Shown here one piece after another: positions 1 through 64,000 of a stretch of DNA of 64,000 nt. Made by a program: the position numbers and the translations under genes. The DNA is from Runella defluvii. GTDB taxonomy: Bacteria; Bacteroidota; Bacteroidia; Cytophagales; Spirosomataceae. Location of the stretch: NCBI RefSeq assembly GCF_014195535.1, contig NZ_JACIBY010000006.1, forward strand, positions 62,001 through 126,000. Direction: 5' to 3'. Each line of letters opens with the position of its first letter. Positions within the stretch are counted from its first letter, which is position 1. Under the pieces are notes generated by a model. That model did no database searches, was not told the origin of the DNA, and worked only from the letters and a program-made list of their open reading frames with translations.

Positions 1-2576
1 TTTTTCAAAAAGTTGATTTCATTGCTCCACGACATCTGAAAATCAGGCTGGTTGTTTCCTAAAATATAAGCCCCCGTACGCACACCCTCAGCGGTAGGAG
101 TATCGTTGGCATCACGTGCGGGGCGCGTTCCTACGATGGTCGTAGGCGAGAACCCTTCTTGGTATAAAAACGTACCGAGTGACACCCCAAACGCTCCTGA
201 ATTATAGGCAGGAATACCCAATTTAGTAAGAAGGATGTCATTTTTCCACCACAATACGCGTGAGCTCCAGCGAATTTTTTCTTTTTGAACAATGGTTGCC
301 CCCAACGAAAGTTCTACCCCACGGTTTTGAAGCTGGGCCAAGTTCGTAGGAATGGTGCTAATCCCCACCGCAGGAGATAGCTGTAGGTTTTGGATATTAC
401 TGCGCGTTTGTTTGTCGTAGTAAGTAGCTTCGAGTTGGATACGGTTATTCAACAATCCTAAGTCCAATCCAAACTCTAACTCACCTGCACGCTCAGGTTC
501 GATGGCCGCGTTTCCTGCCGCAGTCGTTACGACCGAGCCGAGTAAGCCGCCAATGTTTGCCGAGTTAAGCGGCGTAAAAGTTGTCCCAAAACCTGGTACC
601 CCCGCCGTTTCACCGTACGCTACACGGGGTTTAATTTGCGAGAAAACAGAAGACAAACTAGAAGAACGAATAAAGTCGAAGTTGGCTAGGTTGATGGCCA
701 ACGACGCTTTTGGGAAAGCCCAAAACTTGTTGGCATCACCGATGAGGGTTGATTTATCCCAACGTACCCCCGCCGTCGCGATGATTTTATCGTCCCAGTT
801 GGCTTCTTGCTGTACAAATGCTCCTACGTCGGTAATGCTCTGGAAGCGTTGGTCAAAAATCTCTTGTACCGTTCCTTGGCGCAAGTTGGTTTGCCCCCCT
901 GCCAATCCACGCGAACGGTTCAACAAACGGTCTTCACGGAAATTGAGACGAACCGCGCCTACCTGCGACGTGAGGTTTAGCTTGCCTATGTTCCAATTAT
1001 ACACTAAGGCTGCCTGCAAGTTAGTATTGACGTTTTCGGTTTTACCCCAAATCACATCCCCAGGGTTTCCTTGGGCGCGTTGGTATTGTAAATCTTCTGG
1101 AAGATAGACGAACGTCGTACCTTGTGTGTAGTCAAAACCTCCTTGCCCCACGAGTTTGAGCAATGCTTTTTCTGATTTGTAGAGATTTGCCGTCAGGTTG
1201 AATGACTGAATAAAACGGTTGACGTTGGTGTTATTAATTCCGCGGTCTGTCACTGCTACGGGGTTTTCGGCAAAATAAGGGTTATCGGGATAGCGACCAC
1301 TTGCATCTGGGAACAGATTGAAATAGTTTGGCACGTACGCAATGTTATACCCGATACTCGCTCCAGAGTTGTTTTGGTTTCCCGTAAAACCACGGTCAGA
1401 AATGGTATTGATGTAATTTGAACCTACTGAAAGCGTAATGTCGTTGGTGAGTTTGTGGTCGATATTGGCGCGTAGCGAATAGCGTTTAAAGCCCGTGCGA
1501 CGAATAATCCCTTTTTCATCCGTCAACGCACCTGAGATAAAGAACTTCGTTTTATCGTTTCCTCCCGAAATACCTAGACGGGTATTAGAAAGTGGGGCGG
1601 TGTTTCCGTAAAAATACTTTTCGTAGTCCCACGTTTGGCCATTGGCTGCGCGAAAACGCTCCAATTCGATGGGGCGACGAGCAGCCGCAAAAAACGTATT
1701 GATTTTATCTTCACTCCAGTTGTCCACCCCAAACAAACGTTGCGGCGTCGCCATTCCGTAGTCTTGAGCAAAAGACACTTTGGTTTTTCCCGCGCTTCCG
1801 CGTTTGGTTGTGATAATAATAACCCCCGCATTGGCACGCGTACCGTAGATAGCCGCCGCCGACGGACCTTTGAGTACCTCTACGTTTTCGATGTCGTTGG
1901 GGTTTAAGTCCGAAATACGGTTAGAGGCGTCATCTTGGGTTTCTGCCCCTGCGCCCGTCACCGAAGCGCGCCCAGAGCGGTTTACGGCATTGTTGGCATA
2001 CACTCCATCAATGATGTAAAGTGGCTGCGATGCCCCCACAAGCGACGAAATCCCACGGAGCTGAATCGACACCCCACCACCTGGCGCACCACCGTTGGTG
2101 TTCATGTTGACCCCTGCTAGTTTTCCGTAAAAAGCATTGTCCACCGTCTGAATTTGGGTGGTTCCCATCAATTCTTTGGCCGAAATGGTTGCCACCGCAT
2201 TGGCCAAATTAGAACGCTTAATGCTCGATGCCAAACCCGTAACGACCACTTCTTGGAGATTTGACACGTCTTCCGTCAGGGTTACATCAATGGTGCTGTT
2301 GTTCCCAACTGCCACCTCTTTTGACTGAAATCCAATGGACGAGAAGACCAGAATGGCATTCTTTTGATTTAGGGTAATGGAGTACATACCATCTCCCCCA
2401 CTGACCGTTCCAACGGTTGTCCCTTTGACAACCACATTTGCACCTGGAATGGGCGACCCATCCGATGACTTGACCGTTCCGCCGATTTTGGTTTGGGCTA
2501 CTGCAACGAACGACAGCAGCCACATCCCCATAGCAAAAGCAAGTTTTGCCACTGAGGAATCAGTAGATTTGAACAT
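1..2576 (-). CDS. SusC/RagA-family TonB-dependent outer-membrane receptor (3' end outside window)
   Basis: About 858 residues are visible; the C-terminal barrel end lies beyond the left edge. Reading leftward from the ATG at 2576 there is a signal peptide (ending VAVAQ), then a CarboxypepD_reg-like domain (about residues 29-110) and the SusC hallmark LQEVVVTG. The plug follows, with the motif LYIIDGVYANN and the family signature NVEVLKGPSAAAIYG, then beta-barrel sequence. These proteins import oligosaccharides or peptides through the outer membrane with a SusD lipoprotein, which would normally be encoded next and so outside this window. The substrate cannot be told from sequence. The 279 bases upstream separate it from the sugar isomerase-like gene. 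Confidence 0.95.
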   Translation of the reverse strand, partial: MFKSTDSSVAKLAFAMGMWLLSFVAVAQTKIGGTVKSSDGSPIPGANVVVKGTTVGTVSGGDGMYSITLNQKNAILVFSSIGFQSKEVAVGNNSTIDVTLTEDVSNLQEVVVTGLASSIKRSNLANAVATISAKELMGTTQIQTVDNAFYGKLAGVNMNTNGGAPGGGVSIQLRGISSLVGASQPLYIIDGVYANNAVNRSGRASVTGAGAETQDDASNRISDLNPNDIENVEVLKGPSAAAIYGTRANAGVIIITTKRGSAGKTKVSFAQDYGMATPQRLFGVDNWSEDKINTFFAAARRPIELERFRAANGQTWDYEKYFYGNTAPLSNTRLGISGGNDKTKFFISGALTDEKGIIRRTGFKRYSLRANIDHKLTNDITLSVGSNYINTISDRGFTGNQNNSGASIGYNIAYVPNYFNLFPDASGRYPDNPYFAENPVAVTDRGINNTNVNRFIQSFNLTANLYKSEKALLKLVGQGGFDYTQGTTFVYLPEDLQYQRAQGNPGDVIWGKTENVNTNLQAALVYNWNIGKLNLTSQVGAVRLNFREDRLLNRSRGLAGGQTNLRQGTVQEIFDQRFQSITDVGAFVQQEANWDDKIIATAGVRWDKSTLIGDANKFWAFPKASLAINLANFDFIRSSSLSSVFSQIKPRVAYGETAGVPGFGTTFTPLNSANIGGLLGSVVTTAAGNAAIEPERAGELEFGLDLGLLNNRIQLEATYYDKQTRSNIQNLQLSPAVGISTIPTNLAQLQNRGVELSLGATIVQKEKIRWSSRVLWWKNDILLTKLGIPAYNSGAFGVSLGTFLYQEGFSPTTIVGTRPARDANDTPTAEGVRTGAYILGNNQPDFQMSWSNEINFLK

Positions 2577-2804
2577 AGATTTGGTGTTTAATTTAGTTTA
2601 GTTAATTAGTTAGTATAGTCAACTCAACAACAATAGCGAATGCTTAATTGTTTTAACACCCATTTGGTTTTAAACCATCGAAGAATTTTATGCTGTTGCG
2701 GAAGAGTTGCGGAGGCAATAATATTCAAATAATTCTATTTAAGAAAAGATTTGAACTAAATTTGTATTGCAAACAGAAGAAAATATGGCAAACGCAAAAA
2801 AAAC

Positions 2805-2834
2805 AAAGCGCCTTTGTCTGAACAAAGGCGCTTT
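2805..2834 (-). terminator. Rho-independent terminator of the sugar isomerase-like gene
   Basis: A perfect 13-bp stem (arms 2805-2817 and 2822-2834) closes a CTGA loop. On the minus strand it is followed by a run of eight T. It lies 22 bases past the stop of the minus-strand gene ending at 2856. Confidence 0.85.
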
Positions 2835-2855
2835 ACAATAAAAGACATAATTTAG

Positions 2856-3716
2856 TTACAAACTTTTCAAATAAGCAATGCTTTTAGGTACTTGTTGGCT
2901 CCAAGTAGGACTTTCATCTTCAATAAAATAGTGCTTAATTCCAATCTTTTTTGCCTCGCGAATCACCCCAGCCACATCTACTTGTCCCGTTCCTAAAACG
3001 ACATCATTTTCGAGCGCCGTGCCGCCCGTCAAATCGCCTTTTACTCCTTTGCGAAGGTCTTTGAGGTGCACCAGTTTGAAGCGATTTCCGTATTTTTTCA
3101 ATAAGCCCACAGGCTCTGCTCCGCCGTGAAATGCCCACAAAATGTCTATTTCAAACGACACATAGTCAGGGTTGGTATTTTTGACGATGTAGTCAAAAAG
3201 CGTTCCTCCTTCATACGGCTGGAACTCATAGCCATGGTTGTGGTAGCAAAACGTGATGCCATTTTCTTTTAAAACTTTGCCAATTCGGTTGAAGTCTTCG
3301 ACGGCTTTTTTTGCTTCTTCAAACGTAAACCCTCCTTTTACTTTGTGCGGAATCCAAGCACACATCAAGAATTTTGAGCCCAAAACCTTGGCCGTTTCTG
3401 CTGCTTTTTGGGGGTCTTTGACCAATTCATCATAGCCTCCGCCTGTTCCCACAATGCTGATTCCGCGTTCTTCGCACATTTTACGAAATTCGGCAGGGGT
3501 CGTGCCTTTTTGTGCTCCGCCTTCGAGTTCGGTGATACCAAGTGATTTGAGGGTATCCAATGTCGCAGCTACGTTTTTAGGAAAACTCGCCCGATAGGTA
3601 TAGGCTTGCATCCCAACGGGAAATGAATATAATTTCCCTTTTTGGGCTAGGCTCTCGCCGACAATGCCCATCAATGAGAGCAGTACGCCTCCCATTAAGC
3701 TTAATTTTTTCATCAT
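2856..3716 (-). CDS. Secreted sugar phosphate isomerase/epimerase-family TIM barrel
   Basis: 286 residues. An N-terminal signal peptide (about 1-24, ending ESLAQ) with no lipobox cysteine suggests a periplasmic protein. The rest reads as a xylose-isomerase-like TIM barrel (COG1082). Likely metal ligands sit in CYHNHGYEF (157-165), FEID (188-191), HLKD (217-220) and the glutamate of FIEDESP (about 266). Secreted members in Bacteroidota often sit near sugar-utilisation genes, and here a sulfatase lies upstream on the same strand. Cytoplasmic relatives isomerise inositol or keto-sugars; the substrate of this one is unknown. The two methionines at the start allow initiation at either. Confidence 0.85.
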   Translation of the reverse strand: MMKKLSLMGGVLLSLMGIVGESLAQKGKLYSFPVGMQAYTYRASFPKNVAATLDTLKSLGITELEGGAQKGTTPAEFRKMCEERGISIVGTGGGYDELVKDPQKAAETAKVLGSKFLMCAWIPHKVKGGFTFEEAKKAVEDFNRIGKVLKENGITFCYHNHGYEFQPYEGGTLFDYIVKNTNPDYVSFEIDILWAFHGGAEPVGLLKKYGNRFKLVHLKDLRKGVKGDLTGGTALENDVVLGTGQVDVAGVIREAKKIGIKHYFIEDESPTWSQQVPKSIAYLKSL

Positions 3717-3782
3717 TTTTGAAGTTAAGAGCGTTTACTACAAAAGGTATTTTCTGGTAACGTTTACTGTTTTTCTGTGTGC

Positions 3783-3857
3783 ATTCCATCTGTGGGTTTC
3801 TGTGTGAAAATGTTTTTCTCGCAGATTGGCGCAGATGGAATACCCGCAGATGGACGC
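3783..3857. repeat. Inverted array of degenerate GCAGAT/ATCTG units
   Basis: Between the isomerase and sulfatase genes. CAGAT-type units recur on the right (3830-3855) and ATCTG or TTCTGTG units on the left (3783-3806). The cores 3783-3792 and 3832-3841 are a perfect 10-bp inverted repeat, so the RNA could form a long imperfect hairpin. It resembles the arrays at 5.4, 36.3 and 49.9 kb in architecture but not in unit sequence. Confidence 0.6.
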
Positions 3858-3862
3858 GGAGG

Positions 3863-5302
3863 TTAGTCTTTGAAGTATTTGTCCAACACTTCCTTGGGCT
3901 GCCATTGGTCAGGCTTACGCACGATGCCTTTATAATCAAAGGTTTGAGGGAGAATTTCTGAAGCAGTTAGTGGTGCCGTATCGCCGTAAAACTGCTGATG
4001 TTTCCGTAGGTCTTCGGTCATCGTTTTTACTTTATCCGCAAACTCTGGCTTTCCCGCTAGGTTATTGAGTTCATAAGGGTCTGATTCTAAATCAAAAAGC
4101 TGGGTATAATCCACTTGCGGGTACCGAATCAACTTCCAGCGACGGTCACGGACGGTACGGATGGAGGCCCGATAGGCTGTAAATACTTGTTCTCGCACCG
4201 ATTTGGTTTTTTGCTGTAAAATGCCTGAGATGTCCTTCCCTTCCAAATCTTTCGGCGCGGTTATTCTTAACTGCTGACAAAAAGTAGGAAAAAGGTCAAA
4301 TAAATAGACAAAGGCATCACTGCGTTGTCCTTTGGGGATGCCTTTTCCGCTCACAATCAGCGGCACTCTCATGCTGTGTTCGTATAGGTTTTGTTTACCC
4401 AACAACCCGTGGCTTCCCATCGCCAGACCGTTGTCGGCCGCAAAAACAATAAGGGTATTTTTATCCAAGCCTTTTTCTTTGAGTTTAGCCAAAATCTTCC
4501 CAATCGCCTCGTCAAGGTGGGTAATCATGGCATAATATTCGGTCAACTGTGCTTTGATGACCTCAGGCGTACGTGGAAAAGCCGCCAACATCTCGTCGCG
4601 TTCGCTCATGCTACTGCCAAAATGAAACGGGTGAGCAGGCATAAAATTGGGCGGAAGTGGCGACGTTCCGTAGCGTTTGAGGTAGTCGGGCAAAGGCGAG
4701 CGGGGGTCGTGGGGAGCCGTAAATGCCACGTAAGTCACAAACGGTTTCGAGGCCGTTTGTTTATCCAAAAAATCAATGGCCGTTTGGGCAAAATGGTCCG
4801 TTGAAAATCCTTTTTTTACAGGTTCGGTGAAAGTCCCATCGGCTTTGAGGTCGCACATGGGGGTTTGATAATGATCCGCCATTCCACCCAACATGACATT
4901 TTTGGCCTCCATAAAACTTGCCCCAACTGCTTCGGGCTCGTTGTGCCATTTGCCCGTCATAAACGTATGATACCCTTGCTGACGCAGGAGCATAGGCCAG
5001 GTCGTTACGCCTTTGAGCCGGTCAGTCACTCGAAAATACCCTTTTCCGCTCATCAGCATCGCCCGACTCGGGGCACAAATCGCTCCGTGCAAACCACCCA
5101 AAATATGGGCTTCGCTGAATAAGGTTCCGTTTTGGGCAAGCTGGTCCAGATGCGGGGTTTTGACGTAAGGATTTCCGTAACACCCTAGGGCGTCAGCACG
5201 GAGGTCATCGGCAAAAAGAAACAAAATATTGGTTTTAGGAGATTGCGCCAACGTTTGATTGGCCACAAAAAAGCCCAGCGCAAAAAGTATAATTCGAAAC
5301 AT
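3863..5302 (-). CDS. Secreted type I sulfatase
   Basis: 479 residues from the ATG at 5302. That start puts a clean signal peptide (MFRIILFALG... ending TLAQS) first; a longer frame to 5383 adds 27 residues with no signal character. ILFLFADDLRADALG supplies the metal-binding aspartates (32-33). CAPSR at Cys76 is the C-x-P-S-R sulfatase signature, whose cysteine is converted to formylglycine. FAADNGLAMGSHG and the C-terminal YPQVDYTQLFDLESDPYE follow the family pattern. It should remove sulfate esters from a glycan or other secreted substrate. It needs a formylglycine-generating enzyme, which is not encoded here. Confidence 0.93.
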   Translation of the reverse strand: MFRIILFALGFFVANQTLAQSPKTNILFLFADDLRADALGCYGNPYVKTPHLDQLAQNGTLFSEAHILGGLHGAICAPSRAMLMSGKGYFRVTDRLKGVTTWPMLLRQQGYHTFMTGKWHNEPEAVGASFMEAKNVMLGGMADHYQTPMCDLKADGTFTEPVKKGFSTDHFAQTAIDFLDKQTASKPFVTYVAFTAPHDPRSPLPDYLKRYGTSPLPPNFMPAHPFHFGSSMSERDEMLAAFPRTPEVIKAQLTEYYAMITHLDEAIGKILAKLKEKGLDKNTLIVFAADNGLAMGSHGLLGKQNLYEHSMRVPLIVSGKGIPKGQRSDAFVYLFDLFPTFCQQLRITAPKDLEGKDISGILQQKTKSVREQVFTAYRASIRTVRDRRWKLIRYPQVDYTQLFDLESDPYELNNLAGKPEFADKVKTMTEDLRKHQQFYGDTAPLTASEILPQTFDYKGIVRKPDQWQPKEVLDKYFKD

Positions 5303-5369
5303 ACGAAGGAAAGAAAGGGGTAAGGTTCTTATTTTATAAAGTACAAAACCGCCTTTTATACCTAAGTTA

Positions 5370-5463
5370 AACACATAGTTCACATAGAGTTTTCACAATA
5401 GGTACATAGCCATATAGTATGTTTTCTATGTGTATATGCTCATGTGCCCTATGTGTTTTAAAA
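5370..5463. repeat. Inverted array of CACATAG / CTATGTG units
   Basis: Upstream of the sulfatase start. Forward units CACATAG, or variants, recur on the left (5370-5412) and CTATGTG variants on the right (5430-5458), so the two arms can pair. The right end (about 5447-5463) matches, on the opposite strand, a stretch at about 8177-8193 downstream of the WYL gene. Confidence 0.6.
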
Positions 5464-5481
5464 TCAATGGCTCAAAAGACA

Positions 5482-6582
5482 TTACTTAGCCGTTCCGAAA
5501 AGCTGCTTCAATTGGTCAAGCACTTGCCCCCCTCCCGCAATCGAAATGGTGTTGATTTTATCGGCAATTTTCTCGACGTACTCCATTTCTTTTAGGCGGA
5601 ACAACATTTCGTTTTCCTCCATCAGTTTGGCAGTGTTGAGCAAGCTACGCATCGAAGCGGTTTCCTCTCGGCGCATGATGATGTTGGCTTGGGCTTTTTT
5701 CTCCGCCACCAACACTTGATTCATAATTTCTTTCATATCGCCTGGCAAAATCACATCCCGAATACCGCAGCCTACGAGAGTGAAGCCTAGTTTGGCTACT
5801 TTATCGGCCGTTGCGGCCAAAATAAACTCAGAAATTACTTCTTTTTTCTCAAGTAATTCGTCCAAAGACAGCGTCCCAATGTACTCGCGCAACGCCAATT
5901 GCATGAGGATATAGAGCTGTTTATCAACTTCTTTGTTCTCCACAAGTACCTTCATCACGTCAGCGACTTTGTACTGAACATGAAAGTTGACGCGCAACGA
6001 CGCTTTGTCTTTGGTCAGAATCTCCTGCCCCGCTACCTCTAGTTGTAGCTGACGCATATCGACTTTTGAAACAAAAACCGACAAGTTGTTTCGCCACCAA
6101 TAATAGGTTCCTGCTTCTAGCATCTTTTGCAGCTTACCGTCCACAAAAAGCAATCCTTTTTCGTAAGGTTCTACGGTGTAAGTACGCATATACGTTAGTA
6201 CCTCTTTGGCAGCAAGTGCGGCCAAATCAATCTCTTCGGTAATCTCTACTTTGCTTAAGTCCACCCGAACGTAGCGATAGTTGATGATGCTTTTCCAAAA
6301 CGCATAACGCCCTGGTTTAAGCACCGTTTTGAATAGCTCGTTTTCGTACTGCAACACAATCTCGTTATCTTTTACCTCTACCACGTCGAGCATAGCTGCC
6401 AACGTGTTGTCTTTCAGCAAAATATCTAACGCGCAAGGCGCGACGAAAGGCTGAGTTGTATTGTATATTTTCACGGTCTTGAAAGGCGCCAACCAGTGTG
6501 TACCCTCTGTAATGGCTTTTACGTACGTTTCATCCCGAAAAACTAGCCCTACTTGATAGGCGTTGATGCGAACAATTTTCAT
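5482..6582 (-). CDS. Slipin / SPFH (band 7) family protein with repeated N-terminal modules
   Basis: 366 residues with no clear N-terminal membrane segment. Residues from about 150 to 330 look like an SPFH/stomatin domain: LRVNFHVQYKV, then LREYIGTLSLDELLEKKE, then a LGFTLVGCGIRDVILPGDMK stretch and the charged helix VLVAEKKAQANIIMRREE. Stomatin relatives scaffold membrane microdomains and often partner with NfeD-type proteases; no NfeD gene is adjacent. Three similar blocks lie before or at the start of the SPFH part, each with a hydrophobic strand, a charged turn and LxxGxYxxW or a variant (about 5-40, 75-108, 135-170). The array at 5.4 kb follows its stop. It appears monocistronic. Confidence 0.8.
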   Translation of the reverse strand: MKIVRINAYQVGLVFRDETYVKAITEGTHWLAPFKTVKIYNTTQPFVAPCALDILLKDNTLAAMLDVVEVKDNEIVLQYENELFKTVLKPGRYAFWKSIINYRYVRVDLSKVEITEEIDLAALAAKEVLTYMRTYTVEPYEKGLLFVDGKLQKMLEAGTYYWWRNNLSVFVSKVDMRQLQLEVAGQEILTKDKASLRVNFHVQYKVADVMKVLVENKEVDKQLYILMQLALREYIGTLSLDELLEKKEVISEFILAATADKVAKLGFTLVGCGIRDVILPGDMKEIMNQVLVAEKKAQANIIMRREETASMRSLLNTAKLMEENEMLFRLKEMEYVEKIADKINTISIAGGGQVLDQLKQLFGTAK

Positions 6583-6810
6583 GATTTAAAGCATTAATGA
6601 TGACTGTTTCAGTTTAGCTTCAGGACAAAAAACACTTCGTTTTTTGAAGGCGGAAGCGGGTTTTTGTCTTTTTTGTTTAGGATTGTTTTTAAACGTTTTA
6701 CCTTGACTTTCCAAACAGCACAATACTGTGTTTATCCAATCAAGTTTGTTCGTCAAAAAGAACTTCAAACGCGAAAAACGGCATTGTCCCGTTTGCTGGC
6801 TTTCTCCAAA

Positions 6811-6835
6811 CTGTGACGAGATTGCCCCGTCACAG
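6811..6835. other. Hairpin in the 6.58-7.15 kb gap
   Basis: A perfect 8-bp stem, CTGTGACG with CGTCACAG, around a 9-base loop. On the plus strand TTTTTT begins six bases after the stem, so it could act as a weak terminator, but no plus-strand gene ends nearby. The rest of 6583-6890 shows no coding sequence I can support. Confidence 0.4.
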
Positions 6836-6890
6836 AAGCGTTTTTTGCCCTTATTAGCCCGATGGTGACCATTTTTGGTGAAGCGGCCTT

Positions 6891-6980
6891 CTTCTACGTC
6901 TGTTACTCTACCCAGCTGAGTTACATGGCTTGCACCAAGGAGGGACTCGAACCCTCGACCCACAGTGTGAAAGTCAAATT
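6891..6980 (-). other. tRNA-like halves in reversed order (3' half then 5' half)
   Basis: On the minus strand 6973-6933 reads like the 3' half of a tRNA: loop CTTTCAC (Glu-UUC type), ACTGT, variable region GGGTC, a perfect T-arm (GAGGG-TTCGAGT-CCCTC, 6956-6940) and CTTGGTG. Directly after comes a 5'-half-like segment (about 6930-6902) with a D-arm, ACTC-AGCTGGGTA-GAGT, and then ACAGA. ACAGA pairs with ACTGT of the other half at 4 of 5 positions, better than the local upstream bases do. The acceptor strands pair at only about 5 of 7. It may be remnants of two tRNAs or a permuted tRNA-like RNA. It is not a normal tRNA gene. Confidence 0.35.
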
Positions 6981-7089
6981 AGAGCGATTTCGACAGCATA
7001 CCGTGCGATACGTCGGCGGTACTATGTGGCGATGAACACCAGCATCAGGTTCGTTATCGTTAACTTGACGATACAAAGGTTTATACCTT

Positions 7090-7110
7090 CTGCGCAGTCT
7101 TTTTGCGCAG
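7090..7110. other. Hairpin upstream of the WYL regulator
   Basis: CTGCGCA and TGCGCAG form a perfect 7-bp stem around a GTCTTTT loop, 44 bases before the WYL gene start. Another short stem (ATCGT with ACGAT) lies at about 7056-7072. Either could be a leader structure or the end of an RNA reading toward the gene. Function unknown. Confidence 0.35.
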
Positions 7111-7153
7111 TTGAAATTATTTTCGGAAATTTTCAAAAAAACTGGTTTATCCC

Positions 7154-8164
7154 ATGCCCGCCAACCGCAACGCCCTCATAAGATACAAGACGATTGACGC
7201 TTGTTTACGTAATAGATACCGCAAATGGACGCTCGAAGACCTCATTGAAAAAGTCTCCGAAGCCATGTATGAATATGAAGGCATGGACAAAGGCATCAGT
7301 CGCCGCACTATTCAGGCCGACCTTCAAATGATGCGAAGCGATAAGCTCGGCTACTTTGCCCCCATTATCGTCGTGGATAAGAAATACTACACCTACGAAG
7401 ATCCCACTTACAGCATTACGCAAACCCCGTTGACAGAATTGGATTTACAACGGATGAACGAAGCCGTGGAAGTACTGCGCCAATTCAAAGGGTTCTCGCA
7501 TTTTCAACAGCTGACAGACGTCATTCAAAAGCTAGAAGGGCACGTGTATGCGGCCAAGCACCACCAGCAAACCGTCATTGATTTTGAGAAGAATGAAAAC
7601 CTGCGGGGATTGTCTTTTTTAGAAACCTTGTACCAAGCCGTGGTGCAGCAGAAGGCGGTTTCGATGACTTACCAATCGTTTCGAGCCAAAGAAGCCAACC
7701 AATTTACGTTTCATGTATGGTGGCTCAAAGAGTACAAAAACCGTTGGTTTGCTGTCGGAATCAAAAACCAACTCTCTGAAGTGCTTCACTTGGCATTAGA
7801 CCGAATCATTGAATGTAGTATCGACGACGACAAGCCCTTTCGAGCCAACGAGCACCTGCAGCCCGAAGCATTTTATCAACACGTCATTGGCGTGACGGTC
7901 AGCCCCAATCAGCGCCCCCGACGGGTGCGACTTTGGGTGGCTGCGGCCCACGCTCCCTACTTAGAAACCAAGCCACTGCACAGTTCACAGGTAACGTTGG
8001 AACGCCAACAAGAAGGGGTTGTGATTGAGCTTTTTGTCCAACTCAACTTTGAATTAGAAAAAGAAATTTTAGGATTCGGGGAAATTATCAAAGTCCTGTC
8101 ACCCGATGCCCTCCGTAAACGCATTCAACAGCGTTTGAAGAAAGGTGCTGAGAATTACGAATAA
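7154..8164 (+). CDS. WYL-domain transcriptional regulator
   Basis: 336 residues. The first 60 or so form a winged-helix DNA-binding region (RYKTIDACLRNRYRKWTLED, then ISRRTIQADLQMMRSDKLG). A WYL ligand-binding domain follows at about 155-245, where the diagnostic W-Y-L patch reads NRWFAVGIK and then LHLALDRI. A WCX-like C-terminal domain ends in LSPDALRKRIQQRL. WYL regulators sense small molecules or nucleic acids and control DNA-damage, defence and metabolic genes. It stands alone, with convergent or divergent neighbours, so no target can be inferred. Confidence 0.88.
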   Translation: MPANRNALIRYKTIDACLRNRYRKWTLEDLIEKVSEAMYEYEGMDKGISRRTIQADLQMMRSDKLGYFAPIIVVDKKYYTYEDPTYSITQTPLTELDLQRMNEAVEVLRQFKGFSHFQQLTDVIQKLEGHVYAAKHHQQTVIDFEKNENLRGLSFLETLYQAVVQQKAVSMTYQSFRAKEANQFTFHVWWLKEYKNRWFAVGIKNQLSEVLHLALDRIIECSIDDDKPFRANEHLQPEAFYQHVIGVTVSPNQRPRRVRLWVAAAHAPYLETKPLHSSQVTLERQQEGVVIELFVQLNFELEKEILGFGEIIKVLSPDALRKRIQQRLKKGAENYE

Positions 8165-8176
8165 GTGCTTTTATTC

Positions 8177-8230
8177 TAAAACACATAGGGCACAAATAGA
8201 ATACACACACATAGAACACATAAGACATTG
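8177..8230. repeat. Single-armed array of CACATAG-like units
   Basis: Follows the WYL stop. Units such as AACACATAG, CACACATAG and AACACATAAG recur, and the first 17 bases match the opposite strand of 5447-5463. No complementary second arm is visible here. Confidence 0.5.
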
Positions 8231-8240
8231 TTGATTCACG

Positions 8241-8275
8241 AAAAAAGAGGCAATAACCATTGCTGATTATTGCCT
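8241..8275 (-). terminator. Terminator of the dihydrodipicolinate synthase-like gene
   Basis: Stem AGGCAATAA (8248-8256) with TTATTGCCT (8267-8275), followed on the minus strand by CTCTTTTTTC. It lies about 30 bases after the stop of the minus-strand gene. Confidence 0.75.
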
Positions 8276-8305
8276 TTCAGGGTAGGGTAAAAAGTGTATA
8301 AATGC

Positions 8306-9211
8306 TTAAATCTGTGGCAATACAGGGCGTTTTGCCAACGAGTCGTTGATAACTTTCAATACATGCTCGCGTTCTTCACCTACCAATGGCAAGCGTGGCT
8401 GACGAACATACTCCGTTCCTAAGCCCGTAGCGACTTCGGCCAATTTGATATTTTGTACAAACTTCGTCGAAACATCAAGGTGCAATAGGGGGAAGAACCA
8501 ACGGTAAATCTCGCGTGCTTCGGCGATACGGCCTTGTTTCGCTAATTCATAAATCACAACCGTTTCGCGTGGGAAGGCATCCACCAATCCAGCAATCCAG
8601 CCATCAGCGCCCATCAAAAGGCTTTCCAGTGCCAGGTCATCTACCCCCGACATAATCTTGAAACGTCCACCCAATTCGTTGATAATATCCGTCATGTAAC
8701 GCACATCACCTGTTGACTCCTTCATGGATTCAAAGTGCGCATTTTGAGCCAAATCTTTAAACATCGGAATGCTTACAAAGGTCTTGTACGCCACGGGGTT
8801 GTTATATACCATGTACGGAAGGTCAGTAGCATCGGCGACGGTGTGCATGAAGTGGAGGGTCTCGCGGTCGTCAGAAGGGTAGCGCATCGGCGGCAACAAC
8901 ATGATGCCATCAGCGCCCGTTTTTTCGGCTTCTTTTACGAAATTCACCGCTACTCGGGTGCTATTTTCAGCTACGCCAATCACCAACGGTACACGGTCGG
9001 CAATCACCTCGCGCGCCGCTGCCAAGAGCGTTAGTTTTTCATCGTACGTTAGGGTACTGTTTTCTCCCAACGACCCACAGATGATAATTCCGTGCACTCC
9101 TGCCTTGATTTGTTCGTCGATGTTGTACGTAAACATCTTGATGTCTAATGTTTCGTCCTCGAAAAACTTCGTCGTGACGGCGGGGTAAACTCCAATCCAG
9201 CTTGGTTTCAT
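8306..9211 (-). CDS. Dihydrodipicolinate synthase/N-acetylneuraminate lyase-family enzyme
   Basis: 301 residues, a class I aldolase TIM barrel. The Schiff-base lysine is Lys164 in ESMKESTGD and the assisting tyrosine is Tyr136 in YMVYNNP. The substrate-carboxylate loop reads CGSLGENSTL, with GE where true DapA enzymes usually have T-T, which argues against lysine biosynthesis. Bacterial relatives include pyrroline-4-hydroxy-2-carboxylate deaminase in hydroxyproline degradation and ketodeoxyglucarate dehydratase. A 4-hydroxyproline epimerase-like gene at 19.6 kb makes the former attractive, though the two are 10 kb apart. An AraC/GlxA-type regulator lies just upstream on the same strand. Confidence 0.85.
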   Translation of the reverse strand: MKPSWIGVYPAVTTKFFEDETLDIKMFTYNIDEQIKAGVHGIIICGSLGENSTLTYDEKLTLLAAAREVIADRVPLVIGVAENSTRVAVNFVKEAEKTGADGIMLLPPMRYPSDDRETLHFMHTVADATDLPYMVYNNPVAYKTFVSIPMFKDLAQNAHFESMKESTGDVRYMTDIINELGGRFKIMSGVDDLALESLLMGADGWIAGLVDAFPRETVVIYELAKQGRIAEAREIYRWFFPLLHLDVSTKFVQNIKLAEVATGLGTEYVRQPRLPLVGEEREHVLKVINDSLAKRPVLPQI

Positions 9212-9323
9212 ATTTTTGGTCTATTTCTTTTTTCTTGTTCCACTAATTACGACACAAAAGTACAAGCTATACATTCGTTGCTTTGGCTTAGATTAATACT
9301 TTCTGATACTATTTTGGTCAAAA

Positions 9324-10298
9324 TCAGGCCGCGTCTTTGTTATACTTATTTTTGTAATCAATGGGCGACAGTCCCGTCACTTTTTTAAATACATCTCTAA
9401 ATGCCTTCGTATCAGAATACCCTACGTCATACATCACTTCGTTGACTGTTTTACGGGTGAGTTCAAACTGCTTCTTGGCGACTTCGATTTTCACGCGTTG
9501 CAGGTATTCTACCACGGTATTGTTGGTTGCCTTCTTAAATCGCCGTTCAAACGTCCTACGGCCAATCCCAAAGTTGTCTGAGAGGTCATCCACCGTAATT
9601 TTATCTTGGTAATTGGTTTCTATAAAGTCTTGTACTTTCTTGATTTCGAGGTCTTCGTGCATTTTTTGTCCCTTAAAAATGCTAAACGGCGATTGGCTAT
9701 CAAGCCCAATATCAAGTACAAAAAACTTGGCTGCCAAAATAGCCATCTCGCGACCTGCGTATTTTTCTACCAAGTGCAACAGCAAATTCCAATATGAATG
9801 TGCTCCCCCGCTCGAATACAGGCCATTGTGTTCCACAATGATTTTGTCGTCGGTGAGGGTAACGTCGGGAAACATTCGTCGAAATTCGTTGGCAAAAAGC
9901 CAATGCGTCGAGCATGATTTACCGTTTAGCAGCCCCGTCGAGGCCAACAAAAACGCCCCTAAACACAAACTCGCTACTTCGGCGCCACGTTTGTAGTGGT
10001 CAACAATCCACGGCAGCAGTGCCTGATTTCGCTCCAAGGCGTGTTCGATATGCCCACTGATGGCGGGTACAATGATGAGGTCAGTTTTGAGGAGTTGGCT
10101 GATGACCGCGTCGCAATGAATAGAAATTAGGCCATCGTTGAGTCGCACTTCTTTGGTCATACCCACCAATTGCACATTGAACAGCGGCGGGCGTCCTTGA
10201 CCTTTAATAAATTCATTGACGGCTGTAAACATATACCGTGGGTCAACGATAGCCGCAGATACGGCCGTTTCGGGCACTAAAATCGAGACGTGTTTCAT
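9324..10298 (-). CDS. GlxA-type AraC-family regulator with DJ-1/PfpI-like sensor domain
   Basis: 324 residues. The N-terminal part (about 1-200) is a DJ-1/PfpI-like fold with the nucleophile-elbow sequence ASLCLGAFLLASTG (Cys112). The C-terminus (about 218-318) is an AraC DNA-binding domain with two helix-turn-helices: VDDLSDNFGIGRRTFERRFK, then VNEVMYDVGYSDTKAFRDVF, ending in the family motif TGLSPIDYK. It is transcribed divergently from the VOC/DoxX operon, with back-to-back promoters between them (10314-10400). It could therefore control that operon, the enzyme downstream, or itself. Confidence 0.92.
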   Translation of the reverse strand: MKHVSILVPETAVSAAIVDPRYMFTAVNEFIKGQGRPPLFNVQLVGMTKEVRLNDGLISIHCDAVISQLLKTDLIIVPAISGHIEHALERNQALLPWIVDHYKRGAEVASLCLGAFLLASTGLLNGKSCSTHWLFANEFRRMFPDVTLTDDKIIVEHNGLYSSGGAHSYWNLLLHLVEKYAGREMAILAAKFFVLDIGLDSQSPFSIFKGQKMHEDLEIKKVQDFIETNYQDKITVDDLSDNFGIGRRTFERRFKKATNNTVVEYLQRVKIEVAKKQFELTRKTVNEVMYDVGYSDTKAFRDVFKKVTGLSPIDYKNKYNKDAA

Positions 10299-10313
10299 GG
10301 TAGAAGTTTTTTA

Positions 10314-10344
10314 CAAAAGTACGAGCCGCCAATGTCGGAATCAA
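10314..10344 (-). promoter_or_regulatory. Bacteroidota-type promoter of the GlxA-type regulator
   Basis: On the minus strand the -7 box TACTTTTG occupies 10321-10314 and a TTG -33 box occupies 10344-10342, 20 bases apart. It lies 16 bases before the start codon. Confidence 0.6.
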
Positions 10345-10371
10345 CCCCTCAGATTGTCGTTTTTACACAGC

Positions 10372-10400
10372 TTTGGTCACAGATTCCGTCTGTACTTTTG
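10372..10400 (+). promoter_or_regulatory. Bacteroidota-type promoter of the VOC/DoxX operon
   Basis: TTTG at 10372-10375 and the -7 box TACTTTTG at 10393-10400, 17 bases apart, 26 bases before the ATG at 10427. It is divergent from the promoter at 10314-10344, so a shared operator is possible. Confidence 0.6.
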
Positions 10401-10426
10401 CAGTATCAATTTATCGCACAACACCC

Positions 10427-10888
10427 ATGAAAACATCCCCTCTTTCCATTAATCTTTGGTTCAACGGCAATGCCGAAGAAGCCGTCGCATTTTATACAGC
10501 CATTTTTACTACCTCAAGCGTCGGGCGCATTACCCGTTCTGGAGACCAAGTACTCGCCATTGGCTTTGAACTAAATGGGCAACCCTTTGTAGCGCTCAAC
10601 GGCGGCCCGCAGTTTAGTTTTAGTGAAGCTATTTCGTTCATCGTCAATGGCGAAACGCAGGACGAAATCGACTACTACTGGGAAAAATTATCGGCTGACG
10701 CTGACCCAAACGCCCAACAGTGCGGCTGGCTCAAAGATAAGTTTGGAGTTTCTTGGCAAATTGTTCCTACTCAGCTTAGCGAAATGCTTGGTAGCCCTGA
10801 CCCACAACAAGCCCAACGGGTCTTAAACGCCTTGCTTGGAATGAAAAAAATAGATATTGCTCAATTGAAAGCTGCTTCGGAAAATTAA
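10427..10888 (+). CDS. VOC-superfamily protein (PhnB/3-demethylubiquinone methyltransferase-like)
   Basis: 153 residues from the ATG at 10427; a longer frame from 10373 would overlap the promoter. INLWFNGNAEEAVAFYTAIF is the opening beta-alpha unit typical of PhnB-like VOC proteins. The ends WLKDKFGVSWQIVPTQLSEML and AQRVLNALLGMKKIDIAQL also match that group. Members bind metal or small molecules and are often annotated as glyoxalase or bleomycin-resistance proteins, but the reaction is usually unknown. It is the first gene of a four-gene run. Confidence 0.85.
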   Translation: MKTSPLSINLWFNGNAEEAVAFYTAIFTTSSVGRITRSGDQVLAIGFELNGQPFVALNGGPQFSFSEAISFIVNGETQDEIDYYWEKLSADADPNAQQCGWLKDKFGVSWQIVPTQLSEMLGSPDPQQAQRVLNALLGMKKIDIAQLKAASEN

Positions 10889-10900
10889 AAACTAACTACC

Positions 10901-11317
10901 ATGGACACTCGTTTTTTCAGTAATGATATTCCAGCATTTTGTGTAACTGCGACTTCTTTTCCCGATGGTGTGCTAGCTGCCCACCAAACGCTACATTCAG
11001 CAATTCCATTTAGTACCCATCGTCGCTATTTCGGAATATCGTATGCTCAGCACCTTGGGAAAATTATCTACAAAGCAGCAGCAGAACAACTTACACCCGA
11101 AGAACCACTTTTGACTGGTTTTGAGGCTTTTATTATCCCCAAAGGATATTACTTAAGTATCTTTATCCCCCAATTTCGCAGCAATATCGCTGCTATTGGA
11201 GAGGCTTTTCAACAGTTATTAACCGACCCCCGCCTCGACCCTAATGGTTTTTGTCTTGAGCAATATGAAGGGGACGATGACGTGTACTGTATGGTAAAAT
11301 TGATTTCCGAGTCATGA
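10901..11317 (+). CDS. GyrI-like / effector-binding-domain protein
   Basis: 138 residues, starting 13 bases after the preceding stop. AFCVTATSFPDG near the start, GFEAFIIPKGYYLSIFIPQF in the middle and a final YEGDDDVYCMVKLISES resemble the GyrI-like small-molecule-binding fold found in AraC-type effector domains. There is no DNA-binding part. Its stop overlaps the next start (ATGA at 11314), so translation is probably coupled. The ligand is unknown. Confidence 0.6.
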   Translation: MDTRFFSNDIPAFCVTATSFPDGVLAAHQTLHSAIPFSTHRRYFGISYAQHLGKIIYKAAAEQLTPEEPLLTGFEAFIIPKGYYLSIFIPQFRSNIAAIGEAFQQLLTDPRLDPNGFCLEQYEGDDDVYCMVKLISES

Positions 11318-11733
11318 TACAGCTTACACCTTACCTCAACTTTGAGGGAAATTGCCGCGAAGCCATGCTGTACTACCAACAGTGTTTAGGAGGAGAATTA
11401 CGGCTACAACCCGTGGCAGAGTCGCCGATGTCGGCCCAAATGCCCGCCGAAACTGGAAACCAAATCTTACACGCCGTCTTGGAGAAAGAAGGCAAAATTT
11501 TACTTTTGGCCTCAGATATGCTTGGTAATAAACGGGTCGGAGGAAATTCCATCACCCTTTCTATTTATTTTCAGCAGCTCAACGAAACACAAGTTGCCTT
11601 TGAAAAATTAGCCCAAAACGGAGTAGTTACTCAACCTCTCCATCAAACGTTTTGGGGAGCAACGCTCGGAATGCTTACCGATAAATTTGGCAATCACTGG
11701 ATATTTCACTTTTCTAAACACCCCAACTCATGA
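11314..11733 (+). CDS. VOC-superfamily protein (PhnB-like)
   Basis: 139 residues. PYLNFEGNCREAMLYYQQCL and the end GATLGMLTDKFGNHWIFHF are typical PhnB-like VOC ends. GGELRLQPVAESPMSAQMP is the usual linker. It overlaps both neighbours by four bases (ATGA), so this is one translation-coupled unit. It is a distant paralogue of the VOC gene at 10427. The reaction is unknown. Confidence 0.85.
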   Translation: MIQLTPYLNFEGNCREAMLYYQQCLGGELRLQPVAESPMSAQMPAETGNQILHAVLEKEGKILLLASDMLGNKRVGGNSITLSIYFQQLNETQVAFEKLAQNGVVTQPLHQTFWGATLGMLTDKFGNHWIFHFSKHPNS

Positions 11734-12104
11734 GCCCTAAAGCCCTAAAAATCAGCTACTGGACCACTACAATTATTTTTGTTTTGTTTATGACAATGGA
11801 TGGCATTGGCGGAGTCACCCAACAAAAAGATGGGCAAGAAGCCTTTAAAATGCTCGGCTACCCAATGTACCTTCTACTCATCGTAGGTTCGGCCAAACTT
11901 CTCGGCGTCATAGGCTTATTGCAAACCTATTCGTCCATCGTGAAAGAATGGGCGTATGCAGGTTTTACCTTCAATTTCATCTGCGCTGCCCTTTCGTGGG
12001 CGTTTGTGGGTGAGCATACGGCTTTTGCCATTTTCCCGTTGGTAGTACTTGCCATTATGGCCACCAACTACTACCTCTGGAAACGTTACCTTACTCTTTA
12101 TTGA
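11730..12104 (+). CDS. DoxX-like integral membrane protein
   Basis: 124 residues with four hydrophobic segments (about 8-28, 45-65, 72-92, 98-118). The pattern, including YPMYLLLIVGSAKLLGVIGLL and WAYAGFTFNFICAALSWAF, fits the DoxX family. DoxX proteins are small inner-membrane proteins often linked to redox stress. It is the last gene of the operon, and its final 7 bases overlap the convergent AraC-family gene. Confidence 0.85.
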   Translation: MSPKALKISYWTTTIIFVLFMTMDGIGGVTQQKDGQEAFKMLGYPMYLLLIVGSAKLLGVIGLLQTYSSIVKEWAYAGFTFNFICAALSWAFVGEHTAFAIFPLVVLAIMATNYYLWKRYLTLY

Positions 12105-12973
12105 CCCAATTCTCCCGCCGATTTTACGTATTCTCGGGGCGTCAGTTTGGTGATTTGTTTAAACTGACGGTTGAAATTGGATAAATTGCTGTACCCACAT
12201 TCAAAGGCAATTTCGCTGACACTTTTGGTGGAGTCTTTGAGCAAACGACACGCGTGCTCAATGCGAACTTCGCTCAATAGTTCCGAAAATGTTTTGCGCG
12301 TGTGGGTACGCAAAAACCGACAAAAAGCAGGCGAAGTCAAATTAGCGACATTGGCCACGTCCTCTAGCGTGATGGGGTCGGCATAGTGCCCTAAGATAAA
12401 ATTGAAGACATTTTCCAGCCGCTGTTGATCCACAGGCTGCTTCGGTTTTCGGTACGACGCCCCCGCCAAAAGTTCGTAGTCTTGCGACAACGTCAGGAAA
12501 TCAAGGAAGGTCAGTAAGGCCGTAAATTGTTCAAAAGAACGTTTTTGGGCTATTTGCTCAAACTGACTTGTGACGTCAGTAGGCTGCCCAAACCGCAGCC
12601 GCACCCCGCGTTTTGCGTCTTGTAAGATGGCGTGAATGTGCCGTAACTCTGGCGTTTTTTCAAAAAATTGCAAGAAAAACTCTTCTCTAAAAAAAAACGT
12701 ACACGCCTTGATTTGTAACTGTGCGTTTCGCTCAAAATAGGCAGGGTCGCTGAGGAGGACGTGCGGCACATCGGCCCCCAACAACAGCAAATCCAACGGT
12801 TGAAAACGGTCGATGCGGTCGCCCACTACCAGCGTACCCGTTCCTTCCAAAATGAGGGTCAACTGAAATTCGGGGTGAAAATGGAGTCGTTCATAAAAAT
12901 GCGCCCCTTCGTCCACCTGCACCCGAAACGAGCGGTCGTCCACGGTCGGAACTCGAAATAGAACTGCTTTCAT
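12098..12973 (-). CDS. AraC-family regulator with N-terminal cupin
   Basis: 291 residues. The N-terminus (about 20-100) is a cupin-like ligand domain (HFHPEFQLTLILEGTGTLVVG). The C-terminus (about 188-285) is an AraC double helix-turn-helix: LEDVANVANLTSPAFCRFLR, then VSEIAFECGYSNLSNFNRQF, ending KLTPREY. Its start overlaps the stop of the upstream endonuclease-like gene by four bases, so the two are probably co-transcribed. It may sense a sugar, as cupin AraC proteins near carbohydrate genes do; the target is unknown. Confidence 0.9.
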   Translation of the reverse strand: MKAVLFRVPTVDDRSFRVQVDEGAHFYERLHFHPEFQLTLILEGTGTLVVGDRIDRFQPLDLLLLGADVPHVLLSDPAYFERNAQLQIKACTFFFREEFFLQFFEKTPELRHIHAILQDAKRGVRLRFGQPTDVTSQFEQIAQKRSFEQFTALLTFLDFLTLSQDYELLAGASYRKPKQPVDQQRLENVFNFILGHYADPITLEDVANVANLTSPAFCRFLRTHTRKTFSELLSEVRIEHACRLLKDSTKSVSEIAFECGYSNLSNFNRQFKQITKLTPREYVKSAGELGQ

Positions 12974-13788
12974 TTGCCAAGCGAATAAGTGACCAACACG
13001 GGTAAATGATCAGACGCGGTGGGCTCGTCCAGCACCTTATATTCTACGACTTTAAAAGGAGCTGACTGGTGCGTCCAAAAATAATCAATGCGTTTTCCAT
13101 TGCCTGGGTACGTGGCTTGGACTGAGTTTGCCCCTGCGTCGTTCCAATATTTGGTCAAAGCCTCCAGCGTGTGATTGTCGGCAGTAGCATTAAAATCTCC
13201 CCCCAAAATCACGGGATAAATGCTATTTTGGAGGTTTTCGTTGATAATCGCCGCCTGTAAACCACGATTTAAAGCCGATTTGTGGTCGAGGTGGGTGTTG
13301 CAAAATCGAATAGATTTCCCTTCCGATAAAGGTACCAATGCACACATCAAAATGCGCTGTTCGGTGGAATCAGGGTTAGGTAACTTTAATTTTTGAACGT
13401 GCTCAATCGGCCTTTTTGACAATATTCCCAAGCCGTACTTTCCTCCTTGCAAATCTATCGCAGCCGAAAAGGCCGAATGATAATCAGAAAGAAGCGACAA
13501 AATCCGCATCTGATTTAACTTCCCCGACCGAGGCACTACGCTGTCTATCTCCTGCAACGCCACAAAATCAGGTTGGTACTCTTTCACCAATTCCACTACT
13601 CGCGTCAGGTTGGTTTTACCCACGTTATTTTCGCCGTGGTGAATGTTGAACGTCATCACTTTTAGGGTCATGGGCTTTGCGGCAGGCTTTGCTTTGGTTT
13701 TTTGAGCCTCCACACCTGCCAGACTTCCCCAGCAAATCAATAAATAAAGACTATATTTGAGAACTTTCACCGTTAGTATCTTTACCAT
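12970..13788 (-). CDS. Secreted endonuclease/exonuclease/phosphatase-family protein
   Basis: 272 residues with a signal peptide (about 1-28, ending GVEAQ). Motifs of the DNase I-like fold are present: LKVMTFNIHHGE, DFVALQEID (catalytic Glu), HLDHKS, ILGGDFNATADN and a final ASDHLPVLVTYSLG (catalytic Asp-His). Secreted members act as nucleases, sphingomyelinases or phosphodiesterases; none can be chosen from sequence. It is the first gene of a two-gene unit with the AraC regulator. Confidence 0.9.
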   Translation of the reverse strand: MVKILTVKVLKYSLYLLICWGSLAGVEAQKTKAKPAAKPMTLKVMTFNIHHGENNVGKTNLTRVVELVKEYQPDFVALQEIDSVVPRSGKLNQMRILSLLSDYHSAFSAAIDLQGGKYGLGILSKRPIEHVQKLKLPNPDSTEQRILMCALVPLSEGKSIRFCNTHLDHKSALNRGLQAAIINENLQNSIYPVILGGDFNATADNHTLEALTKYWNDAGANSVQATYPGNGKRIDYFWTHQSAPFKVVEYKVLDEPTASDHLPVLVTYSLGK

Positions 13789-13836
13789 TTATAACAGAAA
13801 AAACGTTAGTAATTCAACAAAAATACAACCTCTGCT

Positions 13837-14364
13837 GTGAAAACAAAGTATCTGCTTCTTTTCCTCTTCCTGACGTTCAGTCTTGCCATTCAAGCCCAAG
13901 TTTCTCGCATAGACAGCACTACGGCTTTGCTCAAAAAGTATCAGTTTTCGCACCTTAAACCGATTGTAGTAGGCGCCAACGGCAGGTATTATTACGGCGG
14001 TGTTCGTCTGCGTAGCAATTATTCGTTAGAAATTCCTTTTGGCGAGCTCGACGACCCCGAGGTGAATCATTATTTTAAAAGTGCACGCGTCATCCGAACG
14101 GTCGGTACGGTGGTGTCGGTGCTTCCTACCCTTTATTATTTGCTTGAAGGCGGTTCGGCCAACGTAAGCCGTCGGACCTTTTGGGCTACTTACCTTGCCT
14201 CCATCGGCGTATCGCTAACGGCCAATATCATTTCTACATTAAAAATTCGCCGAGCAGTCAGTGTCTATAATACCCGTTTAGCACAACCCAGAATTGGCCT
14301 TTCGCTGCAAAATACACCCTTGTCACGGCCCGCAGTAGGTTTTGGAATCGCTTGGAACATGTGA
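13837..14364 (+). CDS. Exported protein of unknown function
   Basis: 175 residues from a GTG start. A signal peptide (1-20, ending AIQAQ) is followed by a short soluble part containing NGRYYYGGVRLRSNYSLEIPFGEL. Two hydrophobic stretches come next (about 88-105, 118-140) with a conserved-looking RRTFWATYLASIGVSLTAN between or in them. The end, PAVGFGIAWNM, resembles an outer-membrane beta-strand. I do not recognise a family. It is divergent from the endonuclease-like gene and convergent with the DMT transporter. Confidence 0.7.
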   Translation: MKTKYLLLFLFLTFSLAIQAQVSRIDSTTALLKKYQFSHLKPIVVGANGRYYYGGVRLRSNYSLEIPFGELDDPEVNHYFKSARVIRTVGTVVSVLPTLYYLLEGGSANVSRRTFWATYLASIGVSLTANIISTLKIRRAVSVYNTRLAQPRIGLSLQNTPLSRPAVGFGIAWNM

Positions 14365-14381
14365 CACGTGAGAAAAGGCAC

Positions 14382-15299
14382 TCATATCCTTTCCCTTTTT
14401 TCAGCGTCAAAAGCGGGTTTTGAGAAACCCTTGGCACGGGCACGGATGCGCTGGGCTACGTACAGCCCTGCCACAACGAGTGCTGTTCCTACAAACGTAT
14501 GCCAAGAAAGAGGTTCTCCCAAAAAAAAAGAAGAATAGGTAAACCCAAAAACGGGACAAAGGAAAAGCCACATCGAAGCTCGCACGGCATCTAAGCGAAG
14601 TAGATAAAACCACAACTGCAACGAAATGACCGAAACGGGAACAATCAACCAGCCTACTGCTCCCCAAAACTGCGCATCCCAACGGGTATGTTCCCAATCG
14701 GCAAAATAAACCGTAAAAGGCAATAACATAATTCCCCCTAACATTACTTGCCAACCATTGATAAGCACGTTGGGTAATCGCCACGAGATGCGGGCATAAT
14801 ACACACTCGCAGCCGATACCGACACAATTCCTGCCATCAAAATAGCTAATCCTCTGGTTGTAGCAAAGCTATTCTGGAGCAAAGGCCAGGTGGCCAACCC
14901 CGCTCCCGAAAGTCCCAACACAACCCCTAGGGCTTCGTTCCACTTTAGACTACGCTGTAGCCATATTGCTGATAAAACAATGACAAACAACGGCCCAGTA
15001 GCCGTGGATAAACTTCCGATGCCCGCCGATACTTCGCGCATCGAAAGCACAAAGGCACTCAAATATAACGTTGTATTGAACAGGGCAAAAATCGCCAATT
15101 GACCCCATTCACGCCCTCGTGGAAGTGTTTTTTCGCTATTGGCAAAGGTATATCCAAAGGTCAACATAAGCGTACCTGCCAGCAAAAACCGAACATTGGC
15201 CAAAATGAGCGGGTCGGCCGAACGAATTCCAAATTTCGTTGCCACGGAAGCTGATGCCCAAAGCATCGCAAAAAGAATTCCTATGAGTGTGTTTTTCAT
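14382..15299 (-). CDS. EamA/DMT-family transporter
   Basis: 305 residues from the ATG at 15299. The upstream ATG at 15323 would add eight residues overlapping a palindromic element. Ten hydrophobic helices make two EamA halves: MKNTLIGILFAMLWASASVA opens the first and GLAILMAGIVSVSAASVYYA the second. Members export amino acids or other metabolites. The C-terminal tail (AKGFSKPAFDAEKRERI) is encoded partly by a palindrome of the TGAG-loop family (14415-14430), suggesting the element has become part of the coding region. Confidence 0.9.
   Translation of the reverse strand: MKNTLIGILFAMLWASASVATKFGIRSADPLILANVRFLLAGTLMLTFGYTFANSEKTLPRGREWGQLAIFALFNTTLYLSAFVLSMREVSAGIGSLSTATGPLFVIVLSAIWLQRSLKWNEALGVVLGLSGAGLATWPLLQNSFATTRGLAILMAGIVSVSAASVYYARISWRLPNVLINGWQVMLGGIMLLPFTVYFADWEHTRWDAQFWGAVGWLIVPVSVISLQLWFYLLRLDAVRASMWLFLCPVFGFTYSSFFLGEPLSWHTFVGTALVVAGLYVAQRIRARAKGFSKPAFDAEKRERI
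14415..14430. repeat. TGAG-loop palindrome inside the 3' end of the DMT transporter gene
   Basis: GGGTTT-TGAG-AAACCC, a perfect 6-bp stem with the loop shared by elements at 17.8 and 52 kb. It encodes part of the transporter's C-terminal tail. Confidence 0.6.
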
Positions 15300-15305
15300 T
15301 GGTAG

Positions 15306-15338
15306 AACTTTCCGAAAGTTCAAACTTTCGAAAAGTTG
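15306..15338. repeat. Overlapping ACTTTC/GAAAGT palindromes
   Basis: Short inverted repeats built from ACTTTC and GAAAGT, between the TPR gene stop and the DMT transporter start. The same core appears in stronger hairpins at 17.7 and 52.2 kb. It may terminate the TPR transcript. Confidence 0.5.
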
Positions 15339-15353
15339 TTAAGGTCGTTGTAT

Positions 15354-16388
15354 TTATCGACAGTTTTTCTTCCGTTCTGAGGCTGCTTCCGCGTCGCCAA
15401 TGGCTTCTCCTTTTTGCCACGTACGGCAAGCTTCGTCGTTTCGATTAGTATCAGCGTAGGCTTTACCCAGCCAAAAATGAATTTGGTCGGTGGACGGGTT
15501 TTGGTCATAGGCTTTTTTCAACTCAGCCAGTGCCTCGGCTTTATTGCCCGTTTGCATCCAGTACAAACCCAAATTGCGGTGTGCGTAACTGTTTTGAGGG
15601 TCTTTTTCCAAAGCACGTTCAACCAACTTTTTCGCCTCTTCTGTTTTTTTCTGTAAAAGTAAGATGTAGCCTTTATTATTAAGGTAAATAGGATTGACAG
15701 GGTCAAAATCCAAGGCGCGTTCTACCATTTTCACGGCTTGGTCGAGTTGGTTTTGCCGCGCAAAAATCAATGCCAAATTATTGTACGCAAGTTGTTGTTG
15801 TGAATCAAGTTTGAGGGCTTTTTCAAAATCAACTTGGGCAGATTTAAAGTCTTTTTTTTCAAAATACGCTACGCCTCGGTTAACCAGTGCCTGTACGTTG
15901 GTTGCTTTCAATGCTACGGCGCGGTCATATTCTGCCAACGCTTGGTCATAATAACCTTGATTAAATTTCAAATCACCCCAGCGGAGGTAATAATTGGTGG
16001 AGTCTTGGTAATTCTTACGAATTTGTTCGAGGTCTGCAGCTGCCTGAGTAAACTCTTTACGATCCACCAACGCCCCCGCCCGATTAAAATACGCCTCGTC
16101 GAGTTTTTTATCGAGTTCAATGGCTTTATTAAAATCTTCCAATGCCTTTTCCGTTTCTCCGACATGCAAATAAGCAATACCTCGGTTACAAAACGCATCG
16201 GCCATATCGCCTTGCTTTAGAATCGCTTCGTCATAGTAGCGAATCGCCTCGGCATACTCTCTTTTTTCAAGTTTAAGATTTCCTTTCAAAAAAAACTGAG
16301 CAGCCTCCGTTTGGCTTTGTTCGGAGCAGCCCACCCAACTTATCGCAAAAAAAATACAGAGCATAATGCTCCAGCGAAACCCTTTCAT
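15354..16388 (-). CDS. TPR-repeat lipoprotein
   Basis: 344 residues from the ATG at 16388. That start gives a lipoprotein signal (MLCIFFAISWVGC) with the lipobox cysteine at about residue 21; the longer frame has no such signal at its N-terminus. The remainder is about eight to nine tetratricopeptide repeats, such as ADAFCNRGIAYLHVGETEKA and PQNSYAHRNLGLYWMQTGNK. TPR lipoproteins usually scaffold protein complexes at the envelope. A TATCTTTG -7 box lies upstream on the minus strand (16453-16446), but no good -33 box was found. The partner is unknown. Confidence 0.88.
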   Translation of the reverse strand: MKGFRWSIMLCIFFAISWVGCSEQSQTEAAQFFLKGNLKLEKREYAEAIRYYDEAILKQGDMADAFCNRGIAYLHVGETEKALEDFNKAIELDKKLDEAYFNRAGALVDRKEFTQAAADLEQIRKNYQDSTNYYLRWGDLKFNQGYYDQALAEYDRAVALKATNVQALVNRGVAYFEKKDFKSAQVDFEKALKLDSQQQLAYNNLALIFARQNQLDQAVKMVERALDFDPVNPIYLNNKGYILLLQKKTEEAKKLVERALEKDPQNSYAHRNLGLYWMQTGNKAEALAELKKAYDQNPSTDQIHFWLGKAYADTNRNDEACRTWQKGEAIGDAEAASERKKNCR

Positions 16389-16663
16389 TTTATACAATAT
16401 CATCACAAAAAGTGGCTTAGTGAGAAAAAAAGAGACTTTTGGCTGCAAAGATACAGGCTTCTAACGTGCCTAGCATTTCAAATAAAAAAAATACCAAAAT
16501 TAAAATTCCTTAATTAGACATACCTTTTTGGCACAGTTATTGTCTATCAATAGTCAGCAACATTATGGAATACAACCACTTAAACTCAGCTTATCGACAC
16601 CACTTTACAAACTAAAACAGCGTCATTTTCGTTTTATTTGTAACAGATTCTATTACTAGAATA

Positions 16664-17665
16664 ATGCAAAAAGCCATGATAAGTAACCAACAAAATATAC
16701 CAACAAACACGCACGAAGAGTGGCAGAAGTCCATTCCTGCGCAGGTATTCTTGAACCATTTTCGTAGTATAGACTACTACATCCGCCACACCACCCCATT
16801 AGAAGAGGTTCGCCAATTAAGTACCCTTCAACGCTTCAATCCCAAACGAGAAGGAGCACGCGTAGGTGCCGCAAAAAAATGGTTATTGCACGCATGGAGC
16901 GCCGAATATACGCTCCGAACCGCCGCCAATCACGCCGACGAAAACTATCAAAAGCACTCCCTCCACTGGACGTTTCCGCAAGCCTACTATAGTGTCTTGT
17001 ACGGAGCCAAAGCGTTTTTAGCCATCCAAGGAATCGACGTGCCGATTGAAGCCGTCGTGGGGCAAATTATTAACGGGTACGTTGCCAAAGGTTGGTATCC
17101 TGAATCCATTGGATTTTATGTCGATGGGCCGCTAGGACACTATACCTATCATCAATTACCGCAAACTACCGAACCAGCATTGCTCCAACCGCTCGAAACG
17201 CCGAAACAAGCCGAAGCGCACATTGCTCAGTTTTTAAAGACAACGCGTGACTTACGCTTACGGGCTTACCGCCGCCGTTTACAAGCAAACCCCGAAAAAG
17301 CATTGCGCTCAAAAACGGGAAAAATTATCACCAAATTTGGGGCAACACACTGGGAAGAAATCGCCAAACACACGGGGCCAACAACCTACTTTGACCTCAT
17401 GAGTCGGTTGAAAATTTCGGGTACCCAGCGAGAAATTGAGCGTTTTGTGGAAGCCGACATCGACGTGCCTAAGTTTCATCAGTCATTGCTCAATATTGTG
17501 AAATACCTCAACTTTATCCACGAATGTTATGTGGCCAAAGTAATGGGCTTAAAAGCCTATCAACAGTGGATTGAGGAATTGCCTTCGTACTTACGTCAGA
17601 GTTTCCTTCAACAGCGTTACGAAAACGGAATTATCCCCATCGTAAGTGCTGTGACCAAATTCTGA
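16664..17665 (+). CDS. Unknown protein with a HEPN-like stretch
   Basis: 333 residues; initiation could also be at Met5. I do not recognise the whole protein. Residues about 83-125 contain AAKKWLLHAWSAEYTLRTA, then FPQAYYSVLYGAKAFLAIQG. The second stretch resembles the AYYAxFHAxKALL helix of HEPN-domain proteins, some of which are RNases. The basic region 185-225 (RDLRLRAYRRRLQANPEKAL) could bind nucleic acid. The rest is helical. No nucleotidyltransferase partner, common for HEPN proteins, is adjacent. It converges on the MoxR-type ATPase gene across a palindrome-rich gap. Confidence 0.6.
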   Translation: MQKAMISNQQNIPTNTHEEWQKSIPAQVFLNHFRSIDYYIRHTTPLEEVRQLSTLQRFNPKREGARVGAAKKWLLHAWSAEYTLRTAANHADENYQKHSLHWTFPQAYYSVLYGAKAFLAIQGIDVPIEAVVGQIINGYVAKGWYPESIGFYVDGPLGHYTYHQLPQTTEPALLQPLETPKQAEAHIAQFLKTTRDLRLRAYRRRLQANPEKALRSKTGKIITKFGATHWEEIAKHTGPTTYFDLMSRLKISGTQREIERFVEADIDVPKFHQSLLNIVKYLNFIHECYVAKVMGLKAYQQWIEELPSYLRQSFLQQRYENGIIPIVSAVTKF

Positions 17666-17873
17666 GCCATCACGAGGTTTTGAGAATCCACGAGCACTAA
17701 AAAACCTCCCGAAAGTTAGAACTTTCGGGAGGTTGGTATTAAAAAACATCATCACCTGTGTAGTTGGGTACTCATACCCAACCCAGCGGTTTCTCAAAAC
17801 CGCGTGAATCAAAAACCTAAGACATCACGAGGTTTTGGGAAACCGCTTTCGTGGATTTGAGAATCCACGAGCA
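17666..17873. repeat. Cluster of TGAG/CTCA-loop palindromes and a terminator hairpin
   Basis: Between two convergent genes. Palindromes: 17703-17734 (CTCCCGAAAG core), 17763-17782 (GTTGGGTA-CTCA-TACCCAAC), 17786-17803 (GCGGTTT-CTCA-AAACCGC), 17831-17844 (GGTTT-TGGG-AAACC) and 17849-17870 (9-bp stem, TGAG loop). A segment at about 17670-17705 repeats 17825-17885 but lacks the 21 bases between the two TGAG/TGGG loops, as if recombination joined two hairpins. The last repeat unit supplies the stop codon of the ATPase gene. Confidence 0.75.
17703..17734. terminator. Bidirectional terminator between convergent genes
   Basis: A near-perfect palindrome with 15-bp arms (17703-17717 and 17720-17734), GC-rich in the outer part and AT-rich in the middle. 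It lies 37 bases after the plus-strand stop at 17665. The same CCGAAAG/CTTTCGG core occurs in the 52.2-kb terminator. Confidence 0.6.
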
Positions 17874-19391
17874 CTAAAAAACATCGTCATCATCTTCGTC
17901 CTCATCGGGACCCGAAAACATACTGCTCAACAAGTCTTTGAAATGCAGTCCACGGTCCAGCATCTGCTTACCAATGAGCGAGTGTTCGGCCATACCATGC
18001 AGGGCAAACTCCATCATAAATAGTTTTTCTTCCCGACTCAAGCCACGGTGAAAGTCATCCACCAAATCGTCTAATCCTTCAATTGTCTTTAAACGGGCTT
18101 CGTATTCGCGGTTGGTGAGTTCGCTCAAAATATCCATTTCGTTTTCCCCAAACCACTGTTGCACTTTTTGGAATGGATTCTTCGCTCCCTTTCTCTTTTT
18201 TAGAGATTCGGGATTGGGAAAATACGTCAAAAACTGCGTACGAATCGCCTTTCCAATCAGGTTTTGCGCCACAATAACAGGGCCTTCTACTTCGCCTTCA
18301 TAGACCAATTCTACTTTTCCACAAATGGCAGGTACAGCTCCGTACAAATCCGAAATACGTACGTACGCTTCTTTTTCACCGTTGAGCAACACCCGACGTT
18401 CGGCTGCCGAAAGTAAGTTTTCAAAAGCCGCAATCGTCAAACGTGCCGATACCCCACTTTTCGAATCCACGTACTCACTGTCGCGGGCTTCAAAGGCAAT
18501 TTGCTCCACCAAGTCTTTCAGAATTTCGTTGACTTTGACCATACCTTTTTGCTCGGTTTTCACCACCGCTTCTTGCGCCGTAATTTTCTTCCCGATTTCA
18601 AGCGTTTTCGGATAGTGCGTCACAATTTGGCTGTCGATACGGTCTTTCAACGGCGTCACAATACTCCCGCGATTGGTATAATCTTCGGGGTTTGCCGTAA
18701 AAACAAACTGGATATCAAGGGGAAGACGCAGTTTAAAGCCACGAATTTGGATATCGCCTTCCTGCAAAATATTAAACAATGACACCTGGATACGGGCCTG
18801 TAAATCAGGCAATTCATTGATAACAAAAATACAACGGTGCGAGCGCGGAATGAGTCCGAAGTGAATCACGCGTTCGTCCGAATAAGGCAATTTGAGCGTT
18901 GCAGCTTTGATGGGGTCAACGTCCCCAATAAGGTCGGCTACCGATACGTCGGGCGTGGCTAGTTTTTCAGCATATCTCTCCTGACGGTGTACCCACGCAA
19001 TCGGCGTGTGGTCGCCTTTTTCGTCCACAAGATCGCGCGCAAAACGTGAGAGCGGCTGCAACGGGTCGTCGTTTAGTTCCGAGCCTGCCACCACAGGAAT
19101 GTATTCATCGAGCAAATTAACCATCAACCGCGCAATGCGGGTTTTGGCCTGTCCACGAAGCCCTAAAAGGTTGATATGGTGCATCGACAAAATAGCCCGT
19201 TCGACGTCGGGGATAACGGTATCTTCATACCCCCAAATGCCAGGAAAAACAGATTCTTTGGCCCGTAATTTCTCAATAAGGTTATCTCTTAATTCTTGCT
19301 TAATAGATTTGGGCTGATAGCCCGCAGCTTTCAGTTCGCCAAGCGTGTGGAGTTGGAGAAGCTGTTTAGGCTTTAAATCGCGGTAGGCCAT
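17874..19391 (-). CDS. MoxR/magnesium-chelatase-type AAA+ ATPase
   Basis: 505 residues. Walker A is GLRGQAKTR at 77-85, followed by VIHFGLIPRSHRCIFVINE (Walker B region) and the sensor-like QFVFTANPEDYTNRGSIV. The C-terminal third is helical. The tail is very acidic (GPDEDEDDDDVF). The overall layout fits the magnesium chelatase subunit I/MoxR group. These ATPases usually work as chaperone-like rings with a von Willebrand factor A partner, which is not adjacent here. The start at 19391 is the first in-frame ATG. Confidence 0.87.
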   Translation of the reverse strand: MAYRDLKPKQLLQLHTLGELKAAGYQPKSIKQELRDNLIEKLRAKESVFPGIWGYEDTVIPDVERAILSMHHINLLGLRGQAKTRIARLMVNLLDEYIPVVAGSELNDDPLQPLSRFARDLVDEKGDHTPIAWVHRQERYAEKLATPDVSVADLIGDVDPIKAATLKLPYSDERVIHFGLIPRSHRCIFVINELPDLQARIQVSLFNILQEGDIQIRGFKLRLPLDIQFVFTANPEDYTNRGSIVTPLKDRIDSQIVTHYPKTLEIGKKITAQEAVVKTEQKGMVKVNEILKDLVEQIAFEARDSEYVDSKSGVSARLTIAAFENLLSAAERRVLLNGEKEAYVRISDLYGAVPAICGKVELVYEGEVEGPVIVAQNLIGKAIRTQFLTYFPNPESLKKRKGAKNPFQKVQQWFGENEMDILSELTNREYEARLKTIEGLDDLVDDFHRGLSREEKLFMMEFALHGMAEHSLIGKQMLDRGLHFKDLLSSMFSGPDEDEDDDDVF

Positions 19392-19578
19392 ACGTTCTAA
19401 AGATTGGTTTGTTTCAATAGATAAGTAACAGCCATCGTATTTGAATAGTTTTGGCGCACGGTTTAAAGTTTTTTCATCCTCCGTTTAGGTCATGTTTTTT
19501 CGCTACTTTTATGGCTTCGTATGATGGTCTCATACACAAACATTCATTTAGATATTTTACTACTATTTCTGTTACGCT

Positions 19579-20583
19579 GTGTCTTCAAAAACCTTTTTCT
19601 GCATTGATGCCCACACCTGCGGCAACCCTGTGCGCTTAGTCGCAGGCGGCGGTCCTTTATTGGAAGGACGCAACATGAGCGAAAAACGCCAGCACTTTCT
19701 CCGTGAATACGATTGGATTCGCAAAGGGTTGATGTTTGAGCCACGCGGCCACGATATGATGTCGGGCAGTATTTTATACCCACCTCACGACCCCGAAAAT
19801 GACGTTGCGGTACTTTTTATCGAAACCAGCGGCTGCCTCCCCATGTGTGGACACGGCACGATTGGCACCATTACCATTGCCATCGAACATGGGCTTATCC
19901 AACCCAAAACCCCTGGCATCGTTCGGATGGAAGCACCTGCGGGCTTGGTACTTATCAGCTACGAACAAGTAGGTAACAAAGTAAAATGGGTAAAATTGGT
20001 AAATGTCCCTTCGTACCTAGCTGCCGAAGGCATTGAAGTAGAATGTCCTGATTTGGGAATGTTAAAGATGGACGTTGCCTACGGCGGGAACTTCTACGCC
20101 ATCGTGGATGTGCAAGAAAATTTCCCTGGATTAGAGCATTTCAAAGCCGAACAGCTCGTCGGTTGGGCACGGGTTTTGCGTCAACGTATCAACGAAAAAT
20201 ACAGCTTCGTACACCCCAACGACCCTACGATCAATGGCCTGAGCCATATCGAGTGGACAGGGGCGGTCATTGACCCTACCTCATCGGCTCGTAATGCGGT
20301 TTTCTACGGCGACAAAGCGATTGACCGTTCTCCTTGTGGTACAGGCACCTCTGCCCGTATGGCGCAGTGGGCGGCGCAAGGGAAACTCAAAAAAGGAGAT
20401 ACGTTTATCCACGAAAGCATCATTGGAAGCAAGTTCATTGGCACGGTAGAAGATACGGCCAAAGTGGGTGATTTTGAAGCCATTGTACCTGGCATTCAAG
20501 GTTGGGCCAAAGTATATGGCCTCAATACCATCACCATCGACGACGAAGACGACCCGTACGCACACGGGTTTCAGGTGATCTAA
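19579..20583 (+). CDS. Proline racemase-family enzyme, probable 4-hydroxyproline 2-epimerase
   Basis: 334 residues from a GTG start at 19579. Both catalytic cysteines are visible: Cys90 in LPMCGHGTIGT and Cys253 in DRSPCGTGTSAR. The early motif DAHTCGNPVRLV is typical of the family. With two cysteines it should be an epimerase or racemase rather than a dehydratase of the family, where one is replaced by Thr or Ser. 4-Hydroxyproline 2-epimerase interconverts trans-4-hydroxy-L-proline and cis-4-hydroxy-D-proline, the first step of collagen-derived hydroxyproline use. A dihydrodipicolinate synthase-like gene at 8.3 kb could act later in that pathway. Specificity is inferred. Confidence 0.85.
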   Translation: MSSKTFFCIDAHTCGNPVRLVAGGGPLLEGRNMSEKRQHFLREYDWIRKGLMFEPRGHDMMSGSILYPPHDPENDVAVLFIETSGCLPMCGHGTIGTITIAIEHGLIQPKTPGIVRMEAPAGLVLISYEQVGNKVKWVKLVNVPSYLAAEGIEVECPDLGMLKMDVAYGGNFYAIVDVQENFPGLEHFKAEQLVGWARVLRQRINEKYSFVHPNDPTINGLSHIEWTGAVIDPTSSARNAVFYGDKAIDRSPCGTGTSARMAQWAAQGKLKKGDTFIHESIIGSKFIGTVEDTAKVGDFEAIVPGIQGWAKVYGLNTITIDDEDDPYAHGFQVI

Positions 20584-20596
20584 GTGCTAAAGCAAA

Positions 20597-20618
20597 GTCG
20601 GGGTGTAAGCACCCCGAC
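20597..20618. terminator. Hairpin between convergent genes
   Basis: GTCGGGGTG (20597-20605) pairs perfectly with CACCCCGAC (20610-20618) around a TAAG loop. It lies just after the epimerase stop and before the convergent SDR stop. There is no T-run, so it may be a weak terminator. Confidence 0.5.
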
Positions 20619-20625
20619 CCACTTA

Positions 20626-21399
20626 CTATTCAGGCGTTACGTAGGCTGCCGTGATACCTCCATCTACAAGGAATTCAGTACCCGTTACGTACGAAGACTC
20701 GTCCGAAGCTAAGTAAAGAACAGCATAGGCCATTTCTTTCGCTTCGCCAAAACGTCCCATTGGAATATGTACCAAACGGCGTTGTTTTTTCTCTTCAGTA
20801 CTCAAAAATTTCATCAATAACTCTGTGCGAAGTGGTCCTGGGCAAAGGGCATTTACGCGTATATTTTCACGGGCGTGAATCACTGCCAACTCACGGCTCA
20901 TCGAAAGAACCGCCCCTTTGCTTGCCGTGTAGGCTACTTGTGGCGTAGCTGCACCCAACAAGGCCACAAACGAAGCTGTATTAATGATGCTTCCTCCGCC
21001 CGCACGACGAAGCGCAGGAATGGCGTATTTACACCCAAAGAATACCCCTTTTACGTTGATATTCATGGTCAAGTCCCAAACTGATTCTTCGGTCGTAACG
21101 GCGTTGTCGTCGTCGCTGTGCATGATACCTGCGTTGTTGAAAACAACATTCAACTTTCCGAATGTTTGTTCAGCCACCGCCACCATGTTTTCACAATCCG
21201 CCGCTTTCGACACGTCGGCACGTACATAGACCGCTTGTCCGCCTTGGGCTTTGATGAGGTCAGCCGTTTCTTGTCCTGCCGCGTCATTGACATCGGCTAC
21301 AACAACTGCTGCTCCTTCTTTGGCAAACAACAATGCCGTCTCACGGCCAATTCCGCTACTTCCTCCAGTAATAAGGGCTACTTTGTCTTTTAAGCGCAT
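20626..21399 (-). CDS. Short-chain dehydrogenase/reductase
   Basis: 257 residues. The NAD(P) motif TGGSSGIG is at 11-18, VVVADVN marks the end of strand 2 (an Asp that favours NAD), NNAG follows at about 89, and the catalytic Ser and Tyr-Lys are in NTASFVALLG and VAYTASKGAVL. CPGPLRTELL and VDGGITAAY complete a classical SDR. It oxidises a secondary alcohol or reduces a ketone. Neighbours do not fix the substrate. Confidence 0.92.
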   Translation of the reverse strand: MRLKDKVALITGGSSGIGRETALLFAKEGAAVVVADVNDAAGQETADLIKAQGGQAVYVRADVSKAADCENMVAVAEQTFGKLNVVFNNAGIMHSDDDNAVTTEESVWDLTMNINVKGVFFGCKYAIPALRRAGGGSIINTASFVALLGAATPQVAYTASKGAVLSMSRELAVIHARENIRVNALCPGPLRTELLMKFLSTEEKKQRRLVHIPMGRFGEAKEMAYAVLYLASDESSYVTGTEFLVDGGITAAYVTPE

Positions 21400-21437
21400 G
21401 TTTTTAGAAATGTAATTATGAATTTAGATTGGTGTTA

Positions 21438-21902
21438 TTAAAGTCTCATCTCTTTGGGAATCATTCCCATAAATGCTTTATAGACCCGTACAACTCCCTC
21501 AGGTGCGGGGTGTTTGGGGTCTCCCCAGCTTACTTTATGTTCTTTTTTTCCTTTTTTGTAAATCAGGAAATACGAAATACGGCTCGGATGCTGAAATGTT
21601 ATTTTTTCAAAATCAATGTCTTTCAACGATTGAAACGCCGTAGCTACATTTTTGGGTGTTTGTCCGCCCAATACCTCCAATTCTTTGGCGGAATTGATAC
21701 GGCGATAAATCCCTCCGTCTTCCAACAAGCGGTATTCTTTTTCCAAATTTCCGATGCTTTGGCCCACAATCAACTGCTGTCCTTCATACGTAAAAGGCTG
21801 TTTTGACACGGCAAAGGGCGTCGGTCTCGGTGACGTTTCTTGTCCCAAAACCACTGAACTTACTCCCACAATCAAAATGACTAGAATCAATAACTGCTTC
21901 AT
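21438..21902 (-). CDS. Exported protein of unknown function
   Basis: 154 residues with a signal peptide (1-20, ending VVLGQ). The mature part is charged, with PFTYEGQQLIVGQSIGNLEK and HKVSWGDPKHPAPEGVVRVY. No cysteine or known motif stands out and I do not recognise a family. It follows the M20 amidohydrolase gene by four bases on the same strand, so they are probably co-transcribed. Confidence 0.7.
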   Translation of the reverse strand: MKQLLILVILIVGVSSVVLGQETSPRPTPFAVSKQPFTYEGQQLIVGQSIGNLEKEYRLLEDGGIYRRINSAKELEVLGGQTPKNVATAFQSLKDIDFEKITFQHPSRISYFLIYKKGKKEHKVSWGDPKHPAPEGVVRVYKAFMGMIPKEMRL

Positions 21903-21906
21903 ACAT

Positions 21907-23094
21907 TTAGCTAAGTTTCAATTCCTCCAACGCTAACCAAGTCATTAAGCCTGGGCCAATTTCCAATGCCGATTCGTCAATGTCAAACGTAGGCGTATGT
22001 ACGCCCGAAACAATCCCTCTTGCTTCGTTGCGCGTTCCTAAACGGTAAAAACAAGCATCAGTTACTTGCGAATAAAAGGCAAAATCTTCGCCTGCCAACC
22101 ACAAATCGAGGTCAATCACGTTCTCGGCTCCCATGTACGACACCGCCGCTGCTTTGGTACGACGCGTGAGTTCGGGGTGGTTTTTGAGGAATGGATAACC
22201 TTTACGCACTTCTACGTCGCAGCTTCCGCCCATGGCTTCGGCCAATCCTTGCGCAATTTTGGTAATGCGCTTCCAGCCTTCTTCACGCCATTCTTCATCC
22301 ATGCAACGGAACGTACCTTCTATATATACTTCGTTAGGAATGACGTTGGTAGCGCCGTTGGCAATCACTTTTCCAAACGACAACACCGACGGCGCGGCGG
22401 GTTTACGGTTGCGGCTAATGACTTGTTGCAACCCAACAATAACGTGCGACGCAATCAACACGGGATCAATAAGCGTATCGGGCATCGCACCGTGGCCGCC
22501 TTTTCCTTTGACGGTCAAGTACAATTCATCCGTACTGGCCATGTACATGCCTTCACGGAAACCAATTTTTCCTACGGGAATATTGGGCGCAACGTGTTGT
22601 CCTAGAATACTCGCTGGACTAGGATTTTGAAGCACTCCTTCTTTGATCATCAACGAGGCTCCTCCAGGAATTTTTTCTTCGCCCGGTTGGAAAATCAACT
22701 TTACCGACCCTTCAAATTCGTCGCGGAGTTCGTGCAAAATACGCGCTGTTGCCAACAACGACGACGTATGAACATCGTGCCCACAAGCGTGCATCACACC
22801 AGGATTTTGTGATTTATAAGGAACGTCGTTTGCTTCAACAATCGGAAGGGCGTCCATATCGGCCCGAAGCGCCACCACTCGGCTACTTGGGTTGCGCCCT
22901 TCAACAAGGGCTACTACCCCCGTTGCAGCTACCCCTTCTTGGGGCGTAATTCCTATTTGTTTCAATTCATTGGCCACAAATTTTGCCGTATTGTACTCTT
23001 GAAACGATAACTCTGGATTGGTATGTAAGTAATGTCGGTTAGCCACGGTAGCGGCGGCGTAGGCCTTCGACAAGGCTTTGATTTTTTCTAACAT
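21907..23094 (-). CDS. M20-family amidohydrolase (N-acyl amino acid or hippurate hydrolase type)
   Basis: 395 residues. VVALRADMDALPI and MHACGHDVHTSSLL carry the first metal ligands, followed by FQPGEEKIPGGASLM (catalytic Glu region), HVAPNIPVGKIGFREG and, near the end, GEDFAFYSQV. This is the M20D pattern, a two-metal hydrolase that cleaves N-acyl groups from amino acids or related amides. No secretion signal is seen, so it is probably cytoplasmic. It forms a two-gene unit with the downstream exported protein. Confidence 0.92.
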   Translation of the reverse strand: MLEKIKALSKAYAAATVANRHYLHTNPELSFQEYNTAKFVANELKQIGITPQEGVAATGVVALVEGRNPSSRVVALRADMDALPIVEANDVPYKSQNPGVMHACGHDVHTSSLLATARILHELRDEFEGSVKLIFQPGEEKIPGGASLMIKEGVLQNPSPASILGQHVAPNIPVGKIGFREGMYMASTDELYLTVKGKGGHGAMPDTLIDPVLIASHVIVGLQQVISRNRKPAAPSVLSFGKVIANGATNVIPNEVYIEGTFRCMDEEWREEGWKRITKIAQGLAEAMGGSCDVEVRKGYPFLKNHPELTRRTKAAAVSYMGAENVIDLDLWLAGEDFAFYSQVTDACFYRLGTRNEARGIVSGVHTPTFDIDESALEIGPGLMTWLALEELKLS

Positions 23095-23201
23095 GGTAAT
23101 TAGTCTTAACTTTGACCAGACAAAACTACAAAATAGAACATCGGAAGACGCAAATACGGGCGATTTTCGCAGATAAATTCTATTTTTCTATACGCTGACG
23201 C

Positions 23202-23774
23202 ATGAAAATCGGACTATTCTTCGGCTCATTTAATCCCATTCACATGGGGCACCTTATCATTGCCAACACCATGGCCACCGCGACCGACCTCGAACAAATA
23301 TGGTTTGTGGTTTCGCCCCAAAATCCGTTCAAAAAAAACAAGAGTTTGCTGCACGAGTTTGACCGATTCGACATGGTGGATCGTGCCATTTCAGATAACT
23401 CTAAATTAAAAGTAACCGACATCGAATTTTCAATGCCTCGTCCGAGCTATACCATTGATACTCTGACCAAATTGCAAGAAAAATTCCCGCAGCACACCTT
23501 CAAATTAATCATCGGAGAAGACAATTTAGCGCAATTTAAGAACTGGAAAAACCACGAAGCCATCCTTCAATATTATGGTTTATACGTTTATCCACGCCCA
23601 AATTCGGCTCCTCACGAATTTGGCAATCACCCTGCCGTACAATTCATTTCGGCTCCGCTACTCGACATATCCGCAACATATATTCGTGATTGTATCAAAA
23701 ACAATCGTTCTATTCGGTACATGGTGCCCGACATTGTCGAAGAAATGATTTCAAGGAAGAAATTTTATATTTGA
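23202..23774 (+). CDS. nadD: Nicotinate-nucleotide adenylyltransferase
   Basis: 190 residues. GLFFGSFNPIHMGHL has the nucleotidyltransferase GSFNPxHxGH signature at 3-17, and ISATYIRDCIKNN near the end is the second ATP-binding motif. It joins ATP and nicotinate mononucleotide to make deamido-NAD in NAD biosynthesis. The length is normal. It is the first plus-strand gene of a conserved block with acpP, fabF and rnc. Its stop region overlaps the acpP promoter. Confidence 0.95.
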   Translation: MKIGLFFGSFNPIHMGHLIIANTMATATDLEQIWFVVSPQNPFKKNKSLLHEFDRFDMVDRAISDNSKLKVTDIEFSMPRPSYTIDTLTKLQEKFPQHTFKLIIGEDNLAQFKNWKNHEAILQYYGLYVYPRPNSAPHEFGNHPAVQFISAPLLDISATYIRDCIKNNRSIRYMVPDIVEEMISRKKFYI

Positions 23775-23801
23775 CAATATGCTTTGAAATACATTACTTT
23801 G
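23770..23801 (+). promoter_or_regulatory. Promoter of acpP-fabF overlapping the nadD stop
   Basis: TTTG (23770-23773) and a TACTTTG box (23795-23801), 21 bases apart, 31 bases before the acpP start. The upstream element sits across the last codons of nadD. Confidence 0.6.
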
Positions 23802-23831
23802 CAGCGATTTTGAACCAAACTTCTCACAAAA

Positions 23832-24068
23832 ATGTCAGAGATTGCAAGCAAAGTAAAACAGATTATTGTTGACAAATTAGGCGTAGATGCAGCCGAAGTG
23901 ACTGATGAAGCAAGCTTCACAAACGATCTTGGTGCAGATTCGCTTGACACGGTAGAATTGATCATGGAATTCGAAAAAGAATTCAACGTATCAATTCCTG
24001 ATGACCAAGCTGAAAACATCGGCACTGTAGGTCAAGCAGTAAAATACCTCGAAGAAAACGTCAAATAA
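23832..24068 (+). CDS. acpP: Acyl carrier protein
   Basis: 78 residues, acidic and helical. The phosphopantetheine attachment serine is Ser37 in [12 protein letters not shown], the universal DSL site. It carries acyl chains in type II fatty acid synthesis. fabF begins 31 bases downstream, so the two are almost certainly co-transcribed. Confidence 0.97.
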
Positions 24069-24099
24069 GCATATTTTTTGTAACTTATAGATCCATTTT

Positions 24100-25353
24100 A
24101 TGATTCTAAAGCGAGTGGTAGTGACAGGTATGGGTGCGTTGACTCCCATCGGTAACACACTATCGGAATACAAGGAAGGGTTGTTTAACGGTGTCAGCGG
24201 AGCTGGCCCAATCACCCGATTTGATGCGACCAAATTCAAAACCCGCTTCGCTTGCGAAGTGAAGGGACTTGACATGGCCCAGTTTATTCCTCGTCAAGAA
24301 GCTCGTAAAATGGATCTTTTTACACAATTTGCTGTCGTCGTTGGCGATGAGGCGGTAAAAGATAGCGGGCTAGACCTTGAAAAGGAAAATCTCGACCGTG
24401 CTGGCGTTATTTGGGGTTCAGGAATTGGAGGTCTTAAAACGTTTGAAGAAGAAGTGCTTTCTTTTGGGAAAGGCGACGGTACTCCTCGTTTTAATCCATT
24501 CTTTATCCCTAAAATGATTGCCGACAGCGCTTCGGGGATTCTTTCGATGCGTCACGGATTCCGTGGGCCTACTTACGTAACCGTTTCGGCCTGTGCGTCT
24601 TCTAACAACGCTATCATCGACGCTTTTAACTACATTCGTTTGGGCAAAATTGATTTTTGCTTGACAGGTGGGTCAGAAGCAGCTGTTACGCAAGCAGGCG
24701 TGGGTGGATTCAACTCCCTCAAAGCCCTTTCGGAACGTAACGACGATTATTTAACGGCATCTCGCCCGTATGACCAAGACCGCGACGGTTTTGTGTTGGG
24801 CGAAGGCGGTGCAGGATTAATTCTCGAAGATTATGACCATGCGATTGCCCGTGGAGCTAAAATCTACGCGGAACTTATCGGTGGTGGTATGTCTTCGGAC
24901 GCGTATCACATCACTGCTCCCCACCCTGATGGTATCGGCGCTTACTTGTGCATGAAAAATGCCCTTGAGGATGCTGGTATCAACCCTGAGGACGTGGACT
25001 ATGTAAATACCCACGGAACATCGACACCGATTGGAGACCCTCAAGAAATTAAAGCGATTGAACGACTTTTTGGAGAACACGCTTACAAACTCAACATTAG
25101 CTCAACCAAATCAATGATTGGGCACTTGTTGGGCGGAGCAGGAGCGGTAGAAGCGGTGGCATCGATTCTGGCTATTCAGCACGGAATTATCCCACCAACC
25201 ATCAACCACTTTACGGATGACCCAGACATCAATCCTCGCTTAAACTTGACATTCAATAAAGCGCAAGAACGCGAAGTGAAAATTGCACTTAGCAACACTT
25301 TTGGCTTCGGTGGACATAATACTTGCGTCATATTTCGTAAATTTGAAGGATAA
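24100..25353 (+). CDS. fabF: 3-oxoacyl-[acyl-carrier-protein] synthase II
   Basis: 417 residues. The Cys-His-His triad is visible: Cys165 in VSACASSNNA, His305 in NTHGTSTPIGD and His342 in SMIGHLLGGAGA. The protein opens with RVVVTGMGALTPIG, as FabF enzymes do. It condenses malonyl-ACP with acyl-ACP during chain elongation. The acpP-fabF-rnc order is a widespread bacterial arrangement. Confidence 0.97.
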   Translation: MILKRVVVTGMGALTPIGNTLSEYKEGLFNGVSGAGPITRFDATKFKTRFACEVKGLDMAQFIPRQEARKMDLFTQFAVVVGDEAVKDSGLDLEKENLDRAGVIWGSGIGGLKTFEEEVLSFGKGDGTPRFNPFFIPKMIADSASGILSMRHGFRGPTYVTVSACASSNNAIIDAFNYIRLGKIDFCLTGGSEAAVTQAGVGGFNSLKALSERNDDYLTASRPYDQDRDGFVLGEGGAGLILEDYDHAIARGAKIYAELIGGGMSSDAYHITAPHPDGIGAYLCMKNALEDAGINPEDVDYVNTHGTSTPIGDPQEIKAIERLFGEHAYKLNISSTKSMIGHLLGGAGAVEAVASILAIQHGIIPPTINHFTDDPDINPRLNLTFNKAQEREVKIALSNTFGFGGHNTCVIFRKFEG

Positions 25354-25365
25354 AATTCATCCCAA

Positions 25366-26112
25366 TTGCCTACGGTATTAAATCCCATAATTGATTTCTT
25401 CAAGCCTGGGAACTTATCCCCAGATAAGAAGTTTAAAAAGGCCGTGGAGCTAATCATCGGCGCAAAACCTTCTAATATAGAGGTTTACCAGTTAGCTTTT
25501 CGCCATACTTCCGCGTCTAAGGAGACGTCGATTAAGGGATTTAGAGAATCGAACGAGCGCCTTGAGTACCTCGGCGATTCGGTATTGGGCATGGTCATTG
25601 CGGAATATCTCTTCAAAAAATTTCCTTACAAAGACGAAGGATTCCTTACTGAAATTCGCTCACGCATCGTAAATCGTGAGACGCTCAATGGCATTGCCCG
25701 TAAAATCGGCCTCGACCGTCTGATTGAATTTGACGGCAACCGTCGGGGAATGCCCCCCAACTCTTCTATGTATGGCGATGCCCTTGAGGCACTCGTCGGA
25801 GCAGTATATTTGGACAAAGGATTTCGGTTCACCAAGAAATTCATCACCAAAGAGCTCCTCACCCACTACGACCTAGACGCGCTTATCAATAACAACGCCA
25901 ACTTCAAGAGTCGCCTTATCGAATGGGCGCAACGCGAAGGCAAAGAAGTGCGTTTTTCGATTGTCCAAGAAAATGGCAGCCGTCACTTCCGTGAGTTTAT
26001 TTCACAAGTGACCCTCGATGGTGAAGTTTTCGCAACGGGCAACGGTTATTCTAAGAAAAAAGCCGAACAATCGGCCGCCGAAAAAGCTTGCGAGATTTTG
26101 GAATTAAAATAA
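25366..26112 (+). CDS. rnc: Ribonuclease III
   Basis: 248 residues from a TTG start at 25366, 12 bases after the fabF stop. The nuclease signature NERLEYLGDSVLGMV carries catalytic acidic residues, with a second acidic site in YGDALEALVGAVY. A double-stranded RNA-binding domain fills the C-terminus (about 175-246, ending SKKKAEQSAAEKACEIL). It processes rRNA precursors and other duplex RNA. The length is normal. Confidence 0.95.
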   Translation: MPTVLNPIIDFFKPGNLSPDKKFKKAVELIIGAKPSNIEVYQLAFRHTSASKETSIKGFRESNERLEYLGDSVLGMVIAEYLFKKFPYKDEGFLTEIRSRIVNRETLNGIARKIGLDRLIEFDGNRRGMPPNSSMYGDALEALVGAVYLDKGFRFTKKFITKELLTHYDLDALINNNANFKSRLIEWAQREGKEVRFSIVQENGSRHFREFISQVTLDGEVFATGNGYSKKKAEQSAAEKACEILELK

Positions 26113-26120
26113 GGGACGGA

Positions 26121-26139
26121 CACGAGATTGGTACTCGTG
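26121..26139. terminator. Hairpin after rnc
   Basis: CACGAG pairs with CTCGTG around a 7-base loop, nine bases after the rnc stop. There is no T-run. Possible end of the acpP-fabF-rnc transcript. Confidence 0.4.
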
Positions 26140-26160
26140 CAGGCTATTTCATTGTATAAA

Positions 26161-26211
26161 GGCTGGAAGCCTTGGAATAAGCGACACAAGCGGCGACGCT
26201 CGCGCCATCGG
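26161..26211 (+). repeat. 51-bp direct repeat, copy 1
   Basis: Identical to copy 2 (27274-27324) at 49 of 51 positions by eye. It contains the small palindrome GGCT-GGA-AGCC and a degenerate form of the GAGCG-GTGA-CGCTC hairpin seen intact in copy 2. The two copies bracket about 1.06 kb of decayed genes. Confidence 0.8.
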
Positions 26212-26240
26212 TAACGACTACTGATATGGTACTACATCGC

Positions 26241-26508
26241 ATGAAAAGATATTTCATTTACCTTGTCATTCCCCTTTTTTGCTTCACATTAATGAGTTGT
26301 AATCAGCAACACACGAAAGCATGAAACCCTCCTGAATCCGTACAAACCTGCTTTTTACTTGGAAGTCACTAAACTCAAAATGGTAGCCCCAAATGAAGCC
26401 ACGGCATTTTTTAGGTTTAAAGGTACTGGCTTAACATTTTCAGCTAATTTAAAGAAGCAAACCAATGGTTCTTGGGAAATAGTAAGCTCGGCAATTGGGT
26501 ACATTTAG
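26241..26508 (+). pseudogene. Frameshifted small lipoprotein gene
   Basis: The 5' frame encodes a lipoprotein signal (MKRYFIYLVIPLFCFTLMSC) and stops after 27 residues at 26324. A second frame, open through 26335-26508, encodes NPYKPAFYLEVTKLK to WEIVSSAIGYI. A one-base change near 26310-26325 would join them into one protein of roughly 87 residues. No family recognised. It could alternatively be two unrelated short frames, but the spacing favours one broken gene. Confidence 0.5.
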
Positions 26509-26521
26509 TAAAACTTACAGC

Positions 26522-27266
26522 ATGAAAATAATTATCTTTCTCTCTATCAGCTTCTTGATGATTCAAAATAGCTTTGCTCAGAAAAAGAATAAAGCACCTT
26601 ACTTTTCTCGGGAAGTGACCATTGAGTAGTTGCGCATAAATTTTAGTGTATTAATAGTTTATTTCGCTTCGGCGAAGCGTAACCTTTGTAGTAATCCGCC
26701 CATAAAGTTAGAATCCTTTTGCTTCGGAGAAGCATAACAAAAGCCAACGAGTTATGCTTCTCCGAAGCAAAAATTAAAAAAAACTGCTGCTGCTACTACA
26801 AATATTGCGCCTCTACCGAGGCTACTTTGCATTACTCTAAAACTTTTCCCAACTACTTAAAGACAGCGTTACACTCACCATTTTTAATCAGTACATTGAC
26901 AAAGTACAGAGGGAAAAAGAAAAAGTGGTTCACGTATCTATTGGGGCGGTCAAAGACACGATTTATTACCGTTTTGAAGCCGTTGCCACTTTTGAAGCGA
27001 TTACGGATTATTACAAGCCCTTTTTCTTATTCGAGCACAAAGGCTACTATTTTTTGATTGATAACGGGGTAGGCCGTATGTTTCAAGGAAATGAGCAATT
27101 TCCCAAACACATGACGAAAAAATTGAAGAAACACCTGATGTGGGGTTATACAGAAAAGGATGCAGGCGGTGGAGTGAAAGAAGTTTCAATGCTATCATTT
27201 GACCCTCCTGTCATGTTTGCGACCTATTCGCGGGGCGGCGTAAAAATTCGATGGGATGGGCTTTGA
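26522..27266 (+). pseudogene. Exported protein gene broken by a hairpin-rich insertion
   Basis: The 5' part (26522-26629) encodes a signal peptide (MKIIIFLSISFLMIQNSFAQ) and 15 more residues before a stop. From 26841 to 27266 another frame encodes what looks like the remainder, including VQREKEKVVHVSIGAVKDT, FLFEHKGYYFLIDNG and a final GGVKIRWDGL. Its only good internal start is a GTG at 26925. Between the parts sit three copies of a 19-bp hairpin unit (26665-26772) and a stop at 26838-26840. The downstream part might still be translated from the GTG (113 residues). Function unknown. Confidence 0.5.
26665..26772. repeat. Three copies of a GCTTCGGNGAAGC hairpin unit, two as a perfect 22-bp inverted repeat
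   Basis: Unit NGCTTCGG(C/A)GAAGCNTAAC occurs at 26665-26683 and 26720-26738, and inverted at 26751-26769. The latter two extend to a perfect 22-bp inverted repeat (26717-26738 and 26751-26772) with a 12-base spacer. Each unit is itself a 5-6-bp hairpin. It looks like a small non-autonomous palindromic element within a broken gene. Confidence 0.75.
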
Positions 27267-27273
27267 GTGCATC

Positions 27274-27324
27274 GGCTGGAAGCCTTGGAATAAGCGACAC
27301 GAGCGGTGACGCTCGCGCCATCGG
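27274..27324 (+). repeat. 51-bp direct repeat, copy 2
   Basis: Partner of 26161-26211, same orientation, two differences. It begins eight bases after the stop at 27266 and contains the intact hairpin GAGCG-GTGA-CGCTC (27301-27314). Confidence 0.8.
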
Positions 27325-27330
27325 ATAAAT

Positions 27331-27361
27331 AGTAGTCACTCGTGAGAAACGAGCGACTACT
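27331..27361. terminator. Hairpin after repeat copy 2
   Basis: AGTAGTC-A-CTCGT pairs with ACGAG-C-GACTACT, 12 pairs with one A/C mismatch, around a GAGAA loop. It sits between the broken gene and the convergent barrel-like gene and may end one or both transcripts. Confidence 0.5.
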
Positions 27362-27380
27362 CAAACTTGTGCTTTGGCAC

Positions 27381-27998
27381 TTAAAATACGAAGCCAAACC
27401 GCACTGCCATTCGGTTATAGACGCGGTTTTCCCACTTCTCTATTTCACCCCAGCCCAAAGGCTCGGTGGACTTGGCGTGTTGACGCTTGTAACTGAGGGA
27501 AAGCACCAACGCACTTCCTGATTTTAAGCCAAATTTTAAGCCTAATCCTGGGCTAATCATCATTCCGCCGTCGGTTTTGTAGCCCGTTGCGTCGGCATGA
27601 AGCCATTGAAATCCGTAACCCGCATCCAACATTCCCAACAAGGTCACGTTGTTTTTACTTTTGGCTAAGTCGTAGCGGATGCCTGCGGCAACGGGCATCA
27701 ATAAGGCCGATTGGTACCAATCCAGTCCCGTTGTCAGTCCCACGGCCATGCGTGGCTTTAGTTGGACTCCGTTAAACGTTTGCAACGTTAAACTAAGGCG
27801 ATTTTGGACTTGTTGCTGAATGGGAACGCTCCACGGAATATCGTACACCACTCGTCCAAACAACCCACCTACTTCGGTCATGTTGACGTAATGAGGCTTA
27901 AATTGCGCGGATGTGGTGAGTGTACACGCTAGTGTACAGATGAGTATCAGCACACTACACCATTTTTTCAAAGAATTTATTTTAGATGCTTCCAGCAT
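27381..27998 (-). CDS. Exported protein, possible outer-membrane beta-barrel
   Basis: 205 residues with a signal peptide (about 12-31, ending TTSAQ). The mature part alternates polar and aromatic or hydrophobic residues in short strands (LTLQTFNGVQLKPRMAVGLT, ALVLSLSYKRQ) and ends in NRMAVRFGFVF, a terminal strand ending in Phe as outer-membrane barrels have. No specific family recognised. It follows the LVIVD lipoprotein gene by 11 bases on the same strand, suggesting a functional pair at the envelope. Confidence 0.7.
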   Translation of the reverse strand: MLEASKINSLKKWCSVLILICTLACTLTTSAQFKPHYVNMTEVGGLFGRVVYDIPWSVPIQQQVQNRLSLTLQTFNGVQLKPRMAVGLTTGLDWYQSALLMPVAAGIRYDLAKSKNNVTLLGMLDAGYGFQWLHADATGYKTDGGMMISPGLGLKFGLKSGSALVLSLSYKRQHAKSTEPLGWGEIEKWENRVYNRMAVRFGFVF

Positions 27999-28009
27999 GG
28001 CAAAGTGGT

Positions 28010-29293
28010 TTAAATTTCAACCCGTTTTACAGGAATTTTACTGATTTGACGAAGCTCTGAAGCGTTTGAAACGTCAAACTGATAAAGTCCGTCTTTCCCA
28101 ATCATCAAAAGCGTTTTGTTCGACAATGGAATCACGTCGTACGCGTCCATGTCTTTCAGGTGTTGAAGTTGTTTTACGTCAAAATCATTGGCAATGTTCA
28201 ATGATTTAAGTCCGTGCGTGCCTTCACACAAGTATAAATTAGGGTAATCGACGCCCAAACCGTGGGGGTTTTGCATTGGATACGATTTCAACAAGCGAGG
28301 AGTCCGCAAATCGGTAATATCAATCACGTCGAGTTGATTTAACCCACGATTACAAGTAGTACCCGACCGCAACGTCACGTAGGCACGGTTATCGGTCACG
28401 ACCACGGGGTCGCACGACATGGCGTGTTGGAAGGTTGATAGGTGTTGCGGGTTTTCTGGATTACTATTGTCATAAATAAACATTCCCGTCGTAGAACCAA
28501 TAAACAGCTTATCGCGGTAGGGGAAAATGGTTTCGATACCCCTACCCAATGAGATTTTTGTTGAAGCCTTGGGCTGTGAAGGTATGCCAATGTCAAACAG
28601 CTGCATATCGCTTTGACCTACAGTATATAAGTACTTGTCATACAGCGCAAAACGTGCCATTGAGCCTGCCTGTCCTTGCGCATTTGAATTGGAAGGAACA
28701 GTGCTCGACTGAAGAGAAGCACTACGGTTATCCATCGCAAAAAATGTTCCTCCCCACCACGAACCATTGCTATTTTCGCAATTAGTTTGAATGGTTTCGG
28801 TAACAATCTGCATATTTTGGTCATGAATCGCGCCCGTAGTTGTGTTGAGCGACCACCAAGCACCATCAAATTGACCCGTCTGAAACACGTCTTTTTGGCG
28901 GCTTATTTCTTTCACTTCCAATGGGTTAGAAATATCCAACGCCACTAAATCAGAATAGCTATCGGCGTACAAAACATTCCCACGGACGGCCATGTCGCCA
29001 TTTCCTGGAATGGTAATGAATGAAATGATTCTGGGCGCGGCAGGGTTAGAATTATCAATGATGTGTAAGCCTTTTTTTTGCTCGTTGATAAATAGATAAT
29101 TTCCTTTGGCGTAAATTTTCCCTGGGGTTTCTAGGGCATGTGCTGTTTCGGTACGTACGCCTTGACGAATTTCGGCCAATGAAATGGTTACGGGCGTGAA
29201 GCGTTTGTACTTACGCGTTTCGGTGCAGTGGTCGGTGCACGACCATTGCGCAAGGCCAACAATAAAAAGAATAGGTAAAAGTAAACGTCTCAT
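28010..29293 (-). CDS. LVIVD-repeat lipoprotein
   Basis: 427 residues from the ATG at 29293. That start gives the lipoprotein signal MRRLLLPILFIVGLAQWSC; the longer frame to 29389 overlaps the helicase gene and lacks it. Repeats of the LVIVD beta-propeller type follow (GLHIIDNSNPAAPRIIS, DLVALDISNPLEVKEIS, DMQLFDIGIPSQPKAS, QLDVIDITDLRTPRLL). These are surface or periplasmic propellers of unknown role. It is upstream of, and likely co-transcribed with, the barrel-like gene at 27381. Confidence 0.88.
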   Translation of the reverse strand: MRRLLLPILFIVGLAQWSCTDHCTETRKYKRFTPVTISLAEIRQGVRTETAHALETPGKIYAKGNYLFINEQKKGLHIIDNSNPAAPRIISFITIPGNGDMAVRGNVLYADSYSDLVALDISNPLEVKEISRQKDVFQTGQFDGAWWSLNTTTGAIHDQNMQIVTETIQTNCENSNGSWWGGTFFAMDNRSASLQSSTVPSNSNAQGQAGSMARFALYDKYLYTVGQSDMQLFDIGIPSQPKASTKISLGRGIETIFPYRDKLFIGSTTGMFIYDNSNPENPQHLSTFQHAMSCDPVVVTDNRAYVTLRSGTTCNRGLNQLDVIDITDLRTPRLLKSYPMQNPHGLGVDYPNLYLCEGTHGLKSLNIANDFDVKQLQHLKDMDAYDVIPLSNKTLLMIGKDGLYQFDVSNASELRQISKIPVKRVEI

Positions 29294-29370
29294 GGCAAAC
29301 GGGGGGTTTAAGGTGTTTATACCCCAATGACGCTTTTCTATTTCATTGCGTTGGAACGCAAATAAAATAA

Positions 29371-32300
29371 TCACTTTTCTCGCCACCACTCACGGCTCCA
29401 ACGTCGCTCAAAACTCCACCCTTTGGCTCGCAACAGCAACGGAATGTACGCATGTGATTCTTTGACCGAAATCGCTTGTTGGTACAACTCATCGTCCGTC
29501 AAAACAACTTTTTCGTAGCTCTCTCCCTTTTTCACTGTCAAATCCGCAAAAGGAAGTTCTTCTAACACAGTATCCCCCTTTTCCAATGCCGTTTGCTGCA
29601 AACGATGTTTCAAAAGCCAACTCGACGGTCGTTTATGAAGTTCCAGTGGCCGTGGACGGTAGGTTCCCGAAGACACATTCAGCGCATACGCTAAGTACGA
29701 CTTCAACAGTTTAGGCCCCGAATGTACGGCCGTTTCTACCTGAAGTTGGTCGGGCCAAATGCTCGTCACCACATACACCTTTTGCCGCGCCCGAGTGACC
29801 GCTACGTTCAATCGATTTTCTCCACCACGGGCATTCAAACTCCCAAATTGAGCACGAAATCGCCCGCGGGCATCAGGTGCGTATCCCACCGAAAAAATAA
29901 TAATATCGCGCTCGTCTCCTTGCACATTTTCAATGTTTTTGACAAAAAAAGACTTCTTCCATCCTACCTCGCCTTGTTCGACCGTTTCTTGCAGGAGCTG
30001 TTCAATCAACTGTTGCTGTGGATAGTTGAACGTCACCACACCCACCGACGCGTTGGGTTGTTCGTTTTGCAACATTTTCACCAACTCTACCACCCTCTCA
30101 GCTTCTGTCGTATTGCGATTTTGTTCCCAAACTCCATCCACTTTGACGTATTCAATCGCTGGGATGCTTTCGTTTATATCCTGAAAATGAGGCAGTAACT
30201 GAAGTTTATTTTTGTAAAAATGTTGGTTTGAAAAATCAATCAAATCCAAAGAACGGCTTCGGTAATGCCCTTGTAGCAACGTATCCGAATAGAAATGTTT
30301 GGCCAAATCCAACAACGACTCCACTTCCAACGCAACCTGCTCTTCTTCGGTTTCGTTTTCATAACGCGCACGGTACAAATCGTACGGCGCCAACTGCTTG
30401 CTATCGCCCACAATCACGGCTTGTTTGGCCCGATAAATCGCGGGAATGCCGTACTCAGCATAGCACTGAGAAGCTTCGTCAAAAATCACCACATCAAACA
30501 ATCCACGCCTAAGCGGAAAAACGGCCGAAACAGTTTCGGGTGATGCCATCCAACATGGCACCAAGCGAAAAACCTCTTCGGCATGATGTTCCATCAATTT
30601 TCGTACGGGCCAAATCTTCCGTTTTTTGGTCACTTGGTGCTGCAATTCGCGGTAGGTTGTGCGGTTTTGCAAGCGATTAAAGCTAATTTCTTTGTAGGTT
30701 TGCTCACGAAGCTGCATCCCTAATATCTCCCGACTCAGCGCCTGTTTTTGTTCAATTAACTGCTGAAGTTCTTCTTCCCACTGACTCATTTTTAAGGATG
30801 AAACCGCCCTAAGCACGGGATTTTTTTCTTCTAAATGCGCCAACCAAGCCAGCCGTAGCGAATTCTGAACTACGTCTATCCACGAATGCGACGTTTCGGT
30901 TTGCAGCTTTTCGTATATTTCTCGTTCCGATTCGGACAATTCATTTTTCAACGAATCCATTTCTACCAAAGCATCAAAATTTGCCTCAAGCGCTTTTTTT
31001 AGTTCTGCTCCGTACGCAGCCGACTCCTCCAATCGCAACAACTGCCCTTGAGTCAAATAACGTTGCCAACGTTGGTACTTACCCGAAAACTCCGAAGCCA
31101 AAGTCAACAACTGCTTCGTCACGCTCGCCCATTCATCTTTTCCTTTTAAAGCCAAATTTTCCAGAAAAGGGGCATTTTGTTGCATTTCGAGCTGTAGCTG
31201 TGCCGCTTGCTCCATTGCGGCTACTACTTCTTCCCACCGAAGCAGGGTGTGACTCATATTTCTCTCTCGTATCGAAATCGCTAACTTATTTTCAACCTCA
31301 TCCACCCACTGCTCCAGTGCTTTTCGATTTTCGAGTCGTTGACGCAGTTGGTACAAATCAGTCAGCTCTAGGGATAAACCTAGAGAAGCCGTAAGGTCTC
31401 GAAAGTAGTCTTTATCTGAATAAAAAAGCCATTTTACCACCGACTGACGGGCCTGTATCAATGCCTGAAGGCGGTGTTCAAAACGGGGCAGTTCGGATGT
31501 TGAAAGTTCATCCATTAAAACTGACCCTCCCATTAATTTTTGCCCACTTTTGTGTGCCTTGGCCAACCATTGTGCGAGCGATTTGGTCATTTTTCCGCTA
31601 ACGCTACGCTCAAAAAAATCCCAATTCATGGGCAGTTGCAAGCGTTCTTGCCATGCTCTTACTTGTGTATCTAGCCGATGGAGTTGCCGTAAATGCGCCG
31701 CATTCAAGGTTTGTCCCAACCACTCACTGGTCGATTTTTGGGTATATTCGTAGGTTTGGATGGATTCTTCAATGGTATTTTTTACCGCTGTTATTTCCTG
31801 AAAACCAATCCGAGAAAAGTCAACTCGTTCTTCCCAAGGATGCGGTGAAGGCAAAAAACGCTGGTATTGCTCCAAGCGACGCAGTTTCTGTAAGAATGTC
31901 TCCAAGCGGTCGTCAAACCGAAACTGTCGAAATTGAGGAATGGGACTATTAGCCGCCTGCGACGAACTGGTGAGGTACAATTCTTTGGGCGACAAACCGC
32001 ATTCATTAGCATCAAAAAGCGCCTCTTTGAAGGCGTTGAGCTCACTACAAAGCTGTTCAATCGAGCGACTTACCTGCAAAAATTGCCTTTCTAGCACAAT
32101 CGAATCCAACGCATAATTCTGCTTCTGGTACTCATCGACTTGGCCAATTTGGGCATCAAGTTGGGCGTACAAATCCGCTCGGTCGTTCTTAAAATCGTGA
32201 ATAAGCGCCGCAAAAGGCGCTACACCTACCTGTCGAAGCCGTTCGTACACCACATCCAACGCAACCCGTTTCTGACATACCAAAAGCACACGTTTACCAC

Positions 32301-33285
32301 GTGCAGCAAAATCGGTCATGAGGTTCGCAATCAACTGCGACTTTCCCGTCCCTGGCGGCCCTTCTACCACCAACGACTCTCCCTGCTTTACCCTCAGCAG
32401 CGCCTGTTCTTGCGAAGCGTCCTGCGGAAACGCAGTGAACGTATTGGCTTCTTTTATTGGAGCCGAAAAAGCACTTGCCTCCTCATCGTCAACCCGTTTT
32501 TCCTCTTGCGAAATAAGCGCTTCATAATCGGGTGCTAAATAACTTCCCGCCTGCGGAAAAATCCCCAGAACTGCCTCAGGATATAGTTTCAGCTCTCCAT
32601 TTTGTTCCAAAAGCTCAAGGTCGGATTTTGAACATTCATCAAAATACTGCAACGTATCTTGAAAAATAGCTTGGTTGAAGTTGAGTTTAAGCGCACTTTC
32701 TTTGAGCAATTCGTACAACTCCGTCCGAAACACCAACGAGTCGCGGCTCAGTTCTTCCAGGTTTTTTTCCAGTAATTCATCGGGGATAATTACCTGATTA
32801 AAATACCCATAGGCCAACAAAAAACTACGGTTGAGTAAGGTAGGCTCAGGGCGACGACGAAGCTCCCAGTAAGCGACGTTTTCTTCGTTTTTTTGAAGCG
32901 TTACGGGAAAATATACCAAAGGCGCATGTATCACCGTACCATCCATCAATTTTCCTCTCACAAATGGATAACCCACGTACAAATCTTCCGAACCACGTTC
33001 TTCCTCGATAAATCGCTCCGTACGGGCCAATTTCCGCAACCGCTTGCTTACTTCATTGCCTTTTTCCGAACGCGGGTCAATCACTTGGCCCAACCGAACC
33101 GTTTTTTTCTGGGCAATCAGGTCGCTCAAAACATCAAATGCCGAGCGATTGTCCACAAAATCCAACGCTTTCCAATCCAAAAACTGATCAGCCGAAAGAG
33201 TGGATAACAACAACGAACGGTTTCGACTGCTCAGATTGGTCAAACGGCGCAGGTATTTTTTAAGAATATCAGGAGTCAGATTCAT
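29371..33285 (-). CDS. Large superfamily 1 helicase (AAA_11/AAA_12, DUF4011-like)
   Basis: 1304 residues from the ATG at 33285. The N-terminal 250 residues resemble the DUF4011-type module (LRRLTNLSSRNRSLLLSTL). Walker A is EGPPGTGKSQ at about 308-317. A long helical insert (about 400-880) follows. Later come VIFDEASQCYAEYG (Walker B), LQGHYRSRSLDLIDF, NVQGDERDIIIFSVGYA and NRLNVAVTRARQKVYVVTS, the SF1 motifs IV-VI. Relatives often end in a Vsr-like nuclease; here only a short tail ending RAKGWSFERRWSREWWREK remains. A role in DNA repair or defence is possible. No partner gene is adjacent. Confidence 0.88.
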   Translation of the reverse strand: MNLTPDILKKYLRRLTNLSSRNRSLLLSTLSADQFLDWKALDFVDNRSAFDVLSDLIAQKKTVRLGQVIDPRSEKGNEVSKRLRKLARTERFIEEERGSEDLYVGYPFVRGKLMDGTVIHAPLVYFPVTLQKNEENVAYWELRRRPEPTLLNRSFLLAYGYFNQVIIPDELLEKNLEELSRDSLVFRTELYELLKESALKLNFNQAIFQDTLQYFDECSKSDLELLEQNGELKLYPEAVLGIFPQAGSYLAPDYEALISQEEKRVDDEEASAFSAPIKEANTFTAFPQDASQEQALLRVKQGESLVVEGPPGTGKSQLIANLMTDFAARGKRVLLVCQKRVALDVVYERLRQVGVAPFAALIHDFKNDRADLYAQLDAQIGQVDEYQKQNYALDSIVLERQFLQVSRSIEQLCSELNAFKEALFDANECGLSPKELYLTSSSQAANSPIPQFRQFRFDDRLETFLQKLRRLEQYQRFLPSPHPWEERVDFSRIGFQEITAVKNTIEESIQTYEYTQKSTSEWLGQTLNAAHLRQLHRLDTQVRAWQERLQLPMNWDFFERSVSGKMTKSLAQWLAKAHKSGQKLMGGSVLMDELSTSELPRFEHRLQALIQARQSVVKWLFYSDKDYFRDLTASLGLSLELTDLYQLRQRLENRKALEQWVDEVENKLAISIRERNMSHTLLRWEEVVAAMEQAAQLQLEMQQNAPFLENLALKGKDEWASVTKQLLTLASEFSGKYQRWQRYLTQGQLLRLEESAAYGAELKKALEANFDALVEMDSLKNELSESEREIYEKLQTETSHSWIDVVQNSLRLAWLAHLEEKNPVLRAVSSLKMSQWEEELQQLIEQKQALSREILGMQLREQTYKEISFNRLQNRTTYRELQHQVTKKRKIWPVRKLMEHHAEEVFRLVPCWMASPETVSAVFPLRRGLFDVVIFDEASQCYAEYGIPAIYRAKQAVIVGDSKQLAPYDLYRARYENETEEEQVALEVESLLDLAKHFYSDTLLQGHYRSRSLDLIDFSNQHFYKNKLQLLPHFQDINESIPAIEYVKVDGVWEQNRNTTEAERVVELVKMLQNEQPNASVGVVTFNYPQQQLIEQLLQETVEQGEVGWKKSFFVKNIENVQGDERDIIIFSVGYAPDARGRFRAQFGSLNARGGENRLNVAVTRARQKVYVVTSIWPDQLQVETAVHSGPKLLKSYLAYALNVSSGTYRPRPLELHKRPSSWLLKHRLQQTALEKGDTVLEELPFADLTVKKGESYEKVVLTDDELYQQAISVKESHAYIPLLLRAKGWSFERRWSREWWREK

Positions 33286-33422
33286 TCTTTGAGGGAGAAA
33301 TAGGGCGTAAAACAAATATACACCTCCTTGTTTGAGTTCAGTAAACTTTCACGATATTTGTCAATGGTATGCTTGCAGACCACCGACGATATGACAAAAT
33401 ATAATCAACCCTAAAAACCGAA

Positions 33423-34754
33423 ATGCAGATAGCTCAACAAGTTCTTTTTGCCGTGGCGTTAGGAGTAACGGCATGGCTTATGTCAAAACGGGTAGGAATC
33501 ATCAAAAAAACGATTCAACTAGGCAAATCCGACGACCGCACTGACCGCCCCAACGAACGTCTGAGTACCATGATACGCGTAGCGTTTGGCCAAAAGAAAA
33601 TGTTTGACCGACCCATTGTAGGGATTATGCACTTTGTCGTTTATGCGGGGTTCTTGCTCATCAACCTCGAAGTGCTTGAAATCGTCTTGGATGGACTCCT
33701 GGGTACGCATCGTTTGTTTGCTCCCATACTTGGAGGTTTTTACCACACACTTATCAATTTCTTCGAGTTTCTGGCCGTTGGCGTCCTTGCCGTTTGCGTT
33801 ATTTTCTTGATTCGCCGCAATGTCACCAACGTAGAACGCTTACAACCTACGCGCCACCGCGAATTAAATGGTTTTCCTGCGCTGGATGCCAACGTTATTT
33901 TAGTCACAGAAATTGTCTTGATGTTCGCTATTTTGAGCATGAATGCAGCCGATGCCTTATTGCAAGAACGTGGCGCTGAGCATTATCCATTGGTAGGTGG
34001 TTTCTTCTTTAGTACTTTTTTGCAGCCTTTATATTCAGGTTTATCAGACGGCACCCTCATTGCCATTGAACGGGGGGCTTGGTGGTTCCATATTTTAGGC
34101 ATTTTCGCCTTTGCCTTATACGTAACCTACTCTAAGCACCTTCACATCTTTTTGGCTTTTCCCAATACCTATTTTGCCAATCTCACCTCCAAAGGAGAAA
34201 TGCAAAATATGCCAGAAATCACCAAAGAGGTAAAAATCATGCTCGGTTTAGACCAGCCTGACGCCACCGAGGCGCCCGCCGAAATCGGCCGTTTTGGCGC
34301 AAAAGACGTTACCGATTTGAGTTGGAAAAACTTGATGGACGCCTATTCGTGTACCGAATGTGGACGCTGCACCTCTTCTTGCCCCGCCAATATGACAGGT
34401 AAAGCCCTGTCACCGCGCAAAATCATGATGGATACCCGCGACCGTTTGGAAGATGTAGGTAAAATCATGCTGGCCAACGGTGGCGAATTTAAAGACGATG
34501 GCAAAAGTCTGCTCGGTGATTATATCTCCGAAGAAGAGATTTTGGCCTGCACAACCTGCAACGCCTGCGTTCAGGAATGCCCCGTTCTTATTAGTCCGTT
34601 GGACATTATCCTTCAATTGCGCCGTTATAAAATCATGGACGAAGCCCAAGCACCAAGTTCTTGGAACGCCATGTTTAACAACCTTGAAACTAATCAAGCT
34701 CCGTGGAAGTTTTCACCAAGTGACCGCTTCAACTGGGCTGATAACTTAAAATAA
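33423..34754 (+). CDS. Membrane-anchored 4Fe-4S protein, heterodisulfide-reductase (HdrC/E-like) type
   Basis: 443 residues. Membrane segments lie at about 5-22, 65-90, 105-130, 158-180 and 222-245. Two ferredoxin-type clusters follow: CTECGRCTSSCP (Cys310-320) and CTTCNACVQECP (Cys376-386). This fuses a membrane cytochrome-like anchor with a HdrC-type electron module. Such proteins pass electrons between the quinone pool and a cytosolic redox partner, usually a CCG-domain HdrB-like subunit encoded next. Here the next gene is a small acetyltransferase, so the partner is elsewhere or replaced. Confidence 0.88.
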   Translation: MQIAQQVLFAVALGVTAWLMSKRVGIIKKTIQLGKSDDRTDRPNERLSTMIRVAFGQKKMFDRPIVGIMHFVVYAGFLLINLEVLEIVLDGLLGTHRLFAPILGGFYHTLINFFEFLAVGVLAVCVIFLIRRNVTNVERLQPTRHRELNGFPALDANVILVTEIVLMFAILSMNAADALLQERGAEHYPLVGGFFFSTFLQPLYSGLSDGTLIAIERGAWWFHILGIFAFALYVTYSKHLHIFLAFPNTYFANLTSKGEMQNMPEITKEVKIMLGLDQPDATEAPAEIGRFGAKDVTDLSWKNLMDAYSCTECGRCTSSCPANMTGKALSPRKIMMDTRDRLEDVGKIMLANGGEFKDDGKSLLGDYISEEEILACTTCNACVQECPVLISPLDIILQLRRYKIMDEAQAPSSWNAMFNNLETNQAPWKFSPSDRFNWADNLK

Positions 34755-34760
34755 CAACAA

Positions 34761-35042
34761 ATGAACGTCCCTATTGTAAATAATACCGAAGAAAACCGCT
34801 TTGAATGGTGGATTGATGGACAAGTCGCTTTTGTCGATTATGCCCAAACCGAAGATGAGCAAATCACCTTTTATCATACCGAAGTACCACCATCGTTGGA
34901 AGGGAAAGGGATTGGGTCAGGTTTGGCTAAACACGTATTGGATTACGCGCAGAAACACCATTTAAAAGTGCGCGTGCTTTGTCCGTTTATCAAAACCTAC
35001 ATCCAACGCCACCCCGAATATCAGCAGCTTACTTTTCTATAA
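34761..35042 (+). CDS. Small GNAT-family N-acetyltransferase
   Basis: 93 residues, starting six bases after the Fe-S protein stop. TFYHTEVPPSLEGKGIGSGL holds the acetyl-CoA loop (GKGIGSGLAKHVL) of the short COG2388-type acetyltransferases. The end, VRVLCPFIKTYIQRHPEYQQ, is also typical. The acceptor is unknown. It is probably co-transcribed with the Fe-S protein but need not share its function. Confidence 0.87.
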   Translation: MNVPIVNNTEENRFEWWIDGQVAFVDYAQTEDEQITFYHTEVPPSLEGKGIGSGLAKHVLDYAQKHHLKVRVLCPFIKTYIQRHPEYQQLTFL

Positions 35043-35054
35043 TCAGAAAATTGT

Positions 35055-35098
35055 CCAACAAAAAAGCGGAACAAGTATTTGCTCCGCTTTTTTGTTGG
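35055..35098. terminator. Bidirectional terminator between GNAT and glf
   Basis: A perfect 16-bp stem (35055-35070 with 35083-35098) that starts CCAACAAAAAAGC and ends GCTTTTTTGTTGG. It gives a T-run on both strands between convergent genes. Confidence 0.85.
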
Positions 35099-35114
35099 GT
35101 AAAACACCCCTGTT

Positions 35115-36215
35115 TTATTCACCGAAGTGTTTACGTACTTTCACTAAAGCCGAGCCAATCACTTGGTGCATATCGTAGTAGCGGTATTCTGCTAGGCGTC
35201 CACCAAAAATCACATTGGTTTCAACTTCTGCCAATTTGCGGTATTCTCTCAACAAACGGTCGTTTTTATCGTCATTGACAGGATAATAAGGCTCCTGCCC
35301 TGGCGTCCACTCTTGCGGATATTCGTGCGTAATCACCGTTTTTTCTTGCGTTCCAAACTCAAAATGCTTGTGTTCGATGATTCGCGTAAAGGCTGTTTCG
35401 CCGTCAGTATAGTTCACCACAGCATTGCCTTGGTGGTTAGCAGTATCCAGCGTTTGGTGCTCAAAACGCAAGCTACGGTACTCCAAATACCCTAATTGAA
35501 ACCCGAAATATTCATCCAATTGCCCCGTATAAACCACTTGTTTTGCCAACGCCTCGAGCTCAGCACGATTCTGAAAAAAATCTACGCCCAAACGCACATC
35601 GGTTCCTTCCAGCAGGGCTTCGTTCAACTTGTTGTATCCACCAATCGGGATTCCTTGGTAGCGATCATTGAAATAGTTATTGTCAAACGTAAAGCGAACG
35701 GGCAGGCGCTTAATGATAAAAGCGGGTAAATCCACGCATTTACGCCCCCATTGCTTTTCGGTATAGCTTTTAATGAGTTTTTCGTAGATGTCTGTTCCTA
35801 CCAACGAAATGGCTTGTTCTTCCAAGTTTTGAGGGTCTTTGATATTCGCCGCCTCAATTTGCTCCTGAATTTTAGCTTTTGCTTCTTCAGGCGTTTTCAC
35901 CTTCCACATTTGGTAAAAGGTGTTCATATTAAACGGCAAATTGTACAACTCCCCGTAGTAATTAGCAATGGGCGAATTGGTGTAGCGATTAAACTCCACA
36001 AACGAATTCACGTAGTCCCAAATCTCTTTGTCGTTGGTATGGAAAATATGCGCGCCGTAGTAGTGCACATTGATTCCTTCTACATTTTCGCAGTAAGTGT
36101 TCCCACCGATGTGGTTTCGGCGGTCAATGACCAAGCATTTTTTCCCGCGTTTAGTGGCTTCGTGCGCCCAAACGTTTCCAAACAATCCAGCACCAACAAT
36201 TAGATAATCGTACAT
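35115..36215 (-). CDS. glf: UDP-galactopyranose mutase
   Basis: 366 residues. The FAD-binding start DYLIVGAGLFGNVWAHEA and the adjacent IDRRNHIGGNTYCE are family signatures. TEKQWGRKCVDLPAFIIKRL, VVYTGQLDEYFGFQLG and RYYDMHQVIGSAL also match. It converts UDP-galactopyranose to UDP-galactofuranose for surface polysaccharide. It follows a UDP-sugar dehydrogenase gene on the same strand, across a 141-base repeat-filled gap, so both probably serve envelope glycan synthesis. Confidence 0.95.
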   Translation of the reverse strand: MYDYLIVGAGLFGNVWAHEATKRGKKCLVIDRRNHIGGNTYCENVEGINVHYYGAHIFHTNDKEIWDYVNSFVEFNRYTNSPIANYYGELYNLPFNMNTFYQMWKVKTPEEAKAKIQEQIEAANIKDPQNLEEQAISLVGTDIYEKLIKSYTEKQWGRKCVDLPAFIIKRLPVRFTFDNNYFNDRYQGIPIGGYNKLNEALLEGTDVRLGVDFFQNRAELEALAKQVVYTGQLDEYFGFQLGYLEYRSLRFEHQTLDTANHQGNAVVNYTDGETAFTRIIEHKHFEFGTQEKTVITHEYPQEWTPGQEPYYPVNDDKNDRLLREYRKLAEVETNVIFGGRLAEYRYYDMHQVIGSALVKVRKHFGE

Positions 36216-36235
36216 TTTGTTTAAAGTTGACAGTT

Positions 36236-36352
36236 AATTCGATGGTCGATGGTCGATGGTCAACAGTCGGTGGTCAGCAGCCAACAGAAAATCACTGTAA
36301 GCCATCAACCGTGGACTATGGACTATCAACTATGGACTACCAGCAATCAACT
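36236..36352. repeat. Heptamer-period inverted array
   Basis: Left arm: GATGGTC three times, then AACAGTC, GGTGGTC, AGCAGCC (about 36239-36281). Right arm: ACTATGG, ACTATCA, ACTATGG, ACTACCA, GCAATCA (about 36314-36348), 7-base steps throughout. The arms can pair with G-U and a few mismatches. It fills most of the gap between glf and the UDP-sugar dehydrogenase gene. Confidence 0.65.
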
Positions 36353-36356
36353 GAAG

Positions 36357-37646
36357 TTAAAGTCTCCAATAAGTTATTTTCTCGTCCGTATTTCGATACA
36401 TTCCTTTCAAATCCATCAGAATGGGCGCTTCTTTCATGATTTGTTTAAAGTAATCAATACCCAGTACTTTGTATTCATTATGCCCGACCGACACAATCAC
36501 CGCATCATAATCGTTTGAGGGCTTGTCCATCAACGTAAGGCCATATTCGTGCGCTACTTCATTGGGAGAAGCGTACGGGTCAACGATGTGTACATTGACC
36601 GAAAAGCTCATCAATTCTTTGATTAAGTCCGCTATTTTTGAATTACGGATGTCTGACACATTTTCTTTGAAAGTAATTCCCATCACCAGCACCTTCGCGT
36701 TTTGGGGGCTCTTACTTTTCTGAATCAGCATTTGTATCAAACGCTTGGCGATAAAGGCAGGCATTCCATCATTGATACGACGCCCGCTATGAATGACTTG
36801 CGGGTCGTAACCTAATTTTTTGGCTTTATAAAGCAAATAATAAGGGTCAACACCAATGCAATGCCCCCCTACCAAACCTGGGTAAAATTTGATAAAATTC
36901 CATTTTGTCCCCGCCGCCTCTATCACATCTTTGGTATCTATCCCCATACGGTCAAAGATAATCGCCAACTCGTTCATCAGCGAAATGTTCAAATCTCGTT
37001 GGGTATTTTCAATCACTTTAGCCGCTTCAGCGACTTTAATTGTTGGGGCTTTATAAATACCTGCTGAAATAATTTGGCCATAGACTTGGGCAATTTCTTC
37101 TAACGCTTCGGCATCACTTCCCGACACAATTTTCAGGATTTTGTCGATGGTTCGTTCTTTATCTCCTGGGTTAATTCGCTCGGGTGAGTAGCCTATTTTA
37201 AAATCTGCTCCAAGTTTCAACCCAGATTCTTTTTCCAAGATAGGCAAACAATCTTCTTCGGTACACCCAGGATAGACGGTTGATTCATAAATCACGTAAT
37301 CTCCCTTTTTTAGAACTTTGCCAATGGTGTACGATGCGCCAATTAAAGGTTTTAGGTCAGGAACTTTATAATCGTCAACGGGTGTCGGAACTGCTACCAC
37401 AAAAAATTGGGCTTGCCGCAAATCTTCCAGATTTGAGGTAAAAACAATATCCTTCCCATCAAACACCGACGCCTCTAGTTCTTGTGAAGGGTCAATGCCA
37501 CGTTGCATCAGCTCAACACGGCTATGGTTAATGTCAAAACCAATGACCCGAAAATACTTCGCAAATTCGAGGGCAATAGGCAAACCTACATACCCCAAAC
37601 CAATGACAGCTATCTGATTTTCTTTCCTGAGGAGTTGTTGATACAT
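36357..37646 (-). CDS. Nucleotide-sugar dehydrogenase (UDP-HexNAc dehydrogenase type)
   Basis: 429 residues. The N-terminal NAD domain opens IAVIGLGYVGLPIALEFAK. The central and C-terminal domains carry NELAIIFDRMGIDTKDVIEA, FYPGLVGGHCIGVDPYYL (catalytic Cys in GGHCIG) and MGITFKENVSDIRNSK. The arrangement fits UDP-N-acetylglucosamine or galactosamine dehydrogenases (WbpA/WbpO/TviB group) more than UDP-glucose dehydrogenase. It oxidises C6 to a uronate for surface polysaccharides. It is co-oriented with glf. Confidence 0.9.
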   Translation of the reverse strand: MYQQLLRKENQIAVIGLGYVGLPIALEFAKYFRVIGFDINHSRVELMQRGIDPSQELEASVFDGKDIVFTSNLEDLRQAQFFVVAVPTPVDDYKVPDLKPLIGASYTIGKVLKKGDYVIYESTVYPGCTEEDCLPILEKESGLKLGADFKIGYSPERINPGDKERTIDKILKIVSGSDAEALEEIAQVYGQIISAGIYKAPTIKVAEAAKVIENTQRDLNISLMNELAIIFDRMGIDTKDVIEAAGTKWNFIKFYPGLVGGHCIGVDPYYLLYKAKKLGYDPQVIHSGRRINDGMPAFIAKRLIQMLIQKSKSPQNAKVLVMGITFKENVSDIRNSKIADLIKELMSFSVNVHIVDPYASPNEVAHEYGLTLMDKPSNDYDAVIVSVGHNEYKVLGIDYFKQIMKEAPILMDLKGMYRNTDEKITYWRL

Positions 37647-37700
37647 TTTGTTCTTTAATCAATCCACAAATATAGCATACTACTCCACTGAGTACCAAAT

Positions 37701-37735
37701 GAAACAGCCCTGACATTGCGGGCCAGGGCTGTTTC
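37701..37735 (-). terminator. Terminator of the OmpA-family gene
   Basis: A 12-bp perfect stem, GAAACAGCCCTG (37701-37712) with CAGGGCTGTTTC (37724-37735). It lies about 20 bases past the stop of the minus-strand gene ending at 37757. The T-run after it is weak. Confidence 0.65.
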
Positions 37736-37756
37736 AAATTATGCTATTTTGAGCGT

Positions 37757-39268
37757 CTATGGCATCAATTTCAATTCAACGCGACGGTTTTTCTTCAATC
37801 CATCTACTGTACCATTGTCAGCGATTGGTTTGAATGCACCGTAAGCGTCCACCACAATGCGGTTTGGATCTTTCAACCCTGCCTGTGACAAGTACTGCTT
37901 CACGGCATTTACGCGGCGCTCAGACAAGGCTACATTGTAGCGGTCAGATGCACGACGGTCGGCGTGACCAGCCATTTGGAGGCGGCATTGTGTTTTGTTC
38001 ATCAACTCTACTACTTTGTTCAACAAGTCGTAGAATTCAGGTTTGATGATGGCTTTGTCAGTATCAAACAATACGTTGGCAAAGATTTCTGAACAAGCCA
38101 TACCTGGCAAGGCATCTTTCACGTATTTGTCGAAATCAATTTTCTGACCAGCACCCGTTACGATACTTCCAGCAGGTGTATTCGGCTCTTTATCGAAGTA
38201 ATCAGACACACCGTCGTTGTCGGTATCTATCAACAAACGAGGGTCGATTTCTTTTGGCTTATTAGCTTTAGCAATCGAATCGATTTCGGCCAATGAAAGG
38301 ATTTTTGGTGGTTTAACCAACAACTTAGGATCGGTATAACGCAAGTGGTAAAAGCCTTTTCCTGCATCCAAAGCATTAAAATCATACGCCCATTTGCCAT
38401 TTTTCTTTTCTACACGAAGTGGGTTTTTACCCAATTTGTACGTCAAGCTAATCGCAAAGAAACCATACTTATCAAGCGCCGAATTTCCTTTAGGTGTTCC
38501 TAAGAAACTGGTAGCAGTTCCTCCTTGGTACAAACGTCCACCTTCTCCGCCATCATAGATAGCCGATGGGTCACCACCCACGGTAGCGTCTAATTTTTCA
38601 GTATTGACGTTGTTCAAACGGAAATCCAAACCTAAATCAAGGTTTTTCGTCAGTTCATACGAAGTAGTGAATCCTACAGGAATCACCCACTCCTGCGTGT
38701 AAGCAGAAGCTTTTTTGTTCAACTCAGTGATGTTGTTACGCAAAGTCGGAGAATCATCCGAACGACGTTGCAAACGACCTGAACCCAACTGATACGCCGT
38801 TGAACGGAACCAAATTTGGCCTGCACCACCATAAACATCCATTTTCCAACGCTTCATCTTGGTAGGGCCAAAGAGCAACCCTTTCAAGTTAACCGTTGCA
38901 GCTACATCCGCTTGGAAATAGTTTGCATTGAAGTACGACTGGTAAATACGGCGTTTCATCCCCTTGAGGTTACCTCCACCTACATCGAGGCGTGCTCCAA
39001 AAAGGTAGGTAAGTTGTTTGCCAAGTGTTAGACCCACGTGCATGGTTCCACGTTCCGACTGGCTATCGAAATTGTTCGTCCCAACGGGCCAAAAGTCATA
39101 CTCACGCAAGTCACCATAGAACTGACTTGGACCCGCATATACTCCTAATGACCAAGTGTTCATTTTGTAGGGACCTTCATAAGGAGCTTTCGGATTATAC
39201 TGTGCTTGGGCCTCAAGCAAGCATGTTCCCAACACTAAGAACGTGACAAGCAGAAATACTTTTTTCAT
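37757..39268 (-). CDS. OmpA-family outer-membrane protein
   Basis: 503 residues from the ATG at 39268, which begins a clean signal peptide (MKKVFLLVTFLVLGTCLLEA). The N-terminal part is an outer-membrane barrel-like region. Next comes a short calcium-binding thrombospondin-3-type stretch (DTDNDGVSDYFDKEP). The C-terminal 110 residues are an OmpA peptidoglycan-binding domain (FDTDKAIIKPEFYDLLNKVV, MAGHADRRASDRYNVALSER, NRRVELKLMP). It should anchor the outer membrane to the cell wall. A good promoter precedes it. Confidence 0.92.
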   Translation of the reverse strand: MKKVFLLVTFLVLGTCLLEAQAQYNPKAPYEGPYKMNTWSLGVYAGPSQFYGDLREYDFWPVGTNNFDSQSERGTMHVGLTLGKQLTYLFGARLDVGGGNLKGMKRRIYQSYFNANYFQADVAATVNLKGLLFGPTKMKRWKMDVYGGAGQIWFRSTAYQLGSGRLQRRSDDSPTLRNNITELNKKASAYTQEWVIPVGFTTSYELTKNLDLGLDFRLNNVNTEKLDATVGGDPSAIYDGGEGGRLYQGGTATSFLGTPKGNSALDKYGFFAISLTYKLGKNPLRVEKKNGKWAYDFNALDAGKGFYHLRYTDPKLLVKPPKILSLAEIDSIAKANKPKEIDPRLLIDTDNDGVSDYFDKEPNTPAGSIVTGAGQKIDFDKYVKDALPGMACSEIFANVLFDTDKAIIKPEFYDLLNKVVELMNKTQCRLQMAGHADRRASDRYNVALSERRVNAVKQYLSQAGLKDPNRIVVDAYGAFKPIADNGTVDGLKKNRRVELKLMP

Positions 39269-39336
39269 AATAAACCTTTTTGTAATGTTGAATAAGGGGG
39301 ATACGTTTATCTTTATCTTAATGACTTCTACTACGG

Positions 39337-39368
39337 CAAAAATAGTCTTTCCGAACCAAATTCGACAA
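39337..39368 (-). promoter_or_regulatory. Promoter of the OmpA-family gene
   Basis: On the minus strand a TATTTTTG -7 box (39344-39337) and a TTG (39368-39366) lie 21 bases apart, 69 bases before the chosen start codon. Confidence 0.55.
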
Positions 39369-39439
39369 CAAAAGTAGAGATTCAATTTTTATTTCAAAAA
39401 TGTTTTGGCTTTCTAAAGAAAATTCTTTTTGCCCAATTT

Positions 39440-40573
39440 TCAAAGCCGCTGGTTTATTTTCTTTAAAATTTCGTTCTTCCACTGGGCAAAGGTACCTGCC
39501 AAAATTTGCTCACGAGCCTGACCCACAAGCCACAAGTAGAAAGTTAGGTTGTGCACACTGGCAATTTGCGAACCTAAGATTTCTTCCGATTTAATCAGGT
39601 GGCGAAGGTAACTCTTTGAATAAAAAGAACTCACATAACCGCCCAATGTTTCGTCAATTGGACTAAAATCATCCTTCCATTTCTCATTTCGGATGTTAAT
39701 TACTCCCTGCGTGGTGTACAAAATACCGTGGCGGGCGTTGCGCGTAGGAAGCACACAGTCGAACATGTCGATACCAAGGGCAATGCACTCTAAGATATTT
39801 TCGGGTGTTCCTACCCCCATCAAATACCGAGGTTTGTCTTTGGGTAAAATATCACACACCAACTCCGTCATTTCGTACATATCTTCGGCAGGTTCTCCTA
39901 CCGATAACCCACCAATGGCGTTTCCTTCTCGCCCCATGCTCGCAATAAATTCGGCCGATTGACGCCGCAAGTCTTTGTACGTACTTCCCTGAACAATCGG
40001 GAACAACGTTTGGCTATAACCATACATCGACTCCGTGGCATCAAATCGCTCGCAGCAGCGTTGCAGCCAGCGATGCGTCATTTCCATAGACTTCCTTGCG
40101 TAGGAGAAGTCACACGGGTAAGGGGTACATTCGTCAAATGCCATGATAATATCGGCTCCGATTCGCCGCTGAATATCCATGACGCTTTCAGGCGTAAAAA
40201 AGTGCAAAGACCCGTCGATGTGCGACTTAAATTTCACGCCTTCTTCGGTAATCTTACGCCCCGTTCCTGCCAACGAATACACTTGGTACCCTCCACTATC
40301 AGTCAAAATAGGAAAATCCCAACCGTTAAATTTGTGTAGCCCTCCTGCTTTTTCCAATATATCCAGTCCTGGACGCAAATACAAGTGGTAGGTATTCCCC
40401 AAAATTATTTGCGCCTTGATGTCTTCTTTTAATTCGCGTTGGTGTACCGCCTTCACCGTTCCCGCCGTACCTACTGGCATAAAAATAGGCGTCTGAATCG
40501 CCCCGTGGTCAGTATGCACAACCCCCGCGCGGGCTTTTGAATGCGGGTCGTTGGTCACTAAGTCAAATTTCAT
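39440..40573 (-). CDS. tgt: Queuine tRNA-ribosyltransferase
   Basis: 377 residues from the ATG at 40573 (MKFDLVTNDPHSKARAG). The 57 residues upstream in the frame lack conservation and overlap the next gene's start region. PIFMPVGTAGTVKAV, LTDSGGYQVYSLAG and FDECTPYPC are the base-exchange motifs. FDCVLPTRNARHG leads into the zinc site. It swaps guanine for queuine or its precursor at position 34 of GU(N) tRNAs. It is divergent from a glycosyltransferase gene. Confidence 0.95.
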   Translation of the reverse strand: MKFDLVTNDPHSKARAGVVHTDHGAIQTPIFMPVGTAGTVKAVHQRELKEDIKAQIILGNTYHLYLRPGLDILEKAGGLHKFNGWDFPILTDSGGYQVYSLAGTGRKITEEGVKFKSHIDGSLHFFTPESVMDIQRRIGADIIMAFDECTPYPCDFSYARKSMEMTHRWLQRCCERFDATESMYGYSQTLFPIVQGSTYKDLRRQSAEFIASMGREGNAIGGLSVGEPAEDMYEMTELVCDILPKDKPRYLMGVGTPENILECIALGIDMFDCVLPTRNARHGILYTTQGVINIRNEKWKDDFSPIDETLGGYVSSFYSKSYLRHLIKSEEILGSQIASVHNLTFYLWLVGQAREQILAGTFAQWKNEILKKINQRL

Positions 40574-40710
40574 CCGTGTTAGTTTGATTAATTTTTTGCG
40601 CACTTGGTGCACTTTTTCTGCAAAAATAAAGGTCAATATTGGTTTATCTAGTTCCGCAACTTTCTGTATGCCAAAATACCCCGTTATATTTGCGCACTTA
40701 TTGAGAATGC

Positions 40711-41886
40711 ATGGATATACTTTATTTCCCTGATTGGTCTTCACATCCCGTTGTTAATCTATCGTTAGGCATATTCGGCGCCGTGGTCGTCGTTCAGCTT
40801 TATTACGTTTTGGGCATTTTTACACGACTGCTCTTTAGGCGCTCTACCGAGCCCCCTGCCCAGCTCCCTGCGGTATCTGTCGTAGTATGTGCACACAACG
40901 AACTCGACAACTTACGTGCGTTGCTCCCAATGCTTAATGAGCAGGACTACCCCAACTATGAAGTGATTGTGATGGATGATCGCTCGTGGGATGGCACGGT
41001 TGATTTTGCCGAAACAGAAGCCCAAGTATGGAAACGTGTTCGTTTTTTGCACATTGAGCAGGAATACGACCACGTCACTCCTAAAAAATACGCCATCACA
41101 ACGGCCATACGCAGTGCCAAACATGACATTATTTTATTGACCGATGCCGACTGTCGCCCTACCACCGACCAGTGGATTAAGGGGATGGTTGCGTGTTTGA
41201 CTTCGGACAAACAAATCGTTGTAGGTTTTTCCCCTTACGAAAAGCAGCCTGGGTTTCTCAACCGACTTATTCGCTTTGAAACATTTTACGTGGCGGTTCA
41301 GTACCTATCCTTGGCCTTGGCAGGAAAACCCTACATGGGTGTTGGGCGGAATTTGATGTACCGTAAGTCACTATTTCTTCAAAACAAAGGCTTTTATAGC
41401 CACTTGCGGGTAACGGGAGGAGACGATGACCTTTTGATGAACGAAATAGCAACTGCCCAAAACACCGCAGTTTGCCTTGACCCCGACGCCTTTATGGTAT
41501 CTATTCCCAAAAGTACTTGGGCGGCGTGGTACTGGCAAAAGAAACGCCACCTCTCCGTAAGTAAGTACTACAAATTTCCCAATAAAGTTCGGCTATCAGT
41601 TTTATCGGGAACACATGTGCTCAGTTGGGTGTTCTTTATTGGTTTAGGAATCTGGGGAGGCGTATCGTTTCCACCTTTGCAATTAGGCTATATTATTATC
41701 ATTGCCGCTATTTTTGGAATACGCCTATTATCCCAATGGATTGTTTTAGGAGTTGCTTCGCGTAAGCTGTACAAATCTGTAGGCTGGTTTGCGATTCCTT
41801 TTATGGATTTTGTTTTATTTATTTATTACATCGTTATGTCGGTGGTGATGTGGACCAATCGACGCAAAAAAGTACGCTGGCGGTAA
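40711..41886 (+). CDS. Family 2 glycosyltransferase, membrane-bound
   Basis: 391 residues. An N-terminal membrane helix (about 15-38) is followed by a GT-A catalytic domain with VSVVVCAHNELDNLRAL, VIVMDDRSWDGT and LLTDADCRP (the DxD-like metal site). VTGGDDDLLMNEI and YWQKKRHLSVSKYYK are the acceptor and ring motifs. Three C-terminal membrane helices follow (about 290-385). It probably makes or extends a surface glycan. rsmG follows by 11 bases. A TATATTTG box lies at 40685-40692, but a clear -33 box was not found. Confidence 0.9.
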   Translation: MDILYFPDWSSHPVVNLSLGIFGAVVVVQLYYVLGIFTRLLFRRSTEPPAQLPAVSVVVCAHNELDNLRALLPMLNEQDYPNYEVIVMDDRSWDGTVDFAETEAQVWKRVRFLHIEQEYDHVTPKKYAITTAIRSAKHDIILLTDADCRPTTDQWIKGMVACLTSDKQIVVGFSPYEKQPGFLNRLIRFETFYVAVQYLSLALAGKPYMGVGRNLMYRKSLFLQNKGFYSHLRVTGGDDDLLMNEIATAQNTAVCLDPDAFMVSIPKSTWAAWYWQKKRHLSVSKYYKFPNKVRLSVLSGTHVLSWVFFIGLGIWGGVSFPPLQLGYIIIIAAIFGIRLLSQWIVLGVASRKLYKSVGWFAIPFMDFVLFIYYIVMSVVMWTNRRKKVRWR

Positions 41887-41897
41887 GCCATTTGATT

Positions 41898-42518
41898 ATG
41901 GAAATCATCGAAAAATATTTTCCCCAACTCACTCCTTCTCAACACGACCGTTTTGCTCGTTTGAAGGACTTATACGCTCTTTGGAACGCCCAAATAAACG
42001 TTATCTCACGGCAAGACGTTGAAAATCTTTATGAGCGCCATGTTTTGCATTCGCTAGCGATTGCCAAAGTGGTACAATTTGCCGAATTTGCCAGCATCCT
42101 AGACGTAGGTACTGGAGGTGGCTTCCCTGGGATACCGTTGGCCATCATGTTTCCAGAAGCCGAATTTCATTTGGTTGATAGCATTGGTAAAAAGATAAAA
42201 GTGGTAGAAGCCGTGACGGAAGCGCTTAACCTCACCAATGTCCGTGCCGAACACTGCCGCGCCGAACAGGCCGATAGCGACTATGATTTTGTTGTTACGC
42301 GTGCCGTAGCCCGAATTACGCCTTTACACGGCTGGGTCAAAAATAAAATTAGTCGCAACCACGTTCATTCTATCTCCAATGGCGTATTGGCTTTAAAGGG
42401 GGGAGATTTAGACGAAGAAATGAGCGAGCTCAAGCGCAAATACAAAATCTACAACTTACAAGACTTTTTTGAGGAAGATTTTTTTGAAACAAAAAAAATC
42501 GTTTACGTCCCAAACTAA
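41898..42518 (+). CDS. rsmG: 16S rRNA (guanine-527-N7)-methyltransferase
   Basis: 206 residues from the ATG at 41898, which matches the usual family start; a longer frame would overlap the glycosyltransferase gene. ILDVGTGGGFPGIPLAI is the SAM-binding GxGxGxPG motif and LVDSIGKKIKVVEAV the second. VVTRAVARITPL is the RsmG-specific loop. It methylates the 530 loop of 16S rRNA. It is likely co-transcribed with the glycosyltransferase. Confidence 0.93.
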   Translation: MEIIEKYFPQLTPSQHDRFARLKDLYALWNAQINVISRQDVENLYERHVLHSLAIAKVVQFAEFASILDVGTGGGFPGIPLAIMFPEAEFHLVDSIGKKIKVVEAVTEALNLTNVRAEHCRAEQADSDYDFVVTRAVARITPLHGWVKNKISRNHVHSISNGVLALKGGDLDEEMSELKRKYKIYNLQDFFEEDFFETKKIVYVPN

Positions 42519-42548
42519 CATAGTCAACACCGTAATTTTAATGACCAA

Positions 42549-42824
42549 ATGAACGAAATATTCAAATCAAGTAGCATCAAAGACCCTGTTCGCCCCAACG
42601 AAGTACACCTGACCGACAAAGGAGTAAGCTTCAAATTAAAGAAGCTCATTGGCGGCACCGAGCAGTTTGTGTTTTACAGCGACATTTCAGGCGTAGAGAT
42701 TGACAGCGGCATGTTTTTTGCCACTATTCGCGTTATTCCTCGTGCAAGGCCCGAAATTGTGATTGAAAACTTCACCAAAGGAGATGCCCAACGCATCAAA
42801 GAACTCATTTTAGAGCGTGTATAA
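42549..42824 (+). CDS. Small protein, possible bacterial PH-like fold
   Basis: 91 residues, 30 bases after the rsmG stop. HLTDKGVSFKLKKLIGGTEQ and FVFYSDISGVEIDSGMFFAT look like the strand pattern of bacterial pleckstrin-homology-like domains, ending in a helix (TKGDAQRIKELILERV). No membrane segment or motif. I do not recognise a named family. Its role is unknown. Confidence 0.6.
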   Translation: MNEIFKSSSIKDPVRPNEVHLTDKGVSFKLKKLIGGTEQFVFYSDISGVEIDSGMFFATIRVIPRARPEIVIENFTKGDAQRIKELILERV

Positions 42825-42889
42825 TTGACTGATTTTAAGAGCAAAAGGCTGTTTAATCAAAAAAACAGCAAAAAAATATCAAAAAACTC

Positions 42890-42920
42890 TTGCGTCTAAT
42901 TGCAGAAGCTACTACTTTTG
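42890..42920 (+). promoter_or_regulatory. Promoter of tRNA-Asn
   Basis: TTG (42890-42892) and TACTTTTG (42913-42920), 20 bases apart, about 34 bases before the tRNA. It is a close match to the Bacteroidota consensus. Confidence 0.65.
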
Positions 42921-42953
42921 CACCACCAAAATCGGAAACGATAACGGTCAAAC

Positions 42954-43027
42954 TCTCGAATAGCTCAGTCGGTTAGAGCATCTGACTGTTAATCAGAGGG
43001 TCGCTGGTTCGAGCCCAGCTTCGAGAG
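42954..43027 (+). tRNA. tRNA-Asn (anticodon GTT)
   Basis: All arms pair: acceptor TCTCGAA/TTCGAGA perfect, D-stem GCTC/GAGC, anticodon stem TCTGA/TCAGA around loop CTGTTAA, and T-arm GCTGG-TTCGAGC-CCAGC. The discriminator is G. CCA is not encoded. The anticodon GTT reads asparagine codons. Confidence 0.97.
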
Positions 43028-43037
43028 CCTCTAAATC

Positions 43038-43071
43038 AAGCACTTAGCAGAAATGTTAGGTGCTTTTTTTT
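43038..43071 (+). terminator. Terminator of tRNA-Asn
   Basis: AAGCACTTAGC pairs with GTTAGGTGCTT (11 bp, two G-U) around a six-base loop, then eight T. It begins ten bases after the tRNA. Confidence 0.85.
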
Positions 43072-43214
43072 GCTACGTGCAATACAAGTTGCTCCACAAA
43101 TTTTGGCTTTGATCCACTTTTACCACAAAGCATCCCAAGAAACCCTTGGTCTTTTCATCGTCAAAATTTCCAAGATAACTTTGAGTTGATTGAATCTAGC
43201 CTAATTTTGCCTCC

Positions 43215-43949
43215 CTATTTCACCGCCGAGAAACCAATCAAGGGCGGATGAGTCATGAACTCGTACCAGTAGTCAGATGAGGCTTGTGATGGGTCTAAAA
43301 AAGGACCTTGCCACTGAAAATCCCGAAAACCTGCCTTGGCAAAAGCACGTTCATAAGTAAGGGGATGAAAATAGAAGTTATTGAAGCTAAACTCCGTCCC
43401 ATCTAAATTGAACATTCGATACCTCACAAAATCACCTTCGTTTCGTTGGCTAGTCGATTCTTTTACAAAACCGTACTTGCGATAATTAGGATAATGCTGA
43501 AGTTCGTTGTGGGGATTATCATTGAATCCCACAAATCGACCCGAAGGCGGAAGATGTTCGTACACTACTTGGCAAAACTGGTGTAAGTCATCGGCCGATT
43601 GCGCGTAATTCAGCAAATACATGCCCACCACCACATCAAATTGACGCTCTAATGACATTGTTAGCGCGTCTTGCACCAAATAGTCGCAGCCCAATGGCTC
43701 TTTGGCTTCCGTTTCTTGCGCGAGTTCAATCATCCGAGTGGATAGGTCCACGCCCAAAATGGTGGCAGCCCCCCGTTTTTTAAGCTTACGAGTGTAGATA
43801 CCCTCCCCACAAGCTAAGTCAAGAATGTTTAGCGCAGTTGCATCACCAAGCAGTTGCTCAAGGGTATATTCTTCAATGTATTTGCGGAAGTCCAATTGCT
43901 TCGAATCGCGGTATTCGTTGGCAATAGTGTCGTAAGAGTTAGCGTCCAT
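43215..43949 (-). CDS. Class I SAM-dependent methyltransferase
   Basis: 244 residues. NILDLACGEGIYTRKLKKRG is the SAM-binding motif I, ILGVDLSTRMIELAQ motif post-I, and FDVVVGMYLLNYAQSADDLH motif II. The family is the methyltransferase type 11/25 group acting on small molecules. The substrate is unknown. It lies alone between tRNA-Asn and the PLP decarboxylase, with its 3' end toward the tRNA. Confidence 0.88.
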   Translation of the reverse strand: MDANSYDTIANEYRDSKQLDFRKYIEEYTLEQLLGDATALNILDLACGEGIYTRKLKKRGAATILGVDLSTRMIELAQETEAKEPLGCDYLVQDALTMSLERQFDVVVGMYLLNYAQSADDLHQFCQVVYEHLPPSGRFVGFNDNPHNELQHYPNYRKYGFVKESTSQRNEGDFVRYRMFNLDGTEFSFNNFYFHPLTYERAFAKAGFRDFQWQGPFLDPSQASSDYWYEFMTHPPLIGFSAVK

Positions 43950-44003
43950 ATCGTTGGTTTTCAGAAAAATACGACAATATTTTCTTTCTTTACAATAGCT
44001 ACC

Positions 44004-45422
44004 CTACATTTTCATCGCCAAACGCTCAATCGCATCTAACAACGCCGTCAAATCGTTCTCAGTCGTCAGGGGGTTCATCAACGAAACCCGCAAGTACAAT
44101 TTGTCGCGAAGCGTTGTTTGAACAATATAAAAAGCTCCTTCTTCCAGCAGTTTTTGGCGAATGGCCGCATTCAATATTTGGATTTGCTCCGCTGTGCGCC
44201 CCTCTCCCACAAACCGAAAACACACGATGTTGCTTTCGGGTGCTAAGGCCAATTCAAAACCTTGCCGTTCGTGTACGATTTGCGCAAAACGAACGGCAAG
44301 GTCGTGTAATGTCTCTACGTTTTCAGTAAAAATCTCCTCTCCGTAGGTTTTGAGAATGGCGTATATTTTTACACTCATCATGAGCTTCGTACACTCAAAC
44401 GTTCGCTTACCTGAGTTAAACCATTCTTGCGCGCCTTGGTTTGCCCACAAATACTGCGCTTTTTGGTGAAATGTTTGAAACGAATCTTGGTTTCTCTTAA
44501 AGAGCAAAGCCGTTGCCAAAGCGGGCGTCAATAGCATTTTGTGCCAATCAATCACTACCGAATCGGCTCGCTCAATGCCCTTGACCAATGGTTTATAGCG
44601 TTCAGAAAAAACCACGGCTCCGCCGTGTGCTCCGTCCACATGGAACCATAATTGGTGTTTTTCACAAAAATCGGCAATGGCTACTAAGTCGTCGTAAGCG
44701 CCTGTTGAGGTCGAACAGGCACTTCCAACGACTGCAATCACTTTGCGGCCACTTTGAACCGCTTTTTGGTAATACGCTTCCAACAACTCGGTTCGCATCT
44801 GAAAACGCGCGTTGGTCGGGATTTTAATAATACCTTCACTCCCCATCCCCATGGTTCTTGCCGCGCGGTCGATGCAGTAATGTGCTTCTTCTGACACCAA
44901 GACCGCCAAAGGTTGTTCGTGGCCGTTTTCCCATACTTCTGTCTGGGTAGCGCGAGCGGTGAGCAGCGCAGTGAGGTTCGCCAACGTCCCTCCCGAAGTC
45001 AATAGCCCACTGGCCTCCGCCCCAAAGCCAATTTTATGCGTCAACAATTCACTCAAAATGCGTTCAAGGGGATTAGACACCAGTCCCATTTCATAGACCG
45101 CCATCCCGTTGTTCAACAAGCTGGTCAGCATTCCTGCCATGGCTGCCATCGGCAACGGCGGTGACACTTGGTGCCCCATGTACCGTGGATGGTGCAAATG
45201 GGTAGAACGCTGGATTACCTCTGCAAAAAAATCGGACGACGCCCCTGCGCCTTCTTGAGCATTCTGTTGCCAGAAAAGAAAATTTTCCTCGGGCGACTGG
45301 TAGGGAATGACCGTCTCAAGTTGCTGACTTTGCGCAGCAGCTAAATAATCCGCGAGCTGGTCAACGAGTCGATGGGCTTCTTCCCGAAAATGCTCGGCAG
45401 AATACGCTTGTTGTAAACGCAT
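44004..45422 (-). CDS. PLP-dependent group II decarboxylase (DDC/glutamate decarboxylase-like)
   Basis: 472 residues. The PLP lysine is in SVVIDWHKMLLTPALATAL. The pocket motif VDGAHGGAVVFS supplies the Asp-x-Ala for the pyridine nitrogen, and LVSEEAHYCIDRAARTMGMG the stacking His. This fits the aromatic-L-amino-acid/diaminobutyrate/glutamate decarboxylase fold. Without a search I cannot choose among tyrosine, tryptophan, diaminobutyrate or other amino acids. It follows glgE on the same strand by 18 bases, so co-transcription is likely. Confidence 0.87.
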   Translation of the reverse strand: MRLQQAYSAEHFREEAHRLVDQLADYLAAAQSQQLETVIPYQSPEENFLFWQQNAQEGAGASSDFFAEVIQRSTHLHHPRYMGHQVSPPLPMAAMAGMLTSLLNNGMAVYEMGLVSNPLERILSELLTHKIGFGAEASGLLTSGGTLANLTALLTARATQTEVWENGHEQPLAVLVSEEAHYCIDRAARTMGMGSEGIIKIPTNARFQMRTELLEAYYQKAVQSGRKVIAVVGSACSTSTGAYDDLVAIADFCEKHQLWFHVDGAHGGAVVFSERYKPLVKGIERADSVVIDWHKMLLTPALATALLFKRNQDSFQTFHQKAQYLWANQGAQEWFNSGKRTFECTKLMMSVKIYAILKTYGEEIFTENVETLHDLAVRFAQIVHERQGFELALAPESNIVCFRFVGEGRTAEQIQILNAAIRQKLLEEGAFYIVQTTLRDKLYLRVSLMNPLTTENDLTALLDAIERLAMKM

Positions 45423-45440
45423 GAACTTAGGTTAAAAAAA

Positions 45441-47399
45441 TTACAAATCTTCTATTCGGAATAAATGGAAAGGTAACAAATACGGGTCAAGTTCGATGTA
45501 GTTATACTCCCCTTTCCAAACGTACTTGGACCCCGTTAGCAAATCGTGGACAATGAAATCTTCCCAACCTGCTTTCCCAATTTTATGCAACGGAATCCGC
45601 ACCGTATTACCTCGACGATTGTACCCGTCCAAATTCACCACGCACAAAATACGATTGCCATCAGGATGCGTTTTGAGATAGGCCAACAATTGGTCGTCAT
45701 TGATGTCACAAAACATAATATTATTGGTTTGTTGCAAAGCCGCATTCTCTTTTCGGGCGCGGTTTACTTGCGTTATGACGTAGGTAAGTTTATTGGTATG
45801 ATTCCAATCCCAGTGTTTGATTTCGTATTTTTCGGAATTCCAATACTCCTCTTTTCCTGGAAAAGCCTCATGTACCATAAATTCATAGGTAGGGCCAAAA
45901 ATTCCGTAATTCGACGACAGCGTTGCGGCCATAAAATAGCGAATCAAGAAATTTGGCTCATGTCCTGACTGTAACAATGGCGGGTTGATGTCGTGTGTGT
46001 TTGGCCAGAAATTTGGACGGAAATAGTGTTTCATTTCCGTTTGGGTCAACTCCGTCATATAGGCTACCAACTCCTCCTTCGACGTTCGCCACGTGTAGTA
46101 CGTATAAGACTGATTATAACCACCTTTAGCCAATCGCTGCATTACTTTTGGACGCGTAAACGCTTCAGCCAAAAATATCATATCAGGATATTTTTTCTTG
46201 GTTTCGGCAATCACCCAATCCCAAAACGCAAACGCTTTGGTGTGGGGATTATCCACCCGAATAATGCGCACGCCCCACTCGGCCCACACAAAAATAATGC
46301 GACGAAGCTCCAACCATAAGCTCTCCCAAGCTTCGGTTTCAAAATTGATGGGATAAATATCTTGGTATTTTTTTGGTGGATTTTCGGCATATTGAATCGT
46401 TCCATCAGGACGAATCTTAAACCATTCGGGGTGATTTTTGGCCCACGGGTGGTCGGGTGAACACTGAATCGCTAAGTCCATCGCAATCTCCATTCCGTGG
46501 GCTTTGCACGCCGCTACCAAGGCTTTAAAATCATCAAGTGTTCCCAAGTCGGGATGAATTGCATCGTGCCCCCCCAGTTCAGAACCTATGCCGTACGGAA
46601 CCCCTGGTTCATTAGGCTGACACAACACATTGTTATTTTTCCCCTTCCGAAACTGCATCCCAATCGGGTGAATGGGCGGCAAATAAAGCACATCAAAGCC
46701 CATACGTTCGATGCGAGGCAACAAATCTATCACATCGCGGAAAGTTCCGTGCTGCCCAGGTTCTTTGGCCGCCGAACGCGGAAACATCGAATACCAGGTA
46801 GAAAAACCTGCCCTCGGACGGTCAACCCATAGGCGCAGTTCTTTATACCGAGTCACATTTTCACGGTACGCGTACTTTTCTATCCATTCTGCCATTTGCT
46901 CGCCAATGGCCAACAGCACCGCTTCGTTGTAGCGTTTTTCGTCTCTAAATGCCTTTATCGCTTCCTGAATCGCTTTTTTATCTTCTTTAGAGGCATTTTT
47001 TACGATTTTTTCCAACAAACTCGCCCCCACCAACAGTTCACTATTAACGTGCTGCGCATCGCGAATTTTGAGGGTAATTTCGTGCTCCCACGACGCGAGA
47101 TGATCTACCCACGCTTCGATGGTATAAAGGTAGTCTCCTTCTTTTTCGACGATAAATTGCCCTTCCCAGCGGTCGTTATTAACAAACCGCATGGGTACTT
47201 CAGACCATTTTTTTTCGGATTGATGCTTAAAACAGAGGCGTGCGGCCGTTTTATCGTGGCCATCACAAAAAATATCGGCTTCTACCTGAATCACTTCGTT
47301 AGGAACAGCTTTAATATAAAACTGTCCCCCATCTAGCTCAGGAGTTACTTTTTCAACGATAACGCGGTTTTTTCCAGCAATTTCGGCGAGATTCATCAT
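45441..47399 (-). CDS. glgE: Alpha-1,4-glucan:maltose-1-phosphate maltosyltransferase
   Basis: 652 residues. The N-terminal DUF3416-like domain is followed by a GH13_3 barrel with GFDVLYLPPIHPIGMQFRKG, RIIRVDNPHTKAFAFWDWVI (nucleophile Asp) and MIFLAEAFTRPKVMQ (acid/base Glu). The RVDNPHTK variant is specific to GlgE. It extends glucan from maltose-1-phosphate. Its usual partners, trehalose synthase/maltokinase and branching enzyme, are not in this window. It precedes the PLP decarboxylase on the same strand. Confidence 0.93.
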   Translation of the reverse strand: MMNLAEIAGKNRVIVEKVTPELDGGQFYIKAVPNEVIQVEADIFCDGHDKTAARLCFKHQSEKKWSEVPMRFVNNDRWEGQFIVEKEGDYLYTIEAWVDHLASWEHEITLKIRDAQHVNSELLVGASLLEKIVKNASKEDKKAIQEAIKAFRDEKRYNEAVLLAIGEQMAEWIEKYAYRENVTRYKELRLWVDRPRAGFSTWYSMFPRSAAKEPGQHGTFRDVIDLLPRIERMGFDVLYLPPIHPIGMQFRKGKNNNVLCQPNEPGVPYGIGSELGGHDAIHPDLGTLDDFKALVAACKAHGMEIAMDLAIQCSPDHPWAKNHPEWFKIRPDGTIQYAENPPKKYQDIYPINFETEAWESLWLELRRIIFVWAEWGVRIIRVDNPHTKAFAFWDWVIAETKKKYPDMIFLAEAFTRPKVMQRLAKGGYNQSYTYYTWRTSKEELVAYMTELTQTEMKHYFRPNFWPNTHDINPPLLQSGHEPNFLIRYFMAATLSSNYGIFGPTYEFMVHEAFPGKEEYWNSEKYEIKHWDWNHTNKLTYVITQVNRARKENAALQQTNNIMFCDINDDQLLAYLKTHPDGNRILCVVNLDGYNRRGNTVRIPLHKIGKAGWEDFIVHDLLTGSKYVWKGEYNYIELDPYLLPFHLFRIEDL

Positions 47400-47427
47400 A
47401 GGTTTATTGGTTTTACGCCCTAAACCT

Positions 47428-47462
47428 AAAAAAATACCCCGACGTGAACAAGCGTCGGGGTA
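47428..47462 (-). terminator. Terminator of the XRE-family gene
   Basis: TACCCCGACG (47435-47444) pairs with CGTCGGGGTA (47453-47462), followed on the minus strand by seven T. It lies about 20 bases after the stop at 47483 and before glgE. Confidence 0.8.
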
Positions 47463-47482
47463 GGGATTTATTATTTCTTGGC

Positions 47483-47857
47483 TTAAAAACCAATCCGTTG
47501 TCGTTCGGCGGGTACTTGCGTACGTTCGCGCAGTAAATCTACGATGATTCTTCCTGCCAATTTTTCTTTTAATAGCTGATTTTCAAGGCGTAGCTTTTCA
47601 TTCTCCATTTTCAGTTTTTCAAGCTCTAGCTGCTGAATTTGGGAAGTAATAACATCTTCTTCACCCATTAAATGCCTCAATGAAGTCGAAAATACGTGGG
47701 CAATACTTTGAAGCCGAGAAAGGGTCAAGTCGGTTTTACCTCGTTCAATATCTCCATAGGCTGTGGTGGAGATACCGAGCATGTCGGCCACATTTTCTTG
47801 CGAAAAGCCTTTTTCGAGGCGAAGGAGTCGGATTTTTTCAGCAATCGTTTTCATCAT
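47483..47857 (-). CDS. XRE-family helix-turn-helix regulator with coiled-coil tail
   Basis: 124 residues. KIRLLRLEKGFSQENVADML and ISTTAYGDIERGKTDLTLSR form the XRE helix-turn-helix (about 7-62). The next 45 residues are a leucine-rich heptad coiled coil (LELEKLKMENEKLRLENQLL), probably for dimerisation. Targets are unknown. It is followed downstream by its terminator and preceded by the small repeat-rich lipoprotein gene on the same strand. Confidence 0.9.
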   Translation of the reverse strand: MMKTIAEKIRLLRLEKGFSQENVADMLGISTTAYGDIERGKTDLTLSRLQSIAHVFSTSLRHLMGEEDVITSQIQQLELEKLKMENEKLRLENQLLKEKLAGRIIVDLLRERTQVPAERQRIGF

Positions 47858-47931
47858 GCTATAAAAACGACGAAAGCTTCGCGAAGGTTCGCAAAGCTTT
47901 CATTTGTTGTACTCGTTTGTTGCGGCGAAAA

Positions 47932-48114
47932 TTATTTCGCAGCTGAAGTATCAGCAGCAGTAGTATCAACAGCAGCAGTAGTATCAACAGCAGCAGTAGT
48001 GTCAACTGCAGCAGCAGCTGTAGTGTCAGTAGTAGCAGCTTCTTCAGTTTTACCGCCACATGCTGCTAGAGTCATCATACCAGCAACAAATAAGAATGCA
48101 AATGCCTTTTTCAT
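47932..48114 (-). CDS. Small lipoprotein with AAVDTT repeats
   Basis: 60 residues. The lipoprotein signal is MKKAFAFLFVAGMMTLAAC with the acylated Cys at 19. The mature 41 residues are nearly all A, T, D, V and E, in four degenerate repeats of TAAVDT. It has no fold-like sequence. It may be a flexible surface or periplasmic tether, or an abundant small envelope protein. A strong-looking promoter precedes it. No family recognised. A leucine-rich frame on the other reading is an artefact of the repeat. Confidence 0.8.
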   Translation of the reverse strand: MKKAFAFLFVAGMMTLAACGGKTEEAATTDTTAAAAVDTTAAVDTTAAVDTTAADTSAAK

Positions 48115-48143
48115 TTTTTGTGATGTTTTTAAGGTTTCCGTTA

Positions 48144-48173
48144 CAAAGGTAAATACATTTTTAATATTTGCAA
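48144..48173 (-). promoter_or_regulatory. Promoter of the small lipoprotein gene
   Basis: On the minus strand TTG (48173-48171) and TACCTTTG (48151-48144) lie 19 bases apart, 30 bases before the start codon. It is among the best consensus matches in the window. Confidence 0.65.
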
Positions 48174-48467
48174 TGGTTTCCTTAAAAAAAAATTAAAAAA
48201 TTATTAAAGTTCAAATTAATTCCTTGAAAAATACAATTTTTTGACGCTTTTCCTTTTTAGAGCACGTAAAAAAGGGTCAAAAGTCGCTAGTAATTCCCCT
48301 TAACTTTTTGATTATGTGCTGGTTTAACCAGTTTCATTTTTATTGTCTTCTCAAAAAATTTTCACTGATTAATCTCAAAGAAACAATTTTACTTTTTGAT
48401 TCAAGGGGGGTTTTACGTATAATTGCTACCATTCATCTCCCATTTTTCTAAACTCTTTTCAACCTCA
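48174..48467. other. AT-rich gap between divergent lipoprotein genes
   Basis: No gene seen. Long A/T runs fill 48180-48240. A sigma-70-like pair, TTGATT (48396) and TATAAT (48418), 16 bases apart, precedes the plus-strand lipoprotein gene but is not the usual Bacteroidota form. Confidence 0.4.
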
Positions 48468-49106
48468 ATGAAAAATCTCTTTTACCTTTTTACACTCGTT
48501 GTACTACTTGCATCCTGCCAAAAGCGGGCATACGTCACTTTCATCCCCGCTCCTACTTTTGAGTATCACTCAAGCCCACAAAAGGGGCAAGTACAAACTC
48601 ATACCCCTGAACTAATTTCCGAAGCCCTTGCTTCTGCTCCGCAGGAAGATAGTTCTCCAACCCTCCCTGAAGAAATCGCTTCTACTGAAATAGTAGCTGC
48701 TTCAACAGAGGTCGCTTCTACCACAAACACTACCTTTCAGCCTAAAAAAGCATCATTAAAACAACGCATAGCCCAGCGAGTGGTAGAACGTAAGCTCACA
48801 AAAATGGGCGTTTTAAAACATACACAACCCAAAGCTACCAAAACCGACGGGGTATCAGTCGCCTCATTTCTAGCCGCCATTCTTGGCATAGTAGGTTTAT
48901 TTGCCACGGGTTGGCTATTTTTAATTGGAATGGTCGCCGCCATTGTCCTCGGCTTTATTGGTCTCAGCCGCGTTCGTCATAGCAACGGGCAACTCGGAGG
49001 AAGAGGCTGGGCCATTGCAGGACTTGTTCTAGGTTTTATCGAACTCTTGTTATTAATTCTTGGCGTCTTGTTTGTTGCGGCTTTGATTAGCGGCTTTGGC
49101 GCTTAA
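48468..49106 (+). CDS. Lipoprotein with DUF4190-like membrane domain
   Basis: 212 residues from the ATG at 48468 (MKNLFYLFTLVVLLASC, lipobox Cys at 17); an upstream in-frame start would hide the lipobox. A variable linker spans about 20-125. Two membrane helices follow (about 137-165, 180-208) around LGFIGLSRVRHSNGQLGGRG and GWAIAGLVLGFIELLL, the DUF4190 pattern. The combination of a lipobox and two helices is typical of Bacteroidota DUF4190 proteins. Function unknown. It is followed 11 bases later by the metallophosphoesterase gene. Confidence 0.82.
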   Translation: MKNLFYLFTLVVLLASCQKRAYVTFIPAPTFEYHSSPQKGQVQTHTPELISEALASAPQEDSSPTLPEEIASTEIVAASTEVASTTNTTFQPKKASLKQRIAQRVVERKLTKMGVLKHTQPKATKTDGVSVASFLAAILGIVGLFATGWLFLIGMVAAIVLGFIGLSRVRHSNGQLGGRGWAIAGLVLGFIELLLLILGVLFVAALISGFGA

Positions 49107-49117
49107 TCTTATTTTAT

Positions 49118-49846
49118 ATGAAAAGAACCTTGGTCATAGGTGACATACACGGTGGTTTACGTGCGTTACAGCAAGTAATGCAACGCGCTACTGTCACGAC
49201 CGAGGATACGCTCGTTTTTTTGGGTGATTATGTCGATGGCTGGAGCGAATCGGCCCAAGTCATTGATTTTTTGATAAAACTTTCGGCAAAACAACCCTGT
49301 ATTTTCATCAAAGGAAACCACGATTTATGGTGTGAGGGCTGGCTTGAAATGGGCCTTGCCCCGCACCATTGGTTGCTACACGGCGGAAGTAGCACGGCCA
49401 AAAGTTATCAACGCTATAACATTGAAGCAAAGCTGGCTCATTTGGCTTTTTTTAGTCAGATGAAATACTACTACATTGATTCTCAAAACCGTTTGTTTGT
49501 ACACGGTGGCTTTACGTCGGTGTATGGCCCCGAACAAGAAGAGGATGAAACCGTTTGCTGCTGGGATCGTACCTTGTGGGAAACGGCAGTCAGCATGGAT
49601 AAAAACCTTTCTTCAACGCTTTATCCTAAGCGTTTTAAGCGCTTCAAAGAAATTTTTATTGGCCACACGCCAACCCTCAATTACCACACTGATTTGCCCA
49701 TGCACCGTGCCAACATTTGGAACATTGATACAGGCGCCGCTTTTCACGGAAAACTCACCTTAATGGATGCTACCACCAAAGAATACTGGCAAAGCGACAT
49801 CGTCCAAACCCTCTACCCTGGCGAAGAAGGAAGGGGGAAGAAGTAG
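49118..49846 (+). CDS. Metallophosphoesterase (PPP-type, serine/threonine phosphatase-like)
   Basis: 242 residues. The metal-binding motifs are all present: GDIHGGLRALQQ, FLGDYVDGWSES, FIKGNHDLWCEG, and the later FIGHTPTLNYH with NIDTGAAFHGKL. This matches the bacterial PPP family near the lambda phosphatase group, which removes phosphate from proteins or small molecules. It is cytoplasmic. It is probably co-transcribed with the DUF4190 lipoprotein. Confidence 0.92.
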   Translation: MKRTLVIGDIHGGLRALQQVMQRATVTTEDTLVFLGDYVDGWSESAQVIDFLIKLSAKQPCIFIKGNHDLWCEGWLEMGLAPHHWLLHGGSSTAKSYQRYNIEAKLAHLAFFSQMKYYYIDSQNRLFVHGGFTSVYGPEQEEDETVCCWDRTLWETAVSMDKNLSSTLYPKRFKRFKEIFIGHTPTLNYHTDLPMHRANIWNIDTGAAFHGKLTLMDATTKEYWQSDIVQTLYPGEEGRGKK

Positions 49847-49850
49847 TTTG

Positions 49851-49942
49851 TAAGTTTACTGTTTGTAAGTTTGGGGTTTAGAGGTTGATGTTTTTATTTT
49901 TGGAAAAACCCAAAACCGTAAACCCGAAACCCAAAAACTAAC
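49851..49942. repeat. Inverted array of TTT-rich and AACCC-type heptamers
   Basis: Left arm (49851-49894): seven-base steps containing TTT/GGTTT. Right arm (about 49906-49942): AACCCAA, AACCGTA, AACCCGA, AACCCAA. The arms are roughly complementary and resemble telomeric repeats superficially. It lies between convergent genes and ends within the last codon region of recO. Confidence 0.6.
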
Positions 49943-50633
49943 GCATCAACTCTCGAAGTACATCCAGTGACTTGATTTCTCCTAACCCTTCCAAGTGGAC
50001 TTTGTAGAAAAAAATGAGTGCGTCCAGCAATTTGCTACGTTGAAGGCGGTCTAAATGGACTCTGGCTTCGTAGGGTAAATGTATAAACACTTGTACTGCC
50101 TCTCGCATTTCGGGTTCGAGGGTATATGGATATAAATTCTCCGCCAGTTGCTCCTCAATTTCCTTGACCGTTTCGGGTCCAAAACCTAGAAAAAACGCAA
50201 ATTTTGCCAAAAATTGAAGGTGAAAATTTTCGTATCCCGTCGTCGTTTCTTCCAAATAAGTGATGGATTCGCTAAGAAATTCAAACAAAGGACTATTAGT
50301 TTCTTCCTCTCTGAGTGTTTTAACCAAAAGTTCGGTGATAAAAAGCGCAATGCTCGATTTTACAAAATCAAACGGGAGACTTTTAAATGGCAAACTACAT
50401 TTAATTTCGGATAGACGGTGGATGGTTTGTTCTTTACTCTTATGGTACACCACCAAGTCGAGCAAAGTCAGTGGCTGAAACAACGCAATTCGGTTGGTTT
50501 TGGACTTGGCTGACCGTACGCCGTTTACGATATAGCTCTGAATGCCAAACTCTTCCGTGTAGATTTTGGCAATAATCGACGTTTCGCGGTAACGAAGGAA
50601 ATTGAGTGCTATGCCACGGGTTTTGTGAATCAT
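49938..50633 (-). CDS. recO: DNA repair protein RecO
   Basis: 231 residues. The N-terminal OB-fold opens HKTRGIALNFLRYRETSIIA and continues with TEEFGIQSYIVNGVRS and FQPLTLLDLVVYHK. The helical C-terminal domain has KFAFFLGFGPE. It lacks the zinc-binding cysteines of some relatives, as is common in Bacteroidota. It loads RecA with RecR during gap repair. It is divergent from argB. Confidence 0.9.
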   Translation of the reverse strand: MIHKTRGIALNFLRYRETSIIAKIYTEEFGIQSYIVNGVRSAKSKTNRIALFQPLTLLDLVVYHKSKEQTIHRLSEIKCSLPFKSLPFDFVKSSIALFITELLVKTLREEETNSPLFEFLSESITYLEETTTGYENFHLQFLAKFAFFLGFGPETVKEIEEQLAENLYPYTLEPEMREAVQVFIHLPYEARVHLDRLQRSKLLDALIFFYKVHLEGLGEIKSLDVLRELMR

Positions 50634-50711
50634 AAGGGAGATACTGACGAATAGTGGGGCGTGAGTCGTAGGAATTTCAGTAATTTGCCGACCAAATTAG
50701 ATGTCAAGTTT

Positions 50712-51503
50712 ATGGAAAAATTGCTAGTAATTAAAATAGGCGGCAACGTCATTGATAATCCTGAAGCCCTCGATCGCTTTTTGTCGTCGTTTGCGAGCTT
50801 GCCTCAACACAAAATATTAATCCACGGTGGCGGCAAAATCGCGACCCAAGTGGCCGAAAAGTTAGGCATCGAAACCTTGATGGTCGATGGCCGACGCATT
50901 ACCGACGAAGCCATGCTGAACGTCGTCACGATGGTCTATGGAGGTTTGGTAAACAAAACCATCGTTGGAAAACTCCAACAAAAAGACAGTAATGCCATTG
51001 GGCTCACGGGTGCTGATGCGGCCGTTATCAAGGCCCGTAAACGCCCCGTAAAAGAAATCGACTACGGGTTTGTGGGCGACGTCGCAGCGGTGAATAGCGA
51101 CCAACTTTCCGCCTTTCTCCATGGTGGCCTGGTGCCTATCATTGCCCCTTTGACCTTCGACCCTGCTTCGGGAAGTATGCTCAACACCAACGCCGATACC
51201 ATGGCCTCGTCGGTGGCAGTAGCCTTAGCGGCCCAGTTTGAAGTAAACTTGGTGTATTGTTTTGAGAAAAAAGGCGTCTTGTCTGACCCTACCAACGATG
51301 ACGCCGTCATTCCTCAAATTGCCCCAAGTGCCTACCAAGCTTACAAAGCCGAAGGGGTAATCAATAAAGGAATGATTCCCAAACTTGACAATGCCTTTGC
51401 CGCCCTCCAAAATGGCGTGGCCAAAGTAACCATTTGTCATGCCGACCAACTTGCTACGGCCGTCAATGATGGCAGTGCAGGAACCCAACTCATCAACGAA
51501 TAA
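50712..51503 (+). CDS. argB: Acetylglutamate kinase
   Basis: 263 residues from the ATG at 50712 (MEKLLVIKIGGNVID); the 17 upstream residues of the frame are not conserved. HKILIHGGGKIATQVAEKLG and TGADAAVIKARKRP are amino-acid-kinase motifs, and LNTNADTMASSVAVALAAQF the substrate loop. GMIPKLDNAFAALQNGVAKV matches ArgB. It phosphorylates N-acetylglutamate or, in some Bacteroidota, N-succinylglutamate in arginine synthesis. The rest of the arg pathway is not here. Confidence 0.92.
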   Translation: MEKLLVIKIGGNVIDNPEALDRFLSSFASLPQHKILIHGGGKIATQVAEKLGIETLMVDGRRITDEAMLNVVTMVYGGLVNKTIVGKLQQKDSNAIGLTGADAAVIKARKRPVKEIDYGFVGDVAAVNSDQLSAFLHGGLVPIIAPLTFDPASGSMLNTNADTMASSVAVALAAQFEVNLVYCFEKKGVLSDPTNDDAVIPQIAPSAYQAYKAEGVINKGMIPKLDNAFAALQNGVAKVTICHADQLATAVNDGSAGTQLINE

Positions 51504-51537
51504 AAGTAACTATTTCTAACAACCATACTATTTTTTT

Positions 51538-52002
51538 ATGACTGCCGAACAAAATCTCGCAAAACTTGGAATTACTTTACCACCTCCGCCAGCCAAAGGG
51601 GGTGTTTACACGCCTGTCGTTGTCACAGGAAATTTAGCGTACATCTCTGGGCACATCTCCTTGGAACTTGACGGTAGTCTGATTGCGGGAAAAGTAGGCA
51701 GAGACTTAACCGCCGACGAAGCCAAAGAAGCTGCTCGTAAAACAGGCTATTTACTTCTTTCGACGCTTCGTTCGCAGTTTGGTAGCCTCGATAAAATCAA
51801 TAAAGTAGTAAAAATCTTGGGTATGATTAACGCCATTCCTGAGTTTGAACAACACGCTTACGTCATGAACGGTTGCAGCGAACTGTTCGCTGAAATCTGG
51901 GGAGATGAGCGCGGCGTAGGCGCACGGAGTGCCGTAGGCATGGGTTCATTGCCGCGCATGGCCGCCATCGAAATCGAAGTTATTTTTGAGTTAGCCGACT
52001 AA
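51538..52002 (+). CDS. RidA/YjgF-family protein (longer subgroup)
   Basis: 154 residues, 34 bases after argB. PPPAKGGVYTPVVVTGNLAY and ISGHI open the fold; DKINKVVKILGMINAIPEFE and VMNGCSELFAEIWG follow, then GARSAVGMGSLPRMAAIEIE with the family Arg. It is longer than classical RidA (about 128 residues), as in the YjgF-like subgroup. RidA enzymes hydrolyse reactive enamines and imines from amino-acid metabolism. It is likely co-transcribed with argB. Confidence 0.9.
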   Translation: MTAEQNLAKLGITLPPPPAKGGVYTPVVVTGNLAYISGHISLELDGSLIAGKVGRDLTADEAKEAARKTGYLLLSTLRSQFGSLDKINKVVKILGMINAIPEFEQHAYVMNGCSELFAEIWGDERGVGARSAVGMGSLPRMAAIEIEVIFELAD

Positions 52003-52007
52003 TGTGA

Positions 52008-52256
52008 GCGAGGTTGCTCACAACCTCGCCGTGTTCGGGATTACTCACAACCTCGCTGTGTTCGGGGTTGCTCACAACCCCGATGGTCGTTGAGAAAACA
52101 CCTTTAAAAGAGTTAGCCCCCTCCTTCGTCGGGGTGACAAAAAGGAAAAGATACAACAACAGCGGGAAATCCTACAAACAAAAAGCCCTCCGAAAGCATC
52201 AAAACTTTCGGAGGGCTTTTTGTTTAGGTCAAACGGTAGGTTGTGAGCAACCTACC
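52008..52256. repeat. Tandem 27-bp CTCA palindromes, terminator and TGAG palindrome
   Basis: CTCACAACC recurs at 52017, 52044 and 52071, a 27-base period. The first and third units are perfect palindromes (52008-52029, 9-bp stem; 52063-52082, 8-bp stem). The second is half-mutated. A terminator (52176-52225) follows, then GGTAGGTTG-TGAG-CAACCTACC (52235-52256). These share their loop with the elements at 14.4 and 17.8 kb. Confidence 0.75.
52176..52225. terminator. Bidirectional terminator between the RidA-family gene and sprA
   Basis: A perfect 21-bp stem (52176-52196 with 52205-52225) carrying the CCCTCCGAAAG/CTTTCGGAGGG core and T-runs on both strands, between convergent genes. Confidence 0.85.
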
Positions 52257-52269
52257 TCACATGTATTTA

Positions 52270-55200
52270 CTACAGCTCTGCGACATTGAATCGTACTTGA
52301 ATACCACCAGAAGTAACCGAGCGGCGATACGAGTTAAGTACATACGGGTTGTTAAACGTACGGTCGAAATAAAACTGTAAGCTCCACAATTTGCTCACTG
52401 TATAGTTCAACTGCGGGCGCAACTGGAAGTTATAATTTCCTTGAGTAGCCGTAGGAGGCTCTTCAAAACGGCGCTGAATCGCCCGTGTATCTCTGATGGT
52501 AAAGCTACAGCGGAACTGCAAATCATTTTTCAACTTCTTAAATTCCCCATTGATACGGAACGGAATTCGTACGTTGTTGCGCGTGAAACCAATCGTTGCC
52601 GTTATGTCACGGTTAAACAGCTCTGCCACTTGTGAGTTCGACAAATTGAGTGCCACGTTACGGTCTTGGTTGTAGCTAAACTGCATGTCAATCTTATTCT
52701 GCGTACGGGCACGAATCCCAATCAAAGGCGCAAATTTCTCCGATAGTGAAATCGTACTCATCACAAACACAGGAATGGCTTGACCATTATCTCCTGGTAA
52801 GATTGCCAACGGATAGTTCATCACGGCAAGGTTGACATACATCGACTGATAGTCGAGCGATGACGTGAAATTCCCCACGCTATACGTCGATTGATAGCTA
52901 TGCTCCAAGGTAAATGAGCTAAATATCTTTTTGAAAGCCCCCAACTGCGACAACCCGTTGTAGTCCACTCGCCAGTTTGGCATTGGGAAACCAAGGAATG
53001 GGTTGGTACGTACTTTTGAGGGGTCTTTCTTCGGATCTTTACCATTGTAAGCCGCAAAAAACGCCGCAATCAGTACATCTTGTGAATTAACATTGTAATC
53101 ACCCAGTTTTTCATTAGGATTCTCACGCAGGCGCTTTTCGGTCAAAATCGTCACAAAATCTTCGCGATAGGCTTTGAAGCGGTCGAAAATAGGTGACGTA
53201 TTATCGCTATTAATTTTGGCAAAAGCCGTTCGGAACGACATAAATGACATTTGGAAATTACCGTTACGAATCGGGCTTTGGACTTCGTAAGGCCCGCCTG
53301 GAGTCGATGGCCGATAAAACTCTCGATAGTCATCCCCTCGCGTTAAGGTCGCCGAAATCTGAACCCGAAAATCTTTGAACGGTTCCAAACGGGTGTTCAT
53401 TCGGAACGTCCGATTGAGCGTCTGCATAAACGGTAAGTTGAGCATCGTACTTTTTGTCAACCAACCTCTATCGGCAGCTTCTCGGTGGAAATTGCGGTCT
53501 TGACTTCCCAATACAAAAGGTAATCCAGGGGCATTCATCGCCGCATCTAACCCAAATCGGTTAGGGTCATCGGGCAAAAACCCTGGTAATGTCGTCGTTT
53601 CCTGGCGCGAATAATCCACATCGATACCACGCACCGTCATCAACAAGCGCGTAATGTTTTTCAGCAATTTGCTCGGTTCACGATTTATTTCTTCATCATC
53701 CCCTGGGCTACGCGCAAAGTTTTTCCGCTTAGGCGACGGTGTATTGGCAAAACGTAAGTAGCGAAGTTTGTTGTACAACATCACAAAATCGACTTTCCCA
53801 CGAATGCTTCGGTCTAAGCTATTCCGAATGGTATTTCCGTAAAAAACACCTAGTGTATCGCTGATTCCGAGTGAATTGGCTTGGTATTGATAACCAATAT
53901 TATGGCTATAATCCGCCGTCATCCAGTCGAGCAACGGGATTTTATCCAACGGTAAGCGGTAAGTCAGACGTAGTTTTTGGTCAAAGTTTTTAGTCCGTCC
54001 AAATCGGCGCAAATTGTTCCAAATTGAATCTTGCTTTGCTCGCGTATCAATATCACCTTGAGGCTCATCCACCACGGCATTGGCCAACGCACTGTAGGAT
54101 AACATGATGCTCTTGGTCAAGTTCCACGACACATCGTACGAACGATTGAACAAGAAGTATTTTTCGTACAACGGAGACTGCCCCAATGACGTCAAATCAC
54201 CTGTTCGGTACAACGTCCGAACAAAACTACGGTCGGCATCGAAACGCACTGCCACTTGGGTTGGCAACAACGAAAGATTAAACTCTTTCAACAACTCTAG
54301 GTAAGGACGTTCGAGGCTTTTGACGGTCTTAAACGGCGCCCAAGGTTTTTGCGGGAAGCTGTATTGGTACACTATTCCACCTCGGTATTGGCGTTGGGTA
54401 TAATCTGCCAACAAACTACTGCGGCGCGTTTGCTCATTGAAAGCATAGGTAAACGAGAAGTTTTCAATGTCCCAGAGATGCCGTTTGGCATTCGGCCCTA
54501 CTTTTGTCTTTCGGACGTTTGAGAAGTTGATACCCCGTCGTTCCATTTTTTCGACTGCCGAATTTTCTAGCTGCATCCTGCGGGGGTCATTCTCGGCATA
54601 ATTGGCCAACGAAGTCGCCAGAGGCGTATCAGGGTCGTAAGGGTTAAAATGAGGACGTACTTCGCGCAGGTCGTAGTTGACATACACAGGAATTTTAAAG
54701 CCCCATTGCTGTGGTAAAAACTTATCCAAAGCCAACGCCGACGACAAGCTAAACTCCGTGGTGTTGTCACGAGAGCGGTCGGCGAGTTTTTGCTGAACCC
54801 CACCAAAACCAAAAGTTGTCCATTTTCCAGCTACTTGAATCGTACCCAAATCTGCCAGTTTAATATCGGCCCTAGCGATAGCCGCCGTTCCCGATTGGTT
54901 TTCAAACCCTTGCACGTGCAATTCATTCACCCAAATACAGAAACTTTTCGCCGCCTGGTCATCCGAACGCGGGTTTCGCAAGCCAATCATGGTCACCATG
55001 ATATTACTCAAATCGGGACGTCCTACTACCGTAATTCGATAGATTCGTCCTAACGCATCGGTTTTGGTAATGGTATAAGGTACGGTCAGCGAAGGAGCCG
55101 TTTGTCTGTCACGCTCTTGTTTGGCTTCAATGAGCCATTTCATTTCTATGTCAATCTCGTTTTGCTCGGGCCATACTTGCTCTGGAATATCAGTATTCGG

Positions 55201-58200
55201 GCGAGTCGCGCGTAATTTCGTTACTTCAACTTCATAATAATGCTCCGTCACATCCGTTCCCAAACGCAAGAAAGCCGACACTTGACCGTCTTCGTCTTGA
55301 TCATTGTGCATGTGGACAAACATTTTCAAACGCTCACGGAAAAGCATGTTTTGACTTGTCACGTTTTTGAACGCCGCACGAGAATCACCATCACGAAGGT
55401 TGGTCACGCACAAGCTCATGGCTTGTTCGTTCAATGGGCGTTGGTTTGGCGTGGTATAATCAACGTCACGCTGCCAACCTGGAGGCACAGCATAGATTTG
55501 TTTCTTCGTATCTGAGCCTGCGACTACCTTCGAGCTGTTTTCTTCGGCACTTACGGTCGCAATCTTAAATTGAGCATCGTAAGGTTCAGGCACTTCTTGC
55601 AAACCTTTGGCATTGAGGTCGCCTGTATATTTACGGTATTGCGTTGCCACCATTTGAAGTTGAGCAAAGCGAAGTACCACAGGATTATCCCAATCTGTCA
55701 TGTACAGACGAATAAATCGAATGGATTTAAACCCGTTGATATTACCCACCTTGCGCGTAAACTCGCGTACGGGAATACGGAACAAATACCAGTTAACGTT
55801 GTCTCCTGCCCCGTTGGAAGCGGTTACTTTATCAACGATATATGGCTTCCCAACGTCGAGTTGGCCAGGTTTTAGATCAACTTCATACTCATAATACGCT
55901 TCTTGGTCGTTGATGGTATTGTCGGTATTGAGGTCTTCTCCGTCGGGTAAGTTAGTAGCCGCTTCGGTAATCGCGTTAGTACGTTCAAACTCAGGGGTAT
56001 TGTTTTCCGTCCCCATGTAGTTTTTATAACGCTCTACAATTTTCTTATTGGCGCTATCGGCTTTGGCACTAAAATAAAACTCAAAGTCGTCACCAGAGGG
56101 GTCAGCCGCAATTCTTTGACGGGCTTCTGTCTTTAGATTAGCGGGCAAACTTTGAAGATAATTATTAAAGAAGGTACGTTCTTCGGCGTTATTCAAACCA
56201 TCTAGCCCAATATCTTGCTTTTCTCGCGCGCCAGGCTGATTGGTAAAGGCATTAATAATAAACTGTTGACGAGTGCTGTATCCCCAAGGAGTCTGAGCTA
56301 CCGTTGCAGTTGGTTGAGTTGCCGTAGGAGTCGTCGTCTTCTCTCCAACAGGCAAGCCGTTCTCGAAGTCGTAACGTCCGTTTTTCATTACGTCTTCCGA
56401 AATTTCTCCCAAGTTAAAAAACAGCTTACCTCCCGTTACGTTATTTTTGTTAACAAAGCCATCTTTTACAACCCCATTCACCCCTTCTTTGAATGGATCC
56501 ATCATCCAAAATTCCAAGATTTCGACGTTGGCATTGTCAAAGTCCACATCAGATCCAATGGCACGAGTAATAGCCCCAAAGTTCTTACGGGGATTGCGCA
56601 AGCGCCCGTCAGGATCAAGGTCTGGGTTATAGTTGTACTGCCCACGCTCGCTTGGGAAGTAGGCAACGTCGAGAATATTTTCTGGCAAATTCACTAAGTA
56701 CAAGCCCCGTCCTGTGAAGATTTCTTGCGGTGTAAACAAGCGCTCATACACGTTGTTAAAATCTTCTTGAACAATATTGGGTCGTTGCGGAAGGCCAATC
56801 TGGGCATTGGGAGAAAACGAAATATCAATGGAATAGGCAGAAATTTTTGCCCGATTGTGCCCATATTCTAGCGGATTAGCGAGTGTTCCCTGAGGAAATT
56901 GTTGAGGAGTTCCTCCCATCCGCCAGCGGGTTGGCTGGCGGGTAAGGTCGTACTGAGTACGTGCCGACTCAAAGTCATCGACCACAATACGGTTTCGTAC
57001 CTGTGGGTGCAAACCTGCAAATGACTGCGCAACCTCGCCCTGAAACTGAATACTTGACATTTCTTTGGTCTGAATCAACGGCAGTTTATCCAGTAATTTT
57101 GTCAAGAACGGCGCGTCTTTGCGGAACGTAAAGTCGGCCCCAATAATGCTGTTGCTGACGGGGTCGTTACCCAAAGCGGCGCGCGTCAAAAACCCTGCGG
57201 GCGTTTCGCGTAAGCGCATGGCCGTCATCCCTACTTGCACGTGGCGATTGATGGTATAATTGAGACGAGTTCCTAACAAGGTACGAATCTGGTTTTGGAA
57301 CAAATCGGGCTGTTCGTAGCAAACTTCAATATCACGGCCTGAGTTAATTACACTTTCGTTCATAATTCGCACCGCCGACTGTCCTTCGACCATGTAATCG
57401 ACGCCTGGCGTAAGTTGAACGCCGCCCGCCCGCACAATCACCGATTTTTCGGACACCCCGAATGGCAAAGGCACCGTTGCCCCTCCCATCGAACCTTGGT
57501 ACGAACCTTTCAAGAAATACTTGTTTTTCTCCGTAATCTGCTGTGCATCAATCTGGGTAGAGCGATAGAGTTCATTAAAAACGTACTTGTTGGCAAGCAC
57601 TTCATCGCCCGTAAATTGTTTGGCTAAATTTGTTCCAAATGGCTCCAACACTGGAAAAATAATCCGTCCGTAACGGCTATCAACGGTGGTACCGTCGATA
57701 AAGTCAAAGTTTCCGTCCCCAATAGGTTTGCGGTTATTGTCCAAAACGGGGTCATTGAGGGGGTTCAATTTATCAAGCCCCATCACGCGTAGCAACGGGA
57801 TATTGGCAATAGGCCCTTCCTGTAAGTTAGGAATATCCATCCCCGTTATATCATCCTTATAAATGACCCGAAGTTGAAAATTCTGTTTCCCCAATTGTGT
57901 GGTATTGAGCGAATAGATGTTTTTCATCATCAAATTCCACATGGGATGATTGGTATTGTTACGAATCGTCGATGACTTCAACAATTTCAATACCAATATT
58001 TGGTCTTCAGGACGAGCCTGGTAATCTTCGGTCAACTCCCCTACTTTATATTTTTGTCCGTTAAGGGTATATTCATAAGCAACGGCCAAAATTTCATCGT
58101 TCCGAAGGGGTGTCAAAAGCGACATATAGCCCAGTTCGGGATGAAACTTAAACTCCCGCTCACTCAAACGCCGTGCTCCTCGCAACACATCATAGTCATC

Positions 58201-59670
58201 GCCACGGCGAAGGTTGTACGACTGCTCCATGGCCGTACTTGTTTGGTCGGCTTGGCGTACGTTGGCATCTGTCGTAATTTTTTGGTACAACCCATTCGAT
58301 TTATTGTCCAACGGGCGCGTTGCCGCAATCGGTTGAACGTTCGGGTTGGCGGTATTAAACGGCTTAGGTTCACCCAAATCAGACAAACCGACAAGGTTAC
58401 GCAGGGTTTCGGTGTTGTTGGTACGGTTGGTCACATATACTTCCAAACGCGTAACTGTTACTCCCGACATAATCATTGGCAAGTTACCCAACCAACGCTC
58501 GTAGTTCTCGCGGAAATATTGTCCTAAGAAAAAGTGGCGATTTTCGTCGTAAGCATCGGCACGAATTTCAAACTGACGGTTTTGGGCTCCTCCCCGCAAT
58601 GTAATACACTGCTGACGAGAGCGTTGTTGTGAAGCTACGACCGTCGCGGTTAAACGTCCAAAACGAAGGTCAACTTTTGCTCCAAACAAATTCTGTACCC
58701 CAGGAATCAACTGAGAAGGAATTTGCCAGTTGACATTCCCTGCCTGAATACCTTGAATAATACTTTCGTTTTCGGGAATATAATCAAGTGGGCCAGTTCC
58801 CATTTGACCGACACCCATCCCTTGTTGATTTAAGCCATTCTGTACCCCTTGGCCCAAACCCGCCCCGTTGGGCATGTTAGGCACATTAGGCAGGTTTTGG
58901 TTCACTTTCCCTGGACGGTAATCGAGTTTCAGCTGATTTTCAAAATTGAAACTCGACTTGGTATCGAAGTTGGTCAACAAACCCAATTTATCGCCAATCT
59001 TCCCATTGAAGTTGACGTTGATTTGTTCGTTAAAAATAAAGTTAGTAGCCCGACGCTGACGAATGGGAATAAGCGGGTTATCGGTTTCTTGGTGCATGAC
59101 GCCAAAATCCAACAACACAAACCCGTTGGGTTTAAAGTCAATACCACTACTACCAAAGATTCGGTCGAACCCTGGTGGCAAATCCAATTTAGGCAATAAG
59201 CCCTTGGCTCCCAACGCCCCTTTTCCATCTTGCTTCGATGAATAATCACGCCAGAGGTAATTAAAAACGCGACGGTCCTGCAACTTCTGAAAATCCTCAT
59301 AGGTCATACTCAGAGGATTACGGTAGTTGAGTGGCGGCGCTTTAGGATCACCTATACGCTCATAGACCGACATTCGTCGGTTGGTGTCTAATCGAAACTC
59401 ATTGGTGAGGCTTTTAGGCTCACGTAAAAAAAGTGAGGAACGAGGAGGAACATAATTGAAACGATTGCTTGGGCGATCGTCCCAACGAGAGTACAGAAAT
59501 CGCCGACTTTGACGGTTCTCACGGCTAGTGTCTTGAACGGCTGTTCTCCGACTTTGGTTAGAAGTCTGAGCCTCAGCAGATTCGGCACCCAGCCACAAGG
59601 CGGTTGACAAACTGGCGATAGCGTACGATTTAACAGAACTAGAATAGAATTTTTGTGTAATAATGCCCAC
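52270..59670 (-). CDS. sprA: Cell-surface protein SprA (type IX secretion outer-membrane translocon)
   Basis: 2466 residues with a signal peptide (ending AESAEAQ at about 35). It forms the giant 36-strand outer-membrane channel of the type IX secretion system needed for gliding and for export of CTD-tagged proteins. Family features are repeated DUF3733/SprA_N-like regions: LLPKLDLPPGFDRIFGSSG, then GRIIFPVLEPFG, and later VVDDFESARTQYDLT and NINVKGFxSI-like strands. The C-terminus ends in an aromatic-rich strand. The length is typical. It is monocistronic here and ends at a strong bidirectional terminator. Its presence implies the other T9SS genes exist elsewhere. Confidence 0.95.
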   Translation of the reverse strand: MGIITQKFYSSSVKSYAIASLSTALWLGAESAEAQTSNQSRRTAVQDTSRENRQSRRFLYSRWDDRPSNRFNYVPPRSSLFLREPKSLTNEFRLDTNRRMSVYERIGDPKAPPLNYRNPLSMTYEDFQKLQDRRVFNYLWRDYSSKQDGKGALGAKGLLPKLDLPPGFDRIFGSSGIDFKPNGFVLLDFGVMHQETDNPLIPIRQRRATNFIFNEQINVNFNGKIGDKLGLLTNFDTKSSFNFENQLKLDYRPGKVNQNLPNVPNMPNGAGLGQGVQNGLNQQGMGVGQMGTGPLDYIPENESIIQGIQAGNVNWQIPSQLIPGVQNLFGAKVDLRFGRLTATVVASQQRSRQQCITLRGGAQNRQFEIRADAYDENRHFFLGQYFRENYERWLGNLPMIMSGVTVTRLEVYVTNRTNNTETLRNLVGLSDLGEPKPFNTANPNVQPIAATRPLDNKSNGLYQKITTDANVRQADQTSTAMEQSYNLRRGDDYDVLRGARRLSEREFKFHPELGYMSLLTPLRNDEILAVAYEYTLNGQKYKVGELTEDYQARPEDQILVLKLLKSSTIRNNTNHPMWNLMMKNIYSLNTTQLGKQNFQLRVIYKDDITGMDIPNLQEGPIANIPLLRVMGLDKLNPLNDPVLDNNRKPIGDGNFDFIDGTTVDSRYGRIIFPVLEPFGTNLAKQFTGDEVLANKYVFNELYRSTQIDAQQITEKNKYFLKGSYQGSMGGATVPLPFGVSEKSVIVRAGGVQLTPGVDYMVEGQSAVRIMNESVINSGRDIEVCYEQPDLFQNQIRTLLGTRLNYTINRHVQVGMTAMRLRETPAGFLTRAALGNDPVSNSIIGADFTFRKDAPFLTKLLDKLPLIQTKEMSSIQFQGEVAQSFAGLHPQVRNRIVVDDFESARTQYDLTRQPTRWRMGGTPQQFPQGTLANPLEYGHNRAKISAYSIDISFSPNAQIGLPQRPNIVQEDFNNVYERLFTPQEIFTGRGLYLVNLPENILDVAYFPSERGQYNYNPDLDPDGRLRNPRKNFGAITRAIGSDVDFDNANVEILEFWMMDPFKEGVNGVVKDGFVNKNNVTGGKLFFNLGEISEDVMKNGRYDFENGLPVGEKTTTPTATQPTATVAQTPWGYSTRQQFIINAFTNQPGAREKQDIGLDGLNNAEERTFFNNYLQSLPANLKTEARQRIAADPSGDDFEFYFSAKADSANKKIVERYKNYMGTENNTPEFERTNAITEAATNLPDGEDLNTDNTINDQEAYYEYEVDLKPGQLDVGKPYIVDKVTASNGAGDNVNWYLFRIPVREFTRKVGNINGFKSIRFIRLYMTDWDNPVVLRFAQLQMVATQYRKYTGDLNAKGLQEVPEPYDAQFKIATVSAEENSSKVVAGSDTKKQIYAVPPGWQRDVDYTTPNQRPLNEQAMSLCVTNLRDGDSRAAFKNVTSQNMLFRERLKMFVHMHNDQDEDGQVSAFLRLGTDVTEHYYEVEVTKLRATRPNTDIPEQVWPEQNEIDIEMKWLIEAKQERDRQTAPSLTVPYTITKTDALGRIYRITVVGRPDLSNIMVTMIGLRNPRSDDQAAKSFCIWVNELHVQGFENQSGTAAIARADIKLADLGTIQVAGKWTTFGFGGVQQKLADRSRDNTTEFSLSSALALDKFLPQQWGFKIPVYVNYDLREVRPHFNPYDPDTPLATSLANYAENDPRRMQLENSAVEKMERRGINFSNVRKTKVGPNAKRHLWDIENFSFTYAFNEQTRRSSLLADYTQRQYRGGIVYQYSFPQKPWAPFKTVKSLERPYLELLKEFNLSLLPTQVAVRFDADRSFVRTLYRTGDLTSLGQSPLYEKYFLFNRSYDVSWNLTKSIMLSYSALANAVVDEPQGDIDTRAKQDSIWNNLRRFGRTKNFDQKLRLTYRLPLDKIPLLDWMTADYSHNIGYQYQANSLGISDTLGVFYGNTIRNSLDRSIRGKVDFVMLYNKLRYLRFANTPSPKRKNFARSPGDDEEINREPSKLLKNITRLLMTVRGIDVDYSRQETTTLPGFLPDDPNRFGLDAAMNAPGLPFVLGSQDRNFHREAADRGWLTKSTMLNLPFMQTLNRTFRMNTRLEPFKDFRVQISATLTRGDDYREFYRPSTPGGPYEVQSPIRNGNFQMSFMSFRTAFAKINSDNTSPIFDRFKAYREDFVTILTEKRLRENPNEKLGDYNVNSQDVLIAAFFAAYNGKDPKKDPSKVRTNPFLGFPMPNWRVDYNGLSQLGAFKKIFSSFTLEHSYQSTYSVGNFTSSLDYQSMYVNLAVMNYPLAILPGDNGQAIPVFVMSTISLSEKFAPLIGIRARTQNKIDMQFSYNQDRNVALNLSNSQVAELFNRDITATIGFTRNNVRIPFRINGEFKKLKNDLQFRCSFTIRDTRAIQRRFEEPPTATQGNYNFQLRPQLNYTVSKLWSLQFYFDRTFNNPYVLNSYRRSVTSGGIQVRFNVAEL

Positions 59671-60031
59671 GATGCTTCAACGGTCTTACGTACTCAAAAG
59701 CTTAACGGCCAAAACCTTGCCAATCGTCTTTGAGTAAACGGATATTTTTAAGAAAGCGGGCTAAAGATAGATATAACTGTCGAAAAAAGTAAATTCTTCG
59801 TCAAAAGCCCCTATTTCAAGCCTGTCTAATTAGAGATTTGGGCTATTAGTTTGGTTAACAAATAAGCATCTGCTCAAAAACTAGCCATAGATGACTATTT
59901 AATGATTTTTTTACAATAAAATAACATATATTTTAAAATATTTTTTTAAACTTCATTTATTTTTCCGAGTTTTACACACGTTTTTCGGCGTTTCGCACTA
60001 TTTTTATGCCATTGATCTGTTCCTATCACAC
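59671..60031. other. AT-rich gap between sprA and the glycan-degradation genes
   Basis: No gene seen. It separates divergent genes and should hold both promoters. It contains a perfect 14-bp palindrome, ATATTTTAAAATAT (59928-59941), and long A/T runs. No clear TTG/TAnnTTTG pair was identified. Confidence 0.4.
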
Positions 60032-61450
60032 ATGACATCATTGAATCGAAGACATTTTATTAAAACCACTTCAATGGCAGGCGCGGGAGTTTTAATGGCT
60101 CCCGCTCTTTTTGCGAACTCTTTCCCAACGGTTCGCGTACCAGCTGCCCAGCGTAAGTTCAACAGTTCGACGATTGAGGCTACCATCAGTCGCATGAAAA
60201 ACGTCATCAAAGACCCCGAATTGGCATGGCTCTTTGAAAACTGCTTTCCCAACACGCTCGACACCACCGTTCATCATAAAATAAAAGACGGCCGCCCCGA
60301 CACGTTTGTGATTACGGGCGATATTCATGCCATGTGGCTACGCGACAGCACCGCTCAGGTATGGCCTTATTTGCCGTTAATTAAGCAAGATGAATCGTTG
60401 AAAAAACTCATTGCGGGGGTAGTCAATCGCCAAACAGAGTGCATTTTGATTGACCCGTATGCCAATGCTTTTAACGATGGCCCAGGGCATAGCGAATGGT
60501 TGAAAGACCACACCGATATGAAGCCCGAATTGCACGAACGTAAGTGGGAATTGGACTCACTTTGTTATACGGTTCGGCTCGCCTATCACTATTGGAAAAC
60601 CGCCCAAGACACGAGTATTTTTGACGAAAAATGGCTCAAAGCCGCTCAGCTTATCATTGCTACCTGCCGCGAACAACAACGCTTAAAAGGACGTGGCCGC
60701 TACAGTTTTGGACGAACCACCTCGTGGTCAACGGATACTGTCCCAGGTAATGGCTATGGCAACAACACCAAACCCAACGGACTCATCCACAGTATCTTCA
60801 GGCCATCGGATGACGCGACACTGTACCCATTTCTGATTCCATCGAATCTATTTGCCGTCGTTTCGTTCCGCCAACTGGGCGAAATTGCGGAGACCGTTTA
60901 TAAAAATGCTGCATTTGCCCAAGAATGCCGTGCGTTTGCCAACGAAGTCGAACAGGCCATCAAAAAATACGCTATTATCAACCACCCAACTTTTGGGCCA
61001 ATGTACGCGATGGAAGTGGACGGATTTGGCAACTGCCTTTTCCAAGACGATGCCAACGTTCCCAATTTACTCGGTTTGCCTTACTTGGGGGCAGTCAATG
61101 CCAATGACAAGATTTACCAAAATACGCGGCGGTTTATATTGAGTGACTCCAACCCTTATTTCTTCCGTGGAAAAGCAGCCGAAGGCATCGGCAGTCCACA
61201 CACGCTGGTGAATCAGATTTGGCCGATGAGTATTATCATGCGAGCCATGACCTCTACCAACGACCAAGAAATAGCCGCCCAACTACGTTTCTTAAAATCG
61301 ACCCACGCAGGAACTGGCTTCATGCACGAGTCGTTCGACAAAGACGATGCCTCGAAGTTTACCCGTAAGTGGTTTGCGTGGGCCAACACACTTTTTGGGG
61401 AACTTCTCCTGAAAATTGAACGAGAACGCCCGCATTTACTCAAAGCATAG
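60032..61450 (+). CDS. GH125 exo-alpha-1,6-mannosidase
   Basis: 472 residues. The N-terminus has a Tat-type signal (NRRHFIKTTSMAGAGVLMAP). GDIHAMWLRDSTAQVWPYLP, SGHSEWLKDHTDMKPELHER-like sequence and KGRGRYSFGRTTSW follow the GH125 (DUF1237) pattern. The acidic active-site residues lie in those motifs, with a later IWPMSIIMRAMTSTN. GH125 enzymes remove alpha-1,6-linked mannose, for example from N-glycan cores. It is first of three co-oriented genes, all with export signals and all consistent with N-glycan breakdown. Confidence 0.9.
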   Translation: MTSLNRRHFIKTTSMAGAGVLMAPALFANSFPTVRVPAAQRKFNSSTIEATISRMKNVIKDPELAWLFENCFPNTLDTTVHHKIKDGRPDTFVITGDIHAMWLRDSTAQVWPYLPLIKQDESLKKLIAGVVNRQTECILIDPYANAFNDGPGHSEWLKDHTDMKPELHERKWELDSLCYTVRLAYHYWKTAQDTSIFDEKWLKAAQLIIATCREQQRLKGRGRYSFGRTTSWSTDTVPGNGYGNNTKPNGLIHSIFRPSDDATLYPFLIPSNLFAVVSFRQLGEIAETVYKNAAFAQECRAFANEVEQAIKKYAIINHPTFGPMYAMEVDGFGNCLFQDDANVPNLLGLPYLGAVNANDKIYQNTRRFILSDSNPYFFRGKAAEGIGSPHTLVNQIWPMSIIMRAMTSTNDQEIAAQLRFLKSTHAGTGFMHESFDKDDASKFTRKWFAWANTLFGELLLKIERERPHLLKA

Positions 61451-61508
61451 TCCGCTCAATTTTAGCCATTTATGCACCCAATACCTAACTTATAAACACC
61501 CAATCTCT

Positions 61509-61529
61509 CAAGCCTCCTCTGGGGGCTTG
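61509..61529 (+). other. Intercistronic hairpin before the fucosidase gene
   Basis: CAAGCCTCC pairs with GGGGGCTTG (9 pairs, one G-U) around a TCT loop, 17 bases before the fucosidase start. It could attenuate or stabilise the message. Confidence 0.45.
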
Positions 61530-61545
61530 GGGACTTTTATGCCCT

Positions 61546-62982
61546 ATGAAAAAATCACTTTTCTCGATTGGAATCGCGGTATTGAGCCTTACCGCCTTGG
61601 CCCAGCAGCACTCAGAACAAAACCACAGCAAGTACATTGCACCCTCTGACCCTCAAGTAAAAACCAAACTGGCACAGTGGCAAAATGTAAAGTTTGGCTT
61701 ACTCATGCACTGGGGAACGTACAGTCAGTGGGGCATCGTGGAAAGCTGGAGCTTATGCCCCGAAGACGAAGGATGGTGCGAACGCCGTGGGCCGTACAAA
61801 GACAATTGGTACGAGTACAAAAAAGCATACGAAAGACTCCAATACACGTTTAATCCTACCCAATTTGCTCCTGAAAAATGGGCGACTGCCGCCAAAAATG
61901 CGGGGATGAAGTACGTGGTTTTTACCACCAAACACCACGACGGGTTCTGTATGTTTGATTCTAAATACACCGATTATAAAATTACCAAATCACCGTTTAG
62001 CACCAACCCTCGTAGCAACGTAGCCAAGGAAGTTTTCGGGGCGTTTCGCAACGAAGGCTTTATGGTGGGGGCTTATTTTTCAAAACCCGATTGGCATACC
62101 GATGATTATTGGTGGTCGTATTTCCCGCCTAAAGACCGTAACCCATCGTACCATCCCAAAAAGTATCCTCAGAAGTGGGAAAGCTTTAAGAAGTTTACCT
62201 ACAACCAGATTGAGGAATTAATGAGTGACTACGGAAAGGTGGATATTCTTTGGCTCGACGGCGGCTGGGTTCGTCCGTTTAGCACGATTGACACGACCAT
62301 TTCGTGGCAAAAAACCATTCCTTTTGACCAAGACATCGACATGGCCAAAATCGCCAAACGTGGCCGTGAGTTACAACCTGGGCTTTTGGTTGTGGATAGA
62401 ACGGTATCAGGTGAGTTTGAAAACTACGTAACACCTGAGCATCAGATTCCTGACAGCTATATGCCCATTCCGTGGGAAACTTGTATGACCATGGGCGACT
62501 CTTGGAGCTATGTACCAAAAGAAAATTACAAATCAGCGCGAAAGTTAATTCACATTTTGGCGGATATTGTTTCAAAAAATGGCAATTTGCTACTCAATAT
62601 CGCTCCTAGTCCAGAAGGTGATTTTGATGCCGAAGCCTACCAGCGTTTAGAAGAAATTGGCAAATGGATAAAGATAAACGGGGAAGCGATTTACGAAACT
62701 CGCGGCGACAATGTGGTTGGCAAACAAGGGAAATTTGTATTTACGCACAAAGGCGACAATGTGACATACGCCATTTACTGCGCCGACGAAAAAGAAAGCT
62801 TTCCGCTGTCGTTTGACCTTGAAAAAATAAACTTGACCAAAACTTCAAAAATTAGCCTTTTGGGTTTTCCTGACAACTTAAAATGGGTTCAGAAAGACGG
62901 CAAAATTACGGTTCAAGTTCCTCAAAAATTGGCTCAAAAAGTGCCTGGCAGTTACGCTTGGACAATAAAAATAACAAAGTAA
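61546..62982 (+). CDS. GH29 alpha-L-fucosidase
   Basis: 478 residues with a signal peptide (MKKSLFSIGIAVLSLTALAQ). FGLLMHWGTYSQWGIVESWS, YVVFTTKHHDGFCMFDSKYT and VDILWLDGGW (nucleophile Asp) are GH29 motifs. LLNIAPSPEGDFDAEAYQRL closes the barrel, and a small beta domain follows to ITVQVPQKLAQKVP. It should release fucose from glycans. The gene lies 95 bases after GH125, with a hairpin between them. Confidence 0.93.
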   Translation: MKKSLFSIGIAVLSLTALAQQHSEQNHSKYIAPSDPQVKTKLAQWQNVKFGLLMHWGTYSQWGIVESWSLCPEDEGWCERRGPYKDNWYEYKKAYERLQYTFNPTQFAPEKWATAAKNAGMKYVVFTTKHHDGFCMFDSKYTDYKITKSPFSTNPRSNVAKEVFGAFRNEGFMVGAYFSKPDWHTDDYWWSYFPPKDRNPSYHPKKYPQKWESFKKFTYNQIEELMSDYGKVDILWLDGGWVRPFSTIDTTISWQKTIPFDQDIDMAKIAKRGRELQPGLLVVDRTVSGEFENYVTPEHQIPDSYMPIPWETCMTMGDSWSYVPKENYKSARKLIHILADIVSKNGNLLLNIAPSPEGDFDAEAYQRLEEIGKWIKINGEAIYETRGDNVVGKQGKFVFTHKGDNVTYAIYCADEKESFPLSFDLEKINLTKTSKISLLGFPDNLKWVQKDGKITVQVPQKLAQKVPGSYAWTIKITK

Positions 62983-62992
62983 GCAAACAAGC

Positions 62993-63025
62993 ACACCTGT
63001 AAGGTTTTTGAAAACTTGCAGGTGT
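62993..63025. repeat. Palindrome between fucosidase and glycosylasparaginase genes
   Basis: ACACCTGTAAG (62993-63003) pairs with CTTGCAGGTGT (63015-63025), 11 pairs with one G-U. The loop contains TTTTTGAAAA, similar in layout to the TGAG-loop family. Possible intercistronic terminator or attenuator. Confidence 0.5.
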
Positions 63026-63051
63026 AAAACGTTCCAAATCAACCTAAAACC

Positions 63052-64000
63052 ATGAAGTCAAGAAGAAGTTTCCTCCGTTGGTCGGCGTTAAGTATGCCCC
63101 TTTTATCAATGGGAAAAGTATTTGCTAAATCATCGCCATCAGTCGTTACCAAACCCATCGTCGTTTCGACTTGGGACAGCGGCTTGCCCGTCAACGCCGT
63201 GGCATGGAAAGTACTAAAACAACCCAACAGCCGCGCCCTTGATGCGGTTGAAGCAGGTGCTCGTTCGATTGAAGATACCATCAATTGCTGCGTTGGCTTG
63301 GGAGGCAACCCCGACCGCGAAGGCAAAGTGACGCTCGACGCCAGCATCATGGACGACAAGTTCAACTGCGGGTCGGTAATGGCATTGGAGCAAATAAAGC
63401 ACCCGATTTCGGTCGCTCGCAAAGTGATGGAAACGACTCCTCACGTTCAGCTTGTGGGCGACGGAGCACTTCAGTTTGCCCTTGAAAGTGGTTTTCAGAA
63501 AGAATCAGGTAAACTGTCGGCCGACGCCGAAAAGACCTACAAACAGTGGCTTAAAAAATCGGAATACAAGCCTGTTATCAACATCGAACAGCAACAGGGT
63601 AAAGGCCAAAAAACCAAAGCTGGCCACGGGCCTTTTGCGCCTAATTTCTTCGACGATGGCAGCTTTAACCACGACACCATGGGTACCATTGCAATGGACG
63701 CCACGGGCAACCTCTCGGGAGCTTGTACGACCAGCGGCATGGGTTTCAAAATGCGCGGTCGCGTCGGCGATTCGCCCATTATTGGGGCAGGTCTGTACGT
63801 GGACAATGAAGTAGGTGCTGCTACGGGTTCTGGTCAAGGCGAAGAAGTGCTTCGCGTAGCAGGCGCTTTTTTGATTGTTGAAATGATGCGCCAAGGCAAA
63901 AGCCCCGAAGAGGCCTGTAAAATTGCAGTAGAGCGGATTGTACGTATCAACCCCACCAAAGCCAAAGATTTTCAGGTAGGTTTTATCGCTATCAATAAGC
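63052..64000 (+). CDS. Glycosylasparaginase (N4-(beta-N-acetylglucosaminyl)-L-asparaginase), 3' end outside window
   Basis: 316 residues are visible. The start is Tat-like (MKSRRSFLRWSALSMPLLSM). VVSTWDSGLPVNAVAWKVL, LDAVEAGARSIEDTINCCVG and GGNPDREGKVTLDASIMD are family motifs. The autocleavage site is HDTMGTIAMD, where the Thr of MGT becomes the N-terminal nucleophile, and GACTTSGMGFKMRGRVGDSP binds substrate. It splits the GlcNAc-Asn bond left after glycan trimming. With GH125 and GH29 it suggests uptake or digestion of N-glycopeptides. The right end runs off the window. Confidence 0.94.
   Translation, partial: MKSRRSFLRWSALSMPLLSMGKVFAKSSPSVVTKPIVVSTWDSGLPVNAVAWKVLKQPNSRALDAVEAGARSIEDTINCCVGLGGNPDREGKVTLDASIMDDKFNCGSVMALEQIKHPISVARKVMETTPHVQLVGDGALQFALESGFQKESGKLSADAEKTYKQWLKKSEYKPVINIEQQQGKGQKTKAGHGPFAPNFFDDGSFNHDTMGTIAMDATGNLSGACTTSGMGFKMRGRVGDSPIIGAGLYVDNEVGAATGSGQGEEVLRVAGAFLIVEMMRQGKSPEEACKIAVERIVRINPTKAKDFQVGFIAINK

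Follow-up and report, generated by a model that had tools for sequence, protein, structure and literature searches.

A fixed-loop, free-stem hairpin family in Runella defluvii that very probably represents REP/REPIN elements served by a RAYT transposase

The closest described relatives of the hairpins reported here are the REPINs and BIMEs that accompany RAYTs in Pseudomonas and E. coli: short, 5′-tagged palindromes that form inverted pairs, lie in intergenic regions and gather in tandem clusters, with the RAYT gene located within or next to one of the clusters formed by its repeats (PMC3116915, PMC2817692; both used in part). In the part of the 2010 study by Nunvar that we draw on, RAYTs conforming to the criteria applied there were found only in gammaproteobacteria, and all REPs carried GT(A/G)G heads (PMC2817692). 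The GTAG and CGTC REP super-families were defined by their tags and grouped by stem and loop, with stems of mostly 6 to 9 bp, compensatory stem variants, clusters, and a location in convergent or unidirectional gaps, as far as given in the sections used (Di Nocera 2013; PMC3733652). For Bacteroidota, the corresponding sections of the 2018 survey by Quentin describe RAYT subclass 2.6 (group 5 of Bertels), which is mostly from Bacteroidetes and has atypical flanking structures without GT[AG]G; the structures of this subclass were found by manual inspection (PMC6006769). The main text of RepRanger, in the portion available, does not mention Runella (PMC12306157).

The window (the whole stretch of 64,000 nucleotides that was analysed) contains at 17668–17874 a four-hairpin REPIN-like element (17758–17874) and the remnant of a second half. 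The locus is flanked by two converging open frames (16664–17665, plus strand; 17874–19391, minus strand). The following features were assigned at the locus and elsewhere in the window.

17668–17697, minus strand: remnant half element after a 22-nt deletion, with mismatched arms GAGGTTT and AATCCACG around TGAG and the tag CAC at 17695–17697.
17703–17734, no strand: terminator-like 15-bp hairpin, AACCTCCCGAAAGTT...AACTTTCGGGAGGTT, a separate repeat and not a family member.
17758–17874: REPIN-like unit, GTG-H1*(CTCA)-H2*(CTCA)-spacer-H2(TGGG on plus)-H1(TGAG on plus)-CAC, tags outside.
17758–17782, plus strand: tagged hairpin H1*, GTG at 17758–17760, stem 17763–17770/17775–17782, loop CTCA at 17771–17774; 17763–17782 reads GTTGGGTA-CTCA-TACCCAAC.
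17786–17803, plus strand: untagged hairpin H2*, GCGGTTT-CTCA-AAACCGC.
17831–17844, minus strand: untagged hairpin H2, GGTTT-TGGG-AAACC on the plus strand, loop CCCA on the minus strand.
17849–17874, minus strand: tagged hairpin H1, 9-bp stem, loop CTCA on the minus strand, GTG tag 17874–17872; 17849–17870 reads TCGTGGATT-TGAG-AATCCACGA.
14415–14437, minus strand: family member, tag GTG 14437–14435, GGGTTT-CTCA-AAACCC on the minus strand.
20597–20622, minus strand: family member with a CTTA loop, tag GTG 20622–20620.
52004–52029, plus strand: family member, tag GTG, GCGAGGTTG-CTCA-CAACCTCGC.
52058–52083, plus strand: family member, tag GTG, TCGGGGTTG-CTCA-CAACCCCGA.
52235–52260, minus strand: family member, tag GTG 52260–52258, GGTAGGTTG-CTCA-CAACCTACC on the minus strand.

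Read on the minus strand from 17874, GTGC is followed by H1 (CTCA), H2 (CCCA), the spacer and the inverted H2* and H1*, ending with the H1* tag at 17758. The neighbour orders of this unit are also common in other arrays of the same genome (G000). The original prediction had counted five palindromes in 208 bases. Four of them are family hairpins; the fifth (17703–17734) is of another kind, so that the hairpins named there resolve into parts of one REPIN-like unit and one terminator-like repeat. The AACCTCCCGAAAGTT hairpin was initially taken as a family member and then rejected, as it lacks a CTCA/TGAG loop; it is listed at about 30 other places in G000 and constitutes a second repeated palindrome family. 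The members proposed at 14.4 and 52 kb proved real, each with a GTG tag spaced from the loop as in the rest of the family, and the CTTA member at 20597–20622 had been absent from the prediction. Compared with Rfam at gathering scores, the window yielded only a tRNA and thus no described RNA family. Some members showed features of their own. The member at 14415–14437 sits within the final codons of a predicted EamA-type transporter frame (14382–15323), and the related genome G010 has an additional 74-nt copy of the surrounding stretch. The G010 counterpart of the member at 20597–20622 has the same stem and a reverse-complemented loop (TAAG in G000, CTTA in G010 on the aligned strand), as if the loop had been flipped. 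A minus-strand open frame (52270–59670, 2466 aa), whose final 776 aa gave no Pfam match, adjoins the three members near 52 kb.

The family extends far beyond the window. GGTTTTGAGAAACC has 251 exact matches in the 7.99-Mb G000 genome and none for the reversed control, and a 20-nt pattern that includes it, searched with at most 3 mismatches, was found at 107 places against 1. For unbiased counts we used 1.246 Mb of G000 chosen regardless of hairpins (C6:1-446000, which contains the window, and C1:1-800000). Among the 147 hairpins with four-base loops and stems of at least 7 bp in this sample, 41 had a CTCA/TGAG loop and the next class comprised 7, while five first-order Markov shuffles yielded 0, 0, 0, 1 and 1 CTCA/TGAG hairpins; C6:1-446000 alone gave 17 with stems of at least 6 bp, compared to a mean of 0.8 in ten shuffles. 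This strong excess of hairpins with a fixed loop and variable stems agrees with the prediction that they form one family, for which a comparison with shuffled sequence had been suggested. A profile of the 64 CTCA-oriented hairpins with stems of at least 6 bp in the 1.246 Mb revealed a ruler, which runs from GTG through five free bases to GG, three further bases, the loop CTCA and the complement. The tag bases G, T and G at −13, −12 and −11 were present at 56, 54 and 51 of the 64 sites and can pair in longer stems. They are followed by five variable bases, GG (63/64 each), three positions holding mostly T, invariably T, and T, G or A, respectively, and the loop. GTG stood exactly 5 nt ahead of GG in 57 of 72 cores in G000 (1.246 Mb) and in 30 of 35 cores in G010 (0.8 Mb), and therefore the distance from tag to loop is kept regardless of stem length.

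Pairing was scored in a non-circular way, by picking sites from their left half alone (GTG-N5-GGNNN-CTCA) and then evaluating the right half. Of 65 such sites in G000, 50 paired over at least 6 bp and displayed 40 different 9-nt stems; pairing per base was 0.92–0.97 for the five inner bases and then 0.85, 0.63, 0.63 and 0.60. The same procedure in G010 (0.8 Mb) gave 36 sites, 28 of them paired, with 23 stems. Control loops CTGA, ACTC, CACT, TCCA and CCTA produced 4 to 6 sites each in G000, none of which paired. CTTA and TGAG gave 2 paired of 9 each, and CTCC gave 9 of 13 and looks like a variant of the family. Long perfect stems of up to 26 bp, most of them palindromic through the tag, were also observed (G000:C1:325471, C1:742729; L223 1486; L227 1384). 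Hairpins of this palindromic kind (C1:325471, L227) resemble the double-foot REPs of RAYT subclass 2.4 as described in the consulted part of PMC6006769 and are a minority form here. Runs of about 90 to 100 N lie within hairpin arrays (L017 10115–10206, L026 10252–10349); they are probably assembly gaps, and the G000 array lengths may therefore be minimum values.

The arrangement of the hairpins was analysed in the 1.246 Mb of G000 together with 18 of 20 array regions, which held 177 tagged and 109 untagged hairpins. The commonest neighbour pairs were untagged-tagged on the minus strand (44), tagged-tagged back to back (35), tagged-untagged on the plus strand (30) and untagged plus-minus (22). 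These counts indicate that the usual half unit consists of two hairpins and that two halves face each other with the tags outside; the loops of tagged and untagged neighbours mostly lie 22 to 23 nt apart, which is the commonest pair spacing. Units occur singly or in tandem arrays and are mostly intergenic. The family thus comprises short palindromes in many, mostly intergenic copies, with a conserved tag at the 5′ foot and, as in REPINs, inverted pairs. It shares with the GTAG and CGTC super-families the range of stem lengths, the compensatory variants, the clusters and the type of gap. Differences are, however, evident. The half unit is a double hairpin, and the loop is constant and the stem largely free, unlike the REPINs and BIMEs in the sources used. 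The tag is neither GT[AG]G nor GTAG and, by the position profile, not CGTC: its third base is G (51/64) and its fourth is free, mostly C, T or A (C 22, T 19, A 16, G 7 of 64). We therefore keep the Runella family outside the GTAG super-family.

A candidate enzyme is encoded elsewhere in the genome. One of seven Y1 transposase matches in G000, the gene at C4:567261-567800 (outside the window), lies inside an array of 27 TGAG/CTCA hairpins with stems of at least 6 bp, so that the gene is flanked by REPs of its own. The protein carries the HUH and tyrosine motifs NHIH and YMHNNP and scored 101.6 bits against the curated model NF047646 (REP-associated tyrosine transposase; cut-off 80). Its predicted structure (mean pLDDT 84.4, 14-row alignment) had as its best PDB match in Foldseek 4er8, the E. 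coli TnpAREP with a REP hairpin (E 1.4e-8, TM 0.65–0.70), which was marginal by sequence alone (E 0.074). The C4 protein is a RAYT, a one-tyrosine HUH single-strand transposase, and would bind and mobilise the REPs. Similar hairpins flank the orthologous RAYT in G010, in G003, in G016 of a second genus, and in others. A scan of named genomes assigned the G003 contig to Runella limosa DSM 17973, which sets the genus as Runella; the R. limosa orthologue of the RAYT is 94% identical. The clade may be close to subclass 2.6 (motifs NH[LIV]H, WQ and YIH[QN]NP), which is likewise from Bacteroidota, shares NH[LIV]H, YIH/YMH-[NT]NP and SS motifs in about 180 aa, and has flanking structures without a GT[AG]G consensus and with copies elsewhere. 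Most rows of the Runella clade have NHIH, and mostly YMHNNP, YIHNNP, YIHTNP or YMHTNP; in contrast to subclass 2.6, WD, WE or WT stands where WQ is expected, and the part of the survey used gives no loop, tag or ruler for the flanking structures (PMC6006769). A second RAYT of the window's genome (L043, G000:C2:562207) belongs to another clade and is flanked by GAA- and GCA-loop hairpins.

The distribution of RAYT and hairpins was surveyed in 222 genomes of the taxonomic family, with genomes called copy-rich at four or more exact cores and a RAYT accepted at an E value of 1e-25 or better. Twenty-two genomes were copy-rich, 13 had a RAYT and 12 had both. Copy-rich genomes thus made up 12 of 13 with a RAYT versus 10 of 209 without (Fisher p 4e-13, shared ancestry ignored) and, within the two genera concerned, 12 of 12 versus 10 of 37. 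Copies numbered 24 to 251 in the nine genomes with an uninterrupted RAYT and 20 to 35 in the three with a broken or partial one. The copy-rich genomes without a close RAYT were G203 (104 copies), G216 (82), G012 (35), G200 (33), G205 (30), G202 (21), G009 (18), G011 (16), G196 (15) and G222 (10). Looser searches in all ten detected distant RAYTs only, or none. The idea that these genomes hold a diverged RAYT of the same loop class was not supported, as the flanks of the distant RAYTs show other loops. In G203 and G216, the enzyme may have been lost, or another one may mobilise the copies. In G147, which lacks exact cores, the RAYT relative is interrupted by an in-frame stop; at its locus L228, this CTCA-clade RAYT is flanked by hairpins whose GTG spacing is unchanged but whose loops have three bases (CCC, ACG).

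Loop classes followed the RAYT phylogeny. The RAYTs of G000, G010, G003 and several species of the second genus had CTCA or CTTA hairpins on their flanks, and in most of those examined GTG stood at the same distance (L223 is an exception). More distant RAYTs had other loops, namely TGC or TGT (e.g., L081, L082, L084, L090 and L097), AGA/TCT (L087, L229, L231, L234) or GGA (L101), and several RAYT loci displayed different stems with one common loop. In a tree of 42 RAYTs, 28 of them labelled, the CTCA/CTTA class formed one clade (7/7, SH-aLRT 99); the tree came from a quick search and contains long branches and near-copies, and loop labels were assigned by a simple majority rule. All loop labels together required 13 changes, compared to 18.8 in shuffles, of which 0 of 200 were as low. 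The three-base classes ACA, AGA, GCA and GGA were individually not significantly clustered on this tree. We tentatively propose, with the chances somewhat against it, a loop code in which each Bacteroidota RAYT clade reads its own loop at a fixed distance from the foot tag and is indifferent to most of the stem, with CTCA/CTTA here and three-base loops such as TGC, TGT and TCT elsewhere.

The shortened copy at the window locus provided a view of how the arrays change. The original prediction had the left copy as the right copy minus 21 bases; the shortened copy is real, and what the left copy (from 17668) lacks relative to the right one (from 17823) is exactly 22 nt; the junction can be placed at five equivalent positions. 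In G010 and G003 this half is complete, and because relatives carry the full form, the 22-nt shortening in G000 is a deletion. The other copy is full in G000 and G003 and lacks 22 nt in G010. Thus, two separate deletions of one hairpin step occurred in sister species, and the 22-nt distance between the loops of H1 and H2 matches the size of the scar. The alignment of G000 with G010 (647,578 nt, identity roughly 94%) contained 238 indels of 12 nt or more. Nineteen had a hairpin core in their 30-nt context, although two of these (C6:44004, 305982) look incidental and lie in coding sequence; in six of the 19 the loop lay inside the breakpoint repeat, and several showed no clear repeat. The array indels fit slippage between direct repeats. 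Slippage between direct repeats that contain the loop suffices to explain the deletions, which leaves the predicted recombination of neighbouring hairpins at the loop itself unsupported. Variation at these sites, which was to be expected if the family spreads or recombines, was seen between species (G000, G010 and G003).

Such scars are also what would be expected if replication slippage and gene conversion alone amplified and reshuffled the hairpins without any transposase. This explanation is in line with the absence of new insertions in the parts of G000 and G010 compared. The G000 stretches held 39 hairpin clusters, and for 18 of these the G010 position could be located, with 16 intact and 2 point-mutated counterparts there; the 18 clusters of the G010 stretches had 16 intact and 2 point-mutated counterparts in G000. 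No empty site was found in the sister species for any of these 18 and 18 mappable clusters. The four clusters without an intact counterpart (two per species) had been considered as clean whole-unit insertions and were rejected, as each has a point-mutated hairpin in place. Since every mappable cluster has a counterpart, turnover within arrays is visible and recent transposition is not, so that of the predicted spread or recombination the spread remains inferred. Slippage, however, is unable to carry units to many unlinked loci, RAYT presence and copy number go together, and among the labelled rows the CTCA/CTTA loop class is confined to one RAYT clade. We therefore consider purely passive repeats very unlikely and return to REP/REPIN elements served by the RAYT.

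The position of the hairpins relative to genes bears on a further explanation, in which selection by the host maintains RNA or terminator hairpins at transcript 3′ ends and the RAYT is incidental. With genes taken as open frames of 150 aa or more, 51 of 57 sites were intergenic, though 88.5% of the sequence is coding; sites cluster, and the 57 placements are therefore not independent cases. The 51 intergenic sites lie 3′ of genes, 24 in convergent, 27 in tandem and 0 in divergent gaps, compared to 86, 284 and 116 available gaps of at least 60 nt, as terminators would. Yet the position profile has no strong T-run after the hairpin, and a terminator needs no invariant loop, no GTG tag at a fixed distance and no inverted double units. 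The AAA-type neighbour gene of the window locus was found in 13 relatives. Its gap contains a hairpin array as in G000 in G010 and G003 and one decayed hairpin in G007, whereas nine relatives (eight Runella genomes and G016) keep the gene with a plain terminator-like hairpin and no family hairpin in the same gap; G004 was left out, as its match ends before the gene end. A host-maintained terminator function is thus extremely unlikely as the explanation of the family. MITEs that depend on a transposase other than a RAYT, for instance one of the remaining Y1 elements of the genome, have, judged on the Y1 loci, next to no chance of being the answer: five further Y1 matches exist that are non-RAYT-like (L037–L039) or cut by contig ends (L040, L041), but TGAG/CTCA hairpins of at least 6 bp were absent from the examined flanks of all six other Y1_Tnp loci.

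Taken together, the observation behind the original prediction is confirmed and its interpretation supported: the hairpins are very probably REP/REPIN elements, short non-autonomous repeats served by the C4 RAYT, and the family, which occurs in Runella and a sister genus, most likely depends on this RAYT encoded elsewhere in the genome. In the proposed mechanism, hairpins would fold when DNA is single stranded, e.g., on the lagging strand. The features read by the RAYT would be the GTG foot, the GG/CC step and, at a set spacing, the loop, and other stem positions would matter little; by cutting and joining, the enzyme would slowly copy units to new intergenic sites. Slippage between co-oriented hairpins, or recombination at their short homologies, would lengthen or shorten settled units, and the 22-nt scar would be a product of such an event.

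The array-embedded RAYT, the copy-number association and the match of loop and clade amount to a type of REP/RAYT system that has been described only in outline for Bacteroidota. No description of a CTCA-loop family was found among the matches listed in searches of the REP, RAYT and REPIN literature (some combined with Bacteroidetes, Runella, Spirosoma or Cytophagales), a body of text with few subscription papers. The fixed loop with a free stem, the ruler, the double-hairpin half unit and the loop-clade match are apparently new, and some sequences of the Runella family may be listed in the supplements of the 2018 survey, of which only part was used (PMC6006769). The REP/RAYT literature covered deals mostly with Proteobacteria and GT[AG]G tags. 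With tag, loop and distance fixed and the stem free, the features that a RAYT may read can be told apart from those it disregards, and the 40 stems, several loops and several RAYT clades provide natural variants for a binding test. Within these genomes, tandem hairpins lose single units in parallel in sister species. If the loop code holds, the identity of the loop, and not the stem sequence, would set which hairpins a RAYT may mobilise, and stems could drift while the hairpins stay substrates.
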